From Comamonas suwonensis (GTDB taxonomy: Bacteria > Pseudomonadota > Gammaproteobacteria > Burkholderiales > Burkholderiaceae_C), in contig NZ_JABBCQ020000020.1 of assembly GCF_012844455.2 (NCBI RefSeq), positions 1 to 64,000 on the forward strand: a stretch of 64,000 nucleotides of DNA. The letters are read 5' to 3'. The position numbers and the translations under genes are program-made. The notes under the pieces were generated by a model, which was not told the origin of the DNA, made no database searches, and saw only the letters and a list, made by a program, of their open reading frames with translations. The number at the start of each line of letters is the position of its first letter. The stretch's first letter is position 1. Positions 1 to 64,000 of the stretch are shown piece by piece.

Positions 1-1
1 C

Positions 2-646
2 TTTGATGAAGGAAATACTTTCGCCAAGAAAGGTGCTGGCGTTGATATGACACCAGGTGGTTTGGCTTTGAAGACCGCAGGTGGATATCTGCGCTATTCT
101 GCCAATGGTATTTCAGCCGGCGCAGCGTATCAGAGCTCAACTTTACCTGCCGGAACAAAAGTAGATGCCTGGACCCTGGGTGGGTCGTATCGTACTGGCG
201 CTCTGTACCTGATGGCTGGTTATGGACAGAATAAGGTGAAGGATGCTCTTCCAGGTATCACTGGCGGTGGTATGTTGGATGCCGGGTTGTTGAATGCATA
301 TTGGTCAGGCTCTTCCAACGGAGGTTTTATTGCGGGGACATCTCCTGCAAACTTTGCCAACAAGCGTGAAATGTTCAAAGTCGGTTTCGGCTACCAAGTT
401 ACGCCACAGTTGAATGCAGGTCTGCATTATTACCATGCCAAGCAATCGGGATCGTCTAGCGGTGCATTCAATGGCAAAGCCGACTTCATCGTTGCTGTTG
501 CAGACTATGCCTTCTCCAAGCGTACGGATGCTTATTTCGCGGTTGATCACACAAAAACCAAAGGTGGTGCGGGTGTAGTTCTGGATGGTACGAATGGAGC
601 CACCAAACGTACCGGGATTACCATCGGTCTGCGTCACCGCTTCTAA
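2..646 (+). CDS. Gram-negative porin, 3' part only (Omp32-like)
   Basis: The window opens inside this gene; the frame is open from base 2. The visible 214 residues are the C-terminal part of a trimeric outer-membrane porin of the betaproteobacterial general porin family, to which Omp32 of Delftia belongs. Alternating amphipathic strands are visible, such as 'KVGFGYQVTPQLNAGLHYY' and 'KADFIVAVADYAF', and the protein ends in 'ITIGLRHRF'. The terminal phenylalanine is the signature recognised by the Bam assembly machine. The pore would pass small hydrophilic, probably anionic, solutes, but the selectivity loops lie outside the window. A strong terminator follows 20 bases after the stop, so this is the last gene of its transcript. 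Confidence 0.9.
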   Translation, partial: FDEGNTFAKKGAGVDMTPGGLALKTAGGYLRYSANGISAGAAYQSSTLPAGTKVDAWTLGGSYRTGALYLMAGYGQNKVKDALPGITGGGMLDAGLLNAYWSGSSNGGFIAGTSPANFANKREMFKVGFGYQVTPQLNAGLHYYHAKQSGSSSGAFNGKADFIVAVADYAFSKRTDAYFAVDHTKTKGGAGVVLDGTNGATKRTGITIGLRHRF

Positions 647-665
647 TATTCAGCGTATTAAGATC

Positions 666-700
666 AAAAAGCTAGCCAATCAACTTGGCTAGCTTTTTTT
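666..700 (+). terminator. Rho-independent terminator of the porin gene
   Basis: Perfect 14-bp stem (AAAAAGCTAGCCAA against its complement, 5-base loop TCAAC) followed by a run of T. It lies 20 bases downstream of the porin stop. Confidence 0.9.
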
Positions 701-729
701 CTTGGCTGAGTAGTGAATGCAAACTAGAT

Positions 730-765
730 AAAACAAAAAGGCCGCAGAAGCGACCTTTTTGTTTT
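730..765 (-). terminator. Rho-independent terminator of groESL
   Basis: Stem AAAACAAAAAGG pairs with CCTTTTTGTTTT around a short GC-rich loop. The A/T-rich outer stem makes it work in either direction. It sits 45 bases beyond the groEL stop and, with the hairpin at 666-700, separates the convergent porin and groEL transcripts. Confidence 0.8.
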
Positions 766-809
766 GAGCAGAACCGGGTGGTTGAAGCACCCAGTCAGCA
801 GCTTGGCAA

Positions 810-2468
<1,659 letters not shown>

Positions 2469-2483
2469 CTACAAATCTGTATC

Positions 2484-2527
2484 AAATAGGCTTCCAGCGG
2501 CTGTCTATCAAGCGCCAGAAGCTATGA
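2484..2527. repeat. Degenerate copy of the family intergenic palindromic repeat (groES-groEL gap)
   Basis: The groES-groEL gap contains 'aggcttccagcggctg', a short spacer and 'caagcgccagaagct'. It resembles the imperfect palindromes at 6784, 11052, 17281, 53893 and 60164. It would fold within the groESL transcript. Confidence 0.5.
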
Positions 2528-2550
2528 ATATGTGAGTAATGCGGGAAGGA

Positions 2551-2841
2551 TTACTTCTCGACGACTGCGAACAGGTCGTCTTCCTTCATCACCAGCAGCT
2601 CGTCACCATCAACCTTGACGGTCTGGCCAGAGTACTTGCCGAACAGAACGCGGTCGCCGACCTTCACGTTCAGAGCGATTTGTTCGCCCTTGTCGTTGCG
2701 CTTGCCGGGACCCACTGCCAGCACTTCGCCTTGATCAGGCTTCTCTGCGGCGTTGTCGGGGATATAAATGCCCGAAGCCGTCTTGGTTTCGTTTTCGAGG
2801 CGCTTGACGATCACGCGATCGTGCAGGGGACGCAGGTTCAT
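2551..2841 (-). CDS. groES: Co-chaperonin GroES (Cpn10)
   Basis: Lid of the GroEL folding chamber; forms a heptamer in the cytosol. The frame is open further upstream, but the family start is '[15 protein letters not shown]', preceded by an AGGAGTT ribosome site, giving 96 residues, the normal length. The mobile-loop region '[16 protein letters not shown]' and the C-terminal '[19 protein letters not shown]' are typical. It is the first gene of groES-groEL. Confidence 0.98.
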
Positions 2842-2925
2842 ACCAACTCCTAAATACATCAACAAAGTTGAAACAAGACTTGCCAGCCTTCATGGCCGAC
2901 ATTCGGAATATGTAGGGTCAAGCTG

Positions 2926-2952
2926 TTAGCACTCAACCCCCTTGAGTGCTAA
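2926..2952 (-). promoter_or_regulatory. CIRCE operator (HrcA site) of groESL
   Basis: TTAGCACTC (2926-2934), a 9-base spacer, then GAGTGCTAA (2944-2952). This is a perfect match to the CIRCE consensus bound by the heat-shock repressor HrcA. It lies 85 bases upstream of the groES start, next to the promoter. Confidence 0.97.
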
Positions 2953-2979
2953 TAATAAGGCAATTTCCCGAGGTTTCAA
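2952..2979 (-). promoter_or_regulatory. groESL promoter
   Basis: On the minus strand, TTGAAA (2974-2979) and TATTAT (2952-2957) are separated by 16 bases. Each matches the housekeeping consensus at five of six positions. The element CTTGAAA also resembles the -35 box of heat-shock sigma-32 promoters, but the matching C-rich -10 is poor. The CIRCE operator begins exactly at the -10 box, so HrcA binding would block it. Confidence 0.65.
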
Positions 2980-3087
2980 GACCCAGCCTTGGGGGCTGAG
3001 AGGGCAAATTGTTCGCAGTTCAGGGTTTGTCCTGCTCTATATGTAACGTGTTTTTACAAATAGGCCTGAGTTTTGCTCCACCAGTGC

Positions 3088-5751
3088 ATGCCTCAGAAAC
3101 AACTCACCGCCCCGGTGCAGCAAGCGCAAGACCTGCTGCAGACAGACGCCTTCATCCCTCACATGCGTCAGGTGGCGCGATGTGAGAGTTCGCTGCAGGA
3201 GCTGAGCCTGATGTGGCGGCTCATTGAGTCATCTGCCAAGATGAATTGCCCGCAGGAGGCGCTAGCGCTGCTGCCCATGATGGCCGCGACGCGGGAGGGC
3301 TTTGAGCAGCTGGAGCAGGATTTGGTGCATTCCATGGTGGCTCAGGCTATTGAGGGCGTGAGGCGTGGATTGCACAGCCAGGCTCAGCATCTGATGGATA
3401 CGCTGGTGCGCAATCTTTATGAGCGAACGGCCGATGTGGGCTTTCTGGCCACCGATGTGTTGCTCTGCCGCTTTATGGCGGAGCTGGATATGCATACGGA
3501 CGACGATAAAGCGCAGATGACTGAGCGTCTGCTAGCCTACCGCAGCAAGTACACGGTTTATCAAAAGGTGCTGCTACTCGATTGCGAAGGCTATGTGCGG
3601 GCGAGCACGCAGGAGGGCGGGGCCCTACAAAGTGGGCCATGCCGCGACCCGCTGATTGCGCAGGCACTGCAAAGCCAAAGCTTTGTGCAGGCATTTGGTG
3701 CCACAGACTTGCTGCCAGATCAATCTCGTGGGCTGATTTATGCCCACCGTATGCTGAGCCCCGTCACGCAAATGCCTGTGGGCGTGCTGTGTCTGTGCTT
3801 TGATTTTGAGGGCGAGATGCAGGGCCTCTGGAGCGGGCGACGTTCAGACGCGGCTCATGAGTCAGAAACCAGCATAGCCCTGCTGCTGGATGAGCAAGAC
3901 CGGGTGCTTGCCAGCAGCGATGTGCACTGGATTGCAGCGGGTGTGCAGGTGAGGTCTCGCAAGAATGGTGCAAACCAGCTCTGGATTCATGGCGGACGCA
4001 CTTATTTGGTGCAATCGGCACGCTCGGCCGGCTATCAGGGCTATGGGGGCCCCAAAGGTTGGCGTGCGCAAATCATGGTGCCGCTTGAGCTGGCTTTCGG
4101 CACACATGGGCATAGCGACCTGCAAGAGGTGGATGCGGTGGTGGCCCAGGGCTTGCTGAGTCATGCGCATCGCTTTTGCCCACCTTTACACGCGATTCGC
4201 AGTGCGGCAGACACCATCAGGCGTGTGGTCTGGAACGGGCAGGTCATGACGGCAGGCAAGCAGGCGGACAACACAAGATTGCAGGCCGTGCTGGAGCAGA
4301 TTGGTGAGACGGGCGCGCGCACCAACGAGGTATTCACCCAGTCCATTCGCTCGCTCTACAGCACGGTGCTGGCGACGGCGCTGGACGATAACCGCTTGCT
4401 GACGCGTTTGCTGGTGGATTTGCTGGACCGCAATCTCTACGAGCGTGCCAACGACTGCCGCTGGTGGGCGTTGACGCTGCAATTGCCAGCCTTGCTGCAA
4501 ACGCTGAAAGAAGGCAATGCGGCTGAAAATGCGAGCGCTGAAGTGTGTGAGTTGCTCACGGCCATCCATGCGCTTTACACCGTGTACCAGCAAATCATGG
4601 TGTACGACGTCAGCGGCAAGATTGTGGCGACGAGCCTGCAAGGCGGGGCCGAGGATGTGTTGACAGGTCGCTTTGTCGATCAGGAAAGCCTGCTCAAAGT
4701 GCTGGCCTTGAAAGGCACGCAGGCTTATCACGTCTCTGCTTGGTGCCCTTCTGCGCTGTATGAGGGGGCGGGGCCGACTTATGTTTATCACGCTGCCATT
4801 CGTTCTCCAAGCGGCGAGCTGCTGGGTGGAATTGGCCTGATCTTCCATGCGCAACGCGAGTTTCAGGCCATGCTGCAAGGTGTGCTGGGCTCGCAGGCAG
4901 AGCATCGAGCGGAGGGTGCTGGCAGCAGGCAGGTCGCGTATCTCAATCGCTCAGGTGTTGTCATGTCTTCATCCTCGGCGCAAATGCTGCCGGGCATGGT
5001 GCTGGATTTACCGGCAGACATGCTGGCTTTGCCTGCAGGCCAGAGCATTTCGCGGGCCATGGCGTACCAAGGCCAGTACTGCGTGGTGGCGGTGACGGCA
5101 GGCAGCGGCTACCGCGAGTTCAAGCGCAGCGATGGCTATGAGGAAGATGTTTTGGCCCTGTCCGTGCAGGCCTTCGGGCCGGTGCAGGGGGATGCGCAAG
5201 CCGCAGTCTGGCGTCGCAATACTCATGTGCAGAGCCTGCCGTCGGCCACATCCACAACTGGTGCAAGCATGGAGATGGCGACGTTCTTTGTGGGGCAAAG
5301 CGTGCTGGCTCTGGATGCAGCCTGCGTGCTGGAGGCGCAAAGCGCCGCTGAAATTGCTCCCATCTCAGCAGGGCGCTTGCCTCACTGCGTGGGCACATTG
5401 GCGCGGCGCAGCCAAGGTGCTGTGGCGGGCTATGTCTGGGTGTTTGATCTGGGTGCTTTGCTCTACGGCAAGCCGCTGATCAGAAGCCAACAAAGTCAGG
5501 TGATTGTGCTGGCGCACCAGGGGCTGAAGCTGGGTTTGCTGGTCAGCGATCTGGAGGGGGTTGCCAGACTGGATGCGCGGCAGCTGCGTGCTGCGCCTGC
5601 GCTGGCCCATTCGGCGGATGCGCTGGTGGACCGCTTGATCCAGGCTAATGGCGGCGATTTGCTGATTCAGTGCCTGAATGTGGCGGCGCTGGTGCAAATG
5701 CTCAAAGCGCCTGCACCAGTCCAAGTGGCAATGGGCGCTGCGACTTACTGA
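3088..5751 (+). CDS. Large cytoplasmic protein with two Cache/PAS-like units and a CheW-like C-terminus
   Basis: 887 residues from the first ATG; a TTG at 3073 would add five. I see no signal peptide or membrane segment. Two similar units follow each other. Each starts with a helical 'RNLYER' motif (3409 and 4429 on the DNA, 340 residues apart), continues with a PAS/Cache-like strand set ('YTVYQKVLLLDCEGYVRAS' and 'YTVYQQIMVYDVSGKIVAT'), and ends with an aromatic/glycine segment ('SAGYQGYGGPKGWRAQIM' and 'GSGYREFKRSDGYEEDVLA'). The last 120 residues, from about 5272, have the pattern of CheW coupling domains ('ATFFVGQSVLALDA', 'VGTLARRSQGAVAGYVWVFD', 'LKLGLLVSDLEGVARL'). A role in chemotaxis or pilus signalling is inferred from the domain only. 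No other che gene is nearby. The 3' end overlaps the convergent H-NS gene by seven bases. Confidence 0.7.
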   Translation: MPQKQLTAPVQQAQDLLQTDAFIPHMRQVARCESSLQELSLMWRLIESSAKMNCPQEALALLPMMAATREGFEQLEQDLVHSMVAQAIEGVRRGLHSQAQHLMDTLVRNLYERTADVGFLATDVLLCRFMAELDMHTDDDKAQMTERLLAYRSKYTVYQKVLLLDCEGYVRASTQEGGALQSGPCRDPLIAQALQSQSFVQAFGATDLLPDQSRGLIYAHRMLSPVTQMPVGVLCLCFDFEGEMQGLWSGRRSDAAHESETSIALLLDEQDRVLASSDVHWIAAGVQVRSRKNGANQLWIHGGRTYLVQSARSAGYQGYGGPKGWRAQIMVPLELAFGTHGHSDLQEVDAVVAQGLLSHAHRFCPPLHAIRSAADTIRRVVWNGQVMTAGKQADNTRLQAVLEQIGETGARTNEVFTQSIRSLYSTVLATALDDNRLLTRLLVDLLDRNLYERANDCRWWALTLQLPALLQTLKEGNAAENASAEVCELLTAIHALYTVYQQIMVYDVSGKIVATSLQGGAEDVLTGRFVDQESLLKVLALKGTQAYHVSAWCPSALYEGAGPTYVYHAAIRSPSGELLGGIGLIFHAQREFQAMLQGVLGSQAEHRAEGAGSRQVAYLNRSGVVMSSSSAQMLPGMVLDLPADMLALPAGQSISRAMAYQGQYCVVAVTAGSGYREFKRSDGYEEDVLALSVQAFGPVQGDAQAAVWRRNTHVQSLPSATSTTGASMEMATFFVGQSVLALDAACVLEAQSAAEIAPISAGRLPHCVGTLARRSQGAVAGYVWVFDLGALLYGKPLIRSQQSQVIVLAHQGLKLGLLVSDLEGVARLDARQLRAAPALAHSADALVDRLIQANGGDLLIQCLNVAALVQMLKAPAPVQVAMGAATY

Positions 5752-6083
5752 ACCGGGAAGGGATTCTTTTCGTCGAGGGGTGCGCTGTAGTCGATCACCG
5801 GGGTGGTCTTGATCTCGTACTGGCTGCGATCCTTGCCCTCAATCCACTTTGGCGGCTTGCCGCGGCCTGTCCAGCTGGCACCGCTTTCGGGGTCGTAGTA
5901 CTTGGCTTCGACCTTTTTCTTCTCTTCAGGCTTCCAGGGGAAAACTTGCTGCGAGGTAAAGCCGAAAGTGTCGATCAATTGCTTGATGGTGGCCAGGGCT
6001 TCTTTGGCCTCGGTGTGGCGCATTTCTTCAATGCGCTTGTCCAGTTCGTCTTTGCGAGCAATAAGTTCTTTGTAGCTAGGCAT
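5745..6083 (-). CDS. H-NS family nucleoid protein
   Basis: 112 residues from ATG; a TTG one codon upstream is less likely. The N-terminal half is a charged coiled-coil oligomerisation segment ('ARKDELDKRIEEMRHTEAKE'). The C-terminal half has the H-NS DNA-binding core 'DPESGASWTGRGKPPKWI', where 'GRGKPP' corresponds to the AT-hook-like loop that enters the minor groove of AT-rich DNA. Such proteins silence horizontally acquired AT-rich genes. This is the short betaproteobacterial type, of which genomes usually hold several copies. Its last bases overlap the 3' end of the CheW-like gene on the other strand. Confidence 0.88.
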   Translation of the reverse strand: MPSYKELIARKDELDKRIEEMRHTEAKEALATIKQLIDTFGFTSQQVFPWKPEEKKKVEAKYYDPESGASWTGRGKPPKWIEGKDRSQYEIKTTPVIDYSAPLDEKNPFPVQ

Positions 6084-6267
6084 CAAGGGATTCCAATGAG
6101 TGTGAAGGCCAGCCTGATAGCCGCCTTGTTATTTTTATGCAAAACCACCCATTTTGACGCAAGCTGTTGCTCCACATAGTGTTGAAGTTGCGTACTCGTC
6201 ATTTGATAAGGGAGTGCACGCTAGTTTGCTGGGCAGCGCGCATCACTCTGAATGCTTTTGATAGGGA

Positions 6268-6765
6268 TTAGCTGACGGTTTTCTGGCCGCTGGCCAGTGC
6301 TTGCAGGGCGTCACCTGTCATGCGGTAGCGAATCCACTCGGTTTGCGGCAGGGCACCCAGGCTGTCGTAGAACTTCAGGGATGGTGTGTTCCAGTCAAGG
6401 CAGCTCCATTCAAAGCGGCCGCAGTTCTTGTCGATGGCGATCTGGGCCAGTCGCTGCAGCAGCGCCTTGCCCGCGCCGTGGCCGCGTGCATCGGGAGTGA
6501 TGTAGAGGTCTTCCAGATACAGGCCATGCTGGCCTTGCCAGGTGGAGTAGTTGAAGAAGTACACCGCAAAGCCCACGGCCTTGCCATCGACCTCGCAAAT
6601 CAGGCCAAAAACGGTGGGGTGCTCGCAAAACAGCGTGCGGCGCACATGCTCAGGCGTGGCCTTGGCTTCGTCTTCGGCTTTTTCGTAGATCGCCAGCTCG
6701 CGCACAAAGTGCAGGATGAGGTCGATGTCTTGCTCGGTGGCGGGGCGGATGTTCAACGTGCTCAT
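6268..6765 (-). CDS. GNAT N-acetyltransferase, spermidine/thialysine acetyltransferase-like
   Basis: 165-residue single-domain acetyl-CoA-dependent acetyltransferase. The acetyl-CoA loop 'RGHGAGKALL' is at residues 94-103, preceded by the strand 'GLYLEDLYITPDA'. The pattern 'FFNYSTWQGQHGLYLEDLY' and the late 'DWNTPSLKFYDSLGA' resemble the SSAT family (diamine or spermidine N-acetyltransferases, thialysine acetyltransferases), so a small amine substrate is likely but not proven. It is the last gene of the minus-strand run that starts with the nicotinamidase gene, 69 bases after nadM. That gap holds a palindromic repeat, so it may be expressed separately from the NAD genes. Confidence 0.82.
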   Translation of the reverse strand: MSTLNIRPATEQDIDLILHFVRELAIYEKAEDEAKATPEHVRRTLFCEHPTVFGLICEVDGKAVGFAVYFFNYSTWQGQHGLYLEDLYITPDARGHGAGKALLQRLAQIAIDKNCGRFEWSCLDWNTPSLKFYDSLGALPQTEWIRYRMTGDALQALASGQKTVS

Positions 6766-6783
6766 GATTGTTTTTAGAGAAAA

Positions 6784-6834
6784 AAGGGCTGAAGCGCTTA
6801 TTGAATAAGCGCTGGCAGCTATGATTTTTGCGCC
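6784..6834. repeat. Palindromic intergenic repeat between nadM and the GNAT gene
   Basis: Contains a perfect 10-bp inverted repeat, AGCGCTTATT (6793-6802) and AATAAGCGCT (6804-6813), then 'ggcagctatgattttt'. Member of the family listed at 11052, 17281, 53893 and 60164. Confidence 0.65.
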
Positions 6835-7998
6835 TTAAGCGACCTGTCTGGCAGGCTGCTCGCCGTGGATCAGCGTGATGGGCAGGAACTGGCACAGGAT
6901 CTGGAAGTGGTCTTCAAAAAATTCCCCTTCCATTTGCGCCAGATCGACAATCGGCACCCAGCGTGCCAGCGCGGCGTCGTCTGCGCCTTGAACGGGCGGC
7001 AGGGCGGGCTGCATGCCAAGATCCAGGTAGTGGACATGGGTGATGGTGCGGCCGCGCAGGCTGCGGTCCGGGTGGTCGAACACCTGCACGGCTTGCACGG
7101 CGGCCAGCAAATCGGCCTCGCTGATGGAGGAGCAGGTTTCCTCGCGCAACTCACGCACGCAGGATTGCCACAGGCTGTCGCGCTGCTCCAGGAAGCCGCC
7201 GGGCAAGGCCCACAGGCCCACGCCAGGCGCATGGCCGCGCTGAATCAGTAGCACATGGCCCTGGCCCTTGGCGTGGCAGCGCAGCAAGGCATCCACCGTT
7301 ACAAACAGGGGGGCGTAAGGGGCCTTGGCCCAGGCCTCTTTATAGGCTTGCAGCATGTGCCACTCTTTTTGCAGGCGCACATACAAAGGCGTGTGGGCCC
7401 AGTGACGCAAAAAGGCCAGCGTGCTTTCGGGCATATGGGTGGAGAGCTTGCCCAGTGCTGCATCCATGGCTTCAGGCGATGCGCTGCCTTCGCCCAGGAA
7501 GATGTCACGCAGCGGCGTGGCATCAAACTGGCCCAGACGGGGCAGGCTGATCAGCTCCCAGCCCGGAAAGCGTGCCAGATAGCTGCTGCTGGAGTCTTTG
7601 AAGTGGCCGACCAGTGCTACGCTGGCACCTTCGGGAACATGGGCTTGCACGGCGTCACGCACGGCATTGACCCACAGCGGCTCGTTGTAATAGTCGCGTA
7701 CGGGCACGCACTGAACGCGCTCTGCATCCTCTTTTGATAGCGCATCGCGCAGCATCTGCGCGCGCTCCTGCCAGCTAAAGGGGTTCTTAGGGTTGGGGGC
7801 CTGCCAGGCACTGCCCAGCACCACCACCACTTGGCGGGCGCGCTCTAGCGCTGCGTGCAGCAGTGCCATATGCCCGTTGTGCAGTGGCTGAAAGCGCCCG
7901 ATCAGCACGGCGGTATGCAGGGGCATCGAGGTGGGCAGAGTCTCTGGCGCAGCAGAGATGACACGTTTGCTGGCGGTGTGGGAACTGGCTTGAGGCAT
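6835..7998 (-). CDS. nadM: Bifunctional NMN adenylyltransferase / Nudix hydrolase (NadM-Nudix)
   Basis: Two-domain NAD enzyme. The N-terminal part is a nucleotidyltransferase with 'IGRFQPLHNGHMALL', the archaeal-type NadM signature (GRFxPxHxGH), that adenylates NMN to NAD. The C-terminal half is a Nudix domain ('GGFLEQRDSLWQSCVREL' followed by REET) that probably cleaves ADP-ribose or a related dinucleotide. The first acidic position of the Nudix box is Asp rather than Glu and the late Gly is Cys, but the metal-binding REL-x-EE core is intact. The start is uncertain: 7998 gives 387 residues, 7926 ('MPLHTAVLIGRF') gives 363, and a GTG at 8091 lies inside a repeat. It belongs to the NrtR-linked cluster downstream of nadE. 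Confidence 0.88.
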   Translation of the reverse strand: MPQASSHTASKRVISAAPETLPTSMPLHTAVLIGRFQPLHNGHMALLHAALERARQVVVVLGSAWQAPNPKNPFSWQERAQMLRDALSKEDAERVQCVPVRDYYNEPLWVNAVRDAVQAHVPEGASVALVGHFKDSSSSYLARFPGWELISLPRLGQFDATPLRDIFLGEGSASPEAMDAALGKLSTHMPESTLAFLRHWAHTPLYVRLQKEWHMLQAYKEAWAKAPYAPLFVTVDALLRCHAKGQGHVLLIQRGHAPGVGLWALPGGFLEQRDSLWQSCVRELREETCSSISEADLLAAVQAVQVFDHPDRSLRGRTITHVHYLDLGMQPALPPVQGADDAALARWVPIVDLAQMEGEFFEDHFQILCQFLPITLIHGEQPARQVA

Positions 7999-8051
7999 GA
8001 AAGCAAAACCCGTACAGAAATCAGCGCCCGAAGTTGGGCATATTGGCTCAA

Positions 8052-8100
8052 AGAGGCGCTTGCGCATGTTCATCAAGCGCAAGCTGCTCACTTTTTGATT
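8052..8100. repeat. Palindromic intergenic repeat between nadE and nadM
   Basis: 'gaggcgcttgcgca', a 7-base spacer and 'caagcgcaagctgctc', followed by an A/T-rich end. It lies just after the nadE stop and could act as a processing or attenuating hairpin. Degenerate member of the family seen at 11052 and 60164. Confidence 0.5.
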
Positions 8101-8105
8101 AAGGC

Positions 8106-9809
8106 TTACTCATAGTGTGCCGCAATTGGCATTTGCCGGCCGGTGCCAAAGGCGCGAGGGCGCACTCTCAGCATGGGCGGGGCCTGTCTGCGCTTGTACT
8201 CACTGCGGAACACCAGCTTTTGCACACGGGCAATGATCTCGGGCCCGCCGCTCTGGGTGCGCAGCTTTTCCACAAACGCGGCGGCATGGGCGTACTCTTT
8301 GCTGGACAGGTGCTGGCCCTCAATATGCCATTTAAGGATTTCATCCAGCACGGCATAGGGCGGCAGGCTGTCCTCGTCCTTCTGGCCGGGGGCCAGCTCG
8401 GCCGATGGCGGCTTGTCGATGATGATTTGCGGAATCAGCTCACGGCCCGCGTGGGTATTGATGTGGCGCGACAGCTCGAAGACCTCGGTCTTGTACAAAT
8501 CGCCCAGCAAGCCCAGCCCGCCATTGGTGTCGCCATATAGCGTGCAGTAGCCCACCGAGACTTCGGACTTGTTGCCTGTGGTCAGCAGCAGGTTGCCAAA
8601 GGCGTTGCTGAATTCCATCAGCGTGGTGCCGCGAGCGCGGGCCTGCAGGTTCTCCAGTGCCAAACCTTGAAGAGCTTCGCCAAAGCTTGCCTCGAACTGG
8701 CGCGCGTAGGTGGTGACCAGTTCCTTGATGGGGTGCTCGTACAGCTTGATGCCCAGATTACGGCACAGATCTACCGAATCATCGACCGAGCCCGCGGAGG
8801 AGTAGCTGGACGGCATGGTGATGCCGACCACGTTGTCCGCCCCCAGCGCATCAACGGCCAGAGCCATTGTCAGCGCCGAATCAATACCGCCGGAGCTACC
8901 CACCACCACCTGCTTGAAGCCGCAACGGCGCGCATAGTCGCGCAGGCCCAGCACGATTTGCTGGCGGTAGAACTCCATGGTGGATAGGCCTTGCGCGGGC
9001 ACTGGGCCGAGCTTTTGGCCGGTGGCGGTCTGAAAGTGCCCGTTGTCACCCAGCTCCAGCGTGTAGATATCTTCTTCAAAGCGCTTGGCTTCAAACACCA
9101 CACCAGCTTCGGGCTCGACGGCAAACGATGCGCCGTCAAACACGATCTGGTCCTGGCCGCCGATCTGGTTCACATAGAGGATGGACAGCTTGTGGCGCGC
9201 CGCTGCCTGCGTGAAGACTTCGTGGCGCTGCTCGCGTTTGCCCAGGTGGCTGGGGCTGGCGTTGATGCTGATGACCATGTCCGGCGCAGCGTCGCCCATG
9301 CGCACAAAGGGGTTGGTGGCGTAGTCGGCGCCTTGGTCGTTCCAGCCATCCTCACAGACCAGAAAACCGACCTGGCAATTGCCCACGCGCAACACCTTGG
9401 CCGTGTCTGCGCCGGGCTCGAAGTGGCGGCGCTCGTCAAAGATGTTGTAGGTGGGCAGCAGCTGCTTGTCGTACTGCAGGCGAATCTGTCCGTCTTGCAA
9501 AACCAGCAGGCTGTTGTGTAGCGGCTTGCCGGGGCCGTTGTGGCGGGTGGGCGCGCCCACCACCCAGTGCAGGTCGGGGAACTGGCGTGTGGCGGACAGC
9601 AGGTCTTGCAGGCCAGCGTCAAGCCGCTGCAAAAAGCTGGGTTCATCGAGCATGTCGCCGGGGTAGTAGCCGGACAGCGACAGCTCGGAAAACACCACCA
9701 GATCAGCCTTGTCGGCGCTTGCCCTGGCTGCTGCTTCGCTCATGCGGCGGATATTGCCCTGAATGTCGCCCACCATGTAGTTGAGCTGGGCGAGGGTGAC
9801 TTTCAACAT
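8106..9809 (-). CDS. nadE: Glutamine-dependent NAD+ synthetase
   Basis: Last step of NAD synthesis: converts nicotinate adenine dinucleotide to NAD with ATP and ammonia drawn from glutamine. The 567 residues fit the two-domain form. The N-terminal nitrilase-type glutaminase has the catalytic Glu in 'FSELSLSGYYPGDM', the Lys in 'DKQLLPTYNIFDERR' and the Cys in 'GFLVCEDGWND'. The C-terminal ATP pyrophosphatase has the P-loop 'VGSSGGIDSALTMAL' (about residue 300) and 'TTGNKSEVSVGY'. The upstream open frame is longer, but 'MLKVTLAQLNYMVGD' is the family start and has a GAGGAGAG ribosome site. It starts 16 bases after the pncB stop, so the two are almost certainly co-translated. Confidence 0.97.
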   Translation of the reverse strand: MLKVTLAQLNYMVGDIQGNIRRMSEAAARASADKADLVVFSELSLSGYYPGDMLDEPSFLQRLDAGLQDLLSATRQFPDLHWVVGAPTRHNGPGKPLHNSLLVLQDGQIRLQYDKQLLPTYNIFDERRHFEPGADTAKVLRVGNCQVGFLVCEDGWNDQGADYATNPFVRMGDAAPDMVISINASPSHLGKREQRHEVFTQAAARHKLSILYVNQIGGQDQIVFDGASFAVEPEAGVVFEAKRFEEDIYTLELGDNGHFQTATGQKLGPVPAQGLSTMEFYRQQIVLGLRDYARRCGFKQVVVGSSGGIDSALTMALAVDALGADNVVGITMPSSYSSAGSVDDSVDLCRNLGIKLYEHPIKELVTTYARQFEASFGEALQGLALENLQARARGTTLMEFSNAFGNLLLTTGNKSEVSVGYCTLYGDTNGGLGLLGDLYKTEVFELSRHINTHAGRELIPQIIIDKPPSAELAPGQKDEDSLPPYAVLDEILKWHIEGQHLSSKEYAHAAAFVEKLRTQSGGPEIIARVQKLVFRSEYKRRQAPPMLRVRPRAFGTGRQMPIAAHYE

Positions 9810-9825
9810 GGCTCTCTCCTCTAGG

Positions 9826-11040
9826 TCAGACGGTTTCAGGCCTTTTGGCCGCGGGTTCCGCAATGCTGAAAACCTGGCGCAGATAGGCCAGATAAGTTTC
9901 GTCGTTGCACAGCGTCTTGCCGGGCGAGTCTGAAATCTTGGCGACGGGCTGGCCGTTGGCATGGGTCAGCTTCATCACGATGTTGATGGTGGTCAGGCCC
10001 ATATCGTTGGTCAGTCGGGTGCCAACACCGAAGCCGCACTGAATGCGATCGGCAAAGCGGTGGTACAGGGCCAGCGCGGTGTCCAGATCCAGACCGTCCG
10101 AGAAGACGAGGCGCTTGCTTTGCGGTGGAATGCGCAGCTTTTCATAGTGGGCAATGGCTTTTTCGCCCCACTCAAACGGGTCGCCGGAGTCGTGGCGCAG
10201 GCCGTCGAACAGCTTGGCAAAGTACATGTCGAAGTCGGCCAGAAACGCATCCATGCCCACGGTGTCGGTCAGGGCGATACCCAGATCGCCCCGGTACTCT
10301 TGAACCCAGTCTTCCAGTGCAGCAACCTGAAAGTCACGCAGCCGCACGCCCAATGCCTGATAAGTCTGCAGATATTCGTGGGCCATGGTGCCGATGGGCA
10401 CAAGGTTCAGGTCACGCGCCAGCAGCACGTTGGATGTGCCTTTGAACCACTGCGAAGTCTCGCCGGCAAAGGCCTGCACCACCTCGCGCTGCCAGGTGCC
10501 GGAGTAGCGGCGGCGCACGCCGAAGTCAAACAGCTCAAAGGGGTTGTGCAGCTTTGCTTCCACGGCCAAGTGCTTGAGCCGCTCTAGCTTCTGGCTCAGG
10601 CGCTTGCGGCCTTCGACGATGGCGGCTTCGGCATCAAAACGGCGGAAGTACAGCTCGTTGACGATGGCCAGCACGTAAATCTCAAAGCCCATGACGTGGA
10701 CTTGCGGGCCGCGCGCCTCGATGTGCAGAGTGTCACCTTCAGCCCATGCCTTGATGAAGGCGCGCTGAAACTGGAAGATGCGCAAAAAGTCGATGAAGTC
10801 GCTCTTGATAAAGCGCAGGCTGTCCAGATAGTCCAGATCGTTCTTGCCAAAGCGCAGGCTGCACAGCGCGTCCAGCTCACGATTCACCTCAGGCAGCAAA
10901 GTGGCCAGCGGGAAGGCAGTGGGCGTGCGGCAGACAAATTCGTACACGGCCTCGGTCTGGGGGTGGCGGTGCAGCATGGCCTGCCACATGGTGAATTTGT
11001 AGAGGTCTGTGTCCAGCAAGTTGGTGATGATCGGGCTCAT
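9826..11040 (-). CDS. pncB: Nicotinate phosphoribosyltransferase
   Basis: Salvages nicotinate by joining it to phosphoribosyl pyrophosphate to give nicotinate mononucleotide, with ATP hydrolysis; cytosolic. 404 residues, the normal bacterial PncB length, starting '[20 protein letters not shown]'. The His in '[15 protein letters not shown]' (about residue 221) corresponds to the phosphorylated histidine of enteric PncB. '[11 protein letters not shown]' and '[12 protein letters not shown]' are the phosphate- and ribose-binding segments. It lies between the nicotinamidase-like gene (66-base gap holding a repeat) and nadE (16-base gap), matching the order of the Preiss-Handler salvage route. Confidence 0.97.
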
Positions 11041-11051
11041 ACCGTTTTCTT

Positions 11052-11100
11052 TTCAAAAATGTGAGCTGCTAGCGCTTGTCTTGTATGCGCTAGAGGCTTG
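11052..11100. repeat. Palindromic intergenic repeat upstream of pncB
   Basis: 'gagctgctagcgcttg', spacer, 'tatgcgctagaggcttg': the core AGCGC / GCGCT forms an imperfect hairpin. Near-identical core to the copy at 60164 upstream of murA. It occupies most of the 66 bases between the nicotinamidase gene and pncB. Confidence 0.7.
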
Positions 11101-11106
11101 TTTGTC

Positions 11107-11955
11107 TCATAAATTAAAGCTGGCGCTGGTTTCGCAGCGTACACCGATTGCATGCATGCGCTGCAGGAAGGCGGTGTGCGCCGCCTCGAAGCCGCCCACC
11201 GGGCTCATGCAGTCTGTCAGCAGCACGATGCGCGAGAAATCTTCGCTGCCCCAGTTGTCCACAATGTGCTCCGTTGTGGCGCGCACGCAGTGGCTGCTGG
11301 CCTCACCGGCAATCACGAACTGGTGGCTGGCGCGAAGCTGAGCCAGCAGGGCCGTGTTCAGGCCGGTTTCTGGGTCTTGCGCATCGGGGACCTCGGCGCG
11401 GATGGCACTGTAGTGCTCGGTCCACGGGTTCATGCCCTTGAAGACATGGCGCACGGCGCGGTGCTGCAGGTCTTGCCACTGGCGGCAGGCGGTTAGCACA
11501 CTGGCATGCACGCCATGGCCCCAGCTGCCAATCTCGCAGTGCAGCGGCCAGACCATGAGGGTGTAGCTGCCCTGTGCCTCCAGCTGATCCAGGTATTGCA
11601 GCGTGCGCGCCTGCTCTGCTGCATTGCGCGGGGCAAAGTCGCCAGCCCGAACCTGCGCAGCCGTAATCTGGGTGAAGGGTGTGACTGCGCTGCCGTCCCG
11701 CTGTTGCCAGAAGGCGGGGTGGGCAATGTCATAGCTCTGGTGCGAATCGAGGGTGAGGGTGATCTGGCCCAGCTTTTCACCTTGGCTTGCAATCCAGCTG
11801 GCGAGGCGCTGCATATCCGCATGGGCACCTGCCACGGGCAGGCTGGGTGCTATCACTTGCTCAGTCACAGGCGAGCGAGGCTGCCAGTTCTCAGGCAGGT
11901 CGCAGAAGTCATTCTGCGGGTCGATGATGAGTAACTGGGTCTCTGTGTGGCGCAT
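11107..11955 (-). CDS. Nicotinamidase-like cysteine hydrolase (isochorismatase fold)
   Basis: Probably hydrolyses nicotinamide to nicotinate and ammonia, feeding pncB next door. 282 residues from 'MRHTETQLLIIDPQNDFC', chosen for its AAGGTGAAG ribosome site; an ATG 27 bases upstream is also in frame. The triad of the family can be placed: Asp in 'IIDPQNDF' (residue 12), Lys in 'HVFKGMNPWTEHYS', and Cys in 'GEASSHCVRATTEH'. Metal ligands are likely within 'TLDSHQSYDIAHP'. It is longer than enteric PncA and belongs to a divergent branch, so the substrate assignment rests mostly on the gene neighbourhood (pncB, nadE, nadM, nrtR). First gene of the minus-strand run, directly behind the shared regulatory region with nrtR. 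Confidence 0.82.
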   Translation of the reverse strand: MRHTETQLLIIDPQNDFCDLPENWQPRSPVTEQVIAPSLPVAGAHADMQRLASWIASQGEKLGQITLTLDSHQSYDIAHPAFWQQRDGSAVTPFTQITAAQVRAGDFAPRNAAEQARTLQYLDQLEAQGSYTLMVWPLHCEIGSWGHGVHASVLTACRQWQDLQHRAVRHVFKGMNPWTEHYSAIRAEVPDAQDPETGLNTALLAQLRASHQFVIAGEASSHCVRATTEHIVDNWGSEDFSRIVLLTDCMSPVGGFEAAHTAFLQRMHAIGVRCETSASFNL

Positions 11956-11994
11956 GGTCTTCACCTTCTGGGCGATGTGCAATGCCTGCAGTTT

Positions 11995-12029
11995 AAATTA
12001 CTTAAAACATAATTGCAACTAAGTAATTT
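11995..12029. promoter_or_regulatory. Inverted repeat between NAD operon and nrtR, candidate NrtR operator
   Basis: Perfect 10-bp arms AAATTACTTA (11995-12004) and TAAGTAATTT (12020-12029) around 15 bases, in an AT-rich region between the divergent nicotinamidase gene and nrtR. NrtR repressors usually bind palindromes in front of NAD genes and their own gene. Assignment is by position and symmetry; I cannot compare it with a curated motif. Confidence 0.6.
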
Positions 12030-12078
12030 TGGATGACTGTGAAATAATTACACCGAAGAAAATGGAGTTGGTAAAAAA

Positions 12079-12759
12079 ATGAATCAAACCACTGAGCGCA
12101 GAGAAGCCGTGCAGGTCAGCGTCGATGTGGTGCTGCTCACGCTGGTCGAGCAGCAACTGCATGCTGTGCTGCTGCGCCGCGCCGCTGCGCCATTTGCGGG
12201 CGTGTGGGCCTTGCCCGGCGGCTTTATCCACACCGCAGAAGATGCCGATACCAAGGCCAGCGCGGCCCGGGTCCTCCAGACCAAGGTGGGTATTGAAGGC
12301 GCGTATCTGGAGCAACTCGCCACTTTCAGCGGCCCGGCGCGTGACCCGCGTGGCTGGTCGGTGGCCGTAGCGTATTGCGCCTTGCTGCCCGCGCAGAGCC
12401 TGCCGCCTCAGCGAGATGATTTGTGTGTGGTGCCCGTGTCGGCCCTGCCGCAGTTGCCCTTTGACCATCGCGCCATTCTGGATGCGGCGCTGGCGCGAGT
12501 GCGCAGCAAAAGCCTTTATTCCTCGCTGCCCGTGCATTTGTGTGGCGAGACGTTCACGCTGCCGCAGCTGCAACTGGTCTATGAAAACGTGCTGGGTGAG
12601 CCTTTGAACAAGGTCAGTTTCAGGCGCAAGATGGATGAGATGGATTGGCTGGAGGCTGTGCCGGGTGCCTTGCAGGGGGGAGCGCACAGGCCGGCTCAAC
12701 TCTACCGGGTCAAGCCGGCCTTCCGGCAGGAGCTGGCGCTGAGCCCCCGAGGCTTATGA
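12079..12759 (+). CDS. nrtR: NrtR, Nudix-related transcriptional regulator of NAD metabolism
   Basis: 226 residues in the NrtR layout: an N-terminal Nudix-like sensor domain and a C-terminal winged helix ('LPQLQLVYENVLGEPLNKVS' through 'FRRKMDEMDWLEAV'). The Nudix box begins 'GGFIHTAEDADTKASAARV' and then reads LQTKVG, so the REL-x-EE catalytic residues are lost, as in many NrtR proteins, which bind ADP-ribose rather than hydrolyse it. In characterised NrtRs, ADP-ribose binding releases DNA and turns on NAD salvage genes. Here it is divergent from the nicotinamidase-pncB-nadE-nadM run. A GGAGTT ribosome site precedes the start. Confidence 0.9.
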   Translation: MNQTTERREAVQVSVDVVLLTLVEQQLHAVLLRRAAAPFAGVWALPGGFIHTAEDADTKASAARVLQTKVGIEGAYLEQLATFSGPARDPRGWSVAVAYCALLPAQSLPPQRDDLCVVPVSALPQLPFDHRAILDAALARVRSKSLYSSLPVHLCGETFTLPQLQLVYENVLGEPLNKVSFRRKMDEMDWLEAVPGALQGGAHRPAQLYRVKPAFRQELALSPRGL

Positions 12760-12769
12760 GGTGAGCGTA

Positions 12770-12797
12770 AAAAATGCCTGCTGAGCAGGCATTTTTA
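12770..12797. terminator. Bidirectional terminator between nrtR and the DUF1328 gene
   Basis: AAAAATGCCTGC and GCAGGCATTTTT around TGA; T-rich on both strands, serving two convergent genes. Confidence 0.88.
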
Positions 12798-12821
12798 TTT
12801 GGAAGGAATCTATCAGTCGTT

Positions 12822-12995
12822 CTAGCTCACTGCGCCTATGCCCAGCAGGGCCAGCACCACAAAGATCACGGCAATCGCAATAAAGATAAAGAACAAAACC
12901 TTGGCAATGCCGGCGGCACCTGCGGCTACGCCGGTAAAGCCGAAAACACCGGCCACCAGGGAGATGACGGCAAAAATAATGGCCCACTTGAGCAT
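12822..12995 (-). CDS. DUF1328 small membrane protein (YtjA family)
   Basis: 57-residue protein, easily missed because of its size. It starts '[20 protein letters not shown]' after a good AAGGAGT ribosome site and ends '[10 protein letters not shown]'. Nearly the whole protein is two hydrophobic helices with a small-residue hinge '[12 protein letters not shown]', which is the DUF1328/YtjA pattern. Members are found widely in proteobacteria and sit in the inner membrane; their function is unknown, though they are often reported among stress-responsive genes. Single-gene transcript between the shared terminator at 12770 and the metK terminator at 13101. Confidence 0.9.
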
Positions 12996-13100
12996 CGAAG
13001 ACTCCTTTGTCGGAAGCGATGGTTCAAGCCTAAGTGCGTGAGCGCAAGCCTTTAGTGTTCATTTGGGGAAAATTCCCGTAGGTCGAATCTGACAATAAAA

Positions 13101-13128
13101 AAGTCACCGAAATCTCTTTCGGTGACTT
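13101..13128 (-). terminator. Terminator of metK
   Basis: Perfect 12-bp stem AAGTCACCGAAA / TTTCGGTGACTT with a 4-base loop. On the minus strand it is followed by TTTTATTG. It lies about 110 bases beyond the metK stop. Confidence 0.88.
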
Positions 13129-13237
13129 GGTGTGAGGGTTCGAAGGCTTCTACGCCTTATGGTCAGCGTTCACATCAGCGCGATGGAACTTCGTCCTCGC
13201 AGCGATGCTCCCGCTTTCGCGGGGCCTCATCAGTGGT
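13129..13237 (-). other. Structured 3' untranslated region of metK
   Basis: About 110 untranslated bases separate the metK stop from its terminator. On the minus strand they can form CCCGC-GAAA-GCGGG (a GNRA-capped hairpin at 13210-13223) and AAGGC/GCCTT (13144-13158). I recognise no known riboswitch. A 3'-end-derived small RNA is possible but unproven. Confidence 0.35.
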
Positions 13238-14425
13238 TTACTTCAGACCGGCGGCTGCGCGCAGTTCAGAAGCTTTGTCTGTACGTTCCCAGGTGAACTC
13301 GGGCTCTTCGCGGCCGAAGTGGCCGTAGGCAGCGGTCTTGCTGTAGATGGGGCGCAGCAGGTCCAGCATCTGGATGATGCCCTTGGGGCGCAGGTCGAAG
13401 TGCGCCGCTACCAGCTTGGCGATTTCCGCATCGGGAATCACGCCTGTGCCTTCGGTGTACACGGTGATGTTCATGGGGCGAGCCACACCAATGGCGTAGG
13501 CCACTTGAACCTGGCATTGGCGCGCCAGACCGGCGGCGACCACGTTCTTGGCCACATAGCGCGCTGCGTAAGCAGCCGAGCGGTCTACCTTGGTTGGGTC
13601 CTTACCGGAGAATGCGCCGCCGCCGTGGGGGCAAGCACCGCCGTAGGTATCCACAATGATCTTGCGACCGGTCAGGCCGCAATCGCCCTGAGGGCCGCCC
13701 ACGACGAAACGGCCGGTGGGGTTGATCAGGTACTTGGTGTCCAGCAGCCATTCAGATGGCAGCACGGGCTTGATGATCTCTTCAATGATGGCTTCGGTGA
13801 ACGAGGCCTTCATCTTGGTCGATGTTTCCGACTGGTCGGGGCTGTGCTGGGTGGACAGCACCACGGTATCGATGCTGTGGGGCTTGCCATCCACATAGCG
13901 CAGGGTCACCTGGCTCTTGGCGTCAGGGCGCAGGAAGGGCAGACGGCCATCCTTGCGCAGCTGGGCCTGGCGTTCCATCAGACGGTGTGCGTAATAGATG
14001 GGCGCGGGCATCAGCTCGGGCGTTTCGTCGCAGGCGTAGCCAAACATCAGGCCCTGATCACCAGCGCCGGTGTTCAGCTCGTCATCGCTGGCCTTGTCCA
14101 CGCCTTGGGCGATGTCTTGGCTTTGCTTGTCGTAAGCGACGAGAACCGAGCATCCCTTGTAGTCAATACCGTATTCGGTATTGTCATAGCCGATGCGCTT
14201 GATGGTGTCGCGTGCGACCTGGATGTAGTCCACATTCGCGCCAGTGGTGATTTCACCTGCCAATACCACCAGACCGGTGTTGGTCAGTGTCTCGGCTGCC
14301 ACGCGGCTGTGCGGGTCTTGGGTGAAAATAGCGTCCAGAATCGCATCAGAGATCTGGTCCGCGACCTTGTCGGGGTGACCTTCAGAAACCGATTCCGAGG
14401 TAAACAGAAAATCGCTGTTCGCCAT
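13238..14425 (-). CDS. metK: S-adenosylmethionine synthetase
   Basis: Makes S-adenosylmethionine from methionine and ATP, releasing phosphate and pyrophosphate; cytosolic tetramer. 395 residues starting '[20 protein letters not shown]', the family start, behind an AAGGAGTT ribosome site, although the frame is open further upstream. Signature motifs are present: '[13 protein letters not shown]' (ATP site) and '[16 protein letters not shown]' (P-loop-like phosphate site). It is monocistronic, with its own terminator. A 126-base spacer divides it from the divergent lipid acyltransferase gene. Confidence 0.99.
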
Positions 14426-14551
14426 TGATATAACTCCTTGTAGCTTGGGCAATTGCGTTGCCTGAGCTTCGAAGTCTGGCGAACGCTTTAGCAGTTTTGT
14501 TTTAACGTCGCCCTGCAAGTTGCTCTTTAACTCAGCGACCCCACTATTCTA

Positions 14552-15424
14552 ATGCCTTCCCTGTTTCGACTCTTTGCAGCGCTGCCTTTGTGGCTATTGC
14601 ACATGCTAGGTGCAGCCATGGGCTGGTTGATTTTGCTTCTTTCGCCGACCTACAGACGCCGTTTTTCGGCCAATGCGGCGCAGGCGGGCTACCGCTTTGG
14701 GCAGGTGCGCTCTGCGGTCGGCCATGCCGGGCGCATGGTGTTTGAGATGCCGCGCATCTGGCTGGGGAAGGAGTTGCCGCCTTGCAACATCGTCAACGGG
14801 GAATGTGTCGAAAAGGCCTATGCACAAGGTAAGGGCCTCGTTTTTTTAACGCCGCATCTGGGCTGCTTTGAGATGTCGGTACAGGCCGCTGCGCAGCGCT
14901 GGTCGGCTGAGCACGGCAACATTACCGTGCTCTATCGCCCGGCGCGCCAGAGCTGGCTGGCTGAAATTCTGGAAACCGCACGCAATCGCCCGGGTGTGCA
15001 GGCTGTGCCCACCACGCTGTCTGGTGTGCGGCAAATGATCAAGGCCTTGCGCAAGGGTGAGGCTGTGGGCTTGCTGCCCGACCAGGTACCGCCGGATGGA
15101 CAGGGCACATGGGCCCCATTTTTCGGCCGAGATGCTTACACGATGACGCTGGCGGCCAGGCTGGTGCTGCAAACTGGTGCGGCTGTAGTGCTTGCCCGTT
15201 GCGAACGTTTGAGCTGGGGACGGGGCTACACCCTGTATTTTGAAGAGTGGCCCATGACGGATGCCACCACGCTGGAGGCTTGCGTGCTGCAAATCAATCT
15301 GGCCATGGAAAAAACCATTCGCCAGTGCCCTGAGCAATATTTGTGGGGCTACGGCCGCTACAAGCAGCCGCGCGTGGAGCGCAGCGAAGCCGCAGCTTTT
15401 GTGAAACCTGGAGAAAACGCATGA
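14552..15424 (+). CDS. LpxL/HtrB-type lipid A acyltransferase, first of a pair
   Basis: 290-residue inner-membrane acyltransferase that would add a secondary acyl chain to lipid A. A hydrophobic N-terminal anchor ('LWLLHMLGAAMGWLILLLS') is followed by the acyltransferase domain, whose catalytic HX4E motif is in 'LTPHLGCFEMSV'. The phosphate-binding segment is 'GLLPDQVPPDGQGTWAPFFG'. The start ATG has no clear ribosome site. Its stop overlaps the start of the next acyltransferase by four bases (ATGA), so the two are translationally coupled. Which lipid A position it modifies cannot be read from sequence. Confidence 0.9.
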   Translation: MPSLFRLFAALPLWLLHMLGAAMGWLILLLSPTYRRRFSANAAQAGYRFGQVRSAVGHAGRMVFEMPRIWLGKELPPCNIVNGECVEKAYAQGKGLVFLTPHLGCFEMSVQAAAQRWSAEHGNITVLYRPARQSWLAEILETARNRPGVQAVPTTLSGVRQMIKALRKGEAVGLLPDQVPPDGQGTWAPFFGRDAYTMTLAARLVLQTGAAVVLARCERLSWGRGYTLYFEEWPMTDATTLEACVLQINLAMEKTIRQCPEQYLWGYGRYKQPRVERSEAAAFVKPGENA

Positions 15425-16302
15425 GCGGCAGCAAGATCGCCATTGGCTTCATGCATGTGCTGGCCAAGCTGCCGCTGCCCATGCTGCGCGGGTTGGGCAA
15501 ATTCATTGGCCGCGTGCTGTTTGTGGTGGCAGGCCAGCGCCGCCGTATTGCTCTGCGTAATCTTGAGCTGTGCTTCCCCGATGTGCCCGAAGCACAGCGC
15601 AAAGCATGGGCGAAAGAGTCTTTTGAAGTCTTTTGCCAGACGTTTCTCGACAGAAGCTGGCTGTGGTTCGGCTCTGAAGAGCTGGTGCGCAGCCGCGTAA
15701 AGCTGGTGGGCGCTACGCATGAGCTGGAAGGCGATGCGCCCACCATCGTCTTTGCGCCGCACTTCTACAGCATGGATGCCGGTGGGCTGGCGCTGCCGCT
15801 CAATACCGAGCGCGAGTTCACATCCATCTTCGCAACCAACCCGGATCCTGATCTGGATGCCTGGTTCATGACCGGTCGTCAGCGCTTTGGCAACGTGAAG
15901 ATGCTGAACCGTGCAGATGGGGTGAAACCCATCATCTCCTGCGTGCGCAAGGGTGGGTTGCTGTATCTGTTGCCCGATATGGACTATGGCAAGAACGACT
16001 CGGTTTTTGTGCCGTTCTTCGCAGTGGAGAACACGGCCACGATTCCCTCGCTCTCGCGCTTTGCACGACTGGGCAAGGCCAAGGTAGTAGCGCTGTACAA
16101 CCGTATGACGCCTGAAGGCTATGTGGCTGAGCTGACACCCGCCTGGGAAAACTTCCCTACGGATGATCATGTAGCCGATACGGCCCGAATGAACCGTGAG
16201 CTGGAGGCTGCCATCATGACCATGGTTCCGCAGTACTACTGGGTGCACAAACGTTTCAAGACACGCCCGGATGGCGAAGCATCGCTGTACACCAAAGAAT
16301 AA
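15421..16302 (+). CDS. LpxL/HtrB-type lipid A acyltransferase, second of a pair
   Basis: 293 residues, coupled to the preceding paralogue by the ATGA overlap. The catalytic motif here is HX4D ('FAPHFYSMDAGG'), while the upstream protein has HX4E. 'NVKMLNRADGVKPIISCVRK' and 'LYLLPDMDYGKNDSVFVPFF' match the substrate and phosphate-binding parts of LpxL. The C-terminal 'QYYWVHKRFKTRPDGE' is the usual LpxL/LpxM ending. The two enzymes probably place the two secondary acyl chains of lipid A, by analogy with LpxL and LpxM. Confidence 0.92.
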   Translation: MSGSKIAIGFMHVLAKLPLPMLRGLGKFIGRVLFVVAGQRRRIALRNLELCFPDVPEAQRKAWAKESFEVFCQTFLDRSWLWFGSEELVRSRVKLVGATHELEGDAPTIVFAPHFYSMDAGGLALPLNTEREFTSIFATNPDPDLDAWFMTGRQRFGNVKMLNRADGVKPIISCVRKGGLLYLLPDMDYGKNDSVFVPFFAVENTATIPSLSRFARLGKAKVVALYNRMTPEGYVAELTPAWENFPTDDHVADTARMNRELEAAIMTMVPQYYWVHKRFKTRPDGEASLYTKE

Positions 16303-16308
16303 TGCTCA

Positions 16309-16368
16309 AAATGGCTTCTAGCTTTTGATGAGTATGCGCAAGCAGCTTCTGTTTCAGGAGCTGTTTTG
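16309..16368. repeat. Palindromic intergenic repeat between two convergent genes
   Basis: 'aatggcttctagctttt', spacer, 'tatgcgcaagcagcttctg', then 'ttttgctttaag'. Degenerate family member in the gap between the acyltransferase and hydrolase stops. It may serve as a weak terminator for both. Confidence 0.45.
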
Positions 16369-17268
16369 CTTTAAGAATTCCGTTAATGCGCGCCGCACGG
16401 CCTCGGGCTGCTCATGCGTTACCCAGTGGCTGCAACCCTTTAAATGCTCCACCGTCAACTGCGGCACCCATTGCTCCAGTCCATTGAGCAGGGCTGGTTG
16501 CAGGGCGATATCGCTATCGCCCCAGAGAATGCGCACCGGCACGGGGATATGCAGCATTTCATCGGGCAGGCTCAGGCCGCGAATGTCCTGTAAATCCTCG
16601 GTGCTGCTGTCGGGCTGGGGCGGCACCAGCGGGCTGGCTGCGTAAAACATGCAGGCGCCATGCACGCCCAAGTCCCAATGCTCTCGGTATTGCTGCTTTA
16701 GCTCGGGGGTCAGCCAAGCGGGCTGGCTGCCATCGGGGTTCTGAAAAAAGCCCAGCATGCGCTGCCAGCGGTTTTCTGCCAGCAGGGCGGGAGCATCTGG
16801 TCTGCGCAGAAAGTGCATGTACTGGCTGGCGGCCTGTTGCACAGGATTTGTCTGCAGTTCGCGTAAAAAGCTGCCGGGATGCGGGGAGTTGAGAATTAAC
16901 AGCCGTTGCAGCTGCTTGGGGTAGCGGTTAGCCAGGCCCCAGGCCACGGCTCCGCCCCAGTCATGCGCAATCACGCAGGCGGCGCGGTTCTCAGTGCTTT
17001 CAAGCGCGATCAAGGCGGCCAGGTCATCAACCAGATGCTTGGCGCGGTAGTCGCTGATGGCGCTGGGCTGGCTGGAGCGGCCATAGCCGCGCAGGTTGGG
17101 TGCTACGCAGCGGTAGCTGGCGCCAAAGTGCTTCAGCAGCTCATCCCAGATAAAAGCCCCTTCGGGGAAGCCGTGCAGAAACAGCAGAAGGGGCTGGCCG
17201 GGCTGGCCGCTGGTGCGGCACTCAAGCGTGATGCCTGTCGCCAGTGGGTGCATGCAAGTCGTGACCAT
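16354..17268 (-). CDS. Alpha/beta hydrolase, epoxide hydrolase-like
   Basis: 304 residues. The start at 17268 ('MVTTCMHPLATGITLECR') has an AGGAGAG ribosome site; the longer open frame upstream covers part of engB in another frame and is not real. Oxyanion motif 'LFLHGFPEGAFIWDE', nucleophile Asp in 'VIAHDWGGAVAWGLANRYP', acid in 'ILWGDSDIAL' and catalytic His in 'LKGCSHWVTHEQP' give the Asp-His-acid pattern of soluble epoxide hydrolases and haloalkane dehalogenases. The substrate is unknown. It lies downstream of engB on the same strand, with a repeat in between. Confidence 0.85.
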   Translation of the reverse strand: MVTTCMHPLATGITLECRTSGQPGQPLLLFLHGFPEGAFIWDELLKHFGASYRCVAPNLRGYGRSSQPSAISDYRAKHLVDDLAALIALESTENRAACVIAHDWGGAVAWGLANRYPKQLQRLLILNSPHPGSFLRELQTNPVQQAASQYMHFLRRPDAPALLAENRWQRMLGFFQNPDGSQPAWLTPELKQQYREHWDLGVHGACMFYAASPLVPPQPDSSTEDLQDIRGLSLPDEMLHIPVPVRILWGDSDIALQPALLNGLEQWVPQLTVEHLKGCSHWVTHEQPEAVRRALTEFLKQNSS

Positions 17269-17280
17269 GAAGCTCTCCTG

Positions 17281-17332
17281 TTTGTAGCTTCTGGCGCTTG
17301 CCAAATAAGCGCCTAGGGCTGATTTTGCGCAG
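17281..17332. repeat. Palindromic intergenic repeat between engB and the hydrolase gene
   Basis: 'gtagcttctggcgcttg', spacer, 'aataagcgcctagggctgat': arms GGCGCTT and AAGCGCC pair perfectly. Its outer end overlaps the last bases of engB. Confidence 0.6.
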
Positions 17333-18053
17333 GGGCGTTGTTTGCAGGCGTCGCTTCGGCGACGGGGGTTGCCTGGGGCAATCCCTCGGGGTGGCACCAG
17401 TGCCACAGCAGCTGGGCCACATCGTCCACGCCCTGCTTTTTGAGGGCAGAGAACAAACGCACCTCGCCACCGCCCGCATTGAGCTTGGTAATGGAGAGAA
17501 TCTTGGCCTGCTCGGCGCGGGTCAGCTTGTCGGCCTTGGTCAGCACGATCAGGAACTTCAGGCCTGCTTCGACGCGGGGACGAATGGCTTCGAGCAGGGC
17601 TTCGTCCAGCTCGGTCAGGCCCAAGCGTGGATCGCACAGAAGCACCACGGCCGTGAGGCTTTCGCGCTCCATCAAGTAGTTGAGCATCACGCGCTGCCAG
17701 CGTTGCTTGTCTTCGCGGGACACAGCGGCGTAGCCGTAGCCGGGCAAGTCAGCCAGTATCGCGTCTGTCACGCCTTGCTTACCGAGGGCAAACAGGTTGA
17801 TGTGCTGAGTGCGGCCGGGCTTCTTGGAGGCAAAGGCCAGCTGCTTTTGTTGAGTCAGCGTGTTGATGGCTGTGGACTTGCCGGCGTTGGATCGGCCCAC
17901 AAAGGCGATCTCGGGCACATTGATCGGAGGCAGCTGATTGAGCTGGGCTGCGGTGGTAAAGAAGCGCGCAGTGTGCATCCAGCCCATCGCAAGCTTGCTG
18001 TCGATCAAAGAATGTGTATTTCCGGCTGTGGTATCCGGGGAAGCATGGGTCAT
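17313..18053 (-). CDS. engB: Ribosome-assembly GTPase EngB/YihA
   Basis: Essential TRAFAC-class GTPase needed for late assembly of the large ribosomal subunit; also placed in cell division. 246 residues from 'MTHASPDTTAGN'; a start nine codons upstream is possible. G-motifs in order: 'FVGRSNAGKSTAINTL' (P-loop), 'GRTQHINLF', 'DLPGYGYAAVSR' (G3), 'VLTKADKLTR' (G4) and 'FSALKKQGV' (G5). The tail after the GTPase is alanine/proline-rich ('PVAEATPANNAPAQNQP') and probably disordered. It is divergent from the cytochrome c4 gene across 77 bases. Confidence 0.96.
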   Translation of the reverse strand: MTHASPDTTAGNTHSLIDSKLAMGWMHTARFFTTAAQLNQLPPINVPEIAFVGRSNAGKSTAINTLTQQKQLAFASKKPGRTQHINLFALGKQGVTDAILADLPGYGYAAVSREDKQRWQRVMLNYLMERESLTAVVLLCDPRLGLTELDEALLEAIRPRVEAGLKFLIVLTKADKLTRAEQAKILSITKLNAGGGEVRLFSALKKQGVDDVAQLLWHWCHPEGLPQATPVAEATPANNAPAQNQP

Positions 18054-18130
18054 GACGGTAACTATTTCAGGGAGGCCCATTGTAGAATTTGGAGGATTCG
18101 CACTCTCAACAATAGACCCAGCCCCTTGAT

Positions 18131-18754
18131 ATGAAGTTGCTTGCCTCTTTGCTGACTGCTGTTATTTTCGCAGCACCTGCCTTTCCTGCATTTTCTGCGG
18201 GAGAAACACCTGTTAAAGCAGATGCTGCCAAAGGGCAAGCCAGTTATGGGGCGGTTTGCGCCTCCTGCCATGCTGCTGATGGCAATTCAACCATTCCCCT
18301 GCAGCCCAAGCTGGCAGGGCAACACCCAGAGTATCTGGTCAAACAACTGCGCGAGTTTAAAGACGGCAAGCGCAATGATCCAGTAATGAAGGGCTTTGCC
18401 TCGTCGCTGAGCGATGGTGATATGAAGAATATCTCCGCCTGGCTGCACACTCAGGCCCCCAAGAATGGGTTCTCCAAGGACAAGGATTCGATTGCCTTGG
18501 GTGAGCGCATTTACCGTGGTGGTATTCAGGAGCGCCAGGTTGCGGCCTGCGCTGGCTGCCACAGCCCCAACGGTGCAGGTATTCCGGCCCAGTACCCTCG
18601 TCTGTCGGGTCAGCATGCTGATTACACCGTTAAAACACTGATCGCTTTCCGCGATGGTCAGCGCACCAATAGCATTCCCATGGTTCAGGTTGCTGCAAAG
18701 CTTAATGATCGCGAAATCAAGGCCGTGGCAGACTATATAGCTGGCTTGCGTTAA
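18131..18754 (+). CDS. Cytochrome c4, dihaem
   Basis: Periplasmic dihaem electron carrier that passes electrons from the bc1 complex or other donors to terminal oxidases. 207 residues with a cleavable signal peptide ('MKLLASLLTAVIFAAPAFPA'). Two CxxCH haem sites, 'CASCHAADG' (residues 43-47) and 'CAGCHSPNG' (140-144), lie in two homologous halves, the c4 layout. Methionine axial ligands are likely in 'KGFASSLSDGDM' and 'TNSIPMVQVAAKL'. It lies directly before the cytochrome c maturation genes resB-ccsA, but a terminator-like hairpin at 18821 separates them. Confidence 0.93.
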   Translation: MKLLASLLTAVIFAAPAFPAFSAGETPVKADAAKGQASYGAVCASCHAADGNSTIPLQPKLAGQHPEYLVKQLREFKDGKRNDPVMKGFASSLSDGDMKNISAWLHTQAPKNGFSKDKDSIALGERIYRGGIQERQVAACAGCHSPNGAGIPAQYPRLSGQHADYTVKTLIAFRDGQRTNSIPMVQVAAKLNDREIKAVADYIAGLR

Positions 18755-18820
18755 AAATCCTTTTCACCAGATGCTGGGGTGACTCCGGGAACTTTCAGGC
18801 ATTTTTCATCCCCCAAGTCA

Positions 18821-18862
18821 GGCGGGCCCATCGGCTAGTTCAGCAGATGGCCCCGCCTTTTT
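18821..18862 (+). terminator. Terminator or attenuator between cytochrome c4 and resB
   Basis: Stem GGCGGGCCCATC / GATGGCCCCGCC (12 pairs, one mismatch), 13-base loop, then TTTTT. It ends 25 bases before the resB start and could set the ratio of cytochrome c4 to its maturation factors. Confidence 0.75.
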
Positions 18863-18886
18863 GCGTCCGGATACTTCAAATCGTTC

Positions 18887-21070
18887 ATGTCAGACCTTCC
18901 ACTTTCCGATCGTGACTCCTCCCGCTCACCGGCCGTGCGCGCGGCCACGGAGTTGCTGGGCTCCATGCGTTTTGCGATTTCACTGCTGACGGTGATCTGC
19001 ATTGCATCGGTCATTGGTACGGTGCTCAAGCAGCATGAGCCACTGGTCAACTACGTCAACCAGTTTGGCCCCTTCTGGGCCCAACTGTTTCTGGTGCTCA
19101 AGCTCAATGCGGTTTACAGCGCCTGGTGGTTCTTGCTGATTCTGGCGTTTCTGGTGATCAGCACCTCGCTGTGCGTGAGTCGCCATGCTCCCAAATATTT
19201 GGCTGATATCCGCAATTACAAGGAAAACATTCGCGAGCAAAGCCTGAAAGCCTTTGGTCACCGTGCCGAAGCTGATGTGCCCGGCAGCACCGAAGAAGCG
19301 GCCAAGCGCATTGGCCAGCAACTGGTAAAGGGTGGCTGGAAGGTCAAGATGCAGCAGCGTGATACGGCAGCAGGCCCCGGCACGGGCTGGATGCTGGCTG
19401 CCAAAGCGGGTTCTGCCAACAAGTTGGGTTATATCGCTGCGCACTCTGCCATTGTGCTGATCTGTATTGGCGGCCTGTTTGATGGTGACCTGGTGGTGCG
19501 CGCCCAGATGCTGCTGGGTGGCAAGACGCCATACACAGGCGGCGGCATGATTTCGGATGTAGCGCCTCAGCACCGCCTGTCCATCAAGAACCCGACGTTC
19601 CGCGGCAACCTCATGGTGTCTGAAGGAACGCAGTCGGGTACTGCTATCTTGAATCAATCAGACGGTATCTTGCTGCAAGAGCTGCCATTTTCGGTTGAGC
19701 TCAAAAAATTCATCGTGGAGTACTACTCCACCGGCATGCCCAAGCTGTTTGCCAGCGAAGTTGTGATTCATGACCGCGAAACCGGCGAAAAGCTGGAAAA
19801 GCGTATCGAAGTGAATCATCCGGCCAGCTACAAAGGCATTGAAATCTACCAAAGCAGCTTTGATGACGGCGGCTCCACCGTCAAGCTGCACGCTGTGCCT
19901 ATGGACGGCATTTCGCAGCCCTTTGATGTGGAAGGCGTGATCGGCAACTCCACCGAATTCGTGCGCAAGCTGGCCGATGGCTCGCAAGACAAGGTCACGC
20001 TGGAATACACAGCGCTGCGCACCATCAACGTCGAAAACTTTGGCGGACAGAACAAGGGCGGCGCGGCGGGCACTGATGTGCGCAAGGTTGACCTGAAGCA
20101 GGCGATTGATGAGCGTCTGGGCGCGGCCCACAAGACAACGGACAAGAAGGACTTGCGCAATATTGGCCCCAGTGTGGGCTACAAGCTGCGCGATGCCTCG
20201 GGCCAGGCGCGTGAGTTCCAGAACTACATGCTGCCGGTGGATACAGGCGAAGGTCAGCCTGTCTTCCTGCTGGGCGTGCGCGAGAACCCCGCCGAAGAGC
20301 TGCGCTATCTGCGTGTGCCTGCTGACCCCGAAGGCACGATGGACACCTTCCTGAACCTGCGCCAGGCCATGCAGAACAAGGCGCTGGCTGAAAAGGCCGC
20401 ACGCGCCTATGTGCAAAAGGCCGTGGATGTGTCCCGACCTGAACTGGCCGAGCCGCTGACCCAGTCCGCTCTCAAGGCACTGGAGCTGTTTGCCGGTCAG
20501 GACAGCAAGATCAAGGGCCCAGAGGGTAAGCCTCTGGGCGGTCTGCAAGCCATTTCCAATTTCATGGACAGCAATGTCCCTGAAGCTGAGCGCGAGCGCG
20601 CCGGCGAGGTGTTGGTGCGCATTCTGAACGGCGTGCTCTTCGAGCTGGCCCAGCAGGTGCGCCAGCAGGCCGGGCACAAGCCCTTTGAGAATGATGAAAA
20701 GACGCAGGCCTTCATGACCCAGTCTGTCTTCTCGCTTAGCGATGCCCAGTTCTACCCTGCGCCCGTGATCTTCATGATGAAGGACTTCACGCAGGTGCAG
20801 GCCAGCGTATTCCAGGTGGCACGCGCCCCTGGCAAGAATATTGTTTACCTGGGCTGCCTCTTCCTGATCATTGGCGTATTTGCCATGCTGTATGTGCGTG
20901 ACCGCCGTATCTGGATCTGGCTGACCCCATCGAATGGCGCAAGTCATGCCAATATGGCCTTGTCCACCAATCGCAAGACCATGGATGGCGACCGCGAATT
21001 CACCATGCTGGCCGATAAGCTAATCGGGGCCACACCCGTACAAAAGAAGACTCCCGGAGGTTCTGTATGA
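18887..21070 (+). CDS. resB: Cytochrome c biogenesis protein ResB (Ccs1)
   Basis: 727 residues. Together with CcsA it forms the system II haem lyase that moves haem across the inner membrane and attaches it to periplasmic CxxCH motifs. N-terminal membrane segments ('AISLLTVICIASVIGTVL', 'AWWFLLILAFLVISTSLCV') are followed by a third near 'LGYIAAHSAIVLICIGGLF', a large periplasmic domain of about 450 residues, and a last helix 'IVYLGCLFLIIGVFAMLY'. The ATG is followed by 'SDLPLSDRDSSRSPAVRA', a charged cytoplasmic tail. Four-base overlap with ccsA. Confidence 0.95.
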   Translation: MSDLPLSDRDSSRSPAVRAATELLGSMRFAISLLTVICIASVIGTVLKQHEPLVNYVNQFGPFWAQLFLVLKLNAVYSAWWFLLILAFLVISTSLCVSRHAPKYLADIRNYKENIREQSLKAFGHRAEADVPGSTEEAAKRIGQQLVKGGWKVKMQQRDTAAGPGTGWMLAAKAGSANKLGYIAAHSAIVLICIGGLFDGDLVVRAQMLLGGKTPYTGGGMISDVAPQHRLSIKNPTFRGNLMVSEGTQSGTAILNQSDGILLQELPFSVELKKFIVEYYSTGMPKLFASEVVIHDRETGEKLEKRIEVNHPASYKGIEIYQSSFDDGGSTVKLHAVPMDGISQPFDVEGVIGNSTEFVRKLADGSQDKVTLEYTALRTINVENFGGQNKGGAAGTDVRKVDLKQAIDERLGAAHKTTDKKDLRNIGPSVGYKLRDASGQAREFQNYMLPVDTGEGQPVFLLGVRENPAEELRYLRVPADPEGTMDTFLNLRQAMQNKALAEKAARAYVQKAVDVSRPELAEPLTQSALKALELFAGQDSKIKGPEGKPLGGLQAISNFMDSNVPEAERERAGEVLVRILNGVLFELAQQVRQQAGHKPFENDEKTQAFMTQSVFSLSDAQFYPAPVIFMMKDFTQVQASVFQVARAPGKNIVYLGCLFLIIGVFAMLYVRDRRIWIWLTPSNGASHANMALSTNRKTMDGDREFTMLADKLIGATPVQKKTPGGSV

Positions 21071-22401
21071 ACACCGCAACCACGACACTGACACTGAACG
21101 AAGGCTACCTCGCCCGCCGCAACTGGTTTGACTGGTTGTTTGCGGTCGTGGTGGTCGTGGGGCTGGGCTATGCGCTGCAGCGTTATGCCGCCTATATGGA
21201 CGTGTATGAGAAGGGCATCTTGCTTGCCGCCATACCGGCCATGATCTGGCTGGGCTGGTTCTGGCGACCGCTGGCCGTGCTGATGCTGACCGTGGCGGGC
21301 TTCTCGCTCATGGCTGTCGGCCTGTATCAGGGGGCCGAAGGCGGCGAGCTGGCGCGATCTGAAACGGTCTTTGGCCTGAAATACTTTCTTTCCAGCCAGT
21401 CCGCCATTCTGTGGATGAGCATGGTGTTCTTCATCAGCACCATCTTTTACTGGGTGGGCGTGTTTGCCAAGAGCGAGCAATCCGTCATGTCGCTGCTGGG
21501 CTCGCGCCTGGCGTGGCTGGCAGTGGTTCTGGCGCTGGTCGGCACCATGGTGCGCTGGTACGAGAGCTATCTGCTGGGTGCGGACATTGGTCACATTCCC
21601 GTCAGCAACCTCTACGAAGTGTTCGTGATGTTCTGCTGGATGACGGCTCTGTTCTATCTGTATTACGAGCAGCATTACGATACCCGCGCTCTGGGCGGCT
21701 TTGTGATGCTGGTCGTCAGCGCTGCTGTTGGCTTCTTGCTCTGGTACACGCTGGTGCGTCAAGCGCATGAAATTCAGCCTCTGGTGCCTGCCCTTAAAAG
21801 CTGGTGGATGAAGCTGCATGTACCTGCCAACTTCATTGGTTATGGCACGTTTGCGCTGTCGGCCATGGTGGCGTTTGCCTACCTCATCAAGCAGCAGGCG
21901 ACAGAGACCAAATGGTACAAGCTGGCCCCGCTGTGGTTGTTGGGCGTGGTGCTGTGCTTTGAACCCATCGTCTTTCGCAAGGGAGCGACTGAAAACGGCG
22001 GCAGCTACTGGATGGTGTACTTTGGCATCTCCGCGCTGATCGTGGCTGGCATCTTGCTGGCCCGCAAGCGTATTGCCGCACGTCTGCCTTCGTTCGAAAT
22101 TCTGGACGACGTGATGTACAAGGCCATTGCGGTTGGCTTTGCCTTCTTCACCATCGCCACGGTGCTGGGTGCGCTGTGGGCGGCTGAAGCATGGGGCGGC
22201 TACTGGAGCTGGGACCCCAAGGAAACCTGGGCGCTGATCGTCTGGCTCAACTACGCCGCCTGGCTGCACATGCGCCTGATGAAGGGCCTGCGTGGCACCA
22301 TCTCTTCCTGGTGGGCGCTGGCTGGACTGGCTGTCACCACCTTCGCCTTCCTGGGTGTGAACATGTTCCTGTCCGGTCTGCATAGCTACGGCGAGCTGTA
22401 A
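21067..22401 (+). CDS. ccsA: Cytochrome c biogenesis protein CcsA (ResC)
   Basis: 444-residue polytopic inner-membrane haem-handling protein, partner of ResB in system II. The tryptophan-rich WWD motif 'WGGYWSWDPKETWALIVWL' near the C-terminus is the haem-binding signature. It is flanked by conserved histidines, including those in 'MKLHVPANFIGYG' and 'WLHMRLMKG'. The start ATG overlaps the resB stop (ATGA), coupling the two proteins. The transcript runs into the composite hairpin at 22421. Confidence 0.95.
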   Translation: MNTATTTLTLNEGYLARRNWFDWLFAVVVVVGLGYALQRYAAYMDVYEKGILLAAIPAMIWLGWFWRPLAVLMLTVAGFSLMAVGLYQGAEGGELARSETVFGLKYFLSSQSAILWMSMVFFISTIFYWVGVFAKSEQSVMSLLGSRLAWLAVVLALVGTMVRWYESYLLGADIGHIPVSNLYEVFVMFCWMTALFYLYYEQHYDTRALGGFVMLVVSAAVGFLLWYTLVRQAHEIQPLVPALKSWWMKLHVPANFIGYGTFALSAMVAFAYLIKQQATETKWYKLAPLWLLGVVLCFEPIVFRKGATENGGSYWMVYFGISALIVAGILLARKRIAARLPSFEILDDVMYKAIAVGFAFFTIATVLGALWAAEAWGGYWSWDPKETWALIVWLNYAAWLHMRLMKGLRGTISSWWALAGLAVTTFAFLGVNMFLSGLHSYGEL

Positions 22402-22420
22402 GTATCGAACCAGGCACTCC

Positions 22421-22514
22421 AAAAAAAGGAGCTGCTTGCGCTTGAATCTGATAGGTTTCAATATCTTCTGGTATTGAAACCTATAGATAAAAGGCGTAAG
22501 CAGCTCCTTTTTTT
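22421..22514. repeat. Composite nested hairpin (repeat with a second perfect palindrome inside)
   Basis: The outer arms AAAAAAAGGAGCTGCTTGCG (22421-22440) and the matching segment ending in TTTTTTT (22494-22514) are those of the family repeat. Inside lies a perfect 13-bp stem ATAGGTTTCAATA (22451-22463) / TATTGAAACCTAT (22472-22484) with an 8-base loop. The A and T tracts make it a plausible bidirectional terminator after ccsA. Confidence 0.8.
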
Positions 22515-22564
22515 ATAGAACTGCAGGCGTGGAACTTTGCTGACTGGCGCTGCTCTGAAGTCAT

Positions 22565-22586
22565 AGGTACTCTGTTGTGAGTACCT
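22565..22586. promoter_or_regulatory. Inverted repeat immediately upstream of msrP
   Basis: Perfect 8-bp arms AGGTACTC (22565-22572) and GAGTACCT (22579-22586) around TGTTGT, ending 10 bases before the msrP ATG and touching its GGAG ribosome site. It could be an operator or a translation-controlling hairpin. Confidence 0.5.
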
Positions 22587-22596
22587 GGAGCACAAC

Positions 22597-23592
22597 ATGC
22601 TGATACGCAATAACAACCAAGGCTTTGTCCATTCGCTGAACAGCGAAATCACCTCGCAGACGCAATATCTGCAGCGACGAGCCTTTATGCAGACATTGGC
22701 CACGGGGGCCGCAGGCGCTGCACTGGCCAGTTGGGCCGGGCGCGATGCATTGGCGGCGGAGGCTGAGCGCGCTCACCTTCCGGCTCTGAAAGGCCAGCCC
22801 AGCAAGGTCTCAGGTGCAATGACGGTGGAAGCCGCCACGGCCTACAAAGACGCCACGAGCTACAACAACTACTACGAGTTCGGTCTGGATAAAGGCGAGC
22901 CGGTACGCAATGCCGGCACGCTGAAGACACGGCCGTGGACGGTACGCATCGAAGGTTTGGTGCAAAAGCCGCAGACGCTGGATATCGACAGCTTGCTCAA
23001 GCTCAGCGCACAGGAAGAGCGCATTTACCGCCTGCGCTGCGTAGAGGGTTGGTCCATGGTCATCCCGTGGGTGGGCTACTCGCTGTCTGAATTGCTCAAA
23101 AAGGTGCAGCCACTTTCCAGCGCCAAGTATGTGGAATTTGTCACCCTGGCTGACAAGGCGCAGATGCCGGGCCTTAGAAGTGGTGTGCTGGACTGGCCCT
23201 ACACCGAAGGATTGCGGCTGGATGAAGCCATGCACCCGCTGACGCTGCTGGCCTTTGGCATGTATGGCGAAGTACTACCCAACCAGAATGGCGCGCCGGT
23301 GCGGCTGGTTGTGCCATGGAAATACGGCTTTAAAAGCGCCAAGTCGCTGGTGGCGATTCGCCTGACGGACAAAGAGCCCGGAACCGCCTGGAACAAGGCT
23401 GCGCGCAATGAGTACGGTTTTTACTCCAACGTGAACCCCGAGGTTGATCACCCTCGCTGGAGCCAGGCCACCGAGCGCCGTATTGGTGAAGGCGGTTTGT
23501 TCGCCAAAAAGCGCAAAACCCTGATGTTCAACGGCTACGGTGATCAGGTCGCGCAGTTGTACGCCGGCATGGATTTGAAGAAGTTCTACTGA
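22597..23592 (+). CDS. msrP: Periplasmic methionine sulfoxide reductase, molybdoenzyme subunit MsrP (YedY)
   Basis: Repairs oxidised methionine in envelope proteins, using electrons from the membrane haem protein MsrQ. 331 residues. The N-terminus has a Tat signal with the twin arginine at '[19 protein letters not shown]' (residues 26-44), needed to export the folded molybdopterin protein. The molybdenum-ligating Cys is in '[15 protein letters not shown]' (about residue 148). '[19 protein letters not shown]' matches the cofactor-binding part. An AGGTAC palindrome sits just before the start. It overlaps msrQ by one base. Confidence 0.96.
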
Positions 23593-24188
23593 TGCAGGCC
23601 TGGTTGCTCAAGCCCTGGGCCAAGCCGCTGGTCTTTACGCTGTGCCTGCTGCCCTTCGCATGGCTTTTCTATGCGGCCTCTACCGATGGGCTGGGAGCCA
23701 ACCCAGCAGAGGCTTTGCTGCGCCAGACCGGCGACTGGACTTTGCGTTTTCTCTGCATCGTGCTGGCGGTGACGCCGCTGCGTCAGCTCTCAGGCTGGAA
23801 TCTGCTGGTGCGTTACCGGCGCATGTTGGGCCTGTACGTGTTCTTCTACGCCTGCCTGCACCTGCTTTGCTATGCGTGGTTCGACATGGGGCTGGACTGG
23901 GGCGATATCGTGGCCGATATTCCCAAGCGCCCGTTTATTCTGGTGGGCTTCACCACCTGGCTGGTGCTGCTGGTGCTGGCTGCCACTTCGCCCAAGTTCG
24001 TGCTCAAGGCGCTCGGCGGCAAGCGCTGGCAGTGGCTGCACCGCGCGGTTTACGCCACGGTGCCGCTGGCACTGCTGCATTTCTTCTGGATGCGCGCTGG
24101 CAAGAACAACTTTGCCGAGGTGGCTGTTTATGCCGCCATTCTCAGTATTTTGCTTACCTGGCGTGCAGTGCGTGCTATCAAAAAATGA
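23592..24188 (+). CDS. msrQ: Haem-binding membrane subunit MsrQ (YedZ)
   Basis: 198-residue integral membrane b-type haem protein that passes electrons from the quinone pool or a flavin reductase to MsrP. About six hydrophobic segments are visible, from 'LVFTLCLLPFAWLFYAA' to 'VYAAILSILLTW'. Candidate haem-ligand histidines are in 'YACLHLLCYAWF', 'WQWLHRAVYATV' and 'ALLHFFWM'. The ATG shares a base with the msrP stop (TGATG), so translation is coupled. Confidence 0.94.
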   Translation: MQAWLLKPWAKPLVFTLCLLPFAWLFYAASTDGLGANPAEALLRQTGDWTLRFLCIVLAVTPLRQLSGWNLLVRYRRMLGLYVFFYACLHLLCYAWFDMGLDWGDIVADIPKRPFILVGFTTWLVLLVLAATSPKFVLKALGGKRWQWLHRAVYATVPLALLHFFWMRAGKNNFAEVAVYAAILSILLTWRAVRAIKK

Positions 24189-25016
24189 TTAACCTGCCAC
24201 GGCACGCAGTGGTGGGCGTACCTGGCGCGTGACCGGGTCAATCTCTGCACTGGGCAGCTGGTAGGCGCGTTGATCGAATAAGTCAATACCGCACTGCAAG
24301 CCTTCAAGCCAGTTGAAAAGATCGCCAATCGCCTGCTTGCCCATGATGGGCGCGCCATGCTGGGGCACGATCATTTCGATGGGCAGTTGACGCGCCATCT
24401 GAACCCACAGCCGCAAAATCTTATTGGAGACCATGTAGCGACGGTGGAAGCCTTCCATGCGTGCAATATGGGGTACTAGGTCGGTTACAGGCTTTTGTGC
24501 CTCAGCGCCGGTAGTCAGAGACACCCCTAAGTCGCCCGTAAACAGAATCTTGCTGATGGGGTCGTAGAAGTGGAAGTTGCCTTCTGCATGCAAAAAGTGT
24601 GCAGGCAGCAGTACCAGCTCGGTATTGCCCAGCGGCAGGCGGCCGCCTGCATCTGGCACACCGATCACGCGGTTCTCTGTCTTGCCTACTTTGGTGAAGT
24701 GAGGTGCAAAACGCTCCCAGATGCGCGAGATGACTAGCTGGGCGCGGGTGCTGGTCATCCAGCGGTCAAGCGAGGCGATGATGTCCGGGTCCGCATGCGA
24801 CGCGACCACATAGGCCAGTTTTTGCGGCGTAAAGTGGCGGGACATGCCCATGAACAACTCGTTGAAGGCCAGGTTACCACCGGGATCGATGATGGCACCT
24901 GTGCCGTTGTCAACGATCAGGAACTGATTGGCCTGAATGGCTTGACCGTCCTCTTCGATGAGGTCGGTGAACATCAGGCAGGCATGGGTTTTGTCGCGGT
25001 AAAGCTCTATGGGCAT
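24189..25016 (-). CDS. Metallo-beta-lactamase-fold protein of the diiron oxygen-binding (ODP/FDP-like) type
   Basis: 275 residues from 'MPIELYRDKTHACLMF'. The fold resembles the N-terminal domain of flavodiiron proteins. The metal motif is 'VVASHADPDIIASLDRW', in place of the usual HxExDH or HxHxDH. Further ligands are in 'LLPAHFLHAEGNFHFYD', 'LFTGDLGVSL' and 'VPQHGAPIMG'. There is no flavodoxin domain, so it matches stand-alone oxygen-binding diiron proteins rather than a full NO/O2 reductase. Its stop directly abuts msrQ on the other strand. A role in oxygen or NO sensing or detoxification is inference. Confidence 0.75.
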   Translation of the reverse strand: MPIELYRDKTHACLMFTDLIEEDGQAIQANQFLIVDNGTGAIIDPGGNLAFNELFMGMSRHFTPQKLAYVVASHADPDIIASLDRWMTSTRAQLVISRIWERFAPHFTKVGKTENRVIGVPDAGGRLPLGNTELVLLPAHFLHAEGNFHFYDPISKILFTGDLGVSLTTGAEAQKPVTDLVPHIARMEGFHRRYMVSNKILRLWVQMARQLPIEMIVPQHGAPIMGKQAIGDLFNWLEGLQCGIDLFDQRAYQLPSAEIDPVTRQVRPPLRAVAG

Positions 25017-25089
25017 GGCAGATTGTCAAAGGACAAGATGCCCCACTCTAGAGTTGAACCCTGAACAGAGTGTTGATGTTTATCAAGCC

Positions 25090-25344
25090 TCAGGGCTTGG
25101 TATCTGCCGCTACGGAGTTCTCTGCATCGCTCAGCGGTGAAGGCGTCACCACAGGCGCTGCTGTGCCTGGCGCTTTAGGAGACGAAATGCCCAGGGCTTC
25201 CGGCAAGGTAGCGCGGCCTTGAGCGGCTGGATCGGTCGGCAGATAGAGCGGGCCTTTTTGTCCACAGGCGGAAAGTGAAGCGATGGACGCCGCACAAGCT
25301 GCAAGGGCAATGCTCCTGACTAAAATTTGGGTGGCTTTCAACAT
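25090..25344 (-). CDS. lptM: Small lipoprotein, LptM/YifL-like
   Basis: 84 residues from ATG at 25344. The signal peptide '[20 protein letters not shown]' ends in a lipobox, followed by 'GQKGPLYLP', the hallmark of the LptM/YifL family. In E. coli LptM helps mature the LptD-LptE translocon by assisting disulfide formation. The remaining part is low-complexity, rich in Pro, Ala and Ser. It is divergent from cyaY, as in many proteobacteria (where lysA usually follows lptM; here it does not). Only 12 bases separate the two start codons, and no ribosome site is visible. Confidence 0.85.
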
Positions 25345-25356
25345 GGGCAAATTGTA

Positions 25357-25698
25357 ATGACTGACCTTGAATATCTGGACCGCGCTGATCAACTACTGAT
25401 GGCCGTGGAGCAATGCTGTGACCGCATCAACGACGAAACCGATGCGGACCTTGATGCACAGCGCGTGGGTGGCCTGGTGACACTGGTTTTTGAGAACCGT
25501 AGCCAGATTGTGATCAACCAGCAAAAGCCCTTGCACGAAATCTGGCTGGCAGCCAAGGCGGGCGGCTTTCACTACCGCTTTGACGAAGAGAAGAAGGCCT
25601 GGATGGACACCAAGGGCGCAGGCGAGTTCTTTGCCAACCTGACGCAATATGCAAGCGAGCAGTCGGCGATGTCGCTGGAATTCAAAGCGCTAGGCTGA
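25357..25698 (+). CDS. cyaY: Frataxin homologue CyaY
   Basis: Iron-binding regulator of iron-sulfur cluster assembly; interacts with IscS in the cytosol. 113 residues starting '[20 protein letters not shown]', with an acidic first helix ('[15 protein letters not shown]') that carries the iron-binding surface. The sheet residues '[18 protein letters not shown]' and '[16 protein letters not shown]' are typical. It starts 12 bases from the divergent lptM start codon, so its promoter must lie within the lptM coding sequence. It ends at the shared terminator at 25719. Confidence 0.95.
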
Positions 25699-25718
25699 TA
25701 AATCTCAGGCACTGAATG

Positions 25719-25755
25719 AAAAAAGCCTGCCTCGATGAGAGGCAGGCTTTTATTT
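25719..25755. terminator. Bidirectional terminator between cyaY and mrcA
   Basis: AAAAAAGCCTGCCTC / GAGGCAGGCTTTTA with a short loop, A/T-rich on both sides. It lies 21 bases after the cyaY stop and just beyond the mrcA stop. Confidence 0.88.
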
Positions 25756-25763
25756 TTGCGGGC

Positions 25764-28166
25764 TTAATTCCTGAACAGATCCAGGATTCGGCTGCGTTCT
25801 TCAGAAGCGGGTGCGGGTGTGGCACCCGGTCCGGCGTTATCGCCGCTGGAAGGCACAGATGCTTCCATACCCAGGCTGGAGATGCCGCCACTGCGGGCAT
25901 TTTCCTCGTAGTACCAGTCGCCTCCCATATTGACCACGCCGGGGGGGGCTTGTACCTCCGTCACGGGAACCCCCTTGAGTGCGTGCTGCATGAAGCTGAT
26001 CCAGATAGGCAGGCTCAGGCCGCCACCGGTTTCACGGGAGCCCAGATTGCGGGGCGTGTCGTAACCAATCCATGAGACGGCCGAGATGCTGGGCTGATAG
26101 CCGGCAAACCAGGCATCCACAGAATCGTTCGTCGTACCGGTCTTGCCGTACAGATCGGGGCGCTTGAGTGTGGCCTGTGCCTTGGCTGCGGTACCCACGC
26201 GTGCCACATCGTTGAGCAAGGTGCCAGTGATAAAGGCATTGCGCTCAGGAATGGCCTGGGGCAGGCTGCTGATGGGGGGAGGCGTGAACTCGGACAGGAT
26301 TCTGCCCTTGTGGTCTGTGACGCGAGCAATCAGCCAGGGGTTGAGGCGGTGGCCGCCATTGGCGAAGACCGAGTAAGCACCTGCCATTTGCAGCGGCGTG
26401 ACGGAACCTGCGCCCAGAGCCATGGTCAGGTACGCGGGCTGCTTGGAGGCTTCAAAGCCAAAGCGTGTCGCCCATTCCTGGCCGGTCTTGGGGCCGATTG
26501 CCTGCAGCAGGCGAATGGAGATCATGTTCTTGGACTTGTTCAAGCCCGTGCGCATGGTCATGGGGCCGGCATAGGTGCCGTCGTAGTTCTTGGGCTCCCA
26601 AGGCTGGCCGCCGGTGGTTGCTGCGCTGAAGAAGATTGGCGCGTCATTGATCATGGTTGTAGGCGAGAAACCATGCTCCAGCGCTGCCGAGTAGATGAAG
26701 GGCTTGAAGCTGGATCCGGGCTGGCGCCAAGCCTGAGTCACGTGATTGAACTTGTTCTTTTCAAAGTCAAAGCCGCCCACCAGTGCGCGAATTGCGCCGG
26801 TTTGAGTGGACACGGCGACAAATGCGCCTTCCACTTCAGGCAGCTGGGTGATTTCCCATGCGCCCTTGGCATTTTTGACAGCGCGGATCACCGCACCAGG
26901 GCGGATCTTGATATTGGGAGGTGCCTTGGGGCTAAGGCCGGACTCGGCCGGTTTGAGGTTGTCACCGGTGATGTCAAAGTGTGTGCCATCAGCGCGTGCA
27001 GCCACGATCTTGCGAGGTGAGGCTTCGAGCACCACGGCGGCAATCACATCGCCGTTGTCGGGGTGATTGGCCAGCACATCGTCAATCGCTTCTTCCAGCT
27101 CCTGCGGGTTGCCGGGCAAGGTGATAAATTTTTCAGGGCCGCGGTACTTTTGGCGGCGCTCGTAGTTCATGATGCCTTCGCGCAGAGCCTTGTAAGCGGC
27201 TTCTTGTTCGCCTGCATTCAGGGTGGTGTAGACGTTCAGGCCGCGTGTGTACGCATCGTTGCCGTATTGGGCAAAGATTAGCTGACGCGCCATTTCCGCC
27301 ACGTATTCAGCATGAACACGGGTGGAATTGGAGGCGGTTCGCAGCTTGAGTGGCTCTTCCTTGGCCTGCTTGGCTTGCTCGGCGGTGATGAAGCCGTTTT
27401 CTTCCATGCGCTCAATGATGTAGAGCTGGCGAATGCGGGCACGCTTGGGGTTGCTGATCGGGTTATAGGCAGACGGGGCCTTGGGGAGACCCGCCAGCAT
27501 GGCGGCTTCAGCAACGGTGATGTCTTTCAGGGGGTGGCCGAAGTACGCTTCGCTGGCAGCAGCAAAACCATAGGCGCGGTTGCCCAGAAAGATCTGATTC
27601 ATGTAGATCTCAAGAATCTGCTCCTTGGTGAGCAGGTGCTCTAACTTGAAGGTCAGCAGAATTTCGTAGATCTTGCGGGTGTATGTCTTCTCGGAGGTCA
27701 GGTACACATTGCGCGCCACCTGCATGGTGATGGTGGATGCGCCTTGGCTTTTGACCTTGCCCAGATTGGCGAGCGCAGCACGCAACATGCCCTTGTAGTC
27801 CACGCCACCATGCTCAAAGAAGCGCGTGTCTTCAATGGCCAGTACCGCATTGGTCATGACCTTGGGAATTTCTTGAATCGGCGTCAGTGTGCGGCGCTCT
27901 TCACCAAACTCGCCTAGCAGAGCGCCTTCGCTGGAGTACACCCGCAGCGGCAGCTTGGGACGGTAATCCGCCAGCTCGGAGACGTCAGGAAGGTTGGGGT
28001 AGGCCATGGCCAGCGCCACAGCGACAGCCAGCAAGATTGCCAGCGCGCCCGCAACTGCCAGGCCCATGAGCCAGAAGATGGAGCGCAGCAACCAGTGCAT
28101 GCGTTTTTTAGGAGCTTTGGATCCAGGCGCTGGAGCCTGATGGGCAGAATGTTCTGATGGCGGCAT
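25764..28166 (-). CDS. mrcA: Penicillin-binding protein 1A (transglycosylase/transpeptidase)
   Basis: 800-residue class A PBP that polymerises and cross-links peptidoglycan in the periplasm. It has a cytoplasmic start ('APGSKAPKKRMHWLLR'), a membrane anchor ('LMGLAVAGALAILLAVAVAL'), and a GT51 transglycosylase domain with the catalytic Glu in 'AIEDTRFFEHGGVDY'. An OB-like insert follows, then the transpeptidase domain with 'GSSFKPFIYSAA' (SxxK), 'SKN' and 'YGKTGTTNDSVDAWF' (KTG). The Ser/Pro/Gly-rich C-terminal tail is probably disordered. It is divergent from pilM, the standard arrangement in beta- and gammaproteobacteria. Confidence 0.97.
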   Translation of the reverse strand: MPPSEHSAHQAPAPGSKAPKKRMHWLLRSIFWLMGLAVAGALAILLAVAVALAMAYPNLPDVSELADYRPKLPLRVYSSEGALLGEFGEERRTLTPIQEIPKVMTNAVLAIEDTRFFEHGGVDYKGMLRAALANLGKVKSQGASTITMQVARNVYLTSEKTYTRKIYEILLTFKLEHLLTKEQILEIYMNQIFLGNRAYGFAAASEAYFGHPLKDITVAEAAMLAGLPKAPSAYNPISNPKRARIRQLYIIERMEENGFITAEQAKQAKEEPLKLRTASNSTRVHAEYVAEMARQLIFAQYGNDAYTRGLNVYTTLNAGEQEAAYKALREGIMNYERRQKYRGPEKFITLPGNPQELEEAIDDVLANHPDNGDVIAAVVLEASPRKIVAARADGTHFDITGDNLKPAESGLSPKAPPNIKIRPGAVIRAVKNAKGAWEITQLPEVEGAFVAVSTQTGAIRALVGGFDFEKNKFNHVTQAWRQPGSSFKPFIYSAALEHGFSPTTMINDAPIFFSAATTGGQPWEPKNYDGTYAGPMTMRTGLNKSKNMISIRLLQAIGPKTGQEWATRFGFEASKQPAYLTMALGAGSVTPLQMAGAYSVFANGGHRLNPWLIARVTDHKGRILSEFTPPPISSLPQAIPERNAFITGTLLNDVARVGTAAKAQATLKRPDLYGKTGTTNDSVDAWFAGYQPSISAVSWIGYDTPRNLGSRETGGGLSLPIWISFMQHALKGVPVTEVQAPPGVVNMGGDWYYEENARSGGISSLGMEASVPSSGDNAGPGATPAPASEERSRILDLFRN

Positions 28167-28410
28167 TTCGCAGTATGAGCAAGAGGTGGGGCATTATAGA
28201 AATCCCCTTCAGAAAAGCATCTTTGTGACGATGTGGATGTCACACGTTGGCTGAATCCTAAAGCACAGGGTAAGCACTGTTGCATGAGTGGATGCTGCTG
28301 CACCCCTGTTTGATGTTACACAAGGTTGTCTTTTTTTGACCACGAAATGCGTGGGAAATGGCTACAGCAAAGCGTGGGTTGCTATAGCTTGCTGCTAGGA
28401 TTCCCATGTA

Positions 28411-28439
28411 TTGCTGGCTTTTGTTTCCATTCTTACAAT
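28411..28439 (+). promoter_or_regulatory. Candidate pilMNOPQ promoter
   Basis: TTGCTG (28411-28416), 17-base spacer, TACAAT (28434-28439). The -10 is good and the -35 weak. Transcription would start only a few bases before the GGGGGG ribosome site of pilM, giving a very short leader. The rest of the 286-base mrcA-pilM gap holds a fragment of the family repeat near 28381 and nothing else I can name. Confidence 0.45.
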
Positions 28440-28452
28440 CTAGGGGGGCACG

Positions 28453-29532
28453 TTGATTGCTCTGAGTTCTTTATTCAGCCGTCAGCCTGCACCATTGCTT
28501 GGCATTGATGTCAGCTCCTCCAGCGTGAAGTTGGTTGAGCTGACCAAAAGCAAGTCAGGTGAGTGGCAACTGGAGCGTTGTGCGATTGAGCCTCTTGAAA
28601 AAGGCTGGATCACCGACGGCAACATCGAAAAATTTGACGAAGTCGCAGAGGCGGTTCGTCGTTTGGTCAAAAAAAGCGGTACACGCACCAAGCAGGTAGC
28701 CATGGCACTGCCTGCTGCTGCAGTGATTACCAAAAAAATCACGTTGCCCGCCGGCTTGTCTGAGCTGGAAATGGAAGTGCAGGTCGAATCCGAAGCCAAT
28801 CAGTACATCCCGTTTTCCCTCGATGAGGTGAGTCTTGACTTCTGTGTCATCGGTCCATCCTCGGTTTCTTCGGGTGACGTGGACGTGCTGATTGCCGCCT
28901 CGCGCAAGGAAAAAGTTCAAGACCGTCAGGGCTTGGCAGAAGCTGCTGGCTTGAAGCCCATCGTGGTGGATATTGAGCCCTATGCGGCCCGAATGGCTGC
29001 GACACGCCTAGTTTCCAGACTAAGCAACGCTGGGCAGGATGCCGTGGTCGCGCTGTTTGAGGTGGGCGCGATGACCACCAGCATGCAGGTGCTGCGCAAT
29101 GACGAAGTGCTGTATGAACGTGATCAGGCGTTTGGTGGCGCGCAGCTGACGCAGCTGATTGCGCGGCAATACGGTTTTTCACCTGAAGAGGCCGAGGCCA
29201 AAAAACGCAGTGGTGAATTGCCTGACGACTACGCAACGGGCGTGCTCAAGCCTTTTGTACAGAGCCTGACGCAGGAAGTCGCTCGCGCGCTGCAGTTTTT
29301 CTTTACCAGCACGCCATACAACCGTGTTGACCATGTCTTGCTGGCAGGGGGGTCTGCGTCCTTGCCCGGCTTGGTGGAGGCCGTCAGTCAACAGACCGGA
29401 TGCGCCTGCAGCCTTGCCAACCCATTTGATGGTATGGAAATTGGCAGTGCTGTGCGCCTGAAGAAGATGGCACGTGAGGCACCGTCTTATTTGACCTCTT
29501 GCGGTCTGGCCATGCGGAGGTTTCAAGAGTGA
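28453..29532 (+). CDS. pilM: Type IV pilus inner-membrane platform protein PilM
   Basis: 359-residue cytoplasmic actin-like ATPase fold that binds the N-terminal tail of PilN and links the pilus motor to the alignment complex. Nucleotide-binding motifs 'LLGIDVSSSSVKLVEL' near the start and 'VLLAGGSASLPGLVEAV' near the end are present. The start is TTG at 28453, preceded by AGGGGGGC at a good distance; no ATG fits better. First gene of pilMNOPQ; its stop overlaps the GTG start of pilN. Confidence 0.96.
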   Translation: MIALSSLFSRQPAPLLGIDVSSSSVKLVELTKSKSGEWQLERCAIEPLEKGWITDGNIEKFDEVAEAVRRLVKKSGTRTKQVAMALPAAAVITKKITLPAGLSELEMEVQVESEANQYIPFSLDEVSLDFCVIGPSSVSSGDVDVLIAASRKEKVQDRQGLAEAAGLKPIVVDIEPYAARMAATRLVSRLSNAGQDAVVALFEVGAMTTSMQVLRNDEVLYERDQAFGGAQLTQLIARQYGFSPEEAEAKKRSGELPDDYATGVLKPFVQSLTQEVARALQFFFTSTPYNRVDHVLLAGGSASLPGLVEAVSQQTGCACSLANPFDGMEIGSAVRLKKMAREAPSYLTSCGLAMRRFQE

Positions 29533-30140
29533 TATTGATCAACCTTTTACCGCACCGCGAAGCCGCCAAGAAACGTCGAAAAGAGGCGTTTCAGGTCAAT
29601 ATGGTGATGGCAGCGATTGCCGGACTGCTGATTGCGGGGCTGATTTACTGGTATTTCCAGATCATGATTGAAGGGCAGCAGAACAAGAACAATCTGCTGC
29701 GCTCCGAGATCAAGGTTCTGGAAACCCAGATCAAAGAAATTGACGGGCTGGAGGCCGAAATTGCTGCGTTGCGTGCTCGTCAGAAGGCTGTGGAAGACCT
29801 GCAGTCTGATCGCAATCTGCCGGTGCATATGCTCAATGAGCTGGTGAAGCAATTGCCGGATGGCGTCTACCTCAGCAGCATCAAGCAAGACGGTTTGCTG
29901 GTGACCATGCAGGGAACTGCGCAATCGAATGAGCGCATTTCCGAAATGCTGCGCAATCTTACCGAAGGCACGGCGTGGTTCTCCAAGCCTGAGCTGATGG
30001 AAATTGTGGCCAAGACCGTCGATGTGACTGCGAAGGACAAGCGCCGCGCAGCTGCATTCACATTGCGCTTCAATCTGACAAGAGCCAGCGATGCAGAGAA
30101 AAGTCTGACCGCTGCCACTTCTTCTGTGAAGGCGCAGTAA
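29529..30140 (+). CDS. pilN: Type IV pilus assembly protein PilN
   Basis: 203 residues. The GTG start at 29529 overlaps the pilM stop (GTGA) and gives the family N-terminus 'ILINLLPHREAAKKRRKEAF', the short cytoplasmic segment that docks into PilM. A GGAGG ribosome site precedes it. One membrane helix ('MVMAAIAGLLIAGLIYWYF') and a periplasmic coiled coil ('IKVLETQIKEIDGLEAEIAA') follow, then a ferredoxin-like domain that pairs with PilO. Confidence 0.96.
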   Translation: MILINLLPHREAAKKRRKEAFQVNMVMAAIAGLLIAGLIYWYFQIMIEGQQNKNNLLRSEIKVLETQIKEIDGLEAEIAALRARQKAVEDLQSDRNLPVHMLNELVKQLPDGVYLSSIKQDGLLVTMQGTAQSNERISEMLRNLTEGTAWFSKPELMEIVAKTVDVTAKDKRRAAAFTLRFNLTRASDAEKSLTAATSSVKAQ

Positions 30141-30814
30141 TGGCAAAAAAGAAGAAATCTTCAGATATTGATTTCGCTGCGCTGCAGGAAAAAATTCAGC
30201 GACAGTTTCGTAATCTGGACCCCAACGATCCATCGGTTTGGCCAGCGTTGCCCAAGGCATTGCTATACACCGTGGTTGCCATCGCCGTTGCTGCTGTTGT
30301 GTGGTTTGTCATGCTCAAGGACTACGAAACAGAGCTGGAAACCGAGCGCGCAACCGAGGTGACTTTGCGCGATGACTACACCAAGAAGATGCTCAAGGCC
30401 GTGAGCCTTGAAGGCTTGAAGAAGCAGCGTGAGCAGGTGCAGCAGTACGTGACGCAGCTGGAAAAACAATTGCCCAGTAAAGCAGAAATGGCGGCTTTGC
30501 TTTCGGATATCAATCAGGCTGGCTTGGGGCGAAGTCTTCAGTTCGAGGTATTCCGTCCAGGAGCCATGGTGGCCAAGGAGTACTACGCCGAGCTACCTAT
30601 TACTCTGAAGGTGACCGGTAGTTATCACGATATTGGATCTTTTGCTTCGGATGTCGCTTTTCTTTCTCGCATCGTGACCTTGAATAACTTGTCTATTGCA
30701 CCTGCAGGCAAGGATGGTGAGGTACTGACTATGGATGCCACAGCACGTACCTTCCGCTATCTGGATGCGGACGAGGTGAAGGCTCAGCGTGATGCGGCTA
30801 AGGGGAAGAAATGA
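30140..30814 (+). CDS. pilO: Type IV pilus assembly protein PilO
   Basis: 224-residue bitopic inner-membrane protein, partner of PilN and PilP in the periplasmic alignment complex. It has a cytoplasmic start ('AKKKKSSDIDFAALQEKIQR'), one helix ('LLYTVVAIAVAAVVWFVML'), a coiled coil ('LEGLKKQREQVQQYVTQLEK') and the periplasmic domain with 'ITLKVTGSYHDIGSFASDVA'. The ATG shares a base with the pilN stop, and the end overlaps pilP by four bases. Confidence 0.95.
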   Translation: MAKKKKSSDIDFAALQEKIQRQFRNLDPNDPSVWPALPKALLYTVVAIAVAAVVWFVMLKDYETELETERATEVTLRDDYTKKMLKAVSLEGLKKQREQVQQYVTQLEKQLPSKAEMAALLSDINQAGLGRSLQFEVFRPGAMVAKEYYAELPITLKVTGSYHDIGSFASDVAFLSRIVTLNNLSIAPAGKDGEVLTMDATARTFRYLDADEVKAQRDAAKGKK

Positions 30815-31362
30815 GCAAGTTTCTGTTGAACCCTCTCTGGCTGGCTTTGGTAGGTAGTGCTCTATTAGTGGGCTGCACTTCATCTGAAGAAGATCAGTTG
30901 CGAGAGTGGATGGCTCAAGAGCGTGCCAATGCCAAGCCAAATGTGAAGCCCCTAGATGAGCCCAAGCCCTTTAAGCCTCAGATGTACACCGGAGCAGAGG
31001 GGATGGATCCATTCAATCCGCTCAAGCTGATTCAGGTGCTGCGCAAGGAGTCTGCTCAGTCCAATATCAGCACGGCTTTGCTGACACCGGAACTGAATCG
31101 ACGCAAGGAACCTCTGGAAGCTGAGCCGCTGGATGCCATGAGCATGGTGGGTAGCTTGGATAAAAAGAGTGTTCCGACGGCCTTGGTGAAGGTGGGTGCG
31201 TTGCTCTATCAGGTGCGCGTTGGCAATTACCTGGGGCAGAACTACGGAAAAATTACCAAGATCACTGAAAACTCCATCCAGTTGCGCGAAATTGTTCAGG
31301 ATGGTGGTGGTGACTGGATTGAGAGAACAAGCACTTTAGAGTTGCAGGAGGTTAGCAAATGA
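30811..31362 (+). CDS. pilP: Type IV pilus lipoprotein PilP
   Basis: 183-residue periplasmic lipoprotein connecting PilN-PilO to the secretin PilQ. The lipobox is in 'VGSALLVGCTSSEEDQL', followed by a proline-rich linker ('NVKPLDEPKPFKPQMY') and the HR domain with 'ALVKVGALLYQVRVGNYLG'. Start (ATGA overlap with pilO) and end (ATGA overlap with pilQ) show tight coupling. Confidence 0.95.
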   Translation: MSKFLLNPLWLALVGSALLVGCTSSEEDQLREWMAQERANAKPNVKPLDEPKPFKPQMYTGAEGMDPFNPLKLIQVLRKESAQSNISTALLTPELNRRKEPLEAEPLDAMSMVGSLDKKSVPTALVKVGALLYQVRVGNYLGQNYGKITKITENSIQLREIVQDGGGDWIERTSTLELQEVSK

Positions 31363-33461
31363 TGGGTAGTAATCGCAGGACTTTGGCGAAGGCCCGTTGG
31401 GGACTGACACTGGGCAGTCTTTTGCTTTCTTCCGCAGCCTGGGCTCAGGCGCGTATTGAGTCTGTGACTGGAACATTACAGTCGGGCTCCGAGGTCATCC
31501 GAGTCGAACTGTCTGAGCCCTTGGCCGCAGATCCGACAGGGTTTGTGGTGCAGACGCCTGCACGAATTGCGCTTGATTTTCCGGGTGTGACGAATGGTTC
31601 AGGAAAATCACTCCTTGAATTTAATCAGGGTAACTTGCGCTCTGCCAACCTCGTAGAGGCTTCTGGTCGTTCACGTCTGGTACTGAATCTCAAGGCAGCC
31701 ACAACGTATCGCTTGCAGCGCCAAGGCAAGTCGTTGCTGATTTTGCTTGACCCTGCTGGTGCGGTCGCATCTGCCTCAGGCTCGGCACCGGCTGTGACGC
31801 CAGTTTTTGAGAGCAAGTCTGCATCATCTGATATGACACCTATCCGAGGCGTGGATTTCCGCCGCGGTAGCGATGGCTCTGGGCGGATTGTTGTGAGTTT
31901 GGGCAACAGCCAGGTGGGAGTGGACTTGCGTCAGGAGGGTAAGGGCTTGACCGTTGATTTTCTGCGGACTGCATTGCCGGAAAATTTGCGCAAAAAACTG
32001 GATGTGGCCGACTTTGGTACCCCGGTACAAACCATCTCTACCAGCCAGCAAGGTGATCATGTGCGCATGCGCATTGAGCCTGTGGGCGATTGGGAGCACA
32101 GCGCATACCAGAGCGACAATCAGTTCGTGGTAGAGGTGCGCCAGAAAAAGGTCGATACTAGCAAGCTGACGCAAGGCCCTGGCTATAGCGGTGAAAAGCT
32201 GTCGCTGAATTTCCAGAATATTGAAGTGCGCTCGCTGCTGCAGGTCATCGCCGATTTCACCAACTTCAATATCGTGACTTCGGATACGGTGACTGGCGCT
32301 TTGACGCTGCGCTTGAAAGATGTTCCGTGGGATCAGGCTCTGCAGATCATCATGGATGCCAAGGGGCTTGGTATGCGAAAGTCGGGCTCTGTGCTCTGGA
32401 TCGCGCCCAAGGATGAGATTGATGCGCGTACCAAGCGCGACTATGAAGCAGCCATGGAAATCCAGAAGCTGGAGCCGCTGCGGACACAGGGCTTTCAGCT
32501 GAACTATGCCAAGGCTGGGGATATTCTTCAGCAGATTACGACTTCGTCGGGTGGCGGCGGGGGTGGCACTGGTAATAGCACACGCTTTCTGTCCTCTCGT
32601 GGCTCTGCTATTTCAGAACCGCGTACCAATCAGCTGTTTGTGACGGACACGCCAACCAAGCTGGAGGAAATGAAAAACTTGCTGGCTACGTTGGATGTGC
32701 CTGTGCGACAAGTCATGATTGAAGCCCGGATTGTGGAGGCCAGAGATACCTTTGGACGCTCACTTGGGGTTAAGTTTGGTGGAGGGGCTGTTGGCAGCAA
32801 CGCCTCAATGACGTCAACTCAGTTCTTGCCTGATGGTGCGAACACAAAGTTTCCAAGCGGAAATTTTGTAAATTTGCCAGCCAGCATTTCGGGTATCAAT
32901 ACGGTGGGTCAGCTGGCCTTCTCTGTCTTCAATAGCTCGATGAGTCGTTTCCTGTCCTTGGAGCTGTCGGCTTTGGAGGCCGAAGGCGACGGAAAGATCA
33001 TTTCAAACCCACGTCTGGTGACGGCCGATCAGAACAAGGCATTGATTGAGCAAGGTACGGAATATCCATACTCCGTCACGGCGCCTAATGGTGCGACCAC
33101 CATTTCGTTCAAGAAGGCGGTTCTCAAGCTGGAAGTAACGCCTCAGATAACACCCGAAGGCGACATCATTCTCGATTTGGATGTGAACAAGGATAGCCGC
33201 GGAGAGACGACGACACAGGGCGTTGCCATTGACACCAAACACATCAAGACCCAGGTGCTGGTGGAGAACGGTGGAACAGTGGTGATTGGTGGTATTTTCG
33301 AGATGGAAGAGACCAATCAGGTCAATAAAGTACCTTTGTTTGGCGATTTGCCGGTGTTGGGGCATCTTTTCCGCAACAACACAAAGGCCTCTAGCAAGCG
33401 TGAAATGCTGGTGTTCATTACGCCAAAAATGCTCAGCCAGGTTCGGAACTCCGGCAAATAA
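31359..33461 (+). CDS. pilQ: Type IV pilus secretin PilQ
   Basis: 700-residue outer-membrane secretin that forms the exit pore for the pilus. Signal peptide ('WGLTLGSLLLSSAAWAQ'), an N-terminal peptidoglycan-binding AMIN domain and a second AMIN-like segment, then the N0/STN segment ('LSLNFQNIEVRSLLQVIADF'), N1 ('FQLNYAKAGDILQQITTSSG', followed by a glycine-rich loop), and the secretin domain ('VPLFGDLPVLGHLFRNN', 'LVFITPKML'). A second ATG one codon in is an alternative start. The operon ends at the hairpin at 33482. Confidence 0.97.
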   Translation: MMGSNRRTLAKARWGLTLGSLLLSSAAWAQARIESVTGTLQSGSEVIRVELSEPLAADPTGFVVQTPARIALDFPGVTNGSGKSLLEFNQGNLRSANLVEASGRSRLVLNLKAATTYRLQRQGKSLLILLDPAGAVASASGSAPAVTPVFESKSASSDMTPIRGVDFRRGSDGSGRIVVSLGNSQVGVDLRQEGKGLTVDFLRTALPENLRKKLDVADFGTPVQTISTSQQGDHVRMRIEPVGDWEHSAYQSDNQFVVEVRQKKVDTSKLTQGPGYSGEKLSLNFQNIEVRSLLQVIADFTNFNIVTSDTVTGALTLRLKDVPWDQALQIIMDAKGLGMRKSGSVLWIAPKDEIDARTKRDYEAAMEIQKLEPLRTQGFQLNYAKAGDILQQITTSSGGGGGGTGNSTRFLSSRGSAISEPRTNQLFVTDTPTKLEEMKNLLATLDVPVRQVMIEARIVEARDTFGRSLGVKFGGGAVGSNASMTSTQFLPDGANTKFPSGNFVNLPASISGINTVGQLAFSVFNSSMSRFLSLELSALEAEGDGKIISNPRLVTADQNKALIEQGTEYPYSVTAPNGATTISFKKAVLKLEVTPQITPEGDIILDLDVNKDSRGETTTQGVAIDTKHIKTQVLVENGGTVVIGGIFEMEETNQVNKVPLFGDLPVLGHLFRNNTKASSKREMLVFITPKMLSQVRNSGK

Positions 33462-33481
33462 AGAGTTATCTGTGTGATTTG

Positions 33482-33517
33482 AAAAGGACTGCATCGTGAA
33501 TGGTGCAGTCCTTTTTT
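33482..33517 (+). terminator. Terminator of pilMNOPQ
   Basis: GAAAAGGACTGCA / TGCAGTCCTTTTTTC stem with a 10-base loop, 20 bases after the pilQ stop. It lies within the extended open frame in front of aroK, which argues that aroK starts further downstream. Confidence 0.88.
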
Positions 33518-33588
33518 CTTGCGGCCCCTCAAGGCTGCGACAATCTCTCGCATTGATGTTAGATGCAGGCCGCAGGCTTGATGCTGCA

Positions 33589-34125
33589 ATGAATTTTGTG
33601 ATGGATGCCCATATCGCACTGGTCGGACTGCCTGGAAGTGGAAAGTCCACCATTGGGCGTTACCTGGCCAAGCGCTGGTCTGTCCCCTTTGTGGATGTGG
33701 ATGTCGCGATTGAAGAGCACATTGGCTGCACGATTCGTGAGTTCTTTGCCAAAGAAGGTGAGCCAAAATTTCGTGATGTCGAGCAAGAAGTCTTGGCAAG
33801 ACTGCTTTCAAATCCACAGAAAATGGTTGTCGCCACCGGCGGTGGGGCAGTTCTCAGACCTGAAAATCGTCAGCAGCTGATGGCATATGCCCAAGTGGTT
33901 TATTTGAGTGCATCGCCTCATGAAATCGCAAAGCGACTGCAGCGCGATACACAGCGGCCATTGCTGCAGGTAGACAATCCTTTTCAGCGCCTGCTGGACC
34001 TGCATGCAATCAGAGATCCGTTTTACAAGGAAGTGGCTGATTTTGTGGTGGCAGGCGGAGGACTGTCTGCGGCACAGGTGGCCCAGCGGGTGGCAATGCA
34101 GGTTGAGTTGGGGCAGCATTCCTGA
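33589..34125 (+). CDS. aroK: Shikimate kinase
   Basis: Phosphorylates shikimate at the 3-hydroxyl with ATP, fifth step of chorismate synthesis. About 178 residues from 'MNFVMDAHIALVGLPGSGKS'; the next ATG at 33601 gives 174. Neither has a clear ribosome site. The P-loop 'GLPGSGKSTIGRYLA', shikimate-binding Asp in 'FVDVDVAIEEHIG', 'ATGGGAVLRPENR' and the lid arginine in 'RDTQRPLLQVDNP' are all present. It precedes aroB, the enzyme that supplies the pathway's first ring, in the common pil-aroK-aroB order. Confidence 0.95.
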   Translation: MNFVMDAHIALVGLPGSGKSTIGRYLAKRWSVPFVDVDVAIEEHIGCTIREFFAKEGEPKFRDVEQEVLARLLSNPQKMVVATGGGAVLRPENRQQLMAYAQVVYLSASPHEIAKRLQRDTQRPLLQVDNPFQRLLDLHAIRDPFYKEVADFVVAGGGLSAAQVAQRVAMQVELGQHS

Positions 34126-34151
34126 TTTTGAGTCAAATAGCTATCTGGCCT

Positions 34152-34171
34152 AGGTACTGTATACGGTACCT
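34152..34171. promoter_or_regulatory. 20-bp palindrome in the aroK-aroB gap
   Basis: AGGTACTGTATACGGTACCT: palindromic except for one pair. It lies 27 bases before the aroB GTG start. The AGGTAC arms recall the inverted repeat before msrP at 22565. The function is unknown. Confidence 0.45.
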
Positions 34172-34197
34172 GCTATGTATTTTGAGAGGGTTTCGAC

Positions 34198-35289
34198 GTG
34201 GAAACGGTGCACATTGATTTGGACGAGCGCAGCTATCCCATAGTGATAGCGGAGGACTTGCTGGCCCTGGGATCAACTTGGCAGGCCTTGCCCAAGGCCG
34301 CGGCGGCTTTGATTGTGACAAATGAGGTGGTTGCACCGCTTTACCTGTCGACGTTAAAGCAGGCGTTGAGCAGCAAGTATGGGCAAGTCCATGAGGTGGT
34401 GCTACCCGATGGCGAGGCACACAAGGACTGGCAGACGCTGAATCTGATATTTGATGCGTTGCTTACCCATGGCTGTGACCGCAGGACTGTGCTGTTTGCA
34501 CTGGGCGGCGGAGTGGTGGGTGATATGACAGGTTTTGCCGCCGCCAGCTATATGCGCGGAGTGCCTTTTGTGCAGGTGCCGACTACATTGCTCTCGCAGG
34601 TTGATTCCTCTGTGGGCGGCAAGACCGCCATCAACCATCCTTTGGGCAAGAACATGATTGGTGCGTTCTACCAGCCTCAGCTGGTGGTCTGCGATCTTGC
34701 GACGCTGGATACCTTGCCGCAGCGCGAGCTGAGTGCGGGTTTGGGCGAAATCATCAAGTACGGCCCGATTGCTGACATGCAGTTCTTTGATTGGCTTGAG
34801 CAAAACATCAATGGCTTGCTGAGTCGAGATCGCACGCTGTTGGCGCATGCCGTCAAGCGCAGCGTGGAAATCAAGGCCTGGGTTGTAGGGCAGGATGAAA
34901 AAGAGGCTGGACTGCGGGCTATCCTCAATTTTGGTCATACCTTTGGTCATGCAATTGAGGCGGGCATGGGCTATGGCAACTGGCTGCACGGCGAAGGCGT
35001 TGCCGCGGGCATGGTGATGGCGGCAGAGCTTTCCAAGCGTCTGGGCATGGTTGATGAGCACTTTGTCTTGCGTCTGCGCACTTTGATTGAGCGCGCAGGT
35101 TTGCCCGTGCGCGGCGCGATCATTGATGTGCAGGACAATGCGGGCCGCTATCTTGAGCTGATGCGCGTCGACAAAAAATCGGAAGCAGGTGAAATTCGCT
35201 TCGTGCTGATTGATGGGGCTGGTCGGGCGGCGATGCGCTCTGCGCCCGATGCTATGGTGCGTGAAGTCATTGAGAGCTGCTGCGCCTGA
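34198..35289 (+). CDS. aroB: 3-dehydroquinate synthase
   Basis: NAD- and metal-dependent cyclisation of DAHP to 3-dehydroquinate, second step of the shikimate route. 363 residues from a GTG start ('[20 protein letters not shown]') with a GAGAGGG ribosome site. '[20 protein letters not shown]' binds NAD; '[19 protein letters not shown]' is the substrate loop; the zinc ligands are in '[10 protein letters not shown]' (Glu) and '[13 protein letters not shown]' and '[11 protein letters not shown]' (His). It lies 72 bases after aroK. Confidence 0.98.
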
Positions 35290-35391
35290 AGCGCAGAAGA
35301 TCAGGCGCCTGCTCCAAAGACACATCAGGAGCTGTTCCAGGCTGGGAATGAGCTGCTAGAGTGACTTCATTCAGTTGTTGAGGCAGCTTGC

Positions 35392-36570
35392 ATGAACACT
35401 CTGGCTTCTTATGCCTGCAATCCCTTGCATAGCAAGGCGCGTCGTTTTGCTGAACCGGTGGCGCCCACGCGCAGTGACTTTCAGCGCGATCGGGATCGTA
35501 TTGTTCACTCCTCGGCCTTCAGGCGGCTGGTCTACAAGACACAGGTCTTTGTCAATCATGAGGGTGATCTGTTTCGTACGCGGCTTACGCATTCGCTGGA
35601 AGTTGCTCAGCTGGGACGCTCCATTGCGCGTGCGCTGCAGCTCGATGAAGACCTGGTCGAGGCGATTTGTCTGGCACATGACTTGGGGCACACGCCGTTT
35701 GGCCATGCGGGCCAGGATGCGCTCAATGAATGCATGAGACCTCATGGCGGCTTTGAGCACAACTTGCAAAGCCTGCGTGTGGTGGACAGACTGGAAGAAC
35801 GCTACCCCGCCTTTGACGGCCTCAACCTGACTTTTGAAACACGCGAGGGCATTCTCAAGCATTGTTCGCGCAGCAACGCCGAACTATTGAATGCGCGTGA
35901 GCCCGGTGGAGTGGCGCAGCGATTTATTGACGGCACCCAGCCTTCGCTGGAGGCGCAGTTGTGCAATCTGGCTGACGCCATTGCCTATAACGCCCACGAT
36001 GTGGATGATGGGGTTCGATCGGGCTTGATCACCATGGCTCAGCTGCGGGATGCCGTGCCTTTGTTTGAACGTTATTACGAGGCGACTTTGGCGGACTGGC
36101 CCCAATTGGCTGTGCCAGATGCCCAGCGCAAGCTGCTGTACGAAAGTATTCGCCGCATGCTGAGTGAGCAGGTCTATGACGTCATCAACAGCTCGCGTGC
36201 ACGGCTGGAGTCAGCAAAGGTGGATTCAGTGCAGGATGTGCGTTTGCATGGGCAGGTACTCATCGTGTTTAGCGATGAAATGAAGGCTGAGTCTCAAAGA
36301 CTCAAGCAATTCCTGTTCAAGCAGCTCTACCGCCATCCACAGGTCATGCAGACCATGGATGGTGCACAGCAAGTAGTGCGCGAGTTATTTACGGCCTATA
36401 TGGTGGAGCCGGAGCGCATGAAACCCCGTTTTGTGCAGCGGGTGCGGGAGGCTAGCACCCTGAATGATCGAGCACGCGTGGTGGCGGACTTTATTGCGGG
36501 CATGACAGATCGCTATGCGGCACGTGAACATGAGCAGATTACGGGACTGAGCTTGCTGGGTGTGCCTTGA
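35392..36570 (+). CDS. dgt: Deoxyguanosinetriphosphate triphosphohydrolase-like protein
   Basis: HD-domain dNTPase that splits dGTP or other dNTPs to the nucleoside and triphosphate. 392 residues, the length of the short Dgt-like subfamily. 'DRDRIVHSSAFRRLVYKTQ' is the N-terminal signature. Metal ligands are in 'RTRLTHSLEVAQLGR' (His), 'ICLAHDLGHTPFGHAG' (the HD pair) and 'IAYNAHDVDDG' (Asp). Its position after aroB is a conserved neighbourhood. Short spacer (102 bases), so possibly co-transcribed. Confidence 0.95.
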   Translation: MNTLASYACNPLHSKARRFAEPVAPTRSDFQRDRDRIVHSSAFRRLVYKTQVFVNHEGDLFRTRLTHSLEVAQLGRSIARALQLDEDLVEAICLAHDLGHTPFGHAGQDALNECMRPHGGFEHNLQSLRVVDRLEERYPAFDGLNLTFETREGILKHCSRSNAELLNAREPGGVAQRFIDGTQPSLEAQLCNLADAIAYNAHDVDDGVRSGLITMAQLRDAVPLFERYYEATLADWPQLAVPDAQRKLLYESIRRMLSEQVYDVINSSRARLESAKVDSVQDVRLHGQVLIVFSDEMKAESQRLKQFLFKQLYRHPQVMQTMDGAQQVVRELFTAYMVEPERMKPRFVQRVREASTLNDRARVVADFIAGMTDRYAAREHEQITGLSLLGVP

Positions 36571-36698
36571 TAAAAGCCGCAGGAGCTTGACGGTTGCCGG
36601 GTTTGCTGGCCATGTCATGCAGCGTTAAAGAGGGCTCGTTAAAATATGGGCGCTGTGTATCTAGAGCCGGAATTTTTCCCGCCCAGTGCGCAATCTTT

Positions 36699-36714
36699 GG
36701 GGGCGATTGCCCCC
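36699..36714 (+). promoter_or_regulatory. GC hairpin before the DUF1415 gene
   Basis: GGGGGC-GATT-GCCCCC, then GTTTGCATTTT, ending 24 bases before the start codon. It could be an attenuator or a 5' stabilising stem. A TAAAAT box lies about 50 bases upstream. Confidence 0.4.
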
Positions 36715-36738
36715 GTTTGCATTTTGGAGGGCCTTGTC

Positions 36739-37356
36739 ATGACCGAAACCTCAACCATCGCCGAGCAGGGCTTTCCGCCGGATCTCGTCATTGAAGACAC
36801 TGTGCGCTGGCTGGAAAAGGCTGTGATTGGTCTCAATCTCTGCCCCTTTGCCAAGGGCGTCCATGTCAAGGGCCAGATTCATTACGTGGTCAGTGAGGCC
36901 ATGGATGCCGAAGCAGTTGCCGAAGACTTGCACCGCGAGCTGGAAGCGCTGGCCGAAGCCAACGCAGAAAAGCGCGACACCACCTTGCTGATCCTGCCCC
37001 ATGCGCTGCAGGATTTTCTGGATTTCAACGATTTCCTCGAAGTGGCAGACGCCATGGTCGAAGAGCTGGATCTGGGCGGCATTCTTCAGGTCGCCTCGTT
37101 CCACCCTCAGTTCCAGTTTGAGGGAACAGATGTGGATGACGTGACCAACTGCACCAATCGTGGACCCTATCCCATCCTGCACCTGTTGCGTGAAGACAGC
37201 ATCGACAAAGCCGTAGAAGTGTTTCCCGAAGCCGAATCGATTTACGAGCGCAATATGGAAACGCTGGAAAAAATCGGTATTGAAGGCTGGCTGGATCTGG
37301 ATGTGGGCGCGCGTTGCCCAGTTACAGGCCATGGCTCAGCAAAGGCAGAAAAGTAA
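36739..37356 (+). CDS. DUF1415 family protein
   Basis: 205 residues from 'MTETSTIAEQGFPPDLVIED', chosen for its GGAGG ribosome site over the longer upstream frame. The conserved family blocks are visible: 'WLEKAVIGLNLCPFAKG' (with an invariant Cys), 'LLILPHALQDFLDFNDFL', 'LQVASFHPQFQFEGT' and 'TNCTNRGPYPILHLLRE'. The conserved Cys, His and Arg residues suggest an enzyme, but no reaction is known to me. It ends by sharing one base with the methyltransferase gene (TAATG). Confidence 0.85.
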   Translation: MTETSTIAEQGFPPDLVIEDTVRWLEKAVIGLNLCPFAKGVHVKGQIHYVVSEAMDAEAVAEDLHRELEALAEANAEKRDTTLLILPHALQDFLDFNDFLEVADAMVEELDLGGILQVASFHPQFQFEGTDVDDVTNCTNRGPYPILHLLREDSIDKAVEVFPEAESIYERNMETLEKIGIEGWLDLDVGARCPVTGHGSAKAEK

Positions 37357-38264
37357 TGGCAAAAGCGGATAAAAAGCAGGCGACTCAGAAGCCTGCGGGC
37401 ACTGGCGTGCAAGATATTGCCACCCAATTAGGGCTCAAACCCGGTCAGAGTATTGATCTGCTCAAAGCGCTGCATATTCTGACCCGTGAGGGAAAGCTCA
37501 ATCAGGATTCGCGTCGCAAGCTCAAGCAGGTCTATCACCTCTATCAGTTCATCGAACCCTTGCTGAATGAATTGTCCAAGGATGGTCATGCCGTGACTCT
37601 GGCTGACCATGGTGCAGGCAAGTCCTATCTGGGTTTTATCCTTTACGACCTGTATTTCAAGGCCTTGGGCCAAGGCAAGATTTACGGCATTGAGACGCGT
37701 GCGCCGCTGGTGGAAGCTTCGCAGAAGCTGGCTGCCGATCTGGCTTTTGATCGCATGGAGTTCCTCAATATGTCAGTGGCAGAATCCACGCATGTGGACT
37801 TTATGCCCTCGCAGTTTGATGTGGTCACGGCTTTGCATGCCTGTGATACGGCCACCGATGACGCCATTGCCTTTGGACTGGAGAAAAAGGCCAAGGCCAT
37901 GGTGCTGGTGCCCTGCTGTCAAGCCGAAGTCGCCGCCTGCCTGCGCCAGACCAAGGCAATGAGCCTGTCACGCACTCCGTTGGCAGAACTATGGCGTCAC
38001 CCTATTCATACGCGAGAGATGGGAAGCCAGATCACCAATGTGCTGCGCTGCCTGTACCTCGAAGCCTGTGGCTATCAGGTGACGGTGACAGAGCTGGTAG
38101 GCTGGGAGCACAGCATGAAGAACGAGCTGATCGTGGCGCGTTACACAGGGCAGAAAAAGCGGAATTCGGCCCAGCGCTTGCGTCAGTTGCTGGCCGAGTT
38201 TGGCTTGGCCAGCTTGGAGGGCGTGCGCTACCCCCATTTTCCGAAGGAAGAATTGGCAGCGTAA
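37356..38264 (+). CDS. SAM-dependent methyltransferase domain protein
   Basis: 302 residues from 'MAKADKKQATQKPAGTGVQD'. The N-terminal third is a helical segment ('LLKALHILTREGKLNQDSRR'), followed by a Rossmann methyltransferase core. Motif I is 'TLADHGAGKSYLGFILYD', motif II 'IYGIETRAPLVEASQKLA', an acidic motif 'FDVVTALHACDTATDDAI' and motif IV 'AMVLVPCCQAEVAACL'. 'VPCCQAE' is typical of a methyltransferase group related to the eukaryotic GSTCD C-terminal domain; the substrate is unknown. Overlaps the DUF1415 gene by one base. Confidence 0.82.
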   Translation: MAKADKKQATQKPAGTGVQDIATQLGLKPGQSIDLLKALHILTREGKLNQDSRRKLKQVYHLYQFIEPLLNELSKDGHAVTLADHGAGKSYLGFILYDLYFKALGQGKIYGIETRAPLVEASQKLAADLAFDRMEFLNMSVAESTHVDFMPSQFDVVTALHACDTATDDAIAFGLEKKAKAMVLVPCCQAEVAACLRQTKAMSLSRTPLAELWRHPIHTREMGSQITNVLRCLYLEACGYQVTVTELVGWEHSMKNELIVARYTGQKKRNSAQRLRQLLAEFGLASLEGVRYPHFPKEELAA

Positions 38265-38295
38265 AAGCAGCAGGCTGCTGGCAGCCTTTGCTTTT
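38263..38295. terminator. Bidirectional terminator between the methyltransferase gene and pgi
   Basis: AAAAGC-agc-AGGCTG, loop CTGG, CAGCCT-tt-GCTTTT: two stacked stems with a small internal loop. It begins at the methyltransferase stop and overlaps the first two bases of the pgi stop. Confidence 0.7.
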
Positions 38296-39901
38296 ATTGA
38301 GTGCTTTGCATCAAACGTGCCATCAACGCTTGTGTTGAAGAATCGACGCCATTCCAGTCACTGCTGCTTTGGCGGGTCTGAAGTTGCTTGGCAAGCTGCT
38401 TGCCAAGTTCTACGCCCCACTGGTCGAAGCTGTTGATATTCCAGATGGCACCGGAGACAAAAATCCGGTGCTCATACAGGGCGATCAGTGCGCCTAGCGA
38501 GGCTGGATCCAGTCTCTCCAGTAGCAAAAAGCTGCTGGGGCGATTACCAGGGCAATCCTTTTCCAGCCCATCTCCTGCGCGCCCAACCATCAATGCTTGA
38601 GCTTGTGCGATGGCATTGATCACCAGGCTCTGATGGTGCTCGCCGAGATACTTGCCCCCATCGCGCAGGGCAATGAATTCGACGGGAATCACATCCTGTC
38701 CTTGGTGCAGCATTTGAAAGAATGCGTGCTGGCCGTTGGTGCCGGGCTCACCCCATATAACGGGGGCGGTCGGCACCGAAAGTGGCACGCCATCCTTGGT
38801 CACGCTCTTGCCATTGCTTTCCATCTCCAGTTGCTGAAGATATGCGGTCAAGCGGCGCAAGCCATGGCTGTAAGGGGCGATGCAGCGGCTGGAGAATTGG
38901 CAGAAATCACGGTACCAGACATCCAGAAGACCCAGGTGGACTGGAAGATTTTTCTCTAATGGTGATGTAAAAAAGTGAGCATCCATCGCATGCGCACCGG
39001 CGAGCATGGTGCGAAATTGCATTGAACCAATGGCAATGGCAATGGGTAAACCAATGGCTGACCATAGTGAGAAACGGCCACCGACCCAGTCCCAGAAGCC
39101 CAGAGTGCGCTGAATGCCGAATTCTGCGGCAGCTTGCTGGTTGGTCGTCAGCGCGACAAAGTGCTGGTTAATCGAGCAGGGGGCTTGCGGATCGACGCTA
39201 CCGCCGTGTTCCAGAAACCATTGACGGGCCGAGCGTGCATTGAGCATGGTCTCGGCGGTCGTGAATGATTTGGAGGCGATGAGAAATAGCGTACTTTCCG
39301 GTTTGACCCGGCGCAGCACATGTCCAAGCTCATGACCATCGACGTTGGAGACAAAGTGGAAGTTTTTACCTGTGTCTATCCAGTCTTCTAGTGCATTGAC
39401 CACGACCTCAGGACCCAAGTGAGAGCCGCCGATGCCGATATTGACGATGTCGGTAATCTGCTTATCGTTTCTAACCTGATCGGCCAGAGCGAGCATTTGA
39501 TCAAGAGTGCCATGCACTTCATGCAAAGCGGTATGTATTTCAGTGGACCAAGCTTGAACCGTTGGCGCATTCGCGATTTCGTCCCGGTTCGCAGGTGTTC
39601 TCAGCAGCCAGTGCATGACGCTGCGCTGTTCCGTCGAGTTGATGGCATCGCCTGCCAGCATGGCATTGCGCTTGGCCACAAGCTGGCTTTCTTGCGCCAG
39701 CTGCAGCAGCAGAGCTTGTGTGTCTGTATTGAGCAGATTTTTGGACAAATCTGCGAATACATGGGGTGCCTGCAAGCTGAGTGATGCAAGACGTTGTGGG
39801 TCCTGTGCAAATGCCTGGCACAAATCCAGTTGCTGGATTTGTGCTTCGTAATGCGTTTGCAAAGCCTGCCAGGCAGGCAATTCGTGACAGAGAGGTGTCA
39901 A
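38294..39901 (-). CDS. pgi: Glucose-6-phosphate isomerase
   Basis: Interconverts glucose 6-phosphate and fructose 6-phosphate in the cytosol. 535 residues. The start appears to be TTG at 39901 ('MTPLCHELPAWQALQTHYEA'), with TGGGA upstream; no ATG is available nearby. Signature segments: 'DIVNIGIGGSHLGPEVVVNA', 'FVSNVDGHELGHVLRRV', the catalytic Glu region 'VIWGEPGTNGQHAFFQMLHQ' and Lys near 'INSFDQWGVELGKQLAKQL'. It lies 16 bases after tal, so tal-pgi form an operon, which in this lineage should serve the pentose phosphate and gluconeogenic routes. Confidence 0.97.
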   Translation of the reverse strand: MTPLCHELPAWQALQTHYEAQIQQLDLCQAFAQDPQRLASLSLQAPHVFADLSKNLLNTDTQALLLQLAQESQLVAKRNAMLAGDAINSTEQRSVMHWLLRTPANRDEIANAPTVQAWSTEIHTALHEVHGTLDQMLALADQVRNDKQITDIVNIGIGGSHLGPEVVVNALEDWIDTGKNFHFVSNVDGHELGHVLRRVKPESTLFLIASKSFTTAETMLNARSARQWFLEHGGSVDPQAPCSINQHFVALTTNQQAAAEFGIQRTLGFWDWVGGRFSLWSAIGLPIAIAIGSMQFRTMLAGAHAMDAHFFTSPLEKNLPVHLGLLDVWYRDFCQFSSRCIAPYSHGLRRLTAYLQQLEMESNGKSVTKDGVPLSVPTAPVIWGEPGTNGQHAFFQMLHQGQDVIPVEFIALRDGGKYLGEHHQSLVINAIAQAQALMVGRAGDGLEKDCPGNRPSSFLLLERLDPASLGALIALYEHRIFVSGAIWNINSFDQWGVELGKQLAKQLQTRQSSSDWNGVDSSTQALMARLMQSTQ

Positions 39902-39917
39902 AAGAAATCCCAGTAAA

Positions 39918-40877
39918 TCATGCAGCGGCGGCTTGCTGCATCAATGCTTCCAGCTTCAGAGTGTCAGCGGTAAAGGCGCGAATGCCTTCGGCCAGTTTCT
40001 CGGTGGCCATCGCATCTTCATTCAGAGCGAAACGGAAAGAAGCCTCGTCCAGCAGCAATCTTTCCAGATTTTGAGTCTTGGCTGAGTCGGCATCCATGGC
40101 GCGAGTCAAAGTGGAGCCGTCCTGTGCTGACAGTTGTGCCAGTAGTTCAGGTGCAATGGTAAGCAGGTCGCATCCTGCCAAAGCCAGAATTTGCCCGGTG
40201 TTACGAAAGCTTGCACCCATGACTTCGGTCGCAATGTCGAAGTGCTTGTAGTAGTTGTAGATCTGGCGCACGGAGCTGACGCCGGGGTCGTTGGCCCCCG
40301 CCATTGCTGCTTCATCCCATTGAGCGCCAGCCTGTTTTTTGTACCAGTCGTAGATGCGGCCCACGAACGGCGAAATCAGCTGGACCTTGGCTTGACCGCA
40401 GGCAACGGCCTGACAGAATGAGAACAGCAGCGTCAGATTGGTATGAATGCCGCGCTGCTCCAGAATGCGTGCCGCTTCAATGCCCTCCCAGGTGGCAGCA
40501 ATCTTGATGAGCACGCGATCAGTATGAATGCCGGCGGCCTGATAAAGCTCAATGAGCCGCTCGGCACGGGTGACGGTGGCGACGGTATTGAAGGACAGGC
40601 GAGCATCGACTTCTGTGGAGACGCGGCCGGGGATCGTGTTCAGAATCTCGCAGCCGAAGCGGACCAGGATGCGATCCATGATCTCATCCTGTGTTCTGTC
40701 CTTGAATTGAGCAACCGTGGCACGCATCAATGGCGCATATTCGGGCTTTTGAACGGCTTTGAGAATCAGGGATGGATTCGTGGTCGCATCACGCGGCTGA
40801 AACTGCGCCAGCTGATGAAAATCACCGGTGTCCGCGACCACGGTTGTGAACTGCTTGAGCGCCTCCAACTGATTCAT
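39918..40877 (-). CDS. tal: Transaldolase
   Basis: Moves a three-carbon dihydroxyacetone unit between sugar phosphates in the non-oxidative pentose phosphate pathway. 319 residues from '[20 protein letters not shown]', chosen because AAAGGA precedes it; the frame is open far upstream. Schiff-base Lys in '[20 protein letters not shown]', Asp in '[17 protein letters not shown]', and '[18 protein letters not shown]' are family hallmarks. A candidate HexR site lies 18 bases upstream of the start. Confidence 0.97.
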
Positions 40878-40894
40878 GACCATCCTTTGATGTT

Positions 40895-40912
40895 TTGTAA
40901 ACGAATTAACAA
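40895..40912. promoter_or_regulatory. Imperfect palindrome upstream of tal, candidate HexR site
   Basis: TTGTAAACGAATTAACAA, with outer TTGT/ACAA arms and inner AA/TT pairs, resembles the TTGTAATnnAATTACAA form described for HexR. It lies between tal and the divergent hexR-like gene, close to the tal start. Confidence 0.45.
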
Positions 40913-41126
40913 GTGTAGAGCGTGAAACCTGTGTGAAGAATGATGTGGGCCGTTCATATGGAATTCGCAGACCCAAGGCAAACCCTGTAGAAACAAGAAT
41001 GATTTTCTGCATTTATTTGCGGAAACAGCCAAGTTTCGCCGCCATTTTCTGGGTGATGCGTCGCTTCGGTCTTATGCTTTGTCGTTCTGGTGTTTACTAA
41101 CGGTTTTTGCCTTATCTGCTGCCAAT

Positions 41127-41975
41127 ATGCTTGATCGCATTACCGCCTCCCTTCCGTCTCTGGCACCTGCAGAGCAGCGTGTTGCACGCTTGGTATTGGC
41201 TGATCCCAGGGCGTTTGCGCATCTGCCGGTGCGTGAGCTGGCTTTGCGCTCGCATGTCAGCAAGCCCACGGTGGTGCGTTTTTGCCGCAGCATGGGATAT
41301 GACGGACTGGCCGATTTCAAACTCAAACTGGCCGGTAGCGTCAGCGAAGGTGTACCGTTTATTCACCGCAGTGTGGATAGCGACGATAAAACCAGCGACG
41401 TCATGGTCAAAGTGGTGGATAACGCCGTCGCAGCCTTTTTGCAATATCGCAATGCAGCCAGTACCGCAGCGATAGAGCAGGCAGCGCAGGCCATTGCGGC
41501 GACCTGGCAGACGGGTAAACGCATTGAGTTTTATGGCGCGGGTAATTCAGGCATTGTGGCGCTGGATGCTCAGCACAAGTTTTTTCGCTTGGGTGTCACC
41601 AGTCTTGCGACAAGCGACGGCCATATGCAGGTGATGAGTGCGACCTTGCTGGGGCCGGGTGATTGCGTGGTGATTATTTCCAACTCCGGCCGTACGCGAG
41701 ATTTGATGGATGCCGCTGATATTGCGCGTAAAAACGGTGCGACTACGATTGCCATTACTGCCAGTGGCTCCCCGCTGGCATCGGCCTGCCAAGTCCATCT
41801 GGCGGCAGACCACCCCGAGGGCTATGACCGCTATAGCCCCATGGTGTCGCGCCTGCTGCACTTGCTCATCATTGACGTGCTGGCCACCTGCGTAGCTTTG
41901 CGCATTGGTCCAGCGCTGCAGCCAGCGCTGGAGCAGATGAAAAACAACCTCAGAGCTAAGCGTTACACCGGGTAA
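41127..41975 (+). CDS. hexR: RpiR family transcriptional regulator, HexR-like
   Basis: 282 residues. An N-terminal HTH domain ('MLDRITASLPSLAPAEQRVA' and 'SHVSKPTVVRFCRSMGYD') is joined to a C-terminal SIS sugar-phosphate-binding domain ('IEFYGAGNSGIVALDAQ', 'DCVVIISNSGRTRDLMD'). The divergent position next to tal-pgi and the overall similarity fit HexR, the repressor that senses 2-keto-3-deoxy-6-phosphogluconate and controls central carbon genes in beta- and gammaproteobacteria. The effector is inferred. No strong ribosome site; a TTG at 41079 is an alternative start. Confidence 0.85.
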   Translation: MLDRITASLPSLAPAEQRVARLVLADPRAFAHLPVRELALRSHVSKPTVVRFCRSMGYDGLADFKLKLAGSVSEGVPFIHRSVDSDDKTSDVMVKVVDNAVAAFLQYRNAASTAAIEQAAQAIAATWQTGKRIEFYGAGNSGIVALDAQHKFFRLGVTSLATSDGHMQVMSATLLGPGDCVVIISNSGRTRDLMDAADIARKNGATTIAITASGSPLASACQVHLAADHPEGYDRYSPMVSRLLHLLIIDVLATCVALRIGPALQPALEQMKNNLRAKRYTG

Positions 41976-42007
41976 TAGCTCTTCAATTAATAGCGCTACC
42001 TCCTTCG

Positions 42008-43216
42008 CTATACCTTCTCGATGATCAGCGCGATTCCCTGGCCTACGCCTATGCACATGGTGCAGAGCGCATAGCGCCCACCCAGCGTGTGCAGCTGATT
42101 GGTGGCAGTGGTGACCAGTCTGCCACCTGATGCTCCCAGAGGGTGGCCCAGCGCAATCGCACCCCCCCACTGATTGACGCGGCAGTCGTCATCCTTAAGC
42201 CCCAGATCGCGCAGTACCGCCAACCCTTGGGCTGCGAATGCTTCGTTGAGTTCGATGATGTCCATCTGCTTCAGCTTCAGCCCAGTCATCTCCAGCACCT
42301 TGCGTGTGGCGGGAGTAGGGCCCATGCCCATAATACGCGGGGCGATCCCGGCAACAGCCATGCCAATGATCCGGGCCTTGGGTGTCAGGCCGTATTGCAA
42401 GGCGGCTTCTTCATTGGCCAGAAGAAGTGCGCAACTGCCATCGTTGACGCCTGATGCATTACCTGCAGTGACTGATCCATTAGGGTGAACCACGCCTTTG
42501 AGTTGGCTCAGCGCCTCAAGCGTTGTTGCGCGCGGGTGCTCATCCTGACTCACGACAATGGCATCGCCCTTTTTCTGAAGGATATGCACAGGCACGATTT
42601 CTTTAGCCAAGTAGCCTGCAGCAATGGCTACAGCTGCTTTTTGCTGGCTGGCGTGCGCCATGCGGTCCTGGGCTTCGCGCTCGATATGGAACTCCATCGC
42701 CACGTTTTCAGCCGTTTCGGGCATGGAGTCCACGCCATACAAGGCCTTCATCTGCTTGTTGATGAAGCGCCAGCCAATCGTGGTGTCATAGATGGCGTTG
42801 ATGCGTGCAAAGGCGGAGTCTGCCTTGGGCATGACGAATGGCGCGCGGCTCATGCTTTCCACACCGCCGGCAATTATCAACCGTGCTTCTCCTGATTTGA
42901 TAGCGCGTGCCGCCGTGCCTACGGCGTCTAGTCCTGATCCACAGAGTCGGTTAATTGTGGTGCCGGGTACATCCACGGGCAGGCCTGCCAGCAGCGATGC
43001 CATATGGGCCACATTGCGGTTGTCTTCGCCGGCCTGGTTGGCACAGCCATAGATCACGTCGGTCACGGCTTTCCAGTCCACACCGGGGTTGCGCTCCATG
43101 AGCGCCTTGATGGGAATGGCGGCCAAGTCATCCGTACGTATGGATGACAGTGCGCCTCCATAGCGGCCAATAGGGGTGCGAATGGCGTCGCAGATAAAAG
43201 CGTGTGGCTGACTCAT
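42008..43216 (-). CDS. pcaF: 3-oxoadipyl-CoA thiolase
   Basis: 402-residue thiolase that splits 3-oxoadipyl-CoA into succinyl-CoA and acetyl-CoA, the last step of the beta-ketoadipate route. Catalytic Cys in 'INRLCGSGLDAVGTAARA', His in 'ALGHPLGASGGRLV', second Cys in 'LCTMCIGVGQGIALI'. 'YGCANQAGEDNRNVAHMA' is characteristic of the PcaF/PaaJ subgroup rather than general acetoacetyl-CoA thiolases. No other aromatic catabolism gene is in the window, so it is an isolated copy. It could serve phenylacetate or protocatechuate breakdown, or be a broad-range thiolase. Confidence 0.85.
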   Translation of the reverse strand: MSQPHAFICDAIRTPIGRYGGALSSIRTDDLAAIPIKALMERNPGVDWKAVTDVIYGCANQAGEDNRNVAHMASLLAGLPVDVPGTTINRLCGSGLDAVGTAARAIKSGEARLIIAGGVESMSRAPFVMPKADSAFARINAIYDTTIGWRFINKQMKALYGVDSMPETAENVAMEFHIEREAQDRMAHASQQKAAVAIAAGYLAKEIVPVHILQKKGDAIVVSQDEHPRATTLEALSQLKGVVHPNGSVTAGNASGVNDGSCALLLANEEAALQYGLTPKARIIGMAVAGIAPRIMGMGPTPATRKVLEMTGLKLKQMDIIELNEAFAAQGLAVLRDLGLKDDDCRVNQWGGAIALGHPLGASGGRLVTTATNQLHTLGGRYALCTMCIGVGQGIALIIEKV

Positions 43217-43392
43217 CCCATGTCTCCAATACTCTGATTTGACTGACGTAGCTTGTCCGCATCAGTCTAGGCAAGTCATGCCTGCTTTGCCTACACCTCT
43301 GTGACATTGATGATTTCGGGGGCTTGTGATGATTGCTGTGAGCGCATTGCCACGCTGCGCCAGATAATTGCTCGGTACTACAGTTCATCACC

Positions 43393-44106
43393 ATGGCCCG
43401 TCTTCCCCGTCTAACGCTGGCAAACATGCCGCACCACATCATTCAGCGCGGCAATAACAGCGGCGAGATTTTTGTGGATGCGCAGGATCGACTTGCCATG
43501 CTGGACCTGATGCGCGAGATGGCGCGGCGTTTTGATGTCGATGTGCATGCCTATGTGCTCATGCCCAATCACTTTCACCTGCTGCTGACGCCTAAAACAG
43601 AGCAGGGCGTCCCCCAGTTCATGCAGGCGCTGGGGCGCAGCTATGTGCGCTACTTCAATAATCGGCATGGGCGCACCGGCACCTTGTGGGAAGGGCGTTA
43701 CCGCGGCACCTTGCTGCAGGCTGAGCAATGGTTGCTGCCCACGATGGTGTCCATGGATTTGAACCCCGTGCGCGCGGGGCTGGTGCATCGGGCGCTGGAC
43801 TGGCCCTGGTCCAGCTATGCGCATAGCGCTGGCATTCAGCACGATGGTCTCATCAGCCCGCACGCGCTTTTCTGGGCTCTGGGTAACACGCCGTTTGCGC
43901 GCGATGCTGCGTATGTCAAAGCGGTGGAAGCCGGGCTTGATCGAGACACCCAGGAGCAGATCAGCCACGCTGCCTTGCGCGGATGGGCCCTGGGTGATCC
44001 TGAATTTATTAAAAATTTGCAACACCAAACCGAACGCCGGGTCATGCGACAGAAGGCCGGTAGGCCAACTGCACGCACAGCTTTGGTGCGCGAGAGCCAA
44101 GGATAA
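43393..44106 (+). mobile_element. REP-associated tyrosine transposase (RAYT, Y1 HUH family)
   Basis: 237-residue single-strand DNA transposase of the IS200-like HUH superfamily, domesticated RAYT branch. The N-terminal 'RLTLANMPHHIIQRGNN' and the HUH motif in 'VLMPNHFHLLLTP' are followed by the catalytic tyrosine region 'RSYVRYFNNRHGRTGTLWEG', 'VSMDLNPVRAGLV' and 'DWPWSSYAH'. The basic C-terminus ('ERRVMRQKAGRPTARTALVR') probably binds DNA. RAYTs mobilise or maintain REP palindromes. The frame is intact. The 3' flank is unusually AT-rich and holds a GGGATCTGACCC palindrome at 44191, the kind of motif that accompanies these genes. Confidence 0.9.
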
Positions 44107-44190
44107 ATTTCTACCTCTTTGTTTTTATTGAATAACTGGGTTTGATTTAAATATGTCCCTAATTAAATCCAAAGAAAAAAAGTATGGAAT

Positions 44191-44213
44191 TAATTGGGAT
44201 CTGACCCTAATTA
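44191..44213. repeat. REP-like palindrome at the 3' side of the RAYT gene
   Basis: TAATTGGGATCTGACCCTAA plus TTA: arms TAATT-GGG and CCC-TAATTA, one mismatch and one G/T pair. A partial copy, GTCCCTAATTAAATCC, lies just before at 44155-44170. Both are in the AT-rich gap between RAYT and gltB. Confidence 0.55.
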
Positions 44214-44284
44214 AAATTTATTGCATAACTCTATGCCTTGTCGTAATCTTGCATTCCCCGCGATTGATATAAGAGGATTCCCCC

Positions 44285-49033
<4,749 letters not shown>

Positions 49034-49104
49034 CAAGGCCTGAAGCGGTGGTGGCCAGCTGCCACCGCACTGCAAGCGAACACAGATTTCAAGGAATACA
49101 GATC

Positions 49105-50580
49105 ATGGGCAAGACCACCGGCTTTATGGAATACGAGCGCATCGAAGAGGGCTACGCCCCCGTTGCGGAACGCCTCAAGCACTACAAGGAATTCGTCATC
49201 GGTTTGACGACTGACCAGGCCAAGGTTCAGGCCGCGCGCTGCATGGATTGCGGCACGCCTTTCTGTAACAACGGCTGTCCGGTCAACAACATCATTCCGG
49301 ACTTCAACGACTTGGTGTATCGCGATGACTGGAAGAACGCCATCGCCACGCTGCACAGCACCAACAACTTCCCCGAGTTCACCGGCCGCATCTGCCCCGC
49401 TCCCTGCGAAGCAGCTTGCGTGGCCAACATCAATGGCGATGCTATTGGCATCAAGTCCATCGAGCACTCCATCATCGACCGTGCCTGGAACGAAGGCTGG
49501 GTCAAGCCTCTGCTGCCCAAGCACAAGACCGGCAAGAAGGTGGCCGTGGTTGGTGCTGGCCCCGCTGGTATGGCCGCTGCCCAGCAACTGGTGCGCGCTG
49601 GCCACGATGTGACGCTGTTTGAAAAGAACGACCGCGTGGGCGGCCTGCTGCGCTACGGCATCCCCGACTTCAAGCTGGACAAGGGCTTGATCGACCGCCG
49701 TGTGGAGCAGATGGAAGCCGAAGGCCTGAAGATTCGCACCAGCGTGCTGATTGCTGGCAAGGATGGTCTGGGCAAGGATTCCAAGGTCACCAACTGGGCC
49801 AAGGAAACCATCAGCCCCGAGCAACTCAAGGCCGAGTTTGATGCCGTGCTGCTGACTGGCGGCTCCGAGCAGTCGCGTGACCTGCCCGTGCCCGGCCGTG
49901 AGCTGGATGGCGTGCACTACGCGATGGAGTTCCTGCCTCAGCAAAACAAGATCAACGGTGGCGACAAGCTCAAGGGCCAGATCCGTGCCGAAGGCAAGCA
50001 TGTCATCGTCATCGGTGGTGGCGACACCGGCTCTGATTGCGTGGGCACCAGCAACCGCCACGGCGCCAAGAGCGTGACGCAGTTTGAAGTCATGCCCATG
50101 CCGCCTGAGCAGGAGAACAAGCCCATGGTCTGGCCTTATTGGCCTATCAAGCTGCGTACCAGCTCCAGTCACGACGAAGGCGTGGTGCGTGAGTTCGCGA
50201 TTTCCACCAAGGAGTTCACTGGCGACAAGGGTAAGGTCAAAAGCCTGACCACCGTGCAGGTTGAGTTCAAGGACGGCAAGCTGACCGAAGTGCCCGGCAC
50301 TGAAAAGGTCTGGCCCGCTGATCTGGTGCTGCTGGCCATGGGCTTTGTCCACCCCGTCTCGCCCGTGCTCGAAGCCTTCGGTGTCCATAAGGATGCTCGC
50401 GGCAATGTCAAGGCCAGCACGGACTTCATCGGTGGCTACGCCACCAATGTGAGCAAGGTGTTTGCTGCGGGCGACATCCGCCGGGGTCAGTCTCTGGTGG
50501 TCTGGGCCATTCGTGAAGGCCGTCAGGCGGCGCGTTCGGTCGATGAGTTCCTGATGGGCGCGAGCGAGCTTCCCCGTTAA
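49105..50580 (+). CDS. gltD: Glutamate synthase (NADPH) small chain
   Basis: 491-residue beta subunit of GOGAT that feeds NADPH electrons to GltB through FAD and Fe-S clusters. It starts '[20 protein letters not shown]' after AAGGAAT. Cluster-binding cysteines are in '[20 protein letters not shown]' and '[13 protein letters not shown]'. The FAD site is '[16 protein letters not shown]' and the NADPH site '[17 protein letters not shown]'. The C-terminal FAD segment is '[20 protein letters not shown]'. The operon ends at the hairpin at 50596. Confidence 0.98.
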
Positions 50581-50595
50581 TCAGGAAAACTCCTA

Positions 50596-50623
50596 AAAAG
50601 GCATTCTTCGGAATGCCTTTTTT
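50596..50623 (+). terminator. Terminator of gltBD
   Basis: AAAAAGGCATTC / GGAATGCCTTTTTT around TTC, 15 bases after the gltD stop. Confidence 0.92.
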
Positions 50624-50624
50624 C

Positions 50625-50708
50625 ATAGCGGCTACCGCTTTTATTGAAATCATTTCGATAGGGTTTGATGAATATTTTGAGCAATAGCAGGCGTAAGCAG
50701 CTATCAAA
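50625..50708. repeat. Long variant of the intergenic palindromic repeat
   Basis: The outer parts 'tagcggctaccgctttt' and 'aggcgtaagcagctatc' are those of the family. The middle holds a partial second dyad: 'tttattgaaatcatttcgat', then 'agggtttgatgaatatttt'. It lies between the gltBD terminator and the convergent DUF3293 gene. Confidence 0.5.
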
Positions 50709-50714
50709 ATAAAG

Positions 50715-51161
50715 TCAGCGCAGCCATAGCAACTGGGGAACGGCATCTGCTGCGCTCCACAACACAGCGTTCTGTTCCCATTGCTGCCCCCAGAGCAGGG
50801 CGGTGGCGGCGTCCATGCCCCAGATCAGCACGCTGTCTTCGCGCCACTGGTTTGCCGCGTCCTGGCCGCAGCCGTTCAGGTATTGCCAGCCGTTTGAACC
50901 CAAGGCCTGGCGCAGGGCCGTCATGCGCTCTGCATTGGCCGCATCGCTGAGGACGACTCCCCAAGGGTTGCAGGCTGTCAGGTAGCACGCTGCTGGCGTT
51001 GATCGCTGGCTCAGCTGCTGATGCAGCCAGTCGCTACGCTCACCCACGCGTAGCGTTGGAGAGACTGTGCCCTCGGCATCCACCCGGTAGAGCGCTGCGC
51101 GATAGGCCTGCTGCAGGGCCGCAGGGAGCTGGCTGGTGTTGGAGCTTTGTATGGGTGACAT
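50715..51161 (-). CDS. DUF3293 domain protein
   Basis: 148 residues from 'MSPIQSSNTSQLPAALQQAY'; the upstream extension of the frame is basic and low-quality, so I reject it. The family pattern 'ACYLTACNPWGVVLSDAANA' and 'EDSVLIWGMDAATALLWGQQ' is clear. Members are small cytosolic proteins of unknown function. The gene lies alone between gltBD and an amino acid transporter. No strong ribosome site is visible. Confidence 0.78.
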   Translation of the reverse strand: MSPIQSSNTSQLPAALQQAYRAALYRVDAEGTVSPTLRVGERSDWLHQQLSQRSTPAACYLTACNPWGVVLSDAANAERMTALRQALGSNGWQYLNGCGQDAANQWREDSVLIWGMDAATALLWGQQWEQNAVLWSAADAVPQLLWLR

Positions 51162-51340
51162 GGCTGTGATTTTCTGAAAGCCGGCGCATGGTTTTGCTGC
51201 ACGCGGGTGACGCCGTGGCCGGTCTGCGCGACAATAGCGAATTCGGCGCTGGCGGCAGCCCGGTCTGGCTTCAGCGATGTTGGAGTCGGCGAGTGCTGTC
51301 AATGCTCCTCGGTTTTTTTCACTTCACTCTTTTCGACGCC

Positions 51341-52150
51341 ATGAAAAAACGTACCCTGCTGGCCACCGTGGCCCTGACTGCCATTTTGGCTGCCTGTGGC
51401 AAGAACGAACCCGCATCCAGCACTGCTGCAGCTCCTGCACCGGCTCCTGTGGCTGCTGCTACCAAGCTGGTGGTGGGTCTGGACGACAACTTCCCTCCCA
51501 TGGGTTTCCGTGACGAGAAGAACGAGCTGGTGGGCTTTGACATCGATATGGCCCGTGAAGTGGCCAAGCGCGCCAACATCGAAGTGGAATTCAAGCCAAT
51601 CGACTGGAACGCCAAGGAAGCCGAGCTGCTGGGCAAGCGCGTTGATGCACTGTGGAATGGCCTGACCATTCTGGAAGAGCGCAAGGAAAAGATTCTGTTC
51701 TCCGACCCCTACATGGTGAACAAGCAGATCATCATCGTGAAGGCTGGCTCGCCCATCAAGGGCAAGGCTGACATGGTTGGCAAGATCGTTGGCGCTCAGG
51801 AAGGCTCCAGCGCTGTGACCGCCATGACCAAGGACAAGGAGCTGTCCGACAAGTTCAAGCAAACCAAGCTGTTCGGTGACAACATTGCCGCCATGATGGA
51901 TCTGGAAACAGGCCGTCTGGATGTGGTGGTGGTGGACGAAGTCGTGGGTCGTTACTATGTCAACAAGAAGCCTGACAATTACACGGTTCTGAGCGAAGAC
52001 TTCGGTACCGAAGACTATGGCGTGGGCTTTCGCAAGGACGACGAAGCCACTCGCAACAAGGTCAACGACGTGCTGACCGAAATGAAGAAGGACGGCAAGG
52101 CCGCTGAAATCGCTCAGAAGTGGTTTGGCGCTGACGTTATCAAGCACTAA
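51341..52150 (+). CDS. Amino acid ABC transporter substrate-binding lipoprotein
   Basis: 269 residues. The signal 'MKKRTLLATVALTAILAACG' ends in a lipobox and is followed by an Ala/Pro-rich tether ('SSTAAAPAPAPVAAAT'), so the protein is anchored rather than free in the periplasm. The SBP family 3 body has 'DDNFPPMGFRDEKNELVGFD' (ligand-binding lobe), 'DALWNGLTILEERKEKILFS' and 'DVVVVDEVVGRYYVNKK'. The ligand is a polar amino acid, not resolvable by eye; the glutamate-pathway neighbour gltBD is only suggestive. No clear ribosome site at this ATG; an ATG at 51302 is an alternative. Confidence 0.92.
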   Translation: MKKRTLLATVALTAILAACGKNEPASSTAAAPAPAPVAAATKLVVGLDDNFPPMGFRDEKNELVGFDIDMAREVAKRANIEVEFKPIDWNAKEAELLGKRVDALWNGLTILEERKEKILFSDPYMVNKQIIIVKAGSPIKGKADMVGKIVGAQEGSSAVTAMTKDKELSDKFKQTKLFGDNIAAMMDLETGRLDVVVVDEVVGRYYVNKKPDNYTVLSEDFGTEDYGVGFRKDDEATRNKVNDVLTEMKKDGKAAEIAQKWFGADVIKH

Positions 52151-52168
52151 TCCTTTTTAGCGTACTGC

Positions 52169-52200
52169 ACCGGCAATGCCTGGCATTGCCGGTTTTTTTT
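52169..52200 (+). terminator. Terminator/attenuator after the substrate-binding protein gene
   Basis: ACCGGCAATGC / GCATTGCCGGT with a 3-base loop followed by eight T. It would make the binding protein more abundant than the permease and ATPase encoded downstream, a common arrangement. Confidence 0.92.
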
Positions 52201-52308
52201 GCGACGACAATGCGGTGCTGGAAGATGGTGGTAAACACTCCCTCCGGCGCACGCCCTGTGCCTGTGGCGGGCTTTTGATAGCTGCGGTGCCACACTGAAG
52301 GCCAATTG

Positions 52309-52962
52309 ATGGAATATGTAATCTCGCTCTTGGGGCCCATGTCGGCTGGCGCCCTTGTCACTCTCAAGCTGTTCTTCATCACGCTGATGCTGTCCATCCC
52401 CATGGGGCTGGCGCTGGCGCTGATGCGCATCTCCAGCATCAAGCCACTGAGCAGCGCCGTGGGTGCCTATATCTGGCTGATGCGCGGCACTCCGCTGATG
52501 CTGCAGTTGCTGTTCGTCTATTTCGCACTGCCCTTTGTGCCCGTGATCGGCGTGCGCCTGCCCGACTTTCCCGCTGCCGTGGTCGCGTTTGCGCTGAACT
52601 ACGCAGCCTATTTTGCTGAAATCTTCCGGGCTGGCATCAAGTCCGTGGACCGTGGGCAGTATGAAGGTGCCAAGGTATTGGGCATGACCTATGCACAGAC
52701 CATGCGCCGCATCGTGTTGCCCCAGATGTGGGCCCGCATTCTGCCGCCCGTCAGCAACGAAACCATTACGCTGGTTAAAGACACATCGCTGATCTATGTG
52801 CTGGCGCTGAACGACCTGCTGCGCGTGGCGCGCGGCGTGGTGCAGCGTGACTTCAGCTTCACCCCGTTCATCGTGGCTGCGGCTTTCTATCTCATCATGA
52901 CGCTGGTGCTGACCTGGGGCTTCCAGCATCTTGAGAAGAAGTATGCGAAGTATGAGGCGTGA
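52309..52962 (+). CDS. Amino acid ABC transporter permease (HisM/GlnP type)
   Basis: 217-residue inner-membrane permease; homodimer with the ATPase encoded downstream. About five hydrophobic helices are visible, starting with 'LFFITLMLSIPMGLALALM'. The HEQ-type signature 'AYIWLMRGTPLMLQLLFVYF' and the coupling-helix loop 'GAKVLGMTYAQTMRRIVLPQ' (EAA motif) are typical. ATG 52309 is chosen over the adjacent upstream TTG. It is separated from the ATPase gene by a GC-rich repeat. Confidence 0.93.
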   Translation: MEYVISLLGPMSAGALVTLKLFFITLMLSIPMGLALALMRISSIKPLSSAVGAYIWLMRGTPLMLQLLFVYFALPFVPVIGVRLPDFPAAVVAFALNYAAYFAEIFRAGIKSVDRGQYEGAKVLGMTYAQTMRRIVLPQMWARILPPVSNETITLVKDTSLIYVLALNDLLRVARGVVQRDFSFTPFIVAAAFYLIMTLVLTWGFQHLEKKYAKYEA

Positions 52963-53028
52963 CCCCCTGAGCGGCTTTGCCGCTTCCCCCAAGGGGGACG
53001 ACGCCCTCGCCGAAAGGCGGCTTTTGCT
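52963..53028. repeat. GC-rich palindromic repeat between permease and ATPase genes
   Basis: Begins 'ccccctgagcggctttgccg'. Hairpins GCGGC-TTT-GCCGC (52971-52983), CCCCC-AA-GGGGG (52986-52997) and CGCC-GAAA-GGCG follow each other. It belongs to a dispersed GC-rich intergenic repeat type that I know from Comamonadaceae genomes, distinct from the AGCGCT family. It starts directly at the permease stop. Confidence 0.65.
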
Positions 53029-53088
53029 CGGCGTCTCTGGGATGAAGCTGCGCCAGTTTTCTGCGCTGGGCGCTATGGAGAGTTTGTA

Positions 53089-53862
53089 ATGACGTCTACC
53101 TCTGACGTAATGATTTCTGCGCAAGGCATTCACAAGGCCTTTGGCAGCAACGAAGTGCTGCGTGGCGTATCACTGGATTTGCTGCGCGGCGAAGTGGTGG
53201 CGGTGATCGGTCCCTCAGGCTCGGGAAAGAGCACGTTTTTGCGCTGCCTGAACCATCTGGAAACCATTGACCGCGGCACCATCACCATCGAAGGTGAAGT
53301 GCTGGCCCAATCTGGAGGCGAGGCCAAGGCTCAGTATGTGAGCGATGCCGAGATTCGCAAGATCGGCCGCAAGATGGGCATGGTGTTTCAGTCCTTCAAT
53401 CTGTTCCCCCACCTCACGGTGCTGGAGAACATCATTGAGGCACCCGTCATCGTCAAGGGCCTGACGCGTGAGCAAATTATCCCCAAGGCCGAAGCCCTGC
53501 TGGCCAAGGTGGGACTGGCTGCCAAGCGCGATGCTTACCCGAATCACCTCTCCGGCGGTCAAAAGCAGCGCGTGGCCATTGCCCGTGCGCTGGCCATGGA
53601 GCCTGACATTTTGCTGTTCGATGAGCCCACATCGGCCCTCGACCCCGAGCTGACTGGCGAAGTGCTGCGCACCATGCGCGAGCTGGCCGAAGAGCACATG
53701 ACCATGCTGGTGGTGACCCATGAAATGGGCTTTGCCCGCGAAGTGGCCAACCGGGTGATCTTCATGGATGGCGGTCACATCGTCGAACAAGGTCCTTCGG
53801 AAGCGTTTTTCGCCGCCCCCAAGCAAGAGCGGACCAAGGCATTTTTGTACAACATGTTGTAA
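53089..53862 (+). CDS. Amino acid ABC transporter ATP-binding protein (GlnQ/HisP type)
   Basis: 257-residue ATPase driving the importer. Walker A '[15 protein letters not shown]', Q-loop '[17 protein letters not shown]', signature '[15 protein letters not shown]', Walker B '[14 protein letters not shown]' and the switch His in '[14 protein letters not shown]' are all intact. GGAGAG ribosome site before the ATG. Together with the permease and lipoprotein it forms a complete PAAT-family uptake system. Confidence 0.96.
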
Positions 53863-53892
53863 AAAAGTTACAACTGCCTATGTGGTTTCATA

Positions 53893-53945
53893 TAGCAAAA
53901 ATGGCAGCTAGCGCTTTTATAACAAGCACTGGTAGCTCCTGAAAT
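53893..53945. repeat. Palindromic intergenic repeat upstream of the mla operon
   Basis: 'caaaaatggcagctagcgct', spacer, 'caagcactggtagctcctga'. Arms AGCTagcGCTT / AAGCActggtAGCT pair imperfectly. Member of the family seen at 11052 and 60164. Confidence 0.6.
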
Positions 53946-53982
53946 AGGAGTGAGGGCTCTGTCAGGCATACAGGTGTCCCGA

Positions 53983-54006
53983 TAAACATTCGTTGATGAA
54001 TGTTTA
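53983..54006. promoter_or_regulatory. Inverted repeat upstream of mlaF
   Basis: Perfect 9-bp arms TAAACATTC and GAATGTTTA around GTTGAT, 76 bases before the mlaF start. Followed by a C/G-rich segment and 'gctttttgcc'. Candidate operator; no known consensus recognised. Confidence 0.45.
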
Positions 54007-54081
54007 CTTCGGCTAACCCGGGCTTTTTGCCGTGCTTACCGGCACAATACTCGATTGCCGTCTCTCAGTCGCTCTTCACGC

Positions 54082-54894
54082 ATGTCACCTAACGCACCCT
54101 TTGTGGAATTGCGCAATGTCACCTTTGGCTATGGTGACCGCGTCATCCTGCGCGATCTCTCCCTGCAAGTGCCGCGTGGCAAAGTCACGGCGCTGATGGG
54201 GGCCTCGGGCGGCGGCAAAACCACGGTGCTACGCCTGATTGGCGGTCAAAACCATGCCCAGCAAGGGCAGGTGCTGTTTGATGGCCAGGATGTGACCACC
54301 ATGGATGCCGCTCAGCTCTACGCGGCCCGGCGCCGCATGGGCATGCTGTTTCAGTTCGGTGCGCTGTTCACCGATATGAGCGTGTTTGACAACGTGGCTT
54401 TCCCGCTGCGCGAGCATACCGACCTGCCCGAAGAGCTGATTCGCGACATCGTTTTGATGAAGCTGCATGCTGTGGGCCTGCGCGGTGCGCGCGATTTGAT
54501 GCCTTCACAGGTTTCTGGCGGCATGGCACGCCGTGTGGCGCTGGCCAGAGCGATTGCGCTGGACCCTGAACTCATCATGTATGACGAGCCTTTTGCCGGG
54601 CTGGACCCGATTTCTCTGGGCACCTCGGCGCAGCTGATTCGTCAGCTCAACGACGCCATGGGCCTGACCTCGATTCTGGTCTCTCACGATCTGGAAGAAA
54701 CCTTCCGCGTGGCCGACCATGTGGTGATCCTGGGCGCTGGCGGTGTCGCCGCTCAGGGCTCGCCCGATGAGGTGCGTGCCAGCACCGATCCGCTGGTGCA
54801 GCAATTCATTAACGCCAGGCCTGTCGGGCCTGTGCCGTTTCACTATCCCGGCGTCAGCGCCGATGAAGACTTTGGCAGCGGGAGGCGTGCATGA
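54082..54894 (+). CDS. mlaF: Mla phospholipid transport ATPase MlaF
   Basis: 270-residue ATPase of the inner-membrane MlaFEDB complex that moves phospholipids between the inner and outer membranes to keep the outer leaflet asymmetric. Starts 'MSPNAPFVELRNVTFGYGDR'; a TTG 27 bases upstream is less likely. Walker A 'MGASGGGKTTVLRLIGG', signature 'VSGGMARRVALARAI', Walker B 'LIMYDEPFAGLDPIS', switch His in 'ILVSHDLEETFRV'. Overlaps mlaE by four bases. Confidence 0.95.
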   Translation: MSPNAPFVELRNVTFGYGDRVILRDLSLQVPRGKVTALMGASGGGKTTVLRLIGGQNHAQQGQVLFDGQDVTTMDAAQLYAARRRMGMLFQFGALFTDMSVFDNVAFPLREHTDLPEELIRDIVLMKLHAVGLRGARDLMPSQVSGGMARRVALARAIALDPELIMYDEPFAGLDPISLGTSAQLIRQLNDAMGLTSILVSHDLEETFRVADHVVILGAGGVAAQGSPDEVRASTDPLVQQFINARPVGPVPFHYPGVSADEDFGSGRRA

Positions 54895-55667
54895 ACTTTA
54901 TCGCACGCGTTGGTGCGGCGGTACGCGGCCAGCTGATCAATATGGGCATAGGCGCACGTCTGTTCTGGCGGCTGCTGACCTTGCTGGGCCCGGCGCTCAA
55001 GCGCCCGCGCCTGATTGGCGATCAGATTCACTTTCTGGGTAACTACTCGCTGGCCATCATTGGTGTTTCAGGCCTCTTCGTGGGCTTTGTGCTGGGTCTG
55101 CAGGGCTACTACATCCTGCAGCGCTACGGCTCGGCCGATGCGCTGGGCATGATGGTTGCACTGAGTCTGCTGCGCGAACTTGGCCCTGTCGTTACCGCTT
55201 TGCTGTTCGCGGGCCGTGCTGGCACGGCTTTGACGGCTGAAATCGGTCTGATGAAGGCGGGTGAACAGCTGTCTGCTATGGAAATGATGGCGGTTGACCC
55301 TGTCAAACGCATTCTGGCCCCTCGCTTCTGGGCTGGCCTGATCACCATGCCTTTGTTGGCGGCGGTCTTCAGCGCGGTCGGCGTACTGGGTGGTTGGCTG
55401 GTGGGTGTGGTGATGATTGGTGTCGACAGCGGCGCTTTCTGGGGCCAGATGCAGCAGGGCGTTGACTGGTGGACCGACCTGGGTAACGGCGTGCTCAAGA
55501 GCTTTGTCTTTGGCCTGGCAGTGACCTTTGTGGCGCTGCTGGAGGGCTATGCCGCCAGTCCCACGCCCGAAGGGGTTTCGCGAGCGACCACAAGAACAGT
55601 GGTCGTCGCTTCGCTTGCCGTGCTGGGCCTGGACTTCCTGCTCACCGCAACCATGTTCAGTATTTGA
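54891..55667 (+). CDS. mlaE: Mla permease MlaE
   Basis: 258-residue inner-membrane permease of the MCE-type lipid transporter. The signature 'LGLQGYYILQRYGSADALG' and 'SLLRELGPVVTALLFAGRAG' (the coupling region that meets MlaF) are typical, followed by 'LTAEIGLMKAGEQLSAMEMM'. About five hydrophobic segments. Coupled to mlaF by ATGA. Confidence 0.95.
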   Translation: MNFIARVGAAVRGQLINMGIGARLFWRLLTLLGPALKRPRLIGDQIHFLGNYSLAIIGVSGLFVGFVLGLQGYYILQRYGSADALGMMVALSLLRELGPVVTALLFAGRAGTALTAEIGLMKAGEQLSAMEMMAVDPVKRILAPRFWAGLITMPLLAAVFSAVGVLGGWLVGVVMIGVDSGAFWGQMQQGVDWWTDLGNGVLKSFVFGLAVTFVALLEGYAASPTPEGVSRATTRTVVVASLAVLGLDFLLTATMFSI

Positions 55668-55697
55668 GGCTGCACAGCCAGATCAAAGGTAAAAATC

Positions 55698-56198
55698 ATG
55701 CAGCAAAAGAAAAGTGATATCTGGGTTGGCCTGTTTGTGTTGATTGGCGCTCTGGCCCTGGTCTTCCTGGGCTTGCAGTCGGCCAATCTGCTCAGCCTGA
55801 ATTTTGAGAAAACCTATCCAGTGACGGCGCGTTTTGACAATATCGGTGGCCTCAAGGCCAAAGCCGCAGTCAAGAGCGCCGGTGTGGTCGTGGGCCGCGT
55901 GGAATCCATCACCTTCAACGATCAGACCTTTCAGGCCGATGTGGCCATGAACATGGAAAACCGTTATGCCTTCCCTAAAGACAGCTCGCTGAAAATTCTG
56001 ACAAGCGGCCTGCTGGGAGATCAGTACATTGGTATTGAGGCGGGTGCCAGCGAAGAAAACCTCAAGGCAGGTGATCGCGTGACAGCAACTCAGTCCGCGG
56101 TGGTGCTGGAGAACCTCATTGGCCAGTTCCTTTATGGCAAGGCCGAGCAAGGCGGTGACTCCGGTAGCTCTGCAACCAACGGGGGAGCGAAAGAATGA
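55698..56198 (+). CDS. mlaD: Mla MCE-domain protein MlaD
   Basis: 166 residues: one N-terminal membrane helix ('DIWVGLFVLIGALALVFLGL') and one MCE domain ('YPVTARFDNIGGLKAKAAVK', 'SAGVVVGRVESI', 'LKILTSGLLGDQYIGIEAG'). MlaD forms a hexameric ring in the periplasm that passes lipid between MlaE and MlaC. The C-terminal tail is Gly/Ser-rich. AAAGGTAAAA ribosome site; four-base overlap with mlaA. Confidence 0.95.
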   Translation: MQQKKSDIWVGLFVLIGALALVFLGLQSANLLSLNFEKTYPVTARFDNIGGLKAKAAVKSAGVVVGRVESITFNDQTFQADVAMNMENRYAFPKDSSLKILTSGLLGDQYIGIEAGASEENLKAGDRVTATQSAVVLENLIGQFLYGKAEQGGDSGSSATNGGAKE

Positions 56199-56998
56199 TG
56201 ACGATAAAAAGCCCACAAACGAAATTGGTGTCAAGCAAGGCGCAAGCCCTCAAACGTACTGCGCTGGTAGCTAGCGTTTCTGTAGCGGCTTTGCTGACCG
56301 GTTGCGCGAGCACCACGGCCACAGGCCCCGCCAATCCAGCCGACCCGCTGGAGTCCATGAACCGAAGCATCTATTCCTTCAACGAGGGTCTGGACAGTGC
56401 CGTTTTCAAGCCAGTGGCCACGGCCTATCAAACCGTAACGCCGCGCATTGCCAGAGATGGCGTGACGAACTTCTTCGACAATCTGGGCGATGCTTGGTCG
56501 TTCGTCAACAACGTGCTGCAGGGGCAGGGCGAGGGCGCTTACAACTCCATGGTGCGCTTCAGCGTCAACACGGTGCTCGGTATTGGCGGACTGTTCGATA
56601 TTGCCAGCGAAGCCGGCATTCAGCGCAAGAAGCAGGACTTTGGTCAGACGCTGGGCCGCTGGGGCGTGCCTACCGGCCCATACCTGATGCTGCCGTTCTG
56701 GGGGCCATCCACTGTGCGTGATGCCAGTGGCATGGTGGTCGATGCCTTCGGCTACCCGGCCAATACCATGGAGGATGTGCGCTGGCGCAACAGCTTATAT
56801 GCTCTGCGTGTCGTGAACCGACGTGCCGAACTGCTTCAGGCCGGTGATGTGCTGGACTCTGTGGCTCTCGACAAGTACAGCCTGATACGCGATGTGTATC
56901 TGCGCTCACGCATTGGCGGCGCGGTGTCTGGCGGGGATGGTCGTCTTGAAAATTATGATGACGACAACGCTGGCAAGCTGCCACCGGAAGGTCAATAA
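56195..56998 (+). CDS. mlaA: Outer-membrane lipoprotein MlaA (VacJ)
   Basis: 267 residues. Lipobox in 'AALLTGCASTTATGPANP'. The VacJ domain begins 'NPADPLESMNRSIYSFNEGL' and contains 'GVTNFFDNLGDAWSFVNNVL' and 'FGQTLGRWGVPTGPYLMLPF'. MlaA removes misplaced phospholipids from the outer leaflet and hands them to MlaC. In E. coli it lies away from mlaFEDCB; here it is inserted between mlaD and mlaC. A second ATG follows the first directly. Confidence 0.95.
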   Translation: MMTIKSPQTKLVSSKAQALKRTALVASVSVAALLTGCASTTATGPANPADPLESMNRSIYSFNEGLDSAVFKPVATAYQTVTPRIARDGVTNFFDNLGDAWSFVNNVLQGQGEGAYNSMVRFSVNTVLGIGGLFDIASEAGIQRKKQDFGQTLGRWGVPTGPYLMLPFWGPSTVRDASGMVVDAFGYPANTMEDVRWRNSLYALRVVNRRAELLQAGDVLDSVALDKYSLIRDVYLRSRIGGAVSGGDGRLENYDDDNAGKLPPEGQ

Positions 56999-57080
56999 AC
57001 TGCTCTGCAGCTGCTTACAAAAAAGAATGTCCACGGGCTGGGCAAGTGCGGTGACACTTGCAGGCCCAGGAGAGAAATCA

Positions 57081-57710
57081 ATGAAAATTACTCGTCGCGT
57101 ATGGGGTATGGCCGCTGGTGCCATGCTGGCTCTGAATCTGGGTCTGCCAGCTCAGGCTGCTGATGAAACGCCTGATCTGCTGGTCAAGCGCGTCTCGGCC
57201 GATGTGCTGGAGACCATCAAGAAAGATGCTTCGCTGCGCAATGGTGATTCCAGCAAGATCAATGCGTTGGTCAACGAAAAGGTGATGCCTTATGTGGACT
57301 TTCGCCGCATGACTTCGGCTGCTGTGGGTCCTGCTTGGCGTCAAGCCACGCCTGATCAGCGCCAGAAGCTGCAGGATGAATTCAAGGCACTGCTGATTCG
57401 TACCTACTCGGGTGCTCTGTCGCAAGTCGGCGAGCAGACCATCACCGTCAAGCCTCTGCGCATGGCCGCTGGTGACACCGATGTGCTGGTGCGCACTCAG
57501 GTCAATGGTCGTGGTGAACCGGTGCAGCTGGATTTCCGTCTGGAAAAGCAGGCTGATGGCTGGAAGATCTACAACCTGAACGTGCTGGGCGTGTGGCTGG
57601 TGGAAACCTATCGCAACCAGTTTTCGCAGGAAATCAATGCCCACGGCATCGATGGCCTGATCAAGACTCTGGCGTCGCGCAGCTCCATGCCTGCGAACGT
57701 CACTAAATAA
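57081..57710 (+). CDS. mlaC: Periplasmic phospholipid carrier MlaC
   Basis: 209 residues with a cleavable signal ('VWGMAAGAMLALNLGLPAQA'), preceded by AGGAGAG. Soluble shuttle carrying lipids between MlaA and MlaD. Family blocks: 'ALVNEKVMPYVDFRRMTSAA', 'WRQATPDQRQKLQDEFKALL' and 'WKIYNLNVLGVWLVETYRNQ'. It lies 82 bases after mlaA and 19 before mlaB. The longer upstream frame overlaps mlaA and is spurious. Confidence 0.95.
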   Translation: MKITRRVWGMAAGAMLALNLGLPAQAADETPDLLVKRVSADVLETIKKDASLRNGDSSKINALVNEKVMPYVDFRRMTSAAVGPAWRQATPDQRQKLQDEFKALLIRTYSGALSQVGEQTITVKPLRMAAGDTDVLVRTQVNGRGEPVQLDFRLEKQADGWKIYNLNVLGVWLVETYRNQFSQEINAHGIDGLIKTLASRSSMPANVTK

Positions 57711-57729
57711 GCGCATTGCTTTAGTCCCC

Positions 57730-58056
57730 ATGGCCAAGTCTGCTACCAACTCTCTGCAATTGCCCAAGGAGCTGACCTACCGTCAGGGGCGTGATTGCCT
57801 GCAGCGTCTGCGGCCTCTGGTCACGGGCCATGCCGACTCACAGGTGGTGGTGGATGCCAGCGCCGTCAAGGTCTTTGACTCTGCGGCTCTGGCCGTGCTG
57901 CTAGCCTGCCGCCGCGCGGCGCAGGAAGTGGGCAAGCAGCTGATTGTCAGCGGCCTGCCCAAGGGGCTGCAGTCCATGGCCACCCTGTATGGGGTCGATA
58001 CTTTGCTGCTGCCGCCGCTCATGCAGGGCGGAGATGCTGCCGCCAAGCAGGGTTAG
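57730..58056 (+). CDS. mlaB: STAS-domain protein MlaB
   Basis: 108-residue cytoplasmic STAS domain that binds MlaF and is required for stable complex assembly. 'QVVVDASAVKVFDSAALAVL' is the STAS core with the conserved serine, and 'QLIVSGLPKGLQSMATLYGV' the second strand-helix unit. Last of the mlaFEDACB set. Confidence 0.9.
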   Translation: MAKSATNSLQLPKELTYRQGRDCLQRLRPLVTGHADSQVVVDASAVKVFDSAALAVLLACRRAAQEVGKQLIVSGLPKGLQSMATLYGVDTLLLPPLMQGGDAAAKQG

Positions 58057-58133
58057 GCAGAGGACTTGGCTGGCGAATCCCTGAGGATCGCTAAGCCCCG
58101 CTGCGGCACAAGCGGCAGGCAGGCTCTAGAATC

Positions 58134-59078
58134 ATGGGCTACATGCCCGCAGTCTCATTCCAATCAGTCTCCAAGACCTACCGTACCCCTAAGGGGGATT
58201 TTCAGGCACTCAATTCCGTAAGCCTGGATATCGAGGAAGGTGAATTCTTTGGTCTTCTCGGCCCCAATGGTGCGGGAAAGACCACGATGATCAGCATTCT
58301 GGCTGGACTGGCACGCGCCTCTGGCGGGCGTGTGCTGGTGCAGGGCAGCGATGTGCAGGCCAATTTCTCGGATGCGCGCCGCAAGCTGGGCGTCGTGCCG
58401 CAGGAGTTGGTGTTCGACCCCTTCTTCAATGTGCGCGAGGCGCTGCAGTTTCAATCGGGTTATTTCGGTGTCAAAAACAATGACGACTGGATTGACGAGC
58501 TGCTCTACAGCCTGGGCCTGACCGACAAGGCGCACAGCAATATGCGCCAGCTCTCGGGCGGTATGAAGCGCCGTGTGCTGGTCGCACAGGCGCTGGTGCA
58601 CAAGCCGCCCATCATCGTGCTCGATGAACCTACGGCGGGCGTGGATGTGGAGCTGCGCCAGACGCTGTGGCACTTCATCGCCAAGCTCAACAAGCAGGGT
58701 CACACGGTCTTGCTGACGACCCACTACCTGGAAGAGGCCGAGGCGCTGTGCAGCCGCGTGGCCATGCTCAAGCGCGGCGAGATCATCAAGCTTTCGCCGA
58801 TGAGTGAGCTTCTCAAATCGGCTTCCAGCAACGTTCTTCAATTCAAGACGGATAGCGCCTTGCCCAAGGCTGTGGCCGATCGCGCCCGGGTTACGGGCCG
58901 AATCGTGCAGATTCCTGCGGCCCACGCAGGCGATGTGGAGCAATTGTTGGCCGCTTTGCGCCAGGGCGGCGTGACGCCTGAAGATGTGGAAATTCGCCGT
59001 GCGGATCTGGAAGATGTGTTCATCCACATCATGAATGAAGGCTCAATGACAGCGGCGGCTGCCGGAGGTGTGGCATGA
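58134..59078 (+). CDS. ABC transporter ATP-binding protein (YadG-like)
   Basis: 314 residues. An alternative start at 58143 gives 'MPAVSFQSVSKTY'. Walker A 'GLLGPNGAGKTTMISILAGL', signature 'QLSGGMKRRVLVAQAL', Walker B 'IIVLDEPTAGVDVELRQ', switch His in 'VLLTTHYLEEAEAL'. The C-terminal extension after the ATPase core has the DRA-type regulatory look ('LFKTDSALPKAVADRARV' type strand-helix segments). It pairs with the permease that overlaps it by four bases, giving an ABC-2 exporter. In this lineage it accompanies the mla and bolA-murA genes; the substrate is unknown. Confidence 0.9.
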   Translation: MGYMPAVSFQSVSKTYRTPKGDFQALNSVSLDIEEGEFFGLLGPNGAGKTTMISILAGLARASGGRVLVQGSDVQANFSDARRKLGVVPQELVFDPFFNVREALQFQSGYFGVKNNDDWIDELLYSLGLTDKAHSNMRQLSGGMKRRVLVAQALVHKPPIIVLDEPTAGVDVELRQTLWHFIAKLNKQGHTVLLTTHYLEEAEALCSRVAMLKRGEIIKLSPMSELLKSASSNVLQFKTDSALPKAVADRARVTGRIVQIPAAHAGDVEQLLAALRQGGVTPEDVEIRRADLEDVFIHIMNEGSMTAAAAGGVA

Positions 59079-59830
59079 ACGGCTGGCAAACCCTGCTCAA
59101 GAAGGAAGTGCTGCGCTTCTGGAAGGTGAGCTTTCAGACCGTGGCTGCCCCCGTGCTCACGGCTGTGCTGTATTTGCTGGTCTTCGGCCATGTGCTGGAC
59201 GGCCGCGTCATGGTCTACGACCGCATTCCCTACACCGCGTTTCTGATTCCCGGACTGGTGATGATGAGCATGTTGCAAAACGCGTTTGCCAACAGCTCTT
59301 CCAGCCTGGTGCAAAGCAAGATCATGGGCTCGCTGGTTTTTGTGCTGCTCACGCCGCTGTCGCACTGGGCCTGGTTCAGCGCTTATGTGGGCGCGGCCAT
59401 CCTGCGCGGCCTGCTGGTGGGCTTTGGCGTGTTTGTGGTCACGCTGTTCTTTGCCGTGCCGGACTTTGCGGCTCCGCTGTGGATTCTGGTCTTCGGCTTT
59501 CTGGGCTGCGCGCTGATGGGTACGCTGGGCGTCATCGCCGGTCTCTGGGCCGAGAAGTTCGACCAGATGGCTGCGTTTCAGAACTTTCTGATCATGCCGC
59601 TGACCTTTCTGTCGGGCGTGTTCTATTCCGTGCATTCGCTGCCCGGCTTCTGGCAGGCGGTCAGCCATGTCAACCCGTTCTTCTACATGATTGACGGTTT
59701 CCGCTACGGTTTCTTCGGGCAGAGCGATGTCTCGCCCTGGCTGAGCTTTGCCATTGTGGGCGGAGCCTGGCTGGCCGTGAGCGCGCTGGCCGTGCATCTG
59801 CTGCGCATTGGCTACAAGATTCGTAACTGA
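59075..59830 (+). CDS. ABC-2 type transporter permease (YadH-like)
   Basis: 251-residue inner-membrane permease of the ABC-2 type with about six membrane segments. Signature pieces are 'YDRIPYTAFLIPGLVMMSML', 'SSSSLVQSKIMGSLVFVLL' and 'FLIMPLTFLSGVFYSVHSLP', typical of YadH and NodJ-like exporters. Overlaps the ATPase gene by ATGA. A role in envelope assembly is inferred only from its neighbours. Confidence 0.9.
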   Translation: MNGWQTLLKKEVLRFWKVSFQTVAAPVLTAVLYLLVFGHVLDGRVMVYDRIPYTAFLIPGLVMMSMLQNAFANSSSSLVQSKIMGSLVFVLLTPLSHWAWFSAYVGAAILRGLLVGFGVFVVTLFFAVPDFAAPLWILVFGFLGCALMGTLGVIAGLWAEKFDQMAAFQNFLIMPLTFLSGVFYSVHSLPGFWQAVSHVNPFFYMIDGFRYGFFGQSDVSPWLSFAIVGGAWLAVSALAVHLLRIGYKIRN

Positions 59831-59903
59831 TTTTTAGAATTCACGTATGGCTGCGTGCGAGACAATCACAGCTCTCGCCAGCCCTGCGCTTAAAGGTTTT
59901 CTC

Positions 59904-60146
59904 ATGACTGCAGACCAACTCAAAGACCTGATCACCGCCGGCCTGCCCTGCGAGCATATTGCGCTGGAAGGCGATGGCCGACACTGGTTTGCCACCATTG
60001 TTTCGACCAGCTTCGAAGGTCAGCGCCCGCTGGGCCGTCAGCGCATGGTCTATGCCACGCTGGGTAACCGCATTGCGACGGATGAAGTCCATGCGCTGTC
60101 GATGAAGACCTTTACGCCCGCTGAATGGGCTGCTGCCCAGGCCTGA
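59904..60146 (+). CDS. BolA family protein (IbaG-like)
   Basis: 80 residues from 'MTADQLKDLITAGLPCEHIA', with AAAGG upstream. The BolA fold motif 'EGDGRHWFATIVSTSFEGQR' and 'LGRQRMVYATLGNRIATDEV' ends in 'HALSMKTFTPAEW'. The conserved His in 'DGRHWF' and Cys in 'GLPCEH' are candidate Fe-S ligands shared with a monothiol glutaredoxin. The gene order mla-ibaG-murA is conserved in enterics, which supports the IbaG assignment. Confidence 0.9.
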   Translation: MTADQLKDLITAGLPCEHIALEGDGRHWFATIVSTSFEGQRPLGRQRMVYATLGNRIATDEVHALSMKTFTPAEWAAAQA

Positions 60147-60163
60147 GGCTGAGCGAAATGCAA

Positions 60164-60211
60164 ATTTGATAGCTGCTAGCGCTTTATATATATGCGCTAG
60201 AGGCATTTTTC
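60164..60211. repeat. Palindromic intergenic repeat upstream of murA
   Basis: 'gatagctgctagcgcttta', spacer, 'tatgcgctagaggcattt'. The core TAGCGC / GCGCTA is a perfect 6-bp dyad around an AT-rich loop. It is the clearest copy of the family and nearly identical to the one at 11052. Confidence 0.75.
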
Positions 60212-60239
60212 TTACATAAACATATCAAGGCTTGTAGCC

Positions 60240-61511
60240 ATGGACAAACTCAAGATCCACGGTGGTCGTCCCCTCCAGGGCGAAGTGCTGATTTCTGGCG
60301 CCAAAAATGCCGCTCTGCCAGAGATGTGCGCAGCACTGCTCACCAACGAGCCCGTCCACCTGCACAACGTTCCCCGTCTGCATGACGTGGCCACCATGCG
60401 CAAGCTGCTCAACAACATGGGTGTGACGACAGAGACCCATGGCGAGCGCGGCGGCATCAGCTTTGTCGCTCCCGACAGCCTGACGCCCGAAGCCCCTTAC
60501 GAGCTGGTCAAGACCATGCGCGCCTCGGTGCTGGCGCTCGGCCCGCTGCTGGCCCGCTTTGGCCACGCCAAGGTGTCGTTGCCCGGCGGCTGCGCGATTG
60601 GCTCGCGCCCGGTGGATCAGCACATCAAGGGCTTGCAGTCCATGGGTGCCATCATCACCGTGGAAAACGGCTACATGAACGCCAGCCTGCCGGAAGGCTG
60701 GACCAAGCTCAAGGGCGCACACATCACCACCGATATGGTGACCGTGACCGGTACCGAGAACTTCCTGATGGCTGCTGCGCTGGCCGATGGCGAGACCGTG
60801 CTGGAAAACGCCGCCATGGAGCCCGAAATCAGCGATCTGGCCGAGATGCTGATCAAGATGGGTGCCAAGATTACCGGCCAAGGCACCAGCCGTATCGTGA
60901 TTCAAGGTGTCGATAAGTTGCACGGCTGCGATCACGATGTGGTGGCTGACCGTATTGAAGCCGGCACCTTCTTGTGCGCCGTGGCGGCCACGGGCGGCGA
61001 GGCGCTGCTGCGCCATGCACGTGCCGACCATCTGGGTGCGGTCATCGACAAGCTGCAAGAAGCTGGCGTCAAGGTGGAGTCCGTAGAGGGCGGCCTCAAG
61101 GTCAGCTCTGACGGCAAGCTGAAGGCGCAGAGCTTCCGCACCACCGAGTACCCGGGCTTCCCCACCGATATGCAGGCTCAGTTCATGGCCCTGAATCTGG
61201 TGGCCGAAGGCACCAGCGTGGTGACAGAGACCATTTTTGAAAACCGCTTCATGCACGTCAACGAGATGGTGCGTCTGGGCGCACGCATCACCACCGACGG
61301 CCGCGTGGCCAGTATCGAAGGTGGCAAACGCCTGTCTGGCGCCATCGTGATGGCCACCGACCTGCGTGCCTCTGCCAGTCTGGTCATCGCCGGCCTGGTG
61401 GCTGATGGCGAAACACTGGTGGACCGCATCTATCACCTGGACCGTGGCTACGACCGTATGGAAGAGAAGCTGCGCGCTCTGGGCGCTGATATCGAGAGAG
61501 TTTCAGAATGA
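60240..61511 (+). CDS. murA: UDP-N-acetylglucosamine 1-carboxyvinyltransferase
   Basis: First committed step of peptidoglycan synthesis: adds enolpyruvate from PEP to UDP-GlcNAc; the target of fosfomycin. 423 residues. The catalytic Cys is in '[20 protein letters not shown]' (residue 118), so the enzyme should be the fosfomycin-sensitive type (Cys, not Asp). '[20 protein letters not shown]' is the N-terminal signature. Weak ribosome site. Overlaps hisG by four bases. Confidence 0.98.
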
Positions 61512-62158
61512 CGATCACTATTGCTCTCTCCAAGGGCCGTATCTTTGAAGAAACCGTGCCCTTGCTGGCTGCTGCTGGCATTGAGGTGACGGAAGACGTG
61601 GAAAAGTCGCGCAAGCTGATTTTTGACACCAACCGCCCCGATGTGCGCGTGGTGCTGGTACGTGCGTCTGATGTGCCCGTGTACGTGCAGTACGGCGGTG
61701 CGGATCTGGGCGTCTCTGGTCTGGATTCGCTGATCGAGCATGGCGGCCAGGGCCTGTACCAGCCACTGGACCTGCAGATCGCCAAGTGCCGCGTCAGCGT
61801 GGCGGTGCGCAATGGTTTTGATTACCAGCACGCTGTCAAGCAAGGTGCGCGCCTGCGCATTGCCACCAAGTACACCGAGATTGCGCGCAATTTCTTCGCG
61901 CAAAAGGGTGTGCACGTGGACATGGTCAAGCTCTACGGCTCCATGGAGCTGGCGCCGCTGACCGGCATGGCTGACGCTATTGTTGACTTGGTTTCCACCG
62001 GCAACACTCTCAAGGCCAATGACCTGGTCGAGGTCGAGTCCATCATTGACATCAGTTCGCGTCTGGTCGTCAATCAGGCCTCGCTCAAGCTCAAGCAAGC
62101 ACCGCTGCGCCACATCATTGATGCGTTTGCGCAAGCCGTCGCCGCCAAAAACAACTGA
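61508..62158 (+). CDS. hisG: ATP phosphoribosyltransferase, short form
   Basis: First step of histidine synthesis: joins ATP and PRPP. 216 residues, the short form that lacks the C-terminal regulatory domain and needs HisZ (not in this window) for activity and feedback control. Motifs: '[20 protein letters not shown]', '[20 protein letters not shown]' and '[20 protein letters not shown]' (PRPP loop). The overlap with murA couples it to a cell-wall gene. Confidence 0.96.
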
Positions 62159-62179
62159 TTTTCCCTACTGGTAAATACT

Positions 62180-63496
62180 ATGGAATTCGTAGCTGCTCCC
62201 GCCCGTCTATCAACCGCTGATGCCACATTCGAGCATGATTTTGCGCAGCGTCTGCATTGGTCGGCTGACACGGACGCAGCGATCGAGCAGCGCGTGGCCG
62301 ACATCCTGGCCGATGTGCAAAAGCGTGGTGACGCTGCTGTGCTGGAGTACACCGCCCGCTTTGACGCGTTGACAGCTGAATCCATGATCGCTCTGGAGCT
62401 GACCAAGGAAGAGCTGAAAGCCGCTTTCGACAGCCTGCCCGCTGAGCAGCGCGAAGCGCTGGAATCTGCCGCTCGCCGTGTGCGCAGCTACCACGAGGCA
62501 CAGAAAAAGGCCAACGGTGAAAGCTGGAGCTACCGGGACGAAGACGGCACCTTGCTGGGTCAGAAGGTCACCCCGCTGGACCGTGTGGGCATCTATGTGC
62601 CAGGCGGCAAGGCCGCCTATCCCAGCAGCGTGCTGATGAATGCCATCCCCGCCCATGTGGCCGGCGTGCCCGAGATCATCATGGTCGTGCCCACGCCCAA
62701 GGGTGAAAAGAACCCGCTGGTGCTGGCTGCCGCCTATGTGGCGGGTGTGACGCGTGCCTTCACCATTGGTGGTGCGCAGGCAGTGGCCGCGCTGGCCTAC
62801 GGCACGGCCACGATTCCGAAGGTGGACAAGATCACCGGCCCCGGCAATGCCTATGTGGCCAGTGCCAAAAAGCGCGTGTTCGGCATTGTCGGCATCGACA
62901 TGATTGCTGGCCCCTCTGAAATTCTGGTGCTGGCCGATGGCACTACCCCGCCTGACTGGGTGGCGATGGACCTGTTCAGCCAGGCCGAACACGATGAGCT
63001 GGCCCAGTCCATTTTGCTGTGCCCTGACGCGGCCTACATCGATGCCGTGCAGCGCGAAATCGACCGCCTGCTGCCCGAGATGCCCCGCAAGGCCATCATC
63101 GCCAAGAGCCTGAACGACCGTGGTGCGCTGATTTTGACCCGCGACATGGAAGAAGCCTGCGCCATCAGCAACCGCATTGCGCCCGAGCATCTGGAGGTGT
63201 CGAGCCGTGACCCGCACCGCTGGGAGCCTTCGCTCAAGCACGCTGGTGCGATCTTCTTGGGTGCGTACACCTCGGAGTCGCTGGGCGACTACTGCGCAGG
63301 CCCCAACCACGTGCTGCCCACTAGCGGCACGGCGCGCTTCAGCTCGCCATTGGGCGTGTACGACTTCCAGAAGCGCAGTTCCATCATTGAAGTCAGCGAA
63401 GCCGGTGCTCAGGTGCTGGGCAAGACCGCTGCGGTGCTGGCCTATGGCGAAGGTCTGCAAGGCCATGCCCGTGCGGCCGAGATGCGCCTCAAGTAA
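62180..63496 (+). CDS. hisD: Histidinol dehydrogenase
   Basis: Zn-dependent, four-electron oxidation of histidinol to histidine with two NAD, the last step of the pathway. 438 residues. '[20 protein letters not shown]', '[15 protein letters not shown]' and '[19 protein letters not shown]' (Zn and catalytic residues), and '[20 protein letters not shown]' are family signatures. It lies 21 bases after hisG; the hisBHAFIE genes are outside the window or elsewhere. Confidence 0.98.
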
Positions 63497-63516
63497 AGCA
63501 CTACGCTTGTTTAACC

Positions 63517-63544
63517 AGCCGCGCCATCGAGCGCGGCTTTTTTA
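63517..63544 (+). terminator. Terminator of murA-hisGD
   Basis: AGCCGCGC / GCGCGGCT with a 6-base loop followed by TTTTTT, 20 bases after the hisD stop. It suggests the his genes here end with hisD. Confidence 0.9.
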
Positions 63545-63661
63545 TGGGCACATCAAGCATCAAGGCTTGTCGGCCAATTGCCTTCAAGATGTTTCTTTGC
63601 TTTTTGTTTAGTCCAAATCTGGACACACTTCACTCTTTACAACATCTCGAGGAGCAATAGC

Positions 63662-64000
63662 ATGAATCCAGTGACTGCATCACGGAGATCTCGCTACTGG
63701 CCTTTCTTGCTGGTTTTGTTGGCAGCCCTGGGCTTGTCGGCCTGTAGCGCGCCGCAGTCGGTGGCCACGCGCGATATGAGCGTTGCAGAGGCCTCCCCAC
63801 CTCCTTCGGTCTCGGCCCGCATGACCGCTCCAGCGGCTGCCAAGGCCCAATCGACGCTGGGCACGCAATGGGGTGAGGGGCGCGAGTCGGTGACCAAGGT
63901 GGTGAAGGCATCGCGCATCACACCGGACCGCGCGCGAGATATAGCGCAGATGCGTTACAGCGATGAAGACAGTATTCGCCGTGCGCTGGGGCGCCAAGCG
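63662..64000 (+). CDS. Unrecognised lipoprotein, 5' part only
   Basis: The gene runs off the window after 113 codons. GAGGAG ribosome site, ATG at 63662, signal peptide 'RYWPFLLVLLAALGLSAC' with a lipobox, then a Ser/Ala/Pro-rich linker ('SVAEASPPPSVSARMTAPAA') and a start of a folded part ('LGTQWGEGRESVTKVVKASR'). No family recognised. It starts beyond the hisD terminator, so it has its own promoter. Confidence 0.8.
   Translation, partial: MNPVTASRRSRYWPFLLVLLAALGLSACSAPQSVATRDMSVAEASPPPSVSARMTAPAAAKAQSTLGTQWGEGRESVTKVVKASRITPDRARDIAQMRYSDEDSIRRALGRQA

Follow-up and report, generated by a model that had tools for sequence, protein, structure and literature searches.

What is encoded at positions 3088–5751 of the window, the 64,000-nucleotide stretch of Comamonas suwonensis DNA analysed here, and how might its product relate to the chemosensory machinery? 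CheW usually plugs into the chemotaxis machinery, and dCache-type sensors are usually located outside the cell. The initial annotation proposed a one-piece soluble protein with two Cache/PAS-like units and a CheW end, and Pfam, family profiles, an AlphaFold2 model and fold comparison agree with this overall arrangement. The related sensor units are, more exactly, full double-Cache (dCache) domains. The inventory of two units and a CheW end is correct as far as it goes, but it overlooked a helix-turn-helix stretch before each dCache domain and a GGDEF/EAL neighbour that recurs elsewhere. The features of the gene are as follows.

3088–5751, plus strand: whole gene, an 887-residue soluble protein with two units of helix-turn-helix plus dCache, then the CheW-like end (ORF, Pfam, AlphaFold2 model, hydropathy)
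3166–3420, plus strand: helix-turn-helix 1 (helices 27–53 and 62–111), continuing into dCache 1; interpreted as a hairpin (AlphaFold2 secondary structure)
3376–4101, plus strand: dCache unit 1 (about residues 97–338), with RNLYER at 108–113 (profile-profile comparison, AlphaFold2 model, fold comparison with Z up to 17.0)
4180–4467, plus strand: helix-turn-helix 2 (helices 365–388 and 396–460), with VVWNG ahead of the turn, continuing into dCache 2; interpreted as a hairpin (AlphaFold2 secondary structure)
4363–5181, plus strand: dCache unit 2 (about residues 426–698), with RNLYER at 448–453 (profile-profile comparison, AlphaFold2 model, fold comparison with Z up to 20.4)
5275–5700, plus strand: CheW-like domain (residues 730–871) (Pfam; fold of 2ch4_Y with Z 17.9 and rmsd 2.7 over 140 aligned residues)

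The gene encodes an intact, soluble protein

The reading frame is intact, from the ATG at 3088 to the stop codon ending at 5751 (887 residues), and a TTG lies in frame upstream of this ATG, at 3073. No promoter for the gene is found between positions 2800 and 5900, where the single promoter-like site is on the minus strand and 0.9 are expected. The window gene and the C. testosteroni copy (L002) align over 874 codons and differ 169, 138 and 384 times at codon positions 1, 2 and 3, the pattern that a maintained protein should show. The 50 aligned members of the family have full-length open frames, with a mean column identity of 57%.

The Kyte-Doolittle 19-residue mean peaks at 1.70 within the CheW domain and rises no higher than 0.21 at the N-terminus. 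By this hydropathy scale, the sole test applied, the 887-residue protein has no membrane segment, in line with the earlier statement that neither a signal peptide nor a transmembrane helix is visible. The flanking membrane helices of extracytoplasmic dCache sensors are absent by the same measure. Pfam at E≤10 finds CheW alone in the window protein, and a PDB sequence search gives no match at E≤1. NCBIfam, searched with the whole protein and with the C-terminal end, gives no CheW and one chance match far below the cut-off (E 0.12).

Two dCache domains without membrane helices

The two related segments had been placed about 340 residues apart; their RNLYER strings start at residues 108 and 448, a spacing of exactly 340. 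The Gly/aromatic motifs are GYQGYGGPKGW (from residue 315) and GYREFKRSDGY (from residue 674). The similarity of the two halves is beyond chance: the Smith-Waterman score is 129, compared to a mean of 34 for 300 shuffles (sd 5, maximum 55), the BLASTP E value is 2e-11, and profile-profile comparison gives 99.1% (E 1e-18). Structure comparison of the AlphaFold2 model (pLDDT 84.5) finds the double-Cache fold for both units, with the Z scores listed above. The failure to align that would have spoken against the repeat is not seen: both halves match the same dCache folds, and their profiles align.

Searched alone, neither half of the window copy has a Pfam match, and the dCache assignment needs the family context. 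dCache_1 (PF02743) is found at E≤1 in 49 of the 50 aligned members (best 2.8e-15), the window copy being the exception, and in all ten proteins of a distant group, eight of them over the cut-off. The amino-acid-type ligand string R.W[YF], a crude pattern of our own rather than a formal motif (on ligand motifs, see PMC10104139 and PMC11245519), is present in none of the 50 rows in either unit.

The dCache fold is shared with transmembrane chemoreceptors such as PctA, CtaA and Tlp3. In these receptors the dCache domains are periplasmic and held by membrane helices, whereas the window protein has no membrane segment and its dCache domains follow helical hairpins. A passage of PMC4822843 gives 78% as the proportion of Cache domains confidently predicted to be extracellular.

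The CheW-like end

The C-terminus had been described as CheW-like, and a score no better than background would have spoken against this. The cut-off of PF01584 is 23.5 bits, and the score is 43.2 for the whole protein and 47.5 for the C-terminal end by itself. This family is matched at E≤1 in all 50 members, and structure comparison assigns the CheW fold to the C-terminus (2ch4_Y, as above). CheW is the least conserved part of the protein (mean majority fraction 0.59). The NLRG-type motif, a feature of classical CheW coupling proteins, is found in none of the 50 members, and the alignment shows it in the genome's own CheW and PilI-like CheW.

As in CheV, which consists of CheW and a receiver domain, CheW and a regulatory partner are on one chain in the window protein; the receiver domain of CheV is missing here, as Pfam finds CheW alone. 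T. denticola CheWS, in which CheW is joined to a CheR-like SAM sensor, is reported to bind CheA (PMC10653840, in part). CheWS and the window protein both have CheW and a small-molecule sensor on one chain, which is soluble in the window protein. In CheWS, as described there, a single CheR-like SAM-binding domain is C-terminal to CheW, whereas in the window protein two dCache domains with helix-turn-helix stretches are N-terminal to CheW. CheW-fused sensors are already known through the published account of CheWS, and the double-dCache form is a further architecture of that kind. A supplementary figure of the same paper covers 30 undescribed CheW architectures, and this one may be among them. 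No literature on a double-dCache-CheW family was recognised in full-text searches, by which subscription journals are mostly uncovered; passages of PMC13390405 and PMC8698456 have no bearing on it.

Single-unit relatives

In distant relatives of about 350 residues (302–441 residues, L156–L175), a recognisable MCP tip precedes a single dCache domain. Among the eight of these 20 that were scanned, MCPsignal is over the cut-off in all eight, and dCache_1 has an E value of 1.7e-4 or better in all eight and is over the cut-off in one. The B. stagnalis protein WP_060148510.1, annotated 'methyl-accepting chemotaxis protein', likewise has MCPsignal and dCache_1. CheW is matched neither in those eight nor in this protein. 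The RNLYER-dCache unit is homologous in the single-unit proteins and the window protein (profile-profile 99.5 and 99.8%), and both have the order of tip or hairpin, then sensor. On the other hand, the single-unit proteins have one unit and, in the nine scanned, an MCPsignal match and no CheW, while the window protein has two units, CheW and no MCPsignal match.

The tip distance is measurable with the full motif in 17 of the 20 single-unit proteins (L160 is matched by a shorter pattern only, L159 and L161 by none). It is 66 residues in 12 of them, and 62, 62, 65, 69 and 69 in the others, the 65 belonging to L175, where RNLYER is missing and a different string served as the end point. For the window protein the mid-point of each turn is the starting point, and a comparison with these distances is not strictly like for like. 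Apart from antisense shadow frames, no neighbour is conserved in the 20 loci of the single-unit group or in the 22 of the distant group. MtpA of Methylobacterium, described in part of PMC10613068 as a cytosolic MCP, might belong to the single-unit group.

As these relatives combine an MCP tip with one dCache domain, the window protein resembles an inward-facing receptor of the same type that has been duplicated, with tips eroded past sequence recognition, and fused to its own coupler. It would have arisen from a soluble receptor with an MCP tip and a C-terminal dCache domain, through duplication and fusion to CheW.

The helix-turn-helix stretches

A helix-turn-helix is predicted ahead of each dCache domain, in the position where the single-unit relatives carry the MCP tip, though the sequence of these stretches lends no support to their being tips. 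From the predicted secondary structure, the two helices are read as folding back into a hairpin. The VVWNG motif is found in all 50 rows. The hairpin stretches are the most conserved parts of the protein (mean majority fraction 0.80 for residues 27–96 and 0.79 for residues 365–425), which fits interaction surfaces.

Sequence comparison does not support the identification of the hairpins as MCP tips. Their profiles have a probability of 0.1–1.0% against the single-unit tips or the MCPs of the genome itself; reversed controls have 0.1–1.3%, above the real comparison in both hairpin-2 tests and equal or lower for hairpin 1. The profile method is able to see real tips, as the single-unit tips reach 99.7% against the same MCPs (12 of 15 MCP loci aligned, the three without the cutting motif being left out). 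The two hairpins compared to each other give 1.5% with the 50-row profiles and 29% with broader ones. MCPsignal (PF00015) is not among the 20 families matched at E≤1 by any of the 50 members. A descent of the hairpins from MCP tips, which the profiles fail to recover, would be suggested by position, predicted helices and conservation.

Co-occurrence with CheA

The architecture is kept across Betaproteobacteria, and the gene is present in isolates including Comamonas testosteroni, Herminiimonas and Methylotenera. Almost all carriers have CheA, and the co-occurrence is strong. At E≤1e-15, CheA (PF02895) is found in 38 of 40 carriers, compared to 89 of the 160 genomes of the family outside this set (Fisher p 7e-7, uncorrected for kinship); the 40 are what remains of 42 after removal of G134 (2.9e-5) and G163 (4.1e-4), which are weak matches to the CheW part only. 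At E≤1e-5, CheA is found in 49 of 50 carrier genomes, reached via 50 of 80 loci, and the fiftieth is at 1.3e-5. The two of the 40 carriers without CheA at E≤1e-15 are G052 and G150. With 36 MCP matches and three CheW matches in an assembly of 340 contigs, G052 may lack CheA as an assembly effect. In G150, which carries a protein of the distant group, neither CheA (best E 0.555) nor a further CheW is found, although there are seven MCP matches; an assembly gap is possible.

Gene neighbourhood and the GGDEF/EAL neighbours

As noted at the outset, no other che gene is nearby: the other matches of the genome to CheW (E≤0.001), MCP (E≤1e-5) and the CheA dimerisation domain (E≤1e-15) are all off contig C12, which carries the gene. 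Among the neighbour clusters listed, no che gene is recognised, and most of the neighbours are unidentified. The groESL/H-NS context, whose conservation in relatives had been raised, is not general among the 125 stretches searched (one of them, L195, without the gene, and many with short flanks). L002, L005 and L043 have both GroEL and H-NS as neighbours; in L003 H-NS alone adjoins and the contig stops before any groEL, and L076 has two GroEL fragments about 0.6–1.4 kb downstream.

A GGDEF/EAL neighbour is found in 25 of 120 loci, compared to about 1.5 expected (a rough rate assuming about 4300 genes). The count is also rough, adjacency being judged from open frames with a gap of up to 400 bp, and the frames of L069 and L080 are overextended. 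Among the 25 neighbours, 21 are high-scoring (dual-domain) and four low-scoring only (L047, L065, L068, L188). In nine loci (L013, L019, L035, L053, L054, L069, L072, L080, L185) the GGDEF/EAL gene lies immediately upstream and has the same orientation; in ten Methylotenera-like loci it is divergent. At least nine changes are forced on the tree (FastTree, with long-branch warnings and four loci skipped). The label is clustered there, with 14 changes compared to a shuffled mean of 23 and none of 500 shuffles as low; as related loci are also counted apart, the 25 loci are not independent events.

These neighbours invite the reading that the CheW-like domain no longer serves CheA, and that the protein is a scaffold docking on the GGDEF-EAL enzyme, its dCache domains tuning c-di-GMP turnover directly. 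The loss of the NLRG-type motif and the carrier without detectable CheA, G150, would also fit. We consider this reading unlikely, as 95 of the 120 loci have no such neighbour, none of the GGDEF/EAL matches of the C. suwonensis genome is on C12, and the co-occurrence with CheA is strong. Moreover, the partners are of two types, GAF-containing or PAS-containing, and the GAF-GGDEF-EAL partner of Paucimonas has no full-length relative in the C. suwonensis genome, where the matches begin at partner residue 261 or later.

Other readings

A role in the Pil-Chp (type IV pilus) system, in place of one with flagellar CheA, is somewhat more doubtful. The sole CheA dimerisation-domain match in G617 and G625 is within a very large frame (1992 and 2098 residues, respectively), which we take to be of ChpA size; these genomes were reached via MAG records, however, so absences may be gaps, and G625 also has four MCP matches and a 321-residue CheW frame. 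The C. suwonensis genome has a 210-residue PilI-like CheW frame and a 2185-residue frame with a CheW match on C44, the names being our own assignments, but a CheA of ordinary size is also present in most carriers. A dominant-negative competitor, titrating CheA or receptors and damping signalling, matches the competition for CheA offered as an alternative in the initial annotation, and is what one would most simply expect if CheW is divergent and no MCP tip can be recognised; it is improbable, as it needs neither two complete dCache domains nor strongly conserved hairpin stretches, both of which argue for an active sensor. For a functionless relic or assembly artefact speak some copies that appear broken (G003 in four pieces, G137 with one stop inside the match, L081 in two frames) and a patchy distribution (G128, a single-contig genome of the same genus, has no match). 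This reading is very hard to believe, as the full-length frames, column identity and codon-position bias already contradict it.

A candidate sensor-adaptor

The best explanation, to which we give about an even chance, is a cytosolic sensor-adaptor of the chemosensory machinery, which would carry metabolite signals to CheA arrays and perhaps be coupled to c-di-GMP, CheA binding and signalling being presumed; metabolites inside the cell might in this way influence behaviour. For it are the CheW match over the cut-off and the CheW fold, two dCache folds, no membrane segment, the co-occurrence with CheA and the conserved hairpins, as well as the single-unit relatives with MCP tip and dCache, the GGDEF/EAL neighbours and the precedent of CheWS. 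Against it are the low conservation of CheW, the missing NLRG-type motif, the lack of a recognised che gene nearby, G150 without CheA, the hairpins without sequence support as MCP tips, and the lack of a ligand motif. Removal of all 19 chemoreceptor genes from C. testosteroni CNB-1 also abolishes chemotaxis, according to part of PMC6600141, so such a protein, if present there, is no substitute for receptors.

In such a sensor-adaptor, the CheW end would place the protein in or beside the CheA/CheW rings, and both cytoplasm-facing dCache domains would bind intracellular small molecules. A conformational change of the dCache domains may then pass via the hairpins and CheW and affect how active CheA is or how the array assembles. 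The adjoining GGDEF-EAL protein would, in many species, probably share this signal, giving a link to c-di-GMP. A bolder and more tentative form is a receptor plus coupler on one soluble chain. Its two tandem inward-facing units, each an eroded MCP-tip hairpin and a dCache domain, would together with their own CheW be a prefabricated array module that reports intracellular metabolites to CheA with no need of a transmembrane receptor. In many species this module would also set c-di-GMP via the adjoining GGDEF-EAL enzyme.

In the usual view, dCache domains are the leading extracellular sensors (PMC4822843, in part) and CheW is a passive coupler. The occurrence of the gene in isolates (Comamonas testosteroni, Herminiimonas, Methylotenera) makes the family testable. 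If the sensor-adaptor reading is true, two intracellular dCache domains joined to CheW would make coupling proteins inputs themselves, with sensing that bypasses receptors, and would provide a concrete point at which to seek cross-talk between chemotaxis and c-di-GMP.

The putative sensor gene and the predicted structure of its product

The sensor gene (window 3088-5751, plus strand) is intact and encodes 887 residues. The initial annotation described two related segments, each running from RNLYER to a Gly/aromatic motif, followed by a CheW-like C-terminus, with no signal peptide or transmembrane helix, and this description holds. RNLYER starts at residue 108 in the first segment and 448 in the second; for the Gly/aromatic motif the starts are 315 and 674. 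The Smith-Waterman score between the two halves is 129, as compared to 55 for the best of 300 shuffles, and they match each other by BLASTP (E 2e-11) and in a profile-profile comparison (99.1%, E 1e-18). Such similarity between the halves greatly exceeds chance. Against CheW the C-terminus reaches 43.2 bits (cut-off 23.5), and hydropathy finds no stretch resembling a signal peptide or membrane helix.

The AlphaFold2 model (mean pLDDT 84.5, pTM 0.83) used an alignment of the window protein and 49 relatives, picked from 80 loci retained out of 120 found. Each predicted helix pair is referred to as a hairpin, a name given from the secondary structure.

Predicted segments of the window protein (AlphaFold2; helix pairs from the secondary structure)
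Residues 27-53 and 62-111: helix pair 1 (hairpin 1), short turn between the helices
About residues 97-338: dCache 1
Residues 365-388 and 396-460: helix pair 2 (hairpin 2), short turn between the helices
About residues 426-698: dCache 2
About residues 725-874: CheW fold

Both repeat halves are modeled as dCache domains and the end as a CheW fold. Among the chains aligned, the best match to dCache 1 is the KinD sensor (4jgp_B, Z 17.0, 202 residues), with PctA and CtaA at Z 16.9; that to dCache 2 is 9a69_B (Z 20.4, rmsd 3.5, 258 residues), with 3lid_B at Z 19.9 and DctB entries at Z 19.1-19.5; and that to the CheW end is 2ch4_Y (Z 17.9, rmsd 2.7, 140 residues). This likeness in fold is no evidence on function. 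At E<=1, Pfam CheW matches 50/50 aligned rows, dCache_1 49/50 (the sole exception being the window copy), and Diacid_rec 28/50 (best E 5.6e-5), the last a principally intracellular Cache family according to a published survey (PMC4822843). None of the 50 members has an NLRG-type motif in the CheW domain, and a crude R.W[YF] string found no ligand motif in the dCache units of the 50 rows.

Distribution and genomic neighborhood

Relatives 43-73% identical to the window protein, mostly full length, occur in Comamonas, Acidovorax, Simplicispira, Herminiimonas, Noviherbaspirillum, Methylotenera, Thiobacillus and other genera. Matches are present in 42 of 200 sampled genomes of the same family, two of them weak and covering the CheW part only. 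A second group, more distant, shares this domain content, with CheW over cut-off in 10/10 scanned and dCache_1 in 10/10 (8/10 over cut-off). A single-contig genome of the same genus (G128) has no match to the window protein, and the occurrence of the sensor family is patchy. Some copies look broken: that of G003 (L220) is in four pieces, that of G137 (L187) has one stop inside the match, and L081 lies in two frames.

Features beside the sensor gene
One side, minus strand: groES/groEL
Other side, minus strand: H-NS-type gene (PF00816)
Window 2926-2952, between groES and the sensor gene, nearer groES: perfect inverted repeat, TTAGCACTC-N9-GAGTGCTAA (0.00 expected by chance)

The inverted repeat, which we take to be of the CIRCE type, is expected to regulate groESL via HrcA and may act on the divergent sensor gene as well; a promoter-like site on the minus strand ends on it. 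The groESL/H-NS neighborhood recurs in C. testosteroni-type loci (both genes in L002, L005 and L043, H-NS in L003). The other stretches of the 125 searched have no GroEL or H-NS at E<=1e-8, apart from L076, the C. jiangduensis copy, where GroEL matches in two separate pieces (L076:8407-9230), some 0.6-1.4 kb downstream of the sensor gene; either groEL is truncated there or the contig is at fault. This position says little about function.

A GGDEF/EAL gene adjoins the sensor gene in 25/120 loci, against about 1.5 expected from a rough rate in the C. suwonensis genome; in the window there is no such neighbor. On the tree this adjacency requires 14 changes, of which well-supported branches force no fewer than 9, and despite these forced changes it is clustered among relatives. 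In nine loci (L013, L019, L035, L053, L054, L069, L072, L080 and L185; Paucimonas, Rhodoferax, Rugamonas, Giesbergeria and others) the GGDEF/EAL gene immediately precedes the sensor gene on the same strand, in many cases overlapping it or nearly so, and is a candidate operon partner; the products of the six scanned are GGDEF-EAL proteins that also carry GAF or PAS domains. Ten Methylotenera-like loci have the GGDEF/EAL gene in divergent orientation, and the two scanned encode PAS-GGDEF-EAL proteins.

Co-occurrence with CheA and other chemotaxis genes

CheA is detected at E<=1e-15 in 38/40 carriers of the sensor gene and in 89/160 other genomes of the family, a comparison uncorrected for kinship. 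Among the 50 carrier genomes reached via 50 of the 80 loci, the CheA dimerization domain is found at E<=1e-5 in 49 and at 1.3e-5 in the fiftieth. The C. suwonensis genome has one CheA, together with a CheW, on contig C64; contig C44 carries a PilI-like CheW as well as a CheW-containing frame of 2185 aa. MCP matches in this genome number 17. In G150 (L196), where the sole CheW match is a member of the distant group, there are seven MCP matches and CheA is not detected, reflecting an assembly gap or a real loss.

Single-unit relatives

A profile search of 397 genomes of the phylum gave, besides matches to the CheW part, 32 places, spread over 31 genomes, where the match is confined to the region around the second RNLYER-dCache unit. 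At twenty of these, extending the locus revealed single-unit proteins of 302-441 residues. MCPsignal is over cut-off in 8/8 scanned (E 1.9e-13 to 7.9e-24), and dCache_1 comes after it in all eight, with E values of 1.7e-4 or better but over cut-off in 1/8. A single-unit protein of Burkholderia stagnalis, annotated as a methyl-accepting chemotaxis protein, matches MCPsignal and, below cut-off, dCache_1. The proteins of L156-L175 and L238:4680-5717 form a family of about 350 aa in which the MCP tip is N-terminal and the dCache domain C-terminal, opposite to the order usual in receptors.

By profile, each half of the window protein is homologous in its dCache part to the single-unit proteins (99.5 and 99.8%), and the tandem cytosolic dCache domains appear to descend from soluble receptors. 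From the end of the tip motif to RNLYER in the single-unit proteins there are mostly 66 residues (12/17; range 62-69; 17 of 20 measurable), and the turns predicted for the window protein precede RNLYER by 51 and 56 residues. Conservation within the family is highest in the hairpins and lowest in the CheW domain (mean majority fraction: hairpins 0.80 and 0.79, dCache units 0.76 and 0.69, CheW 0.59). Because of the tip position in the single-unit relatives, the predicted helices and this conservation, each hairpin is most naturally read as a worn-down MCP tip. The sequence is no proof of such descent: MCPsignal matches 0 of 50 aligned members at E<=1, and the hairpin profiles match real MCP tips no better than controls.

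Discussion

CheWS of T. denticola is the first characterized CheW-fused chemotaxis sensor according to its authors, who also count 30 undescribed CheW architectures (PMC10653840), among which the present one may be listed. A CheW-fused sensor as such is therefore known, and what appears to be new is the variant with tandem cytosolic dCache domains. Full-text literature searches returned no paper recognized as treating this family.

The best-supported reading of the window protein is a cytosolic sensor-adaptor, the observed part being limited to the architecture and the genomic associations. There are real doubts about it, namely the least-conserved CheW domain lacking the NLRG-type motif, the failure to detect CheA in G150, and a search for a ligand motif that found none. 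As a sensor-adaptor, the protein would read an internal metabolite through its dCache units and pass its state to CheA arrays through the hairpins and the CheW domain, and in some lineages it may be tied to c-di-GMP.
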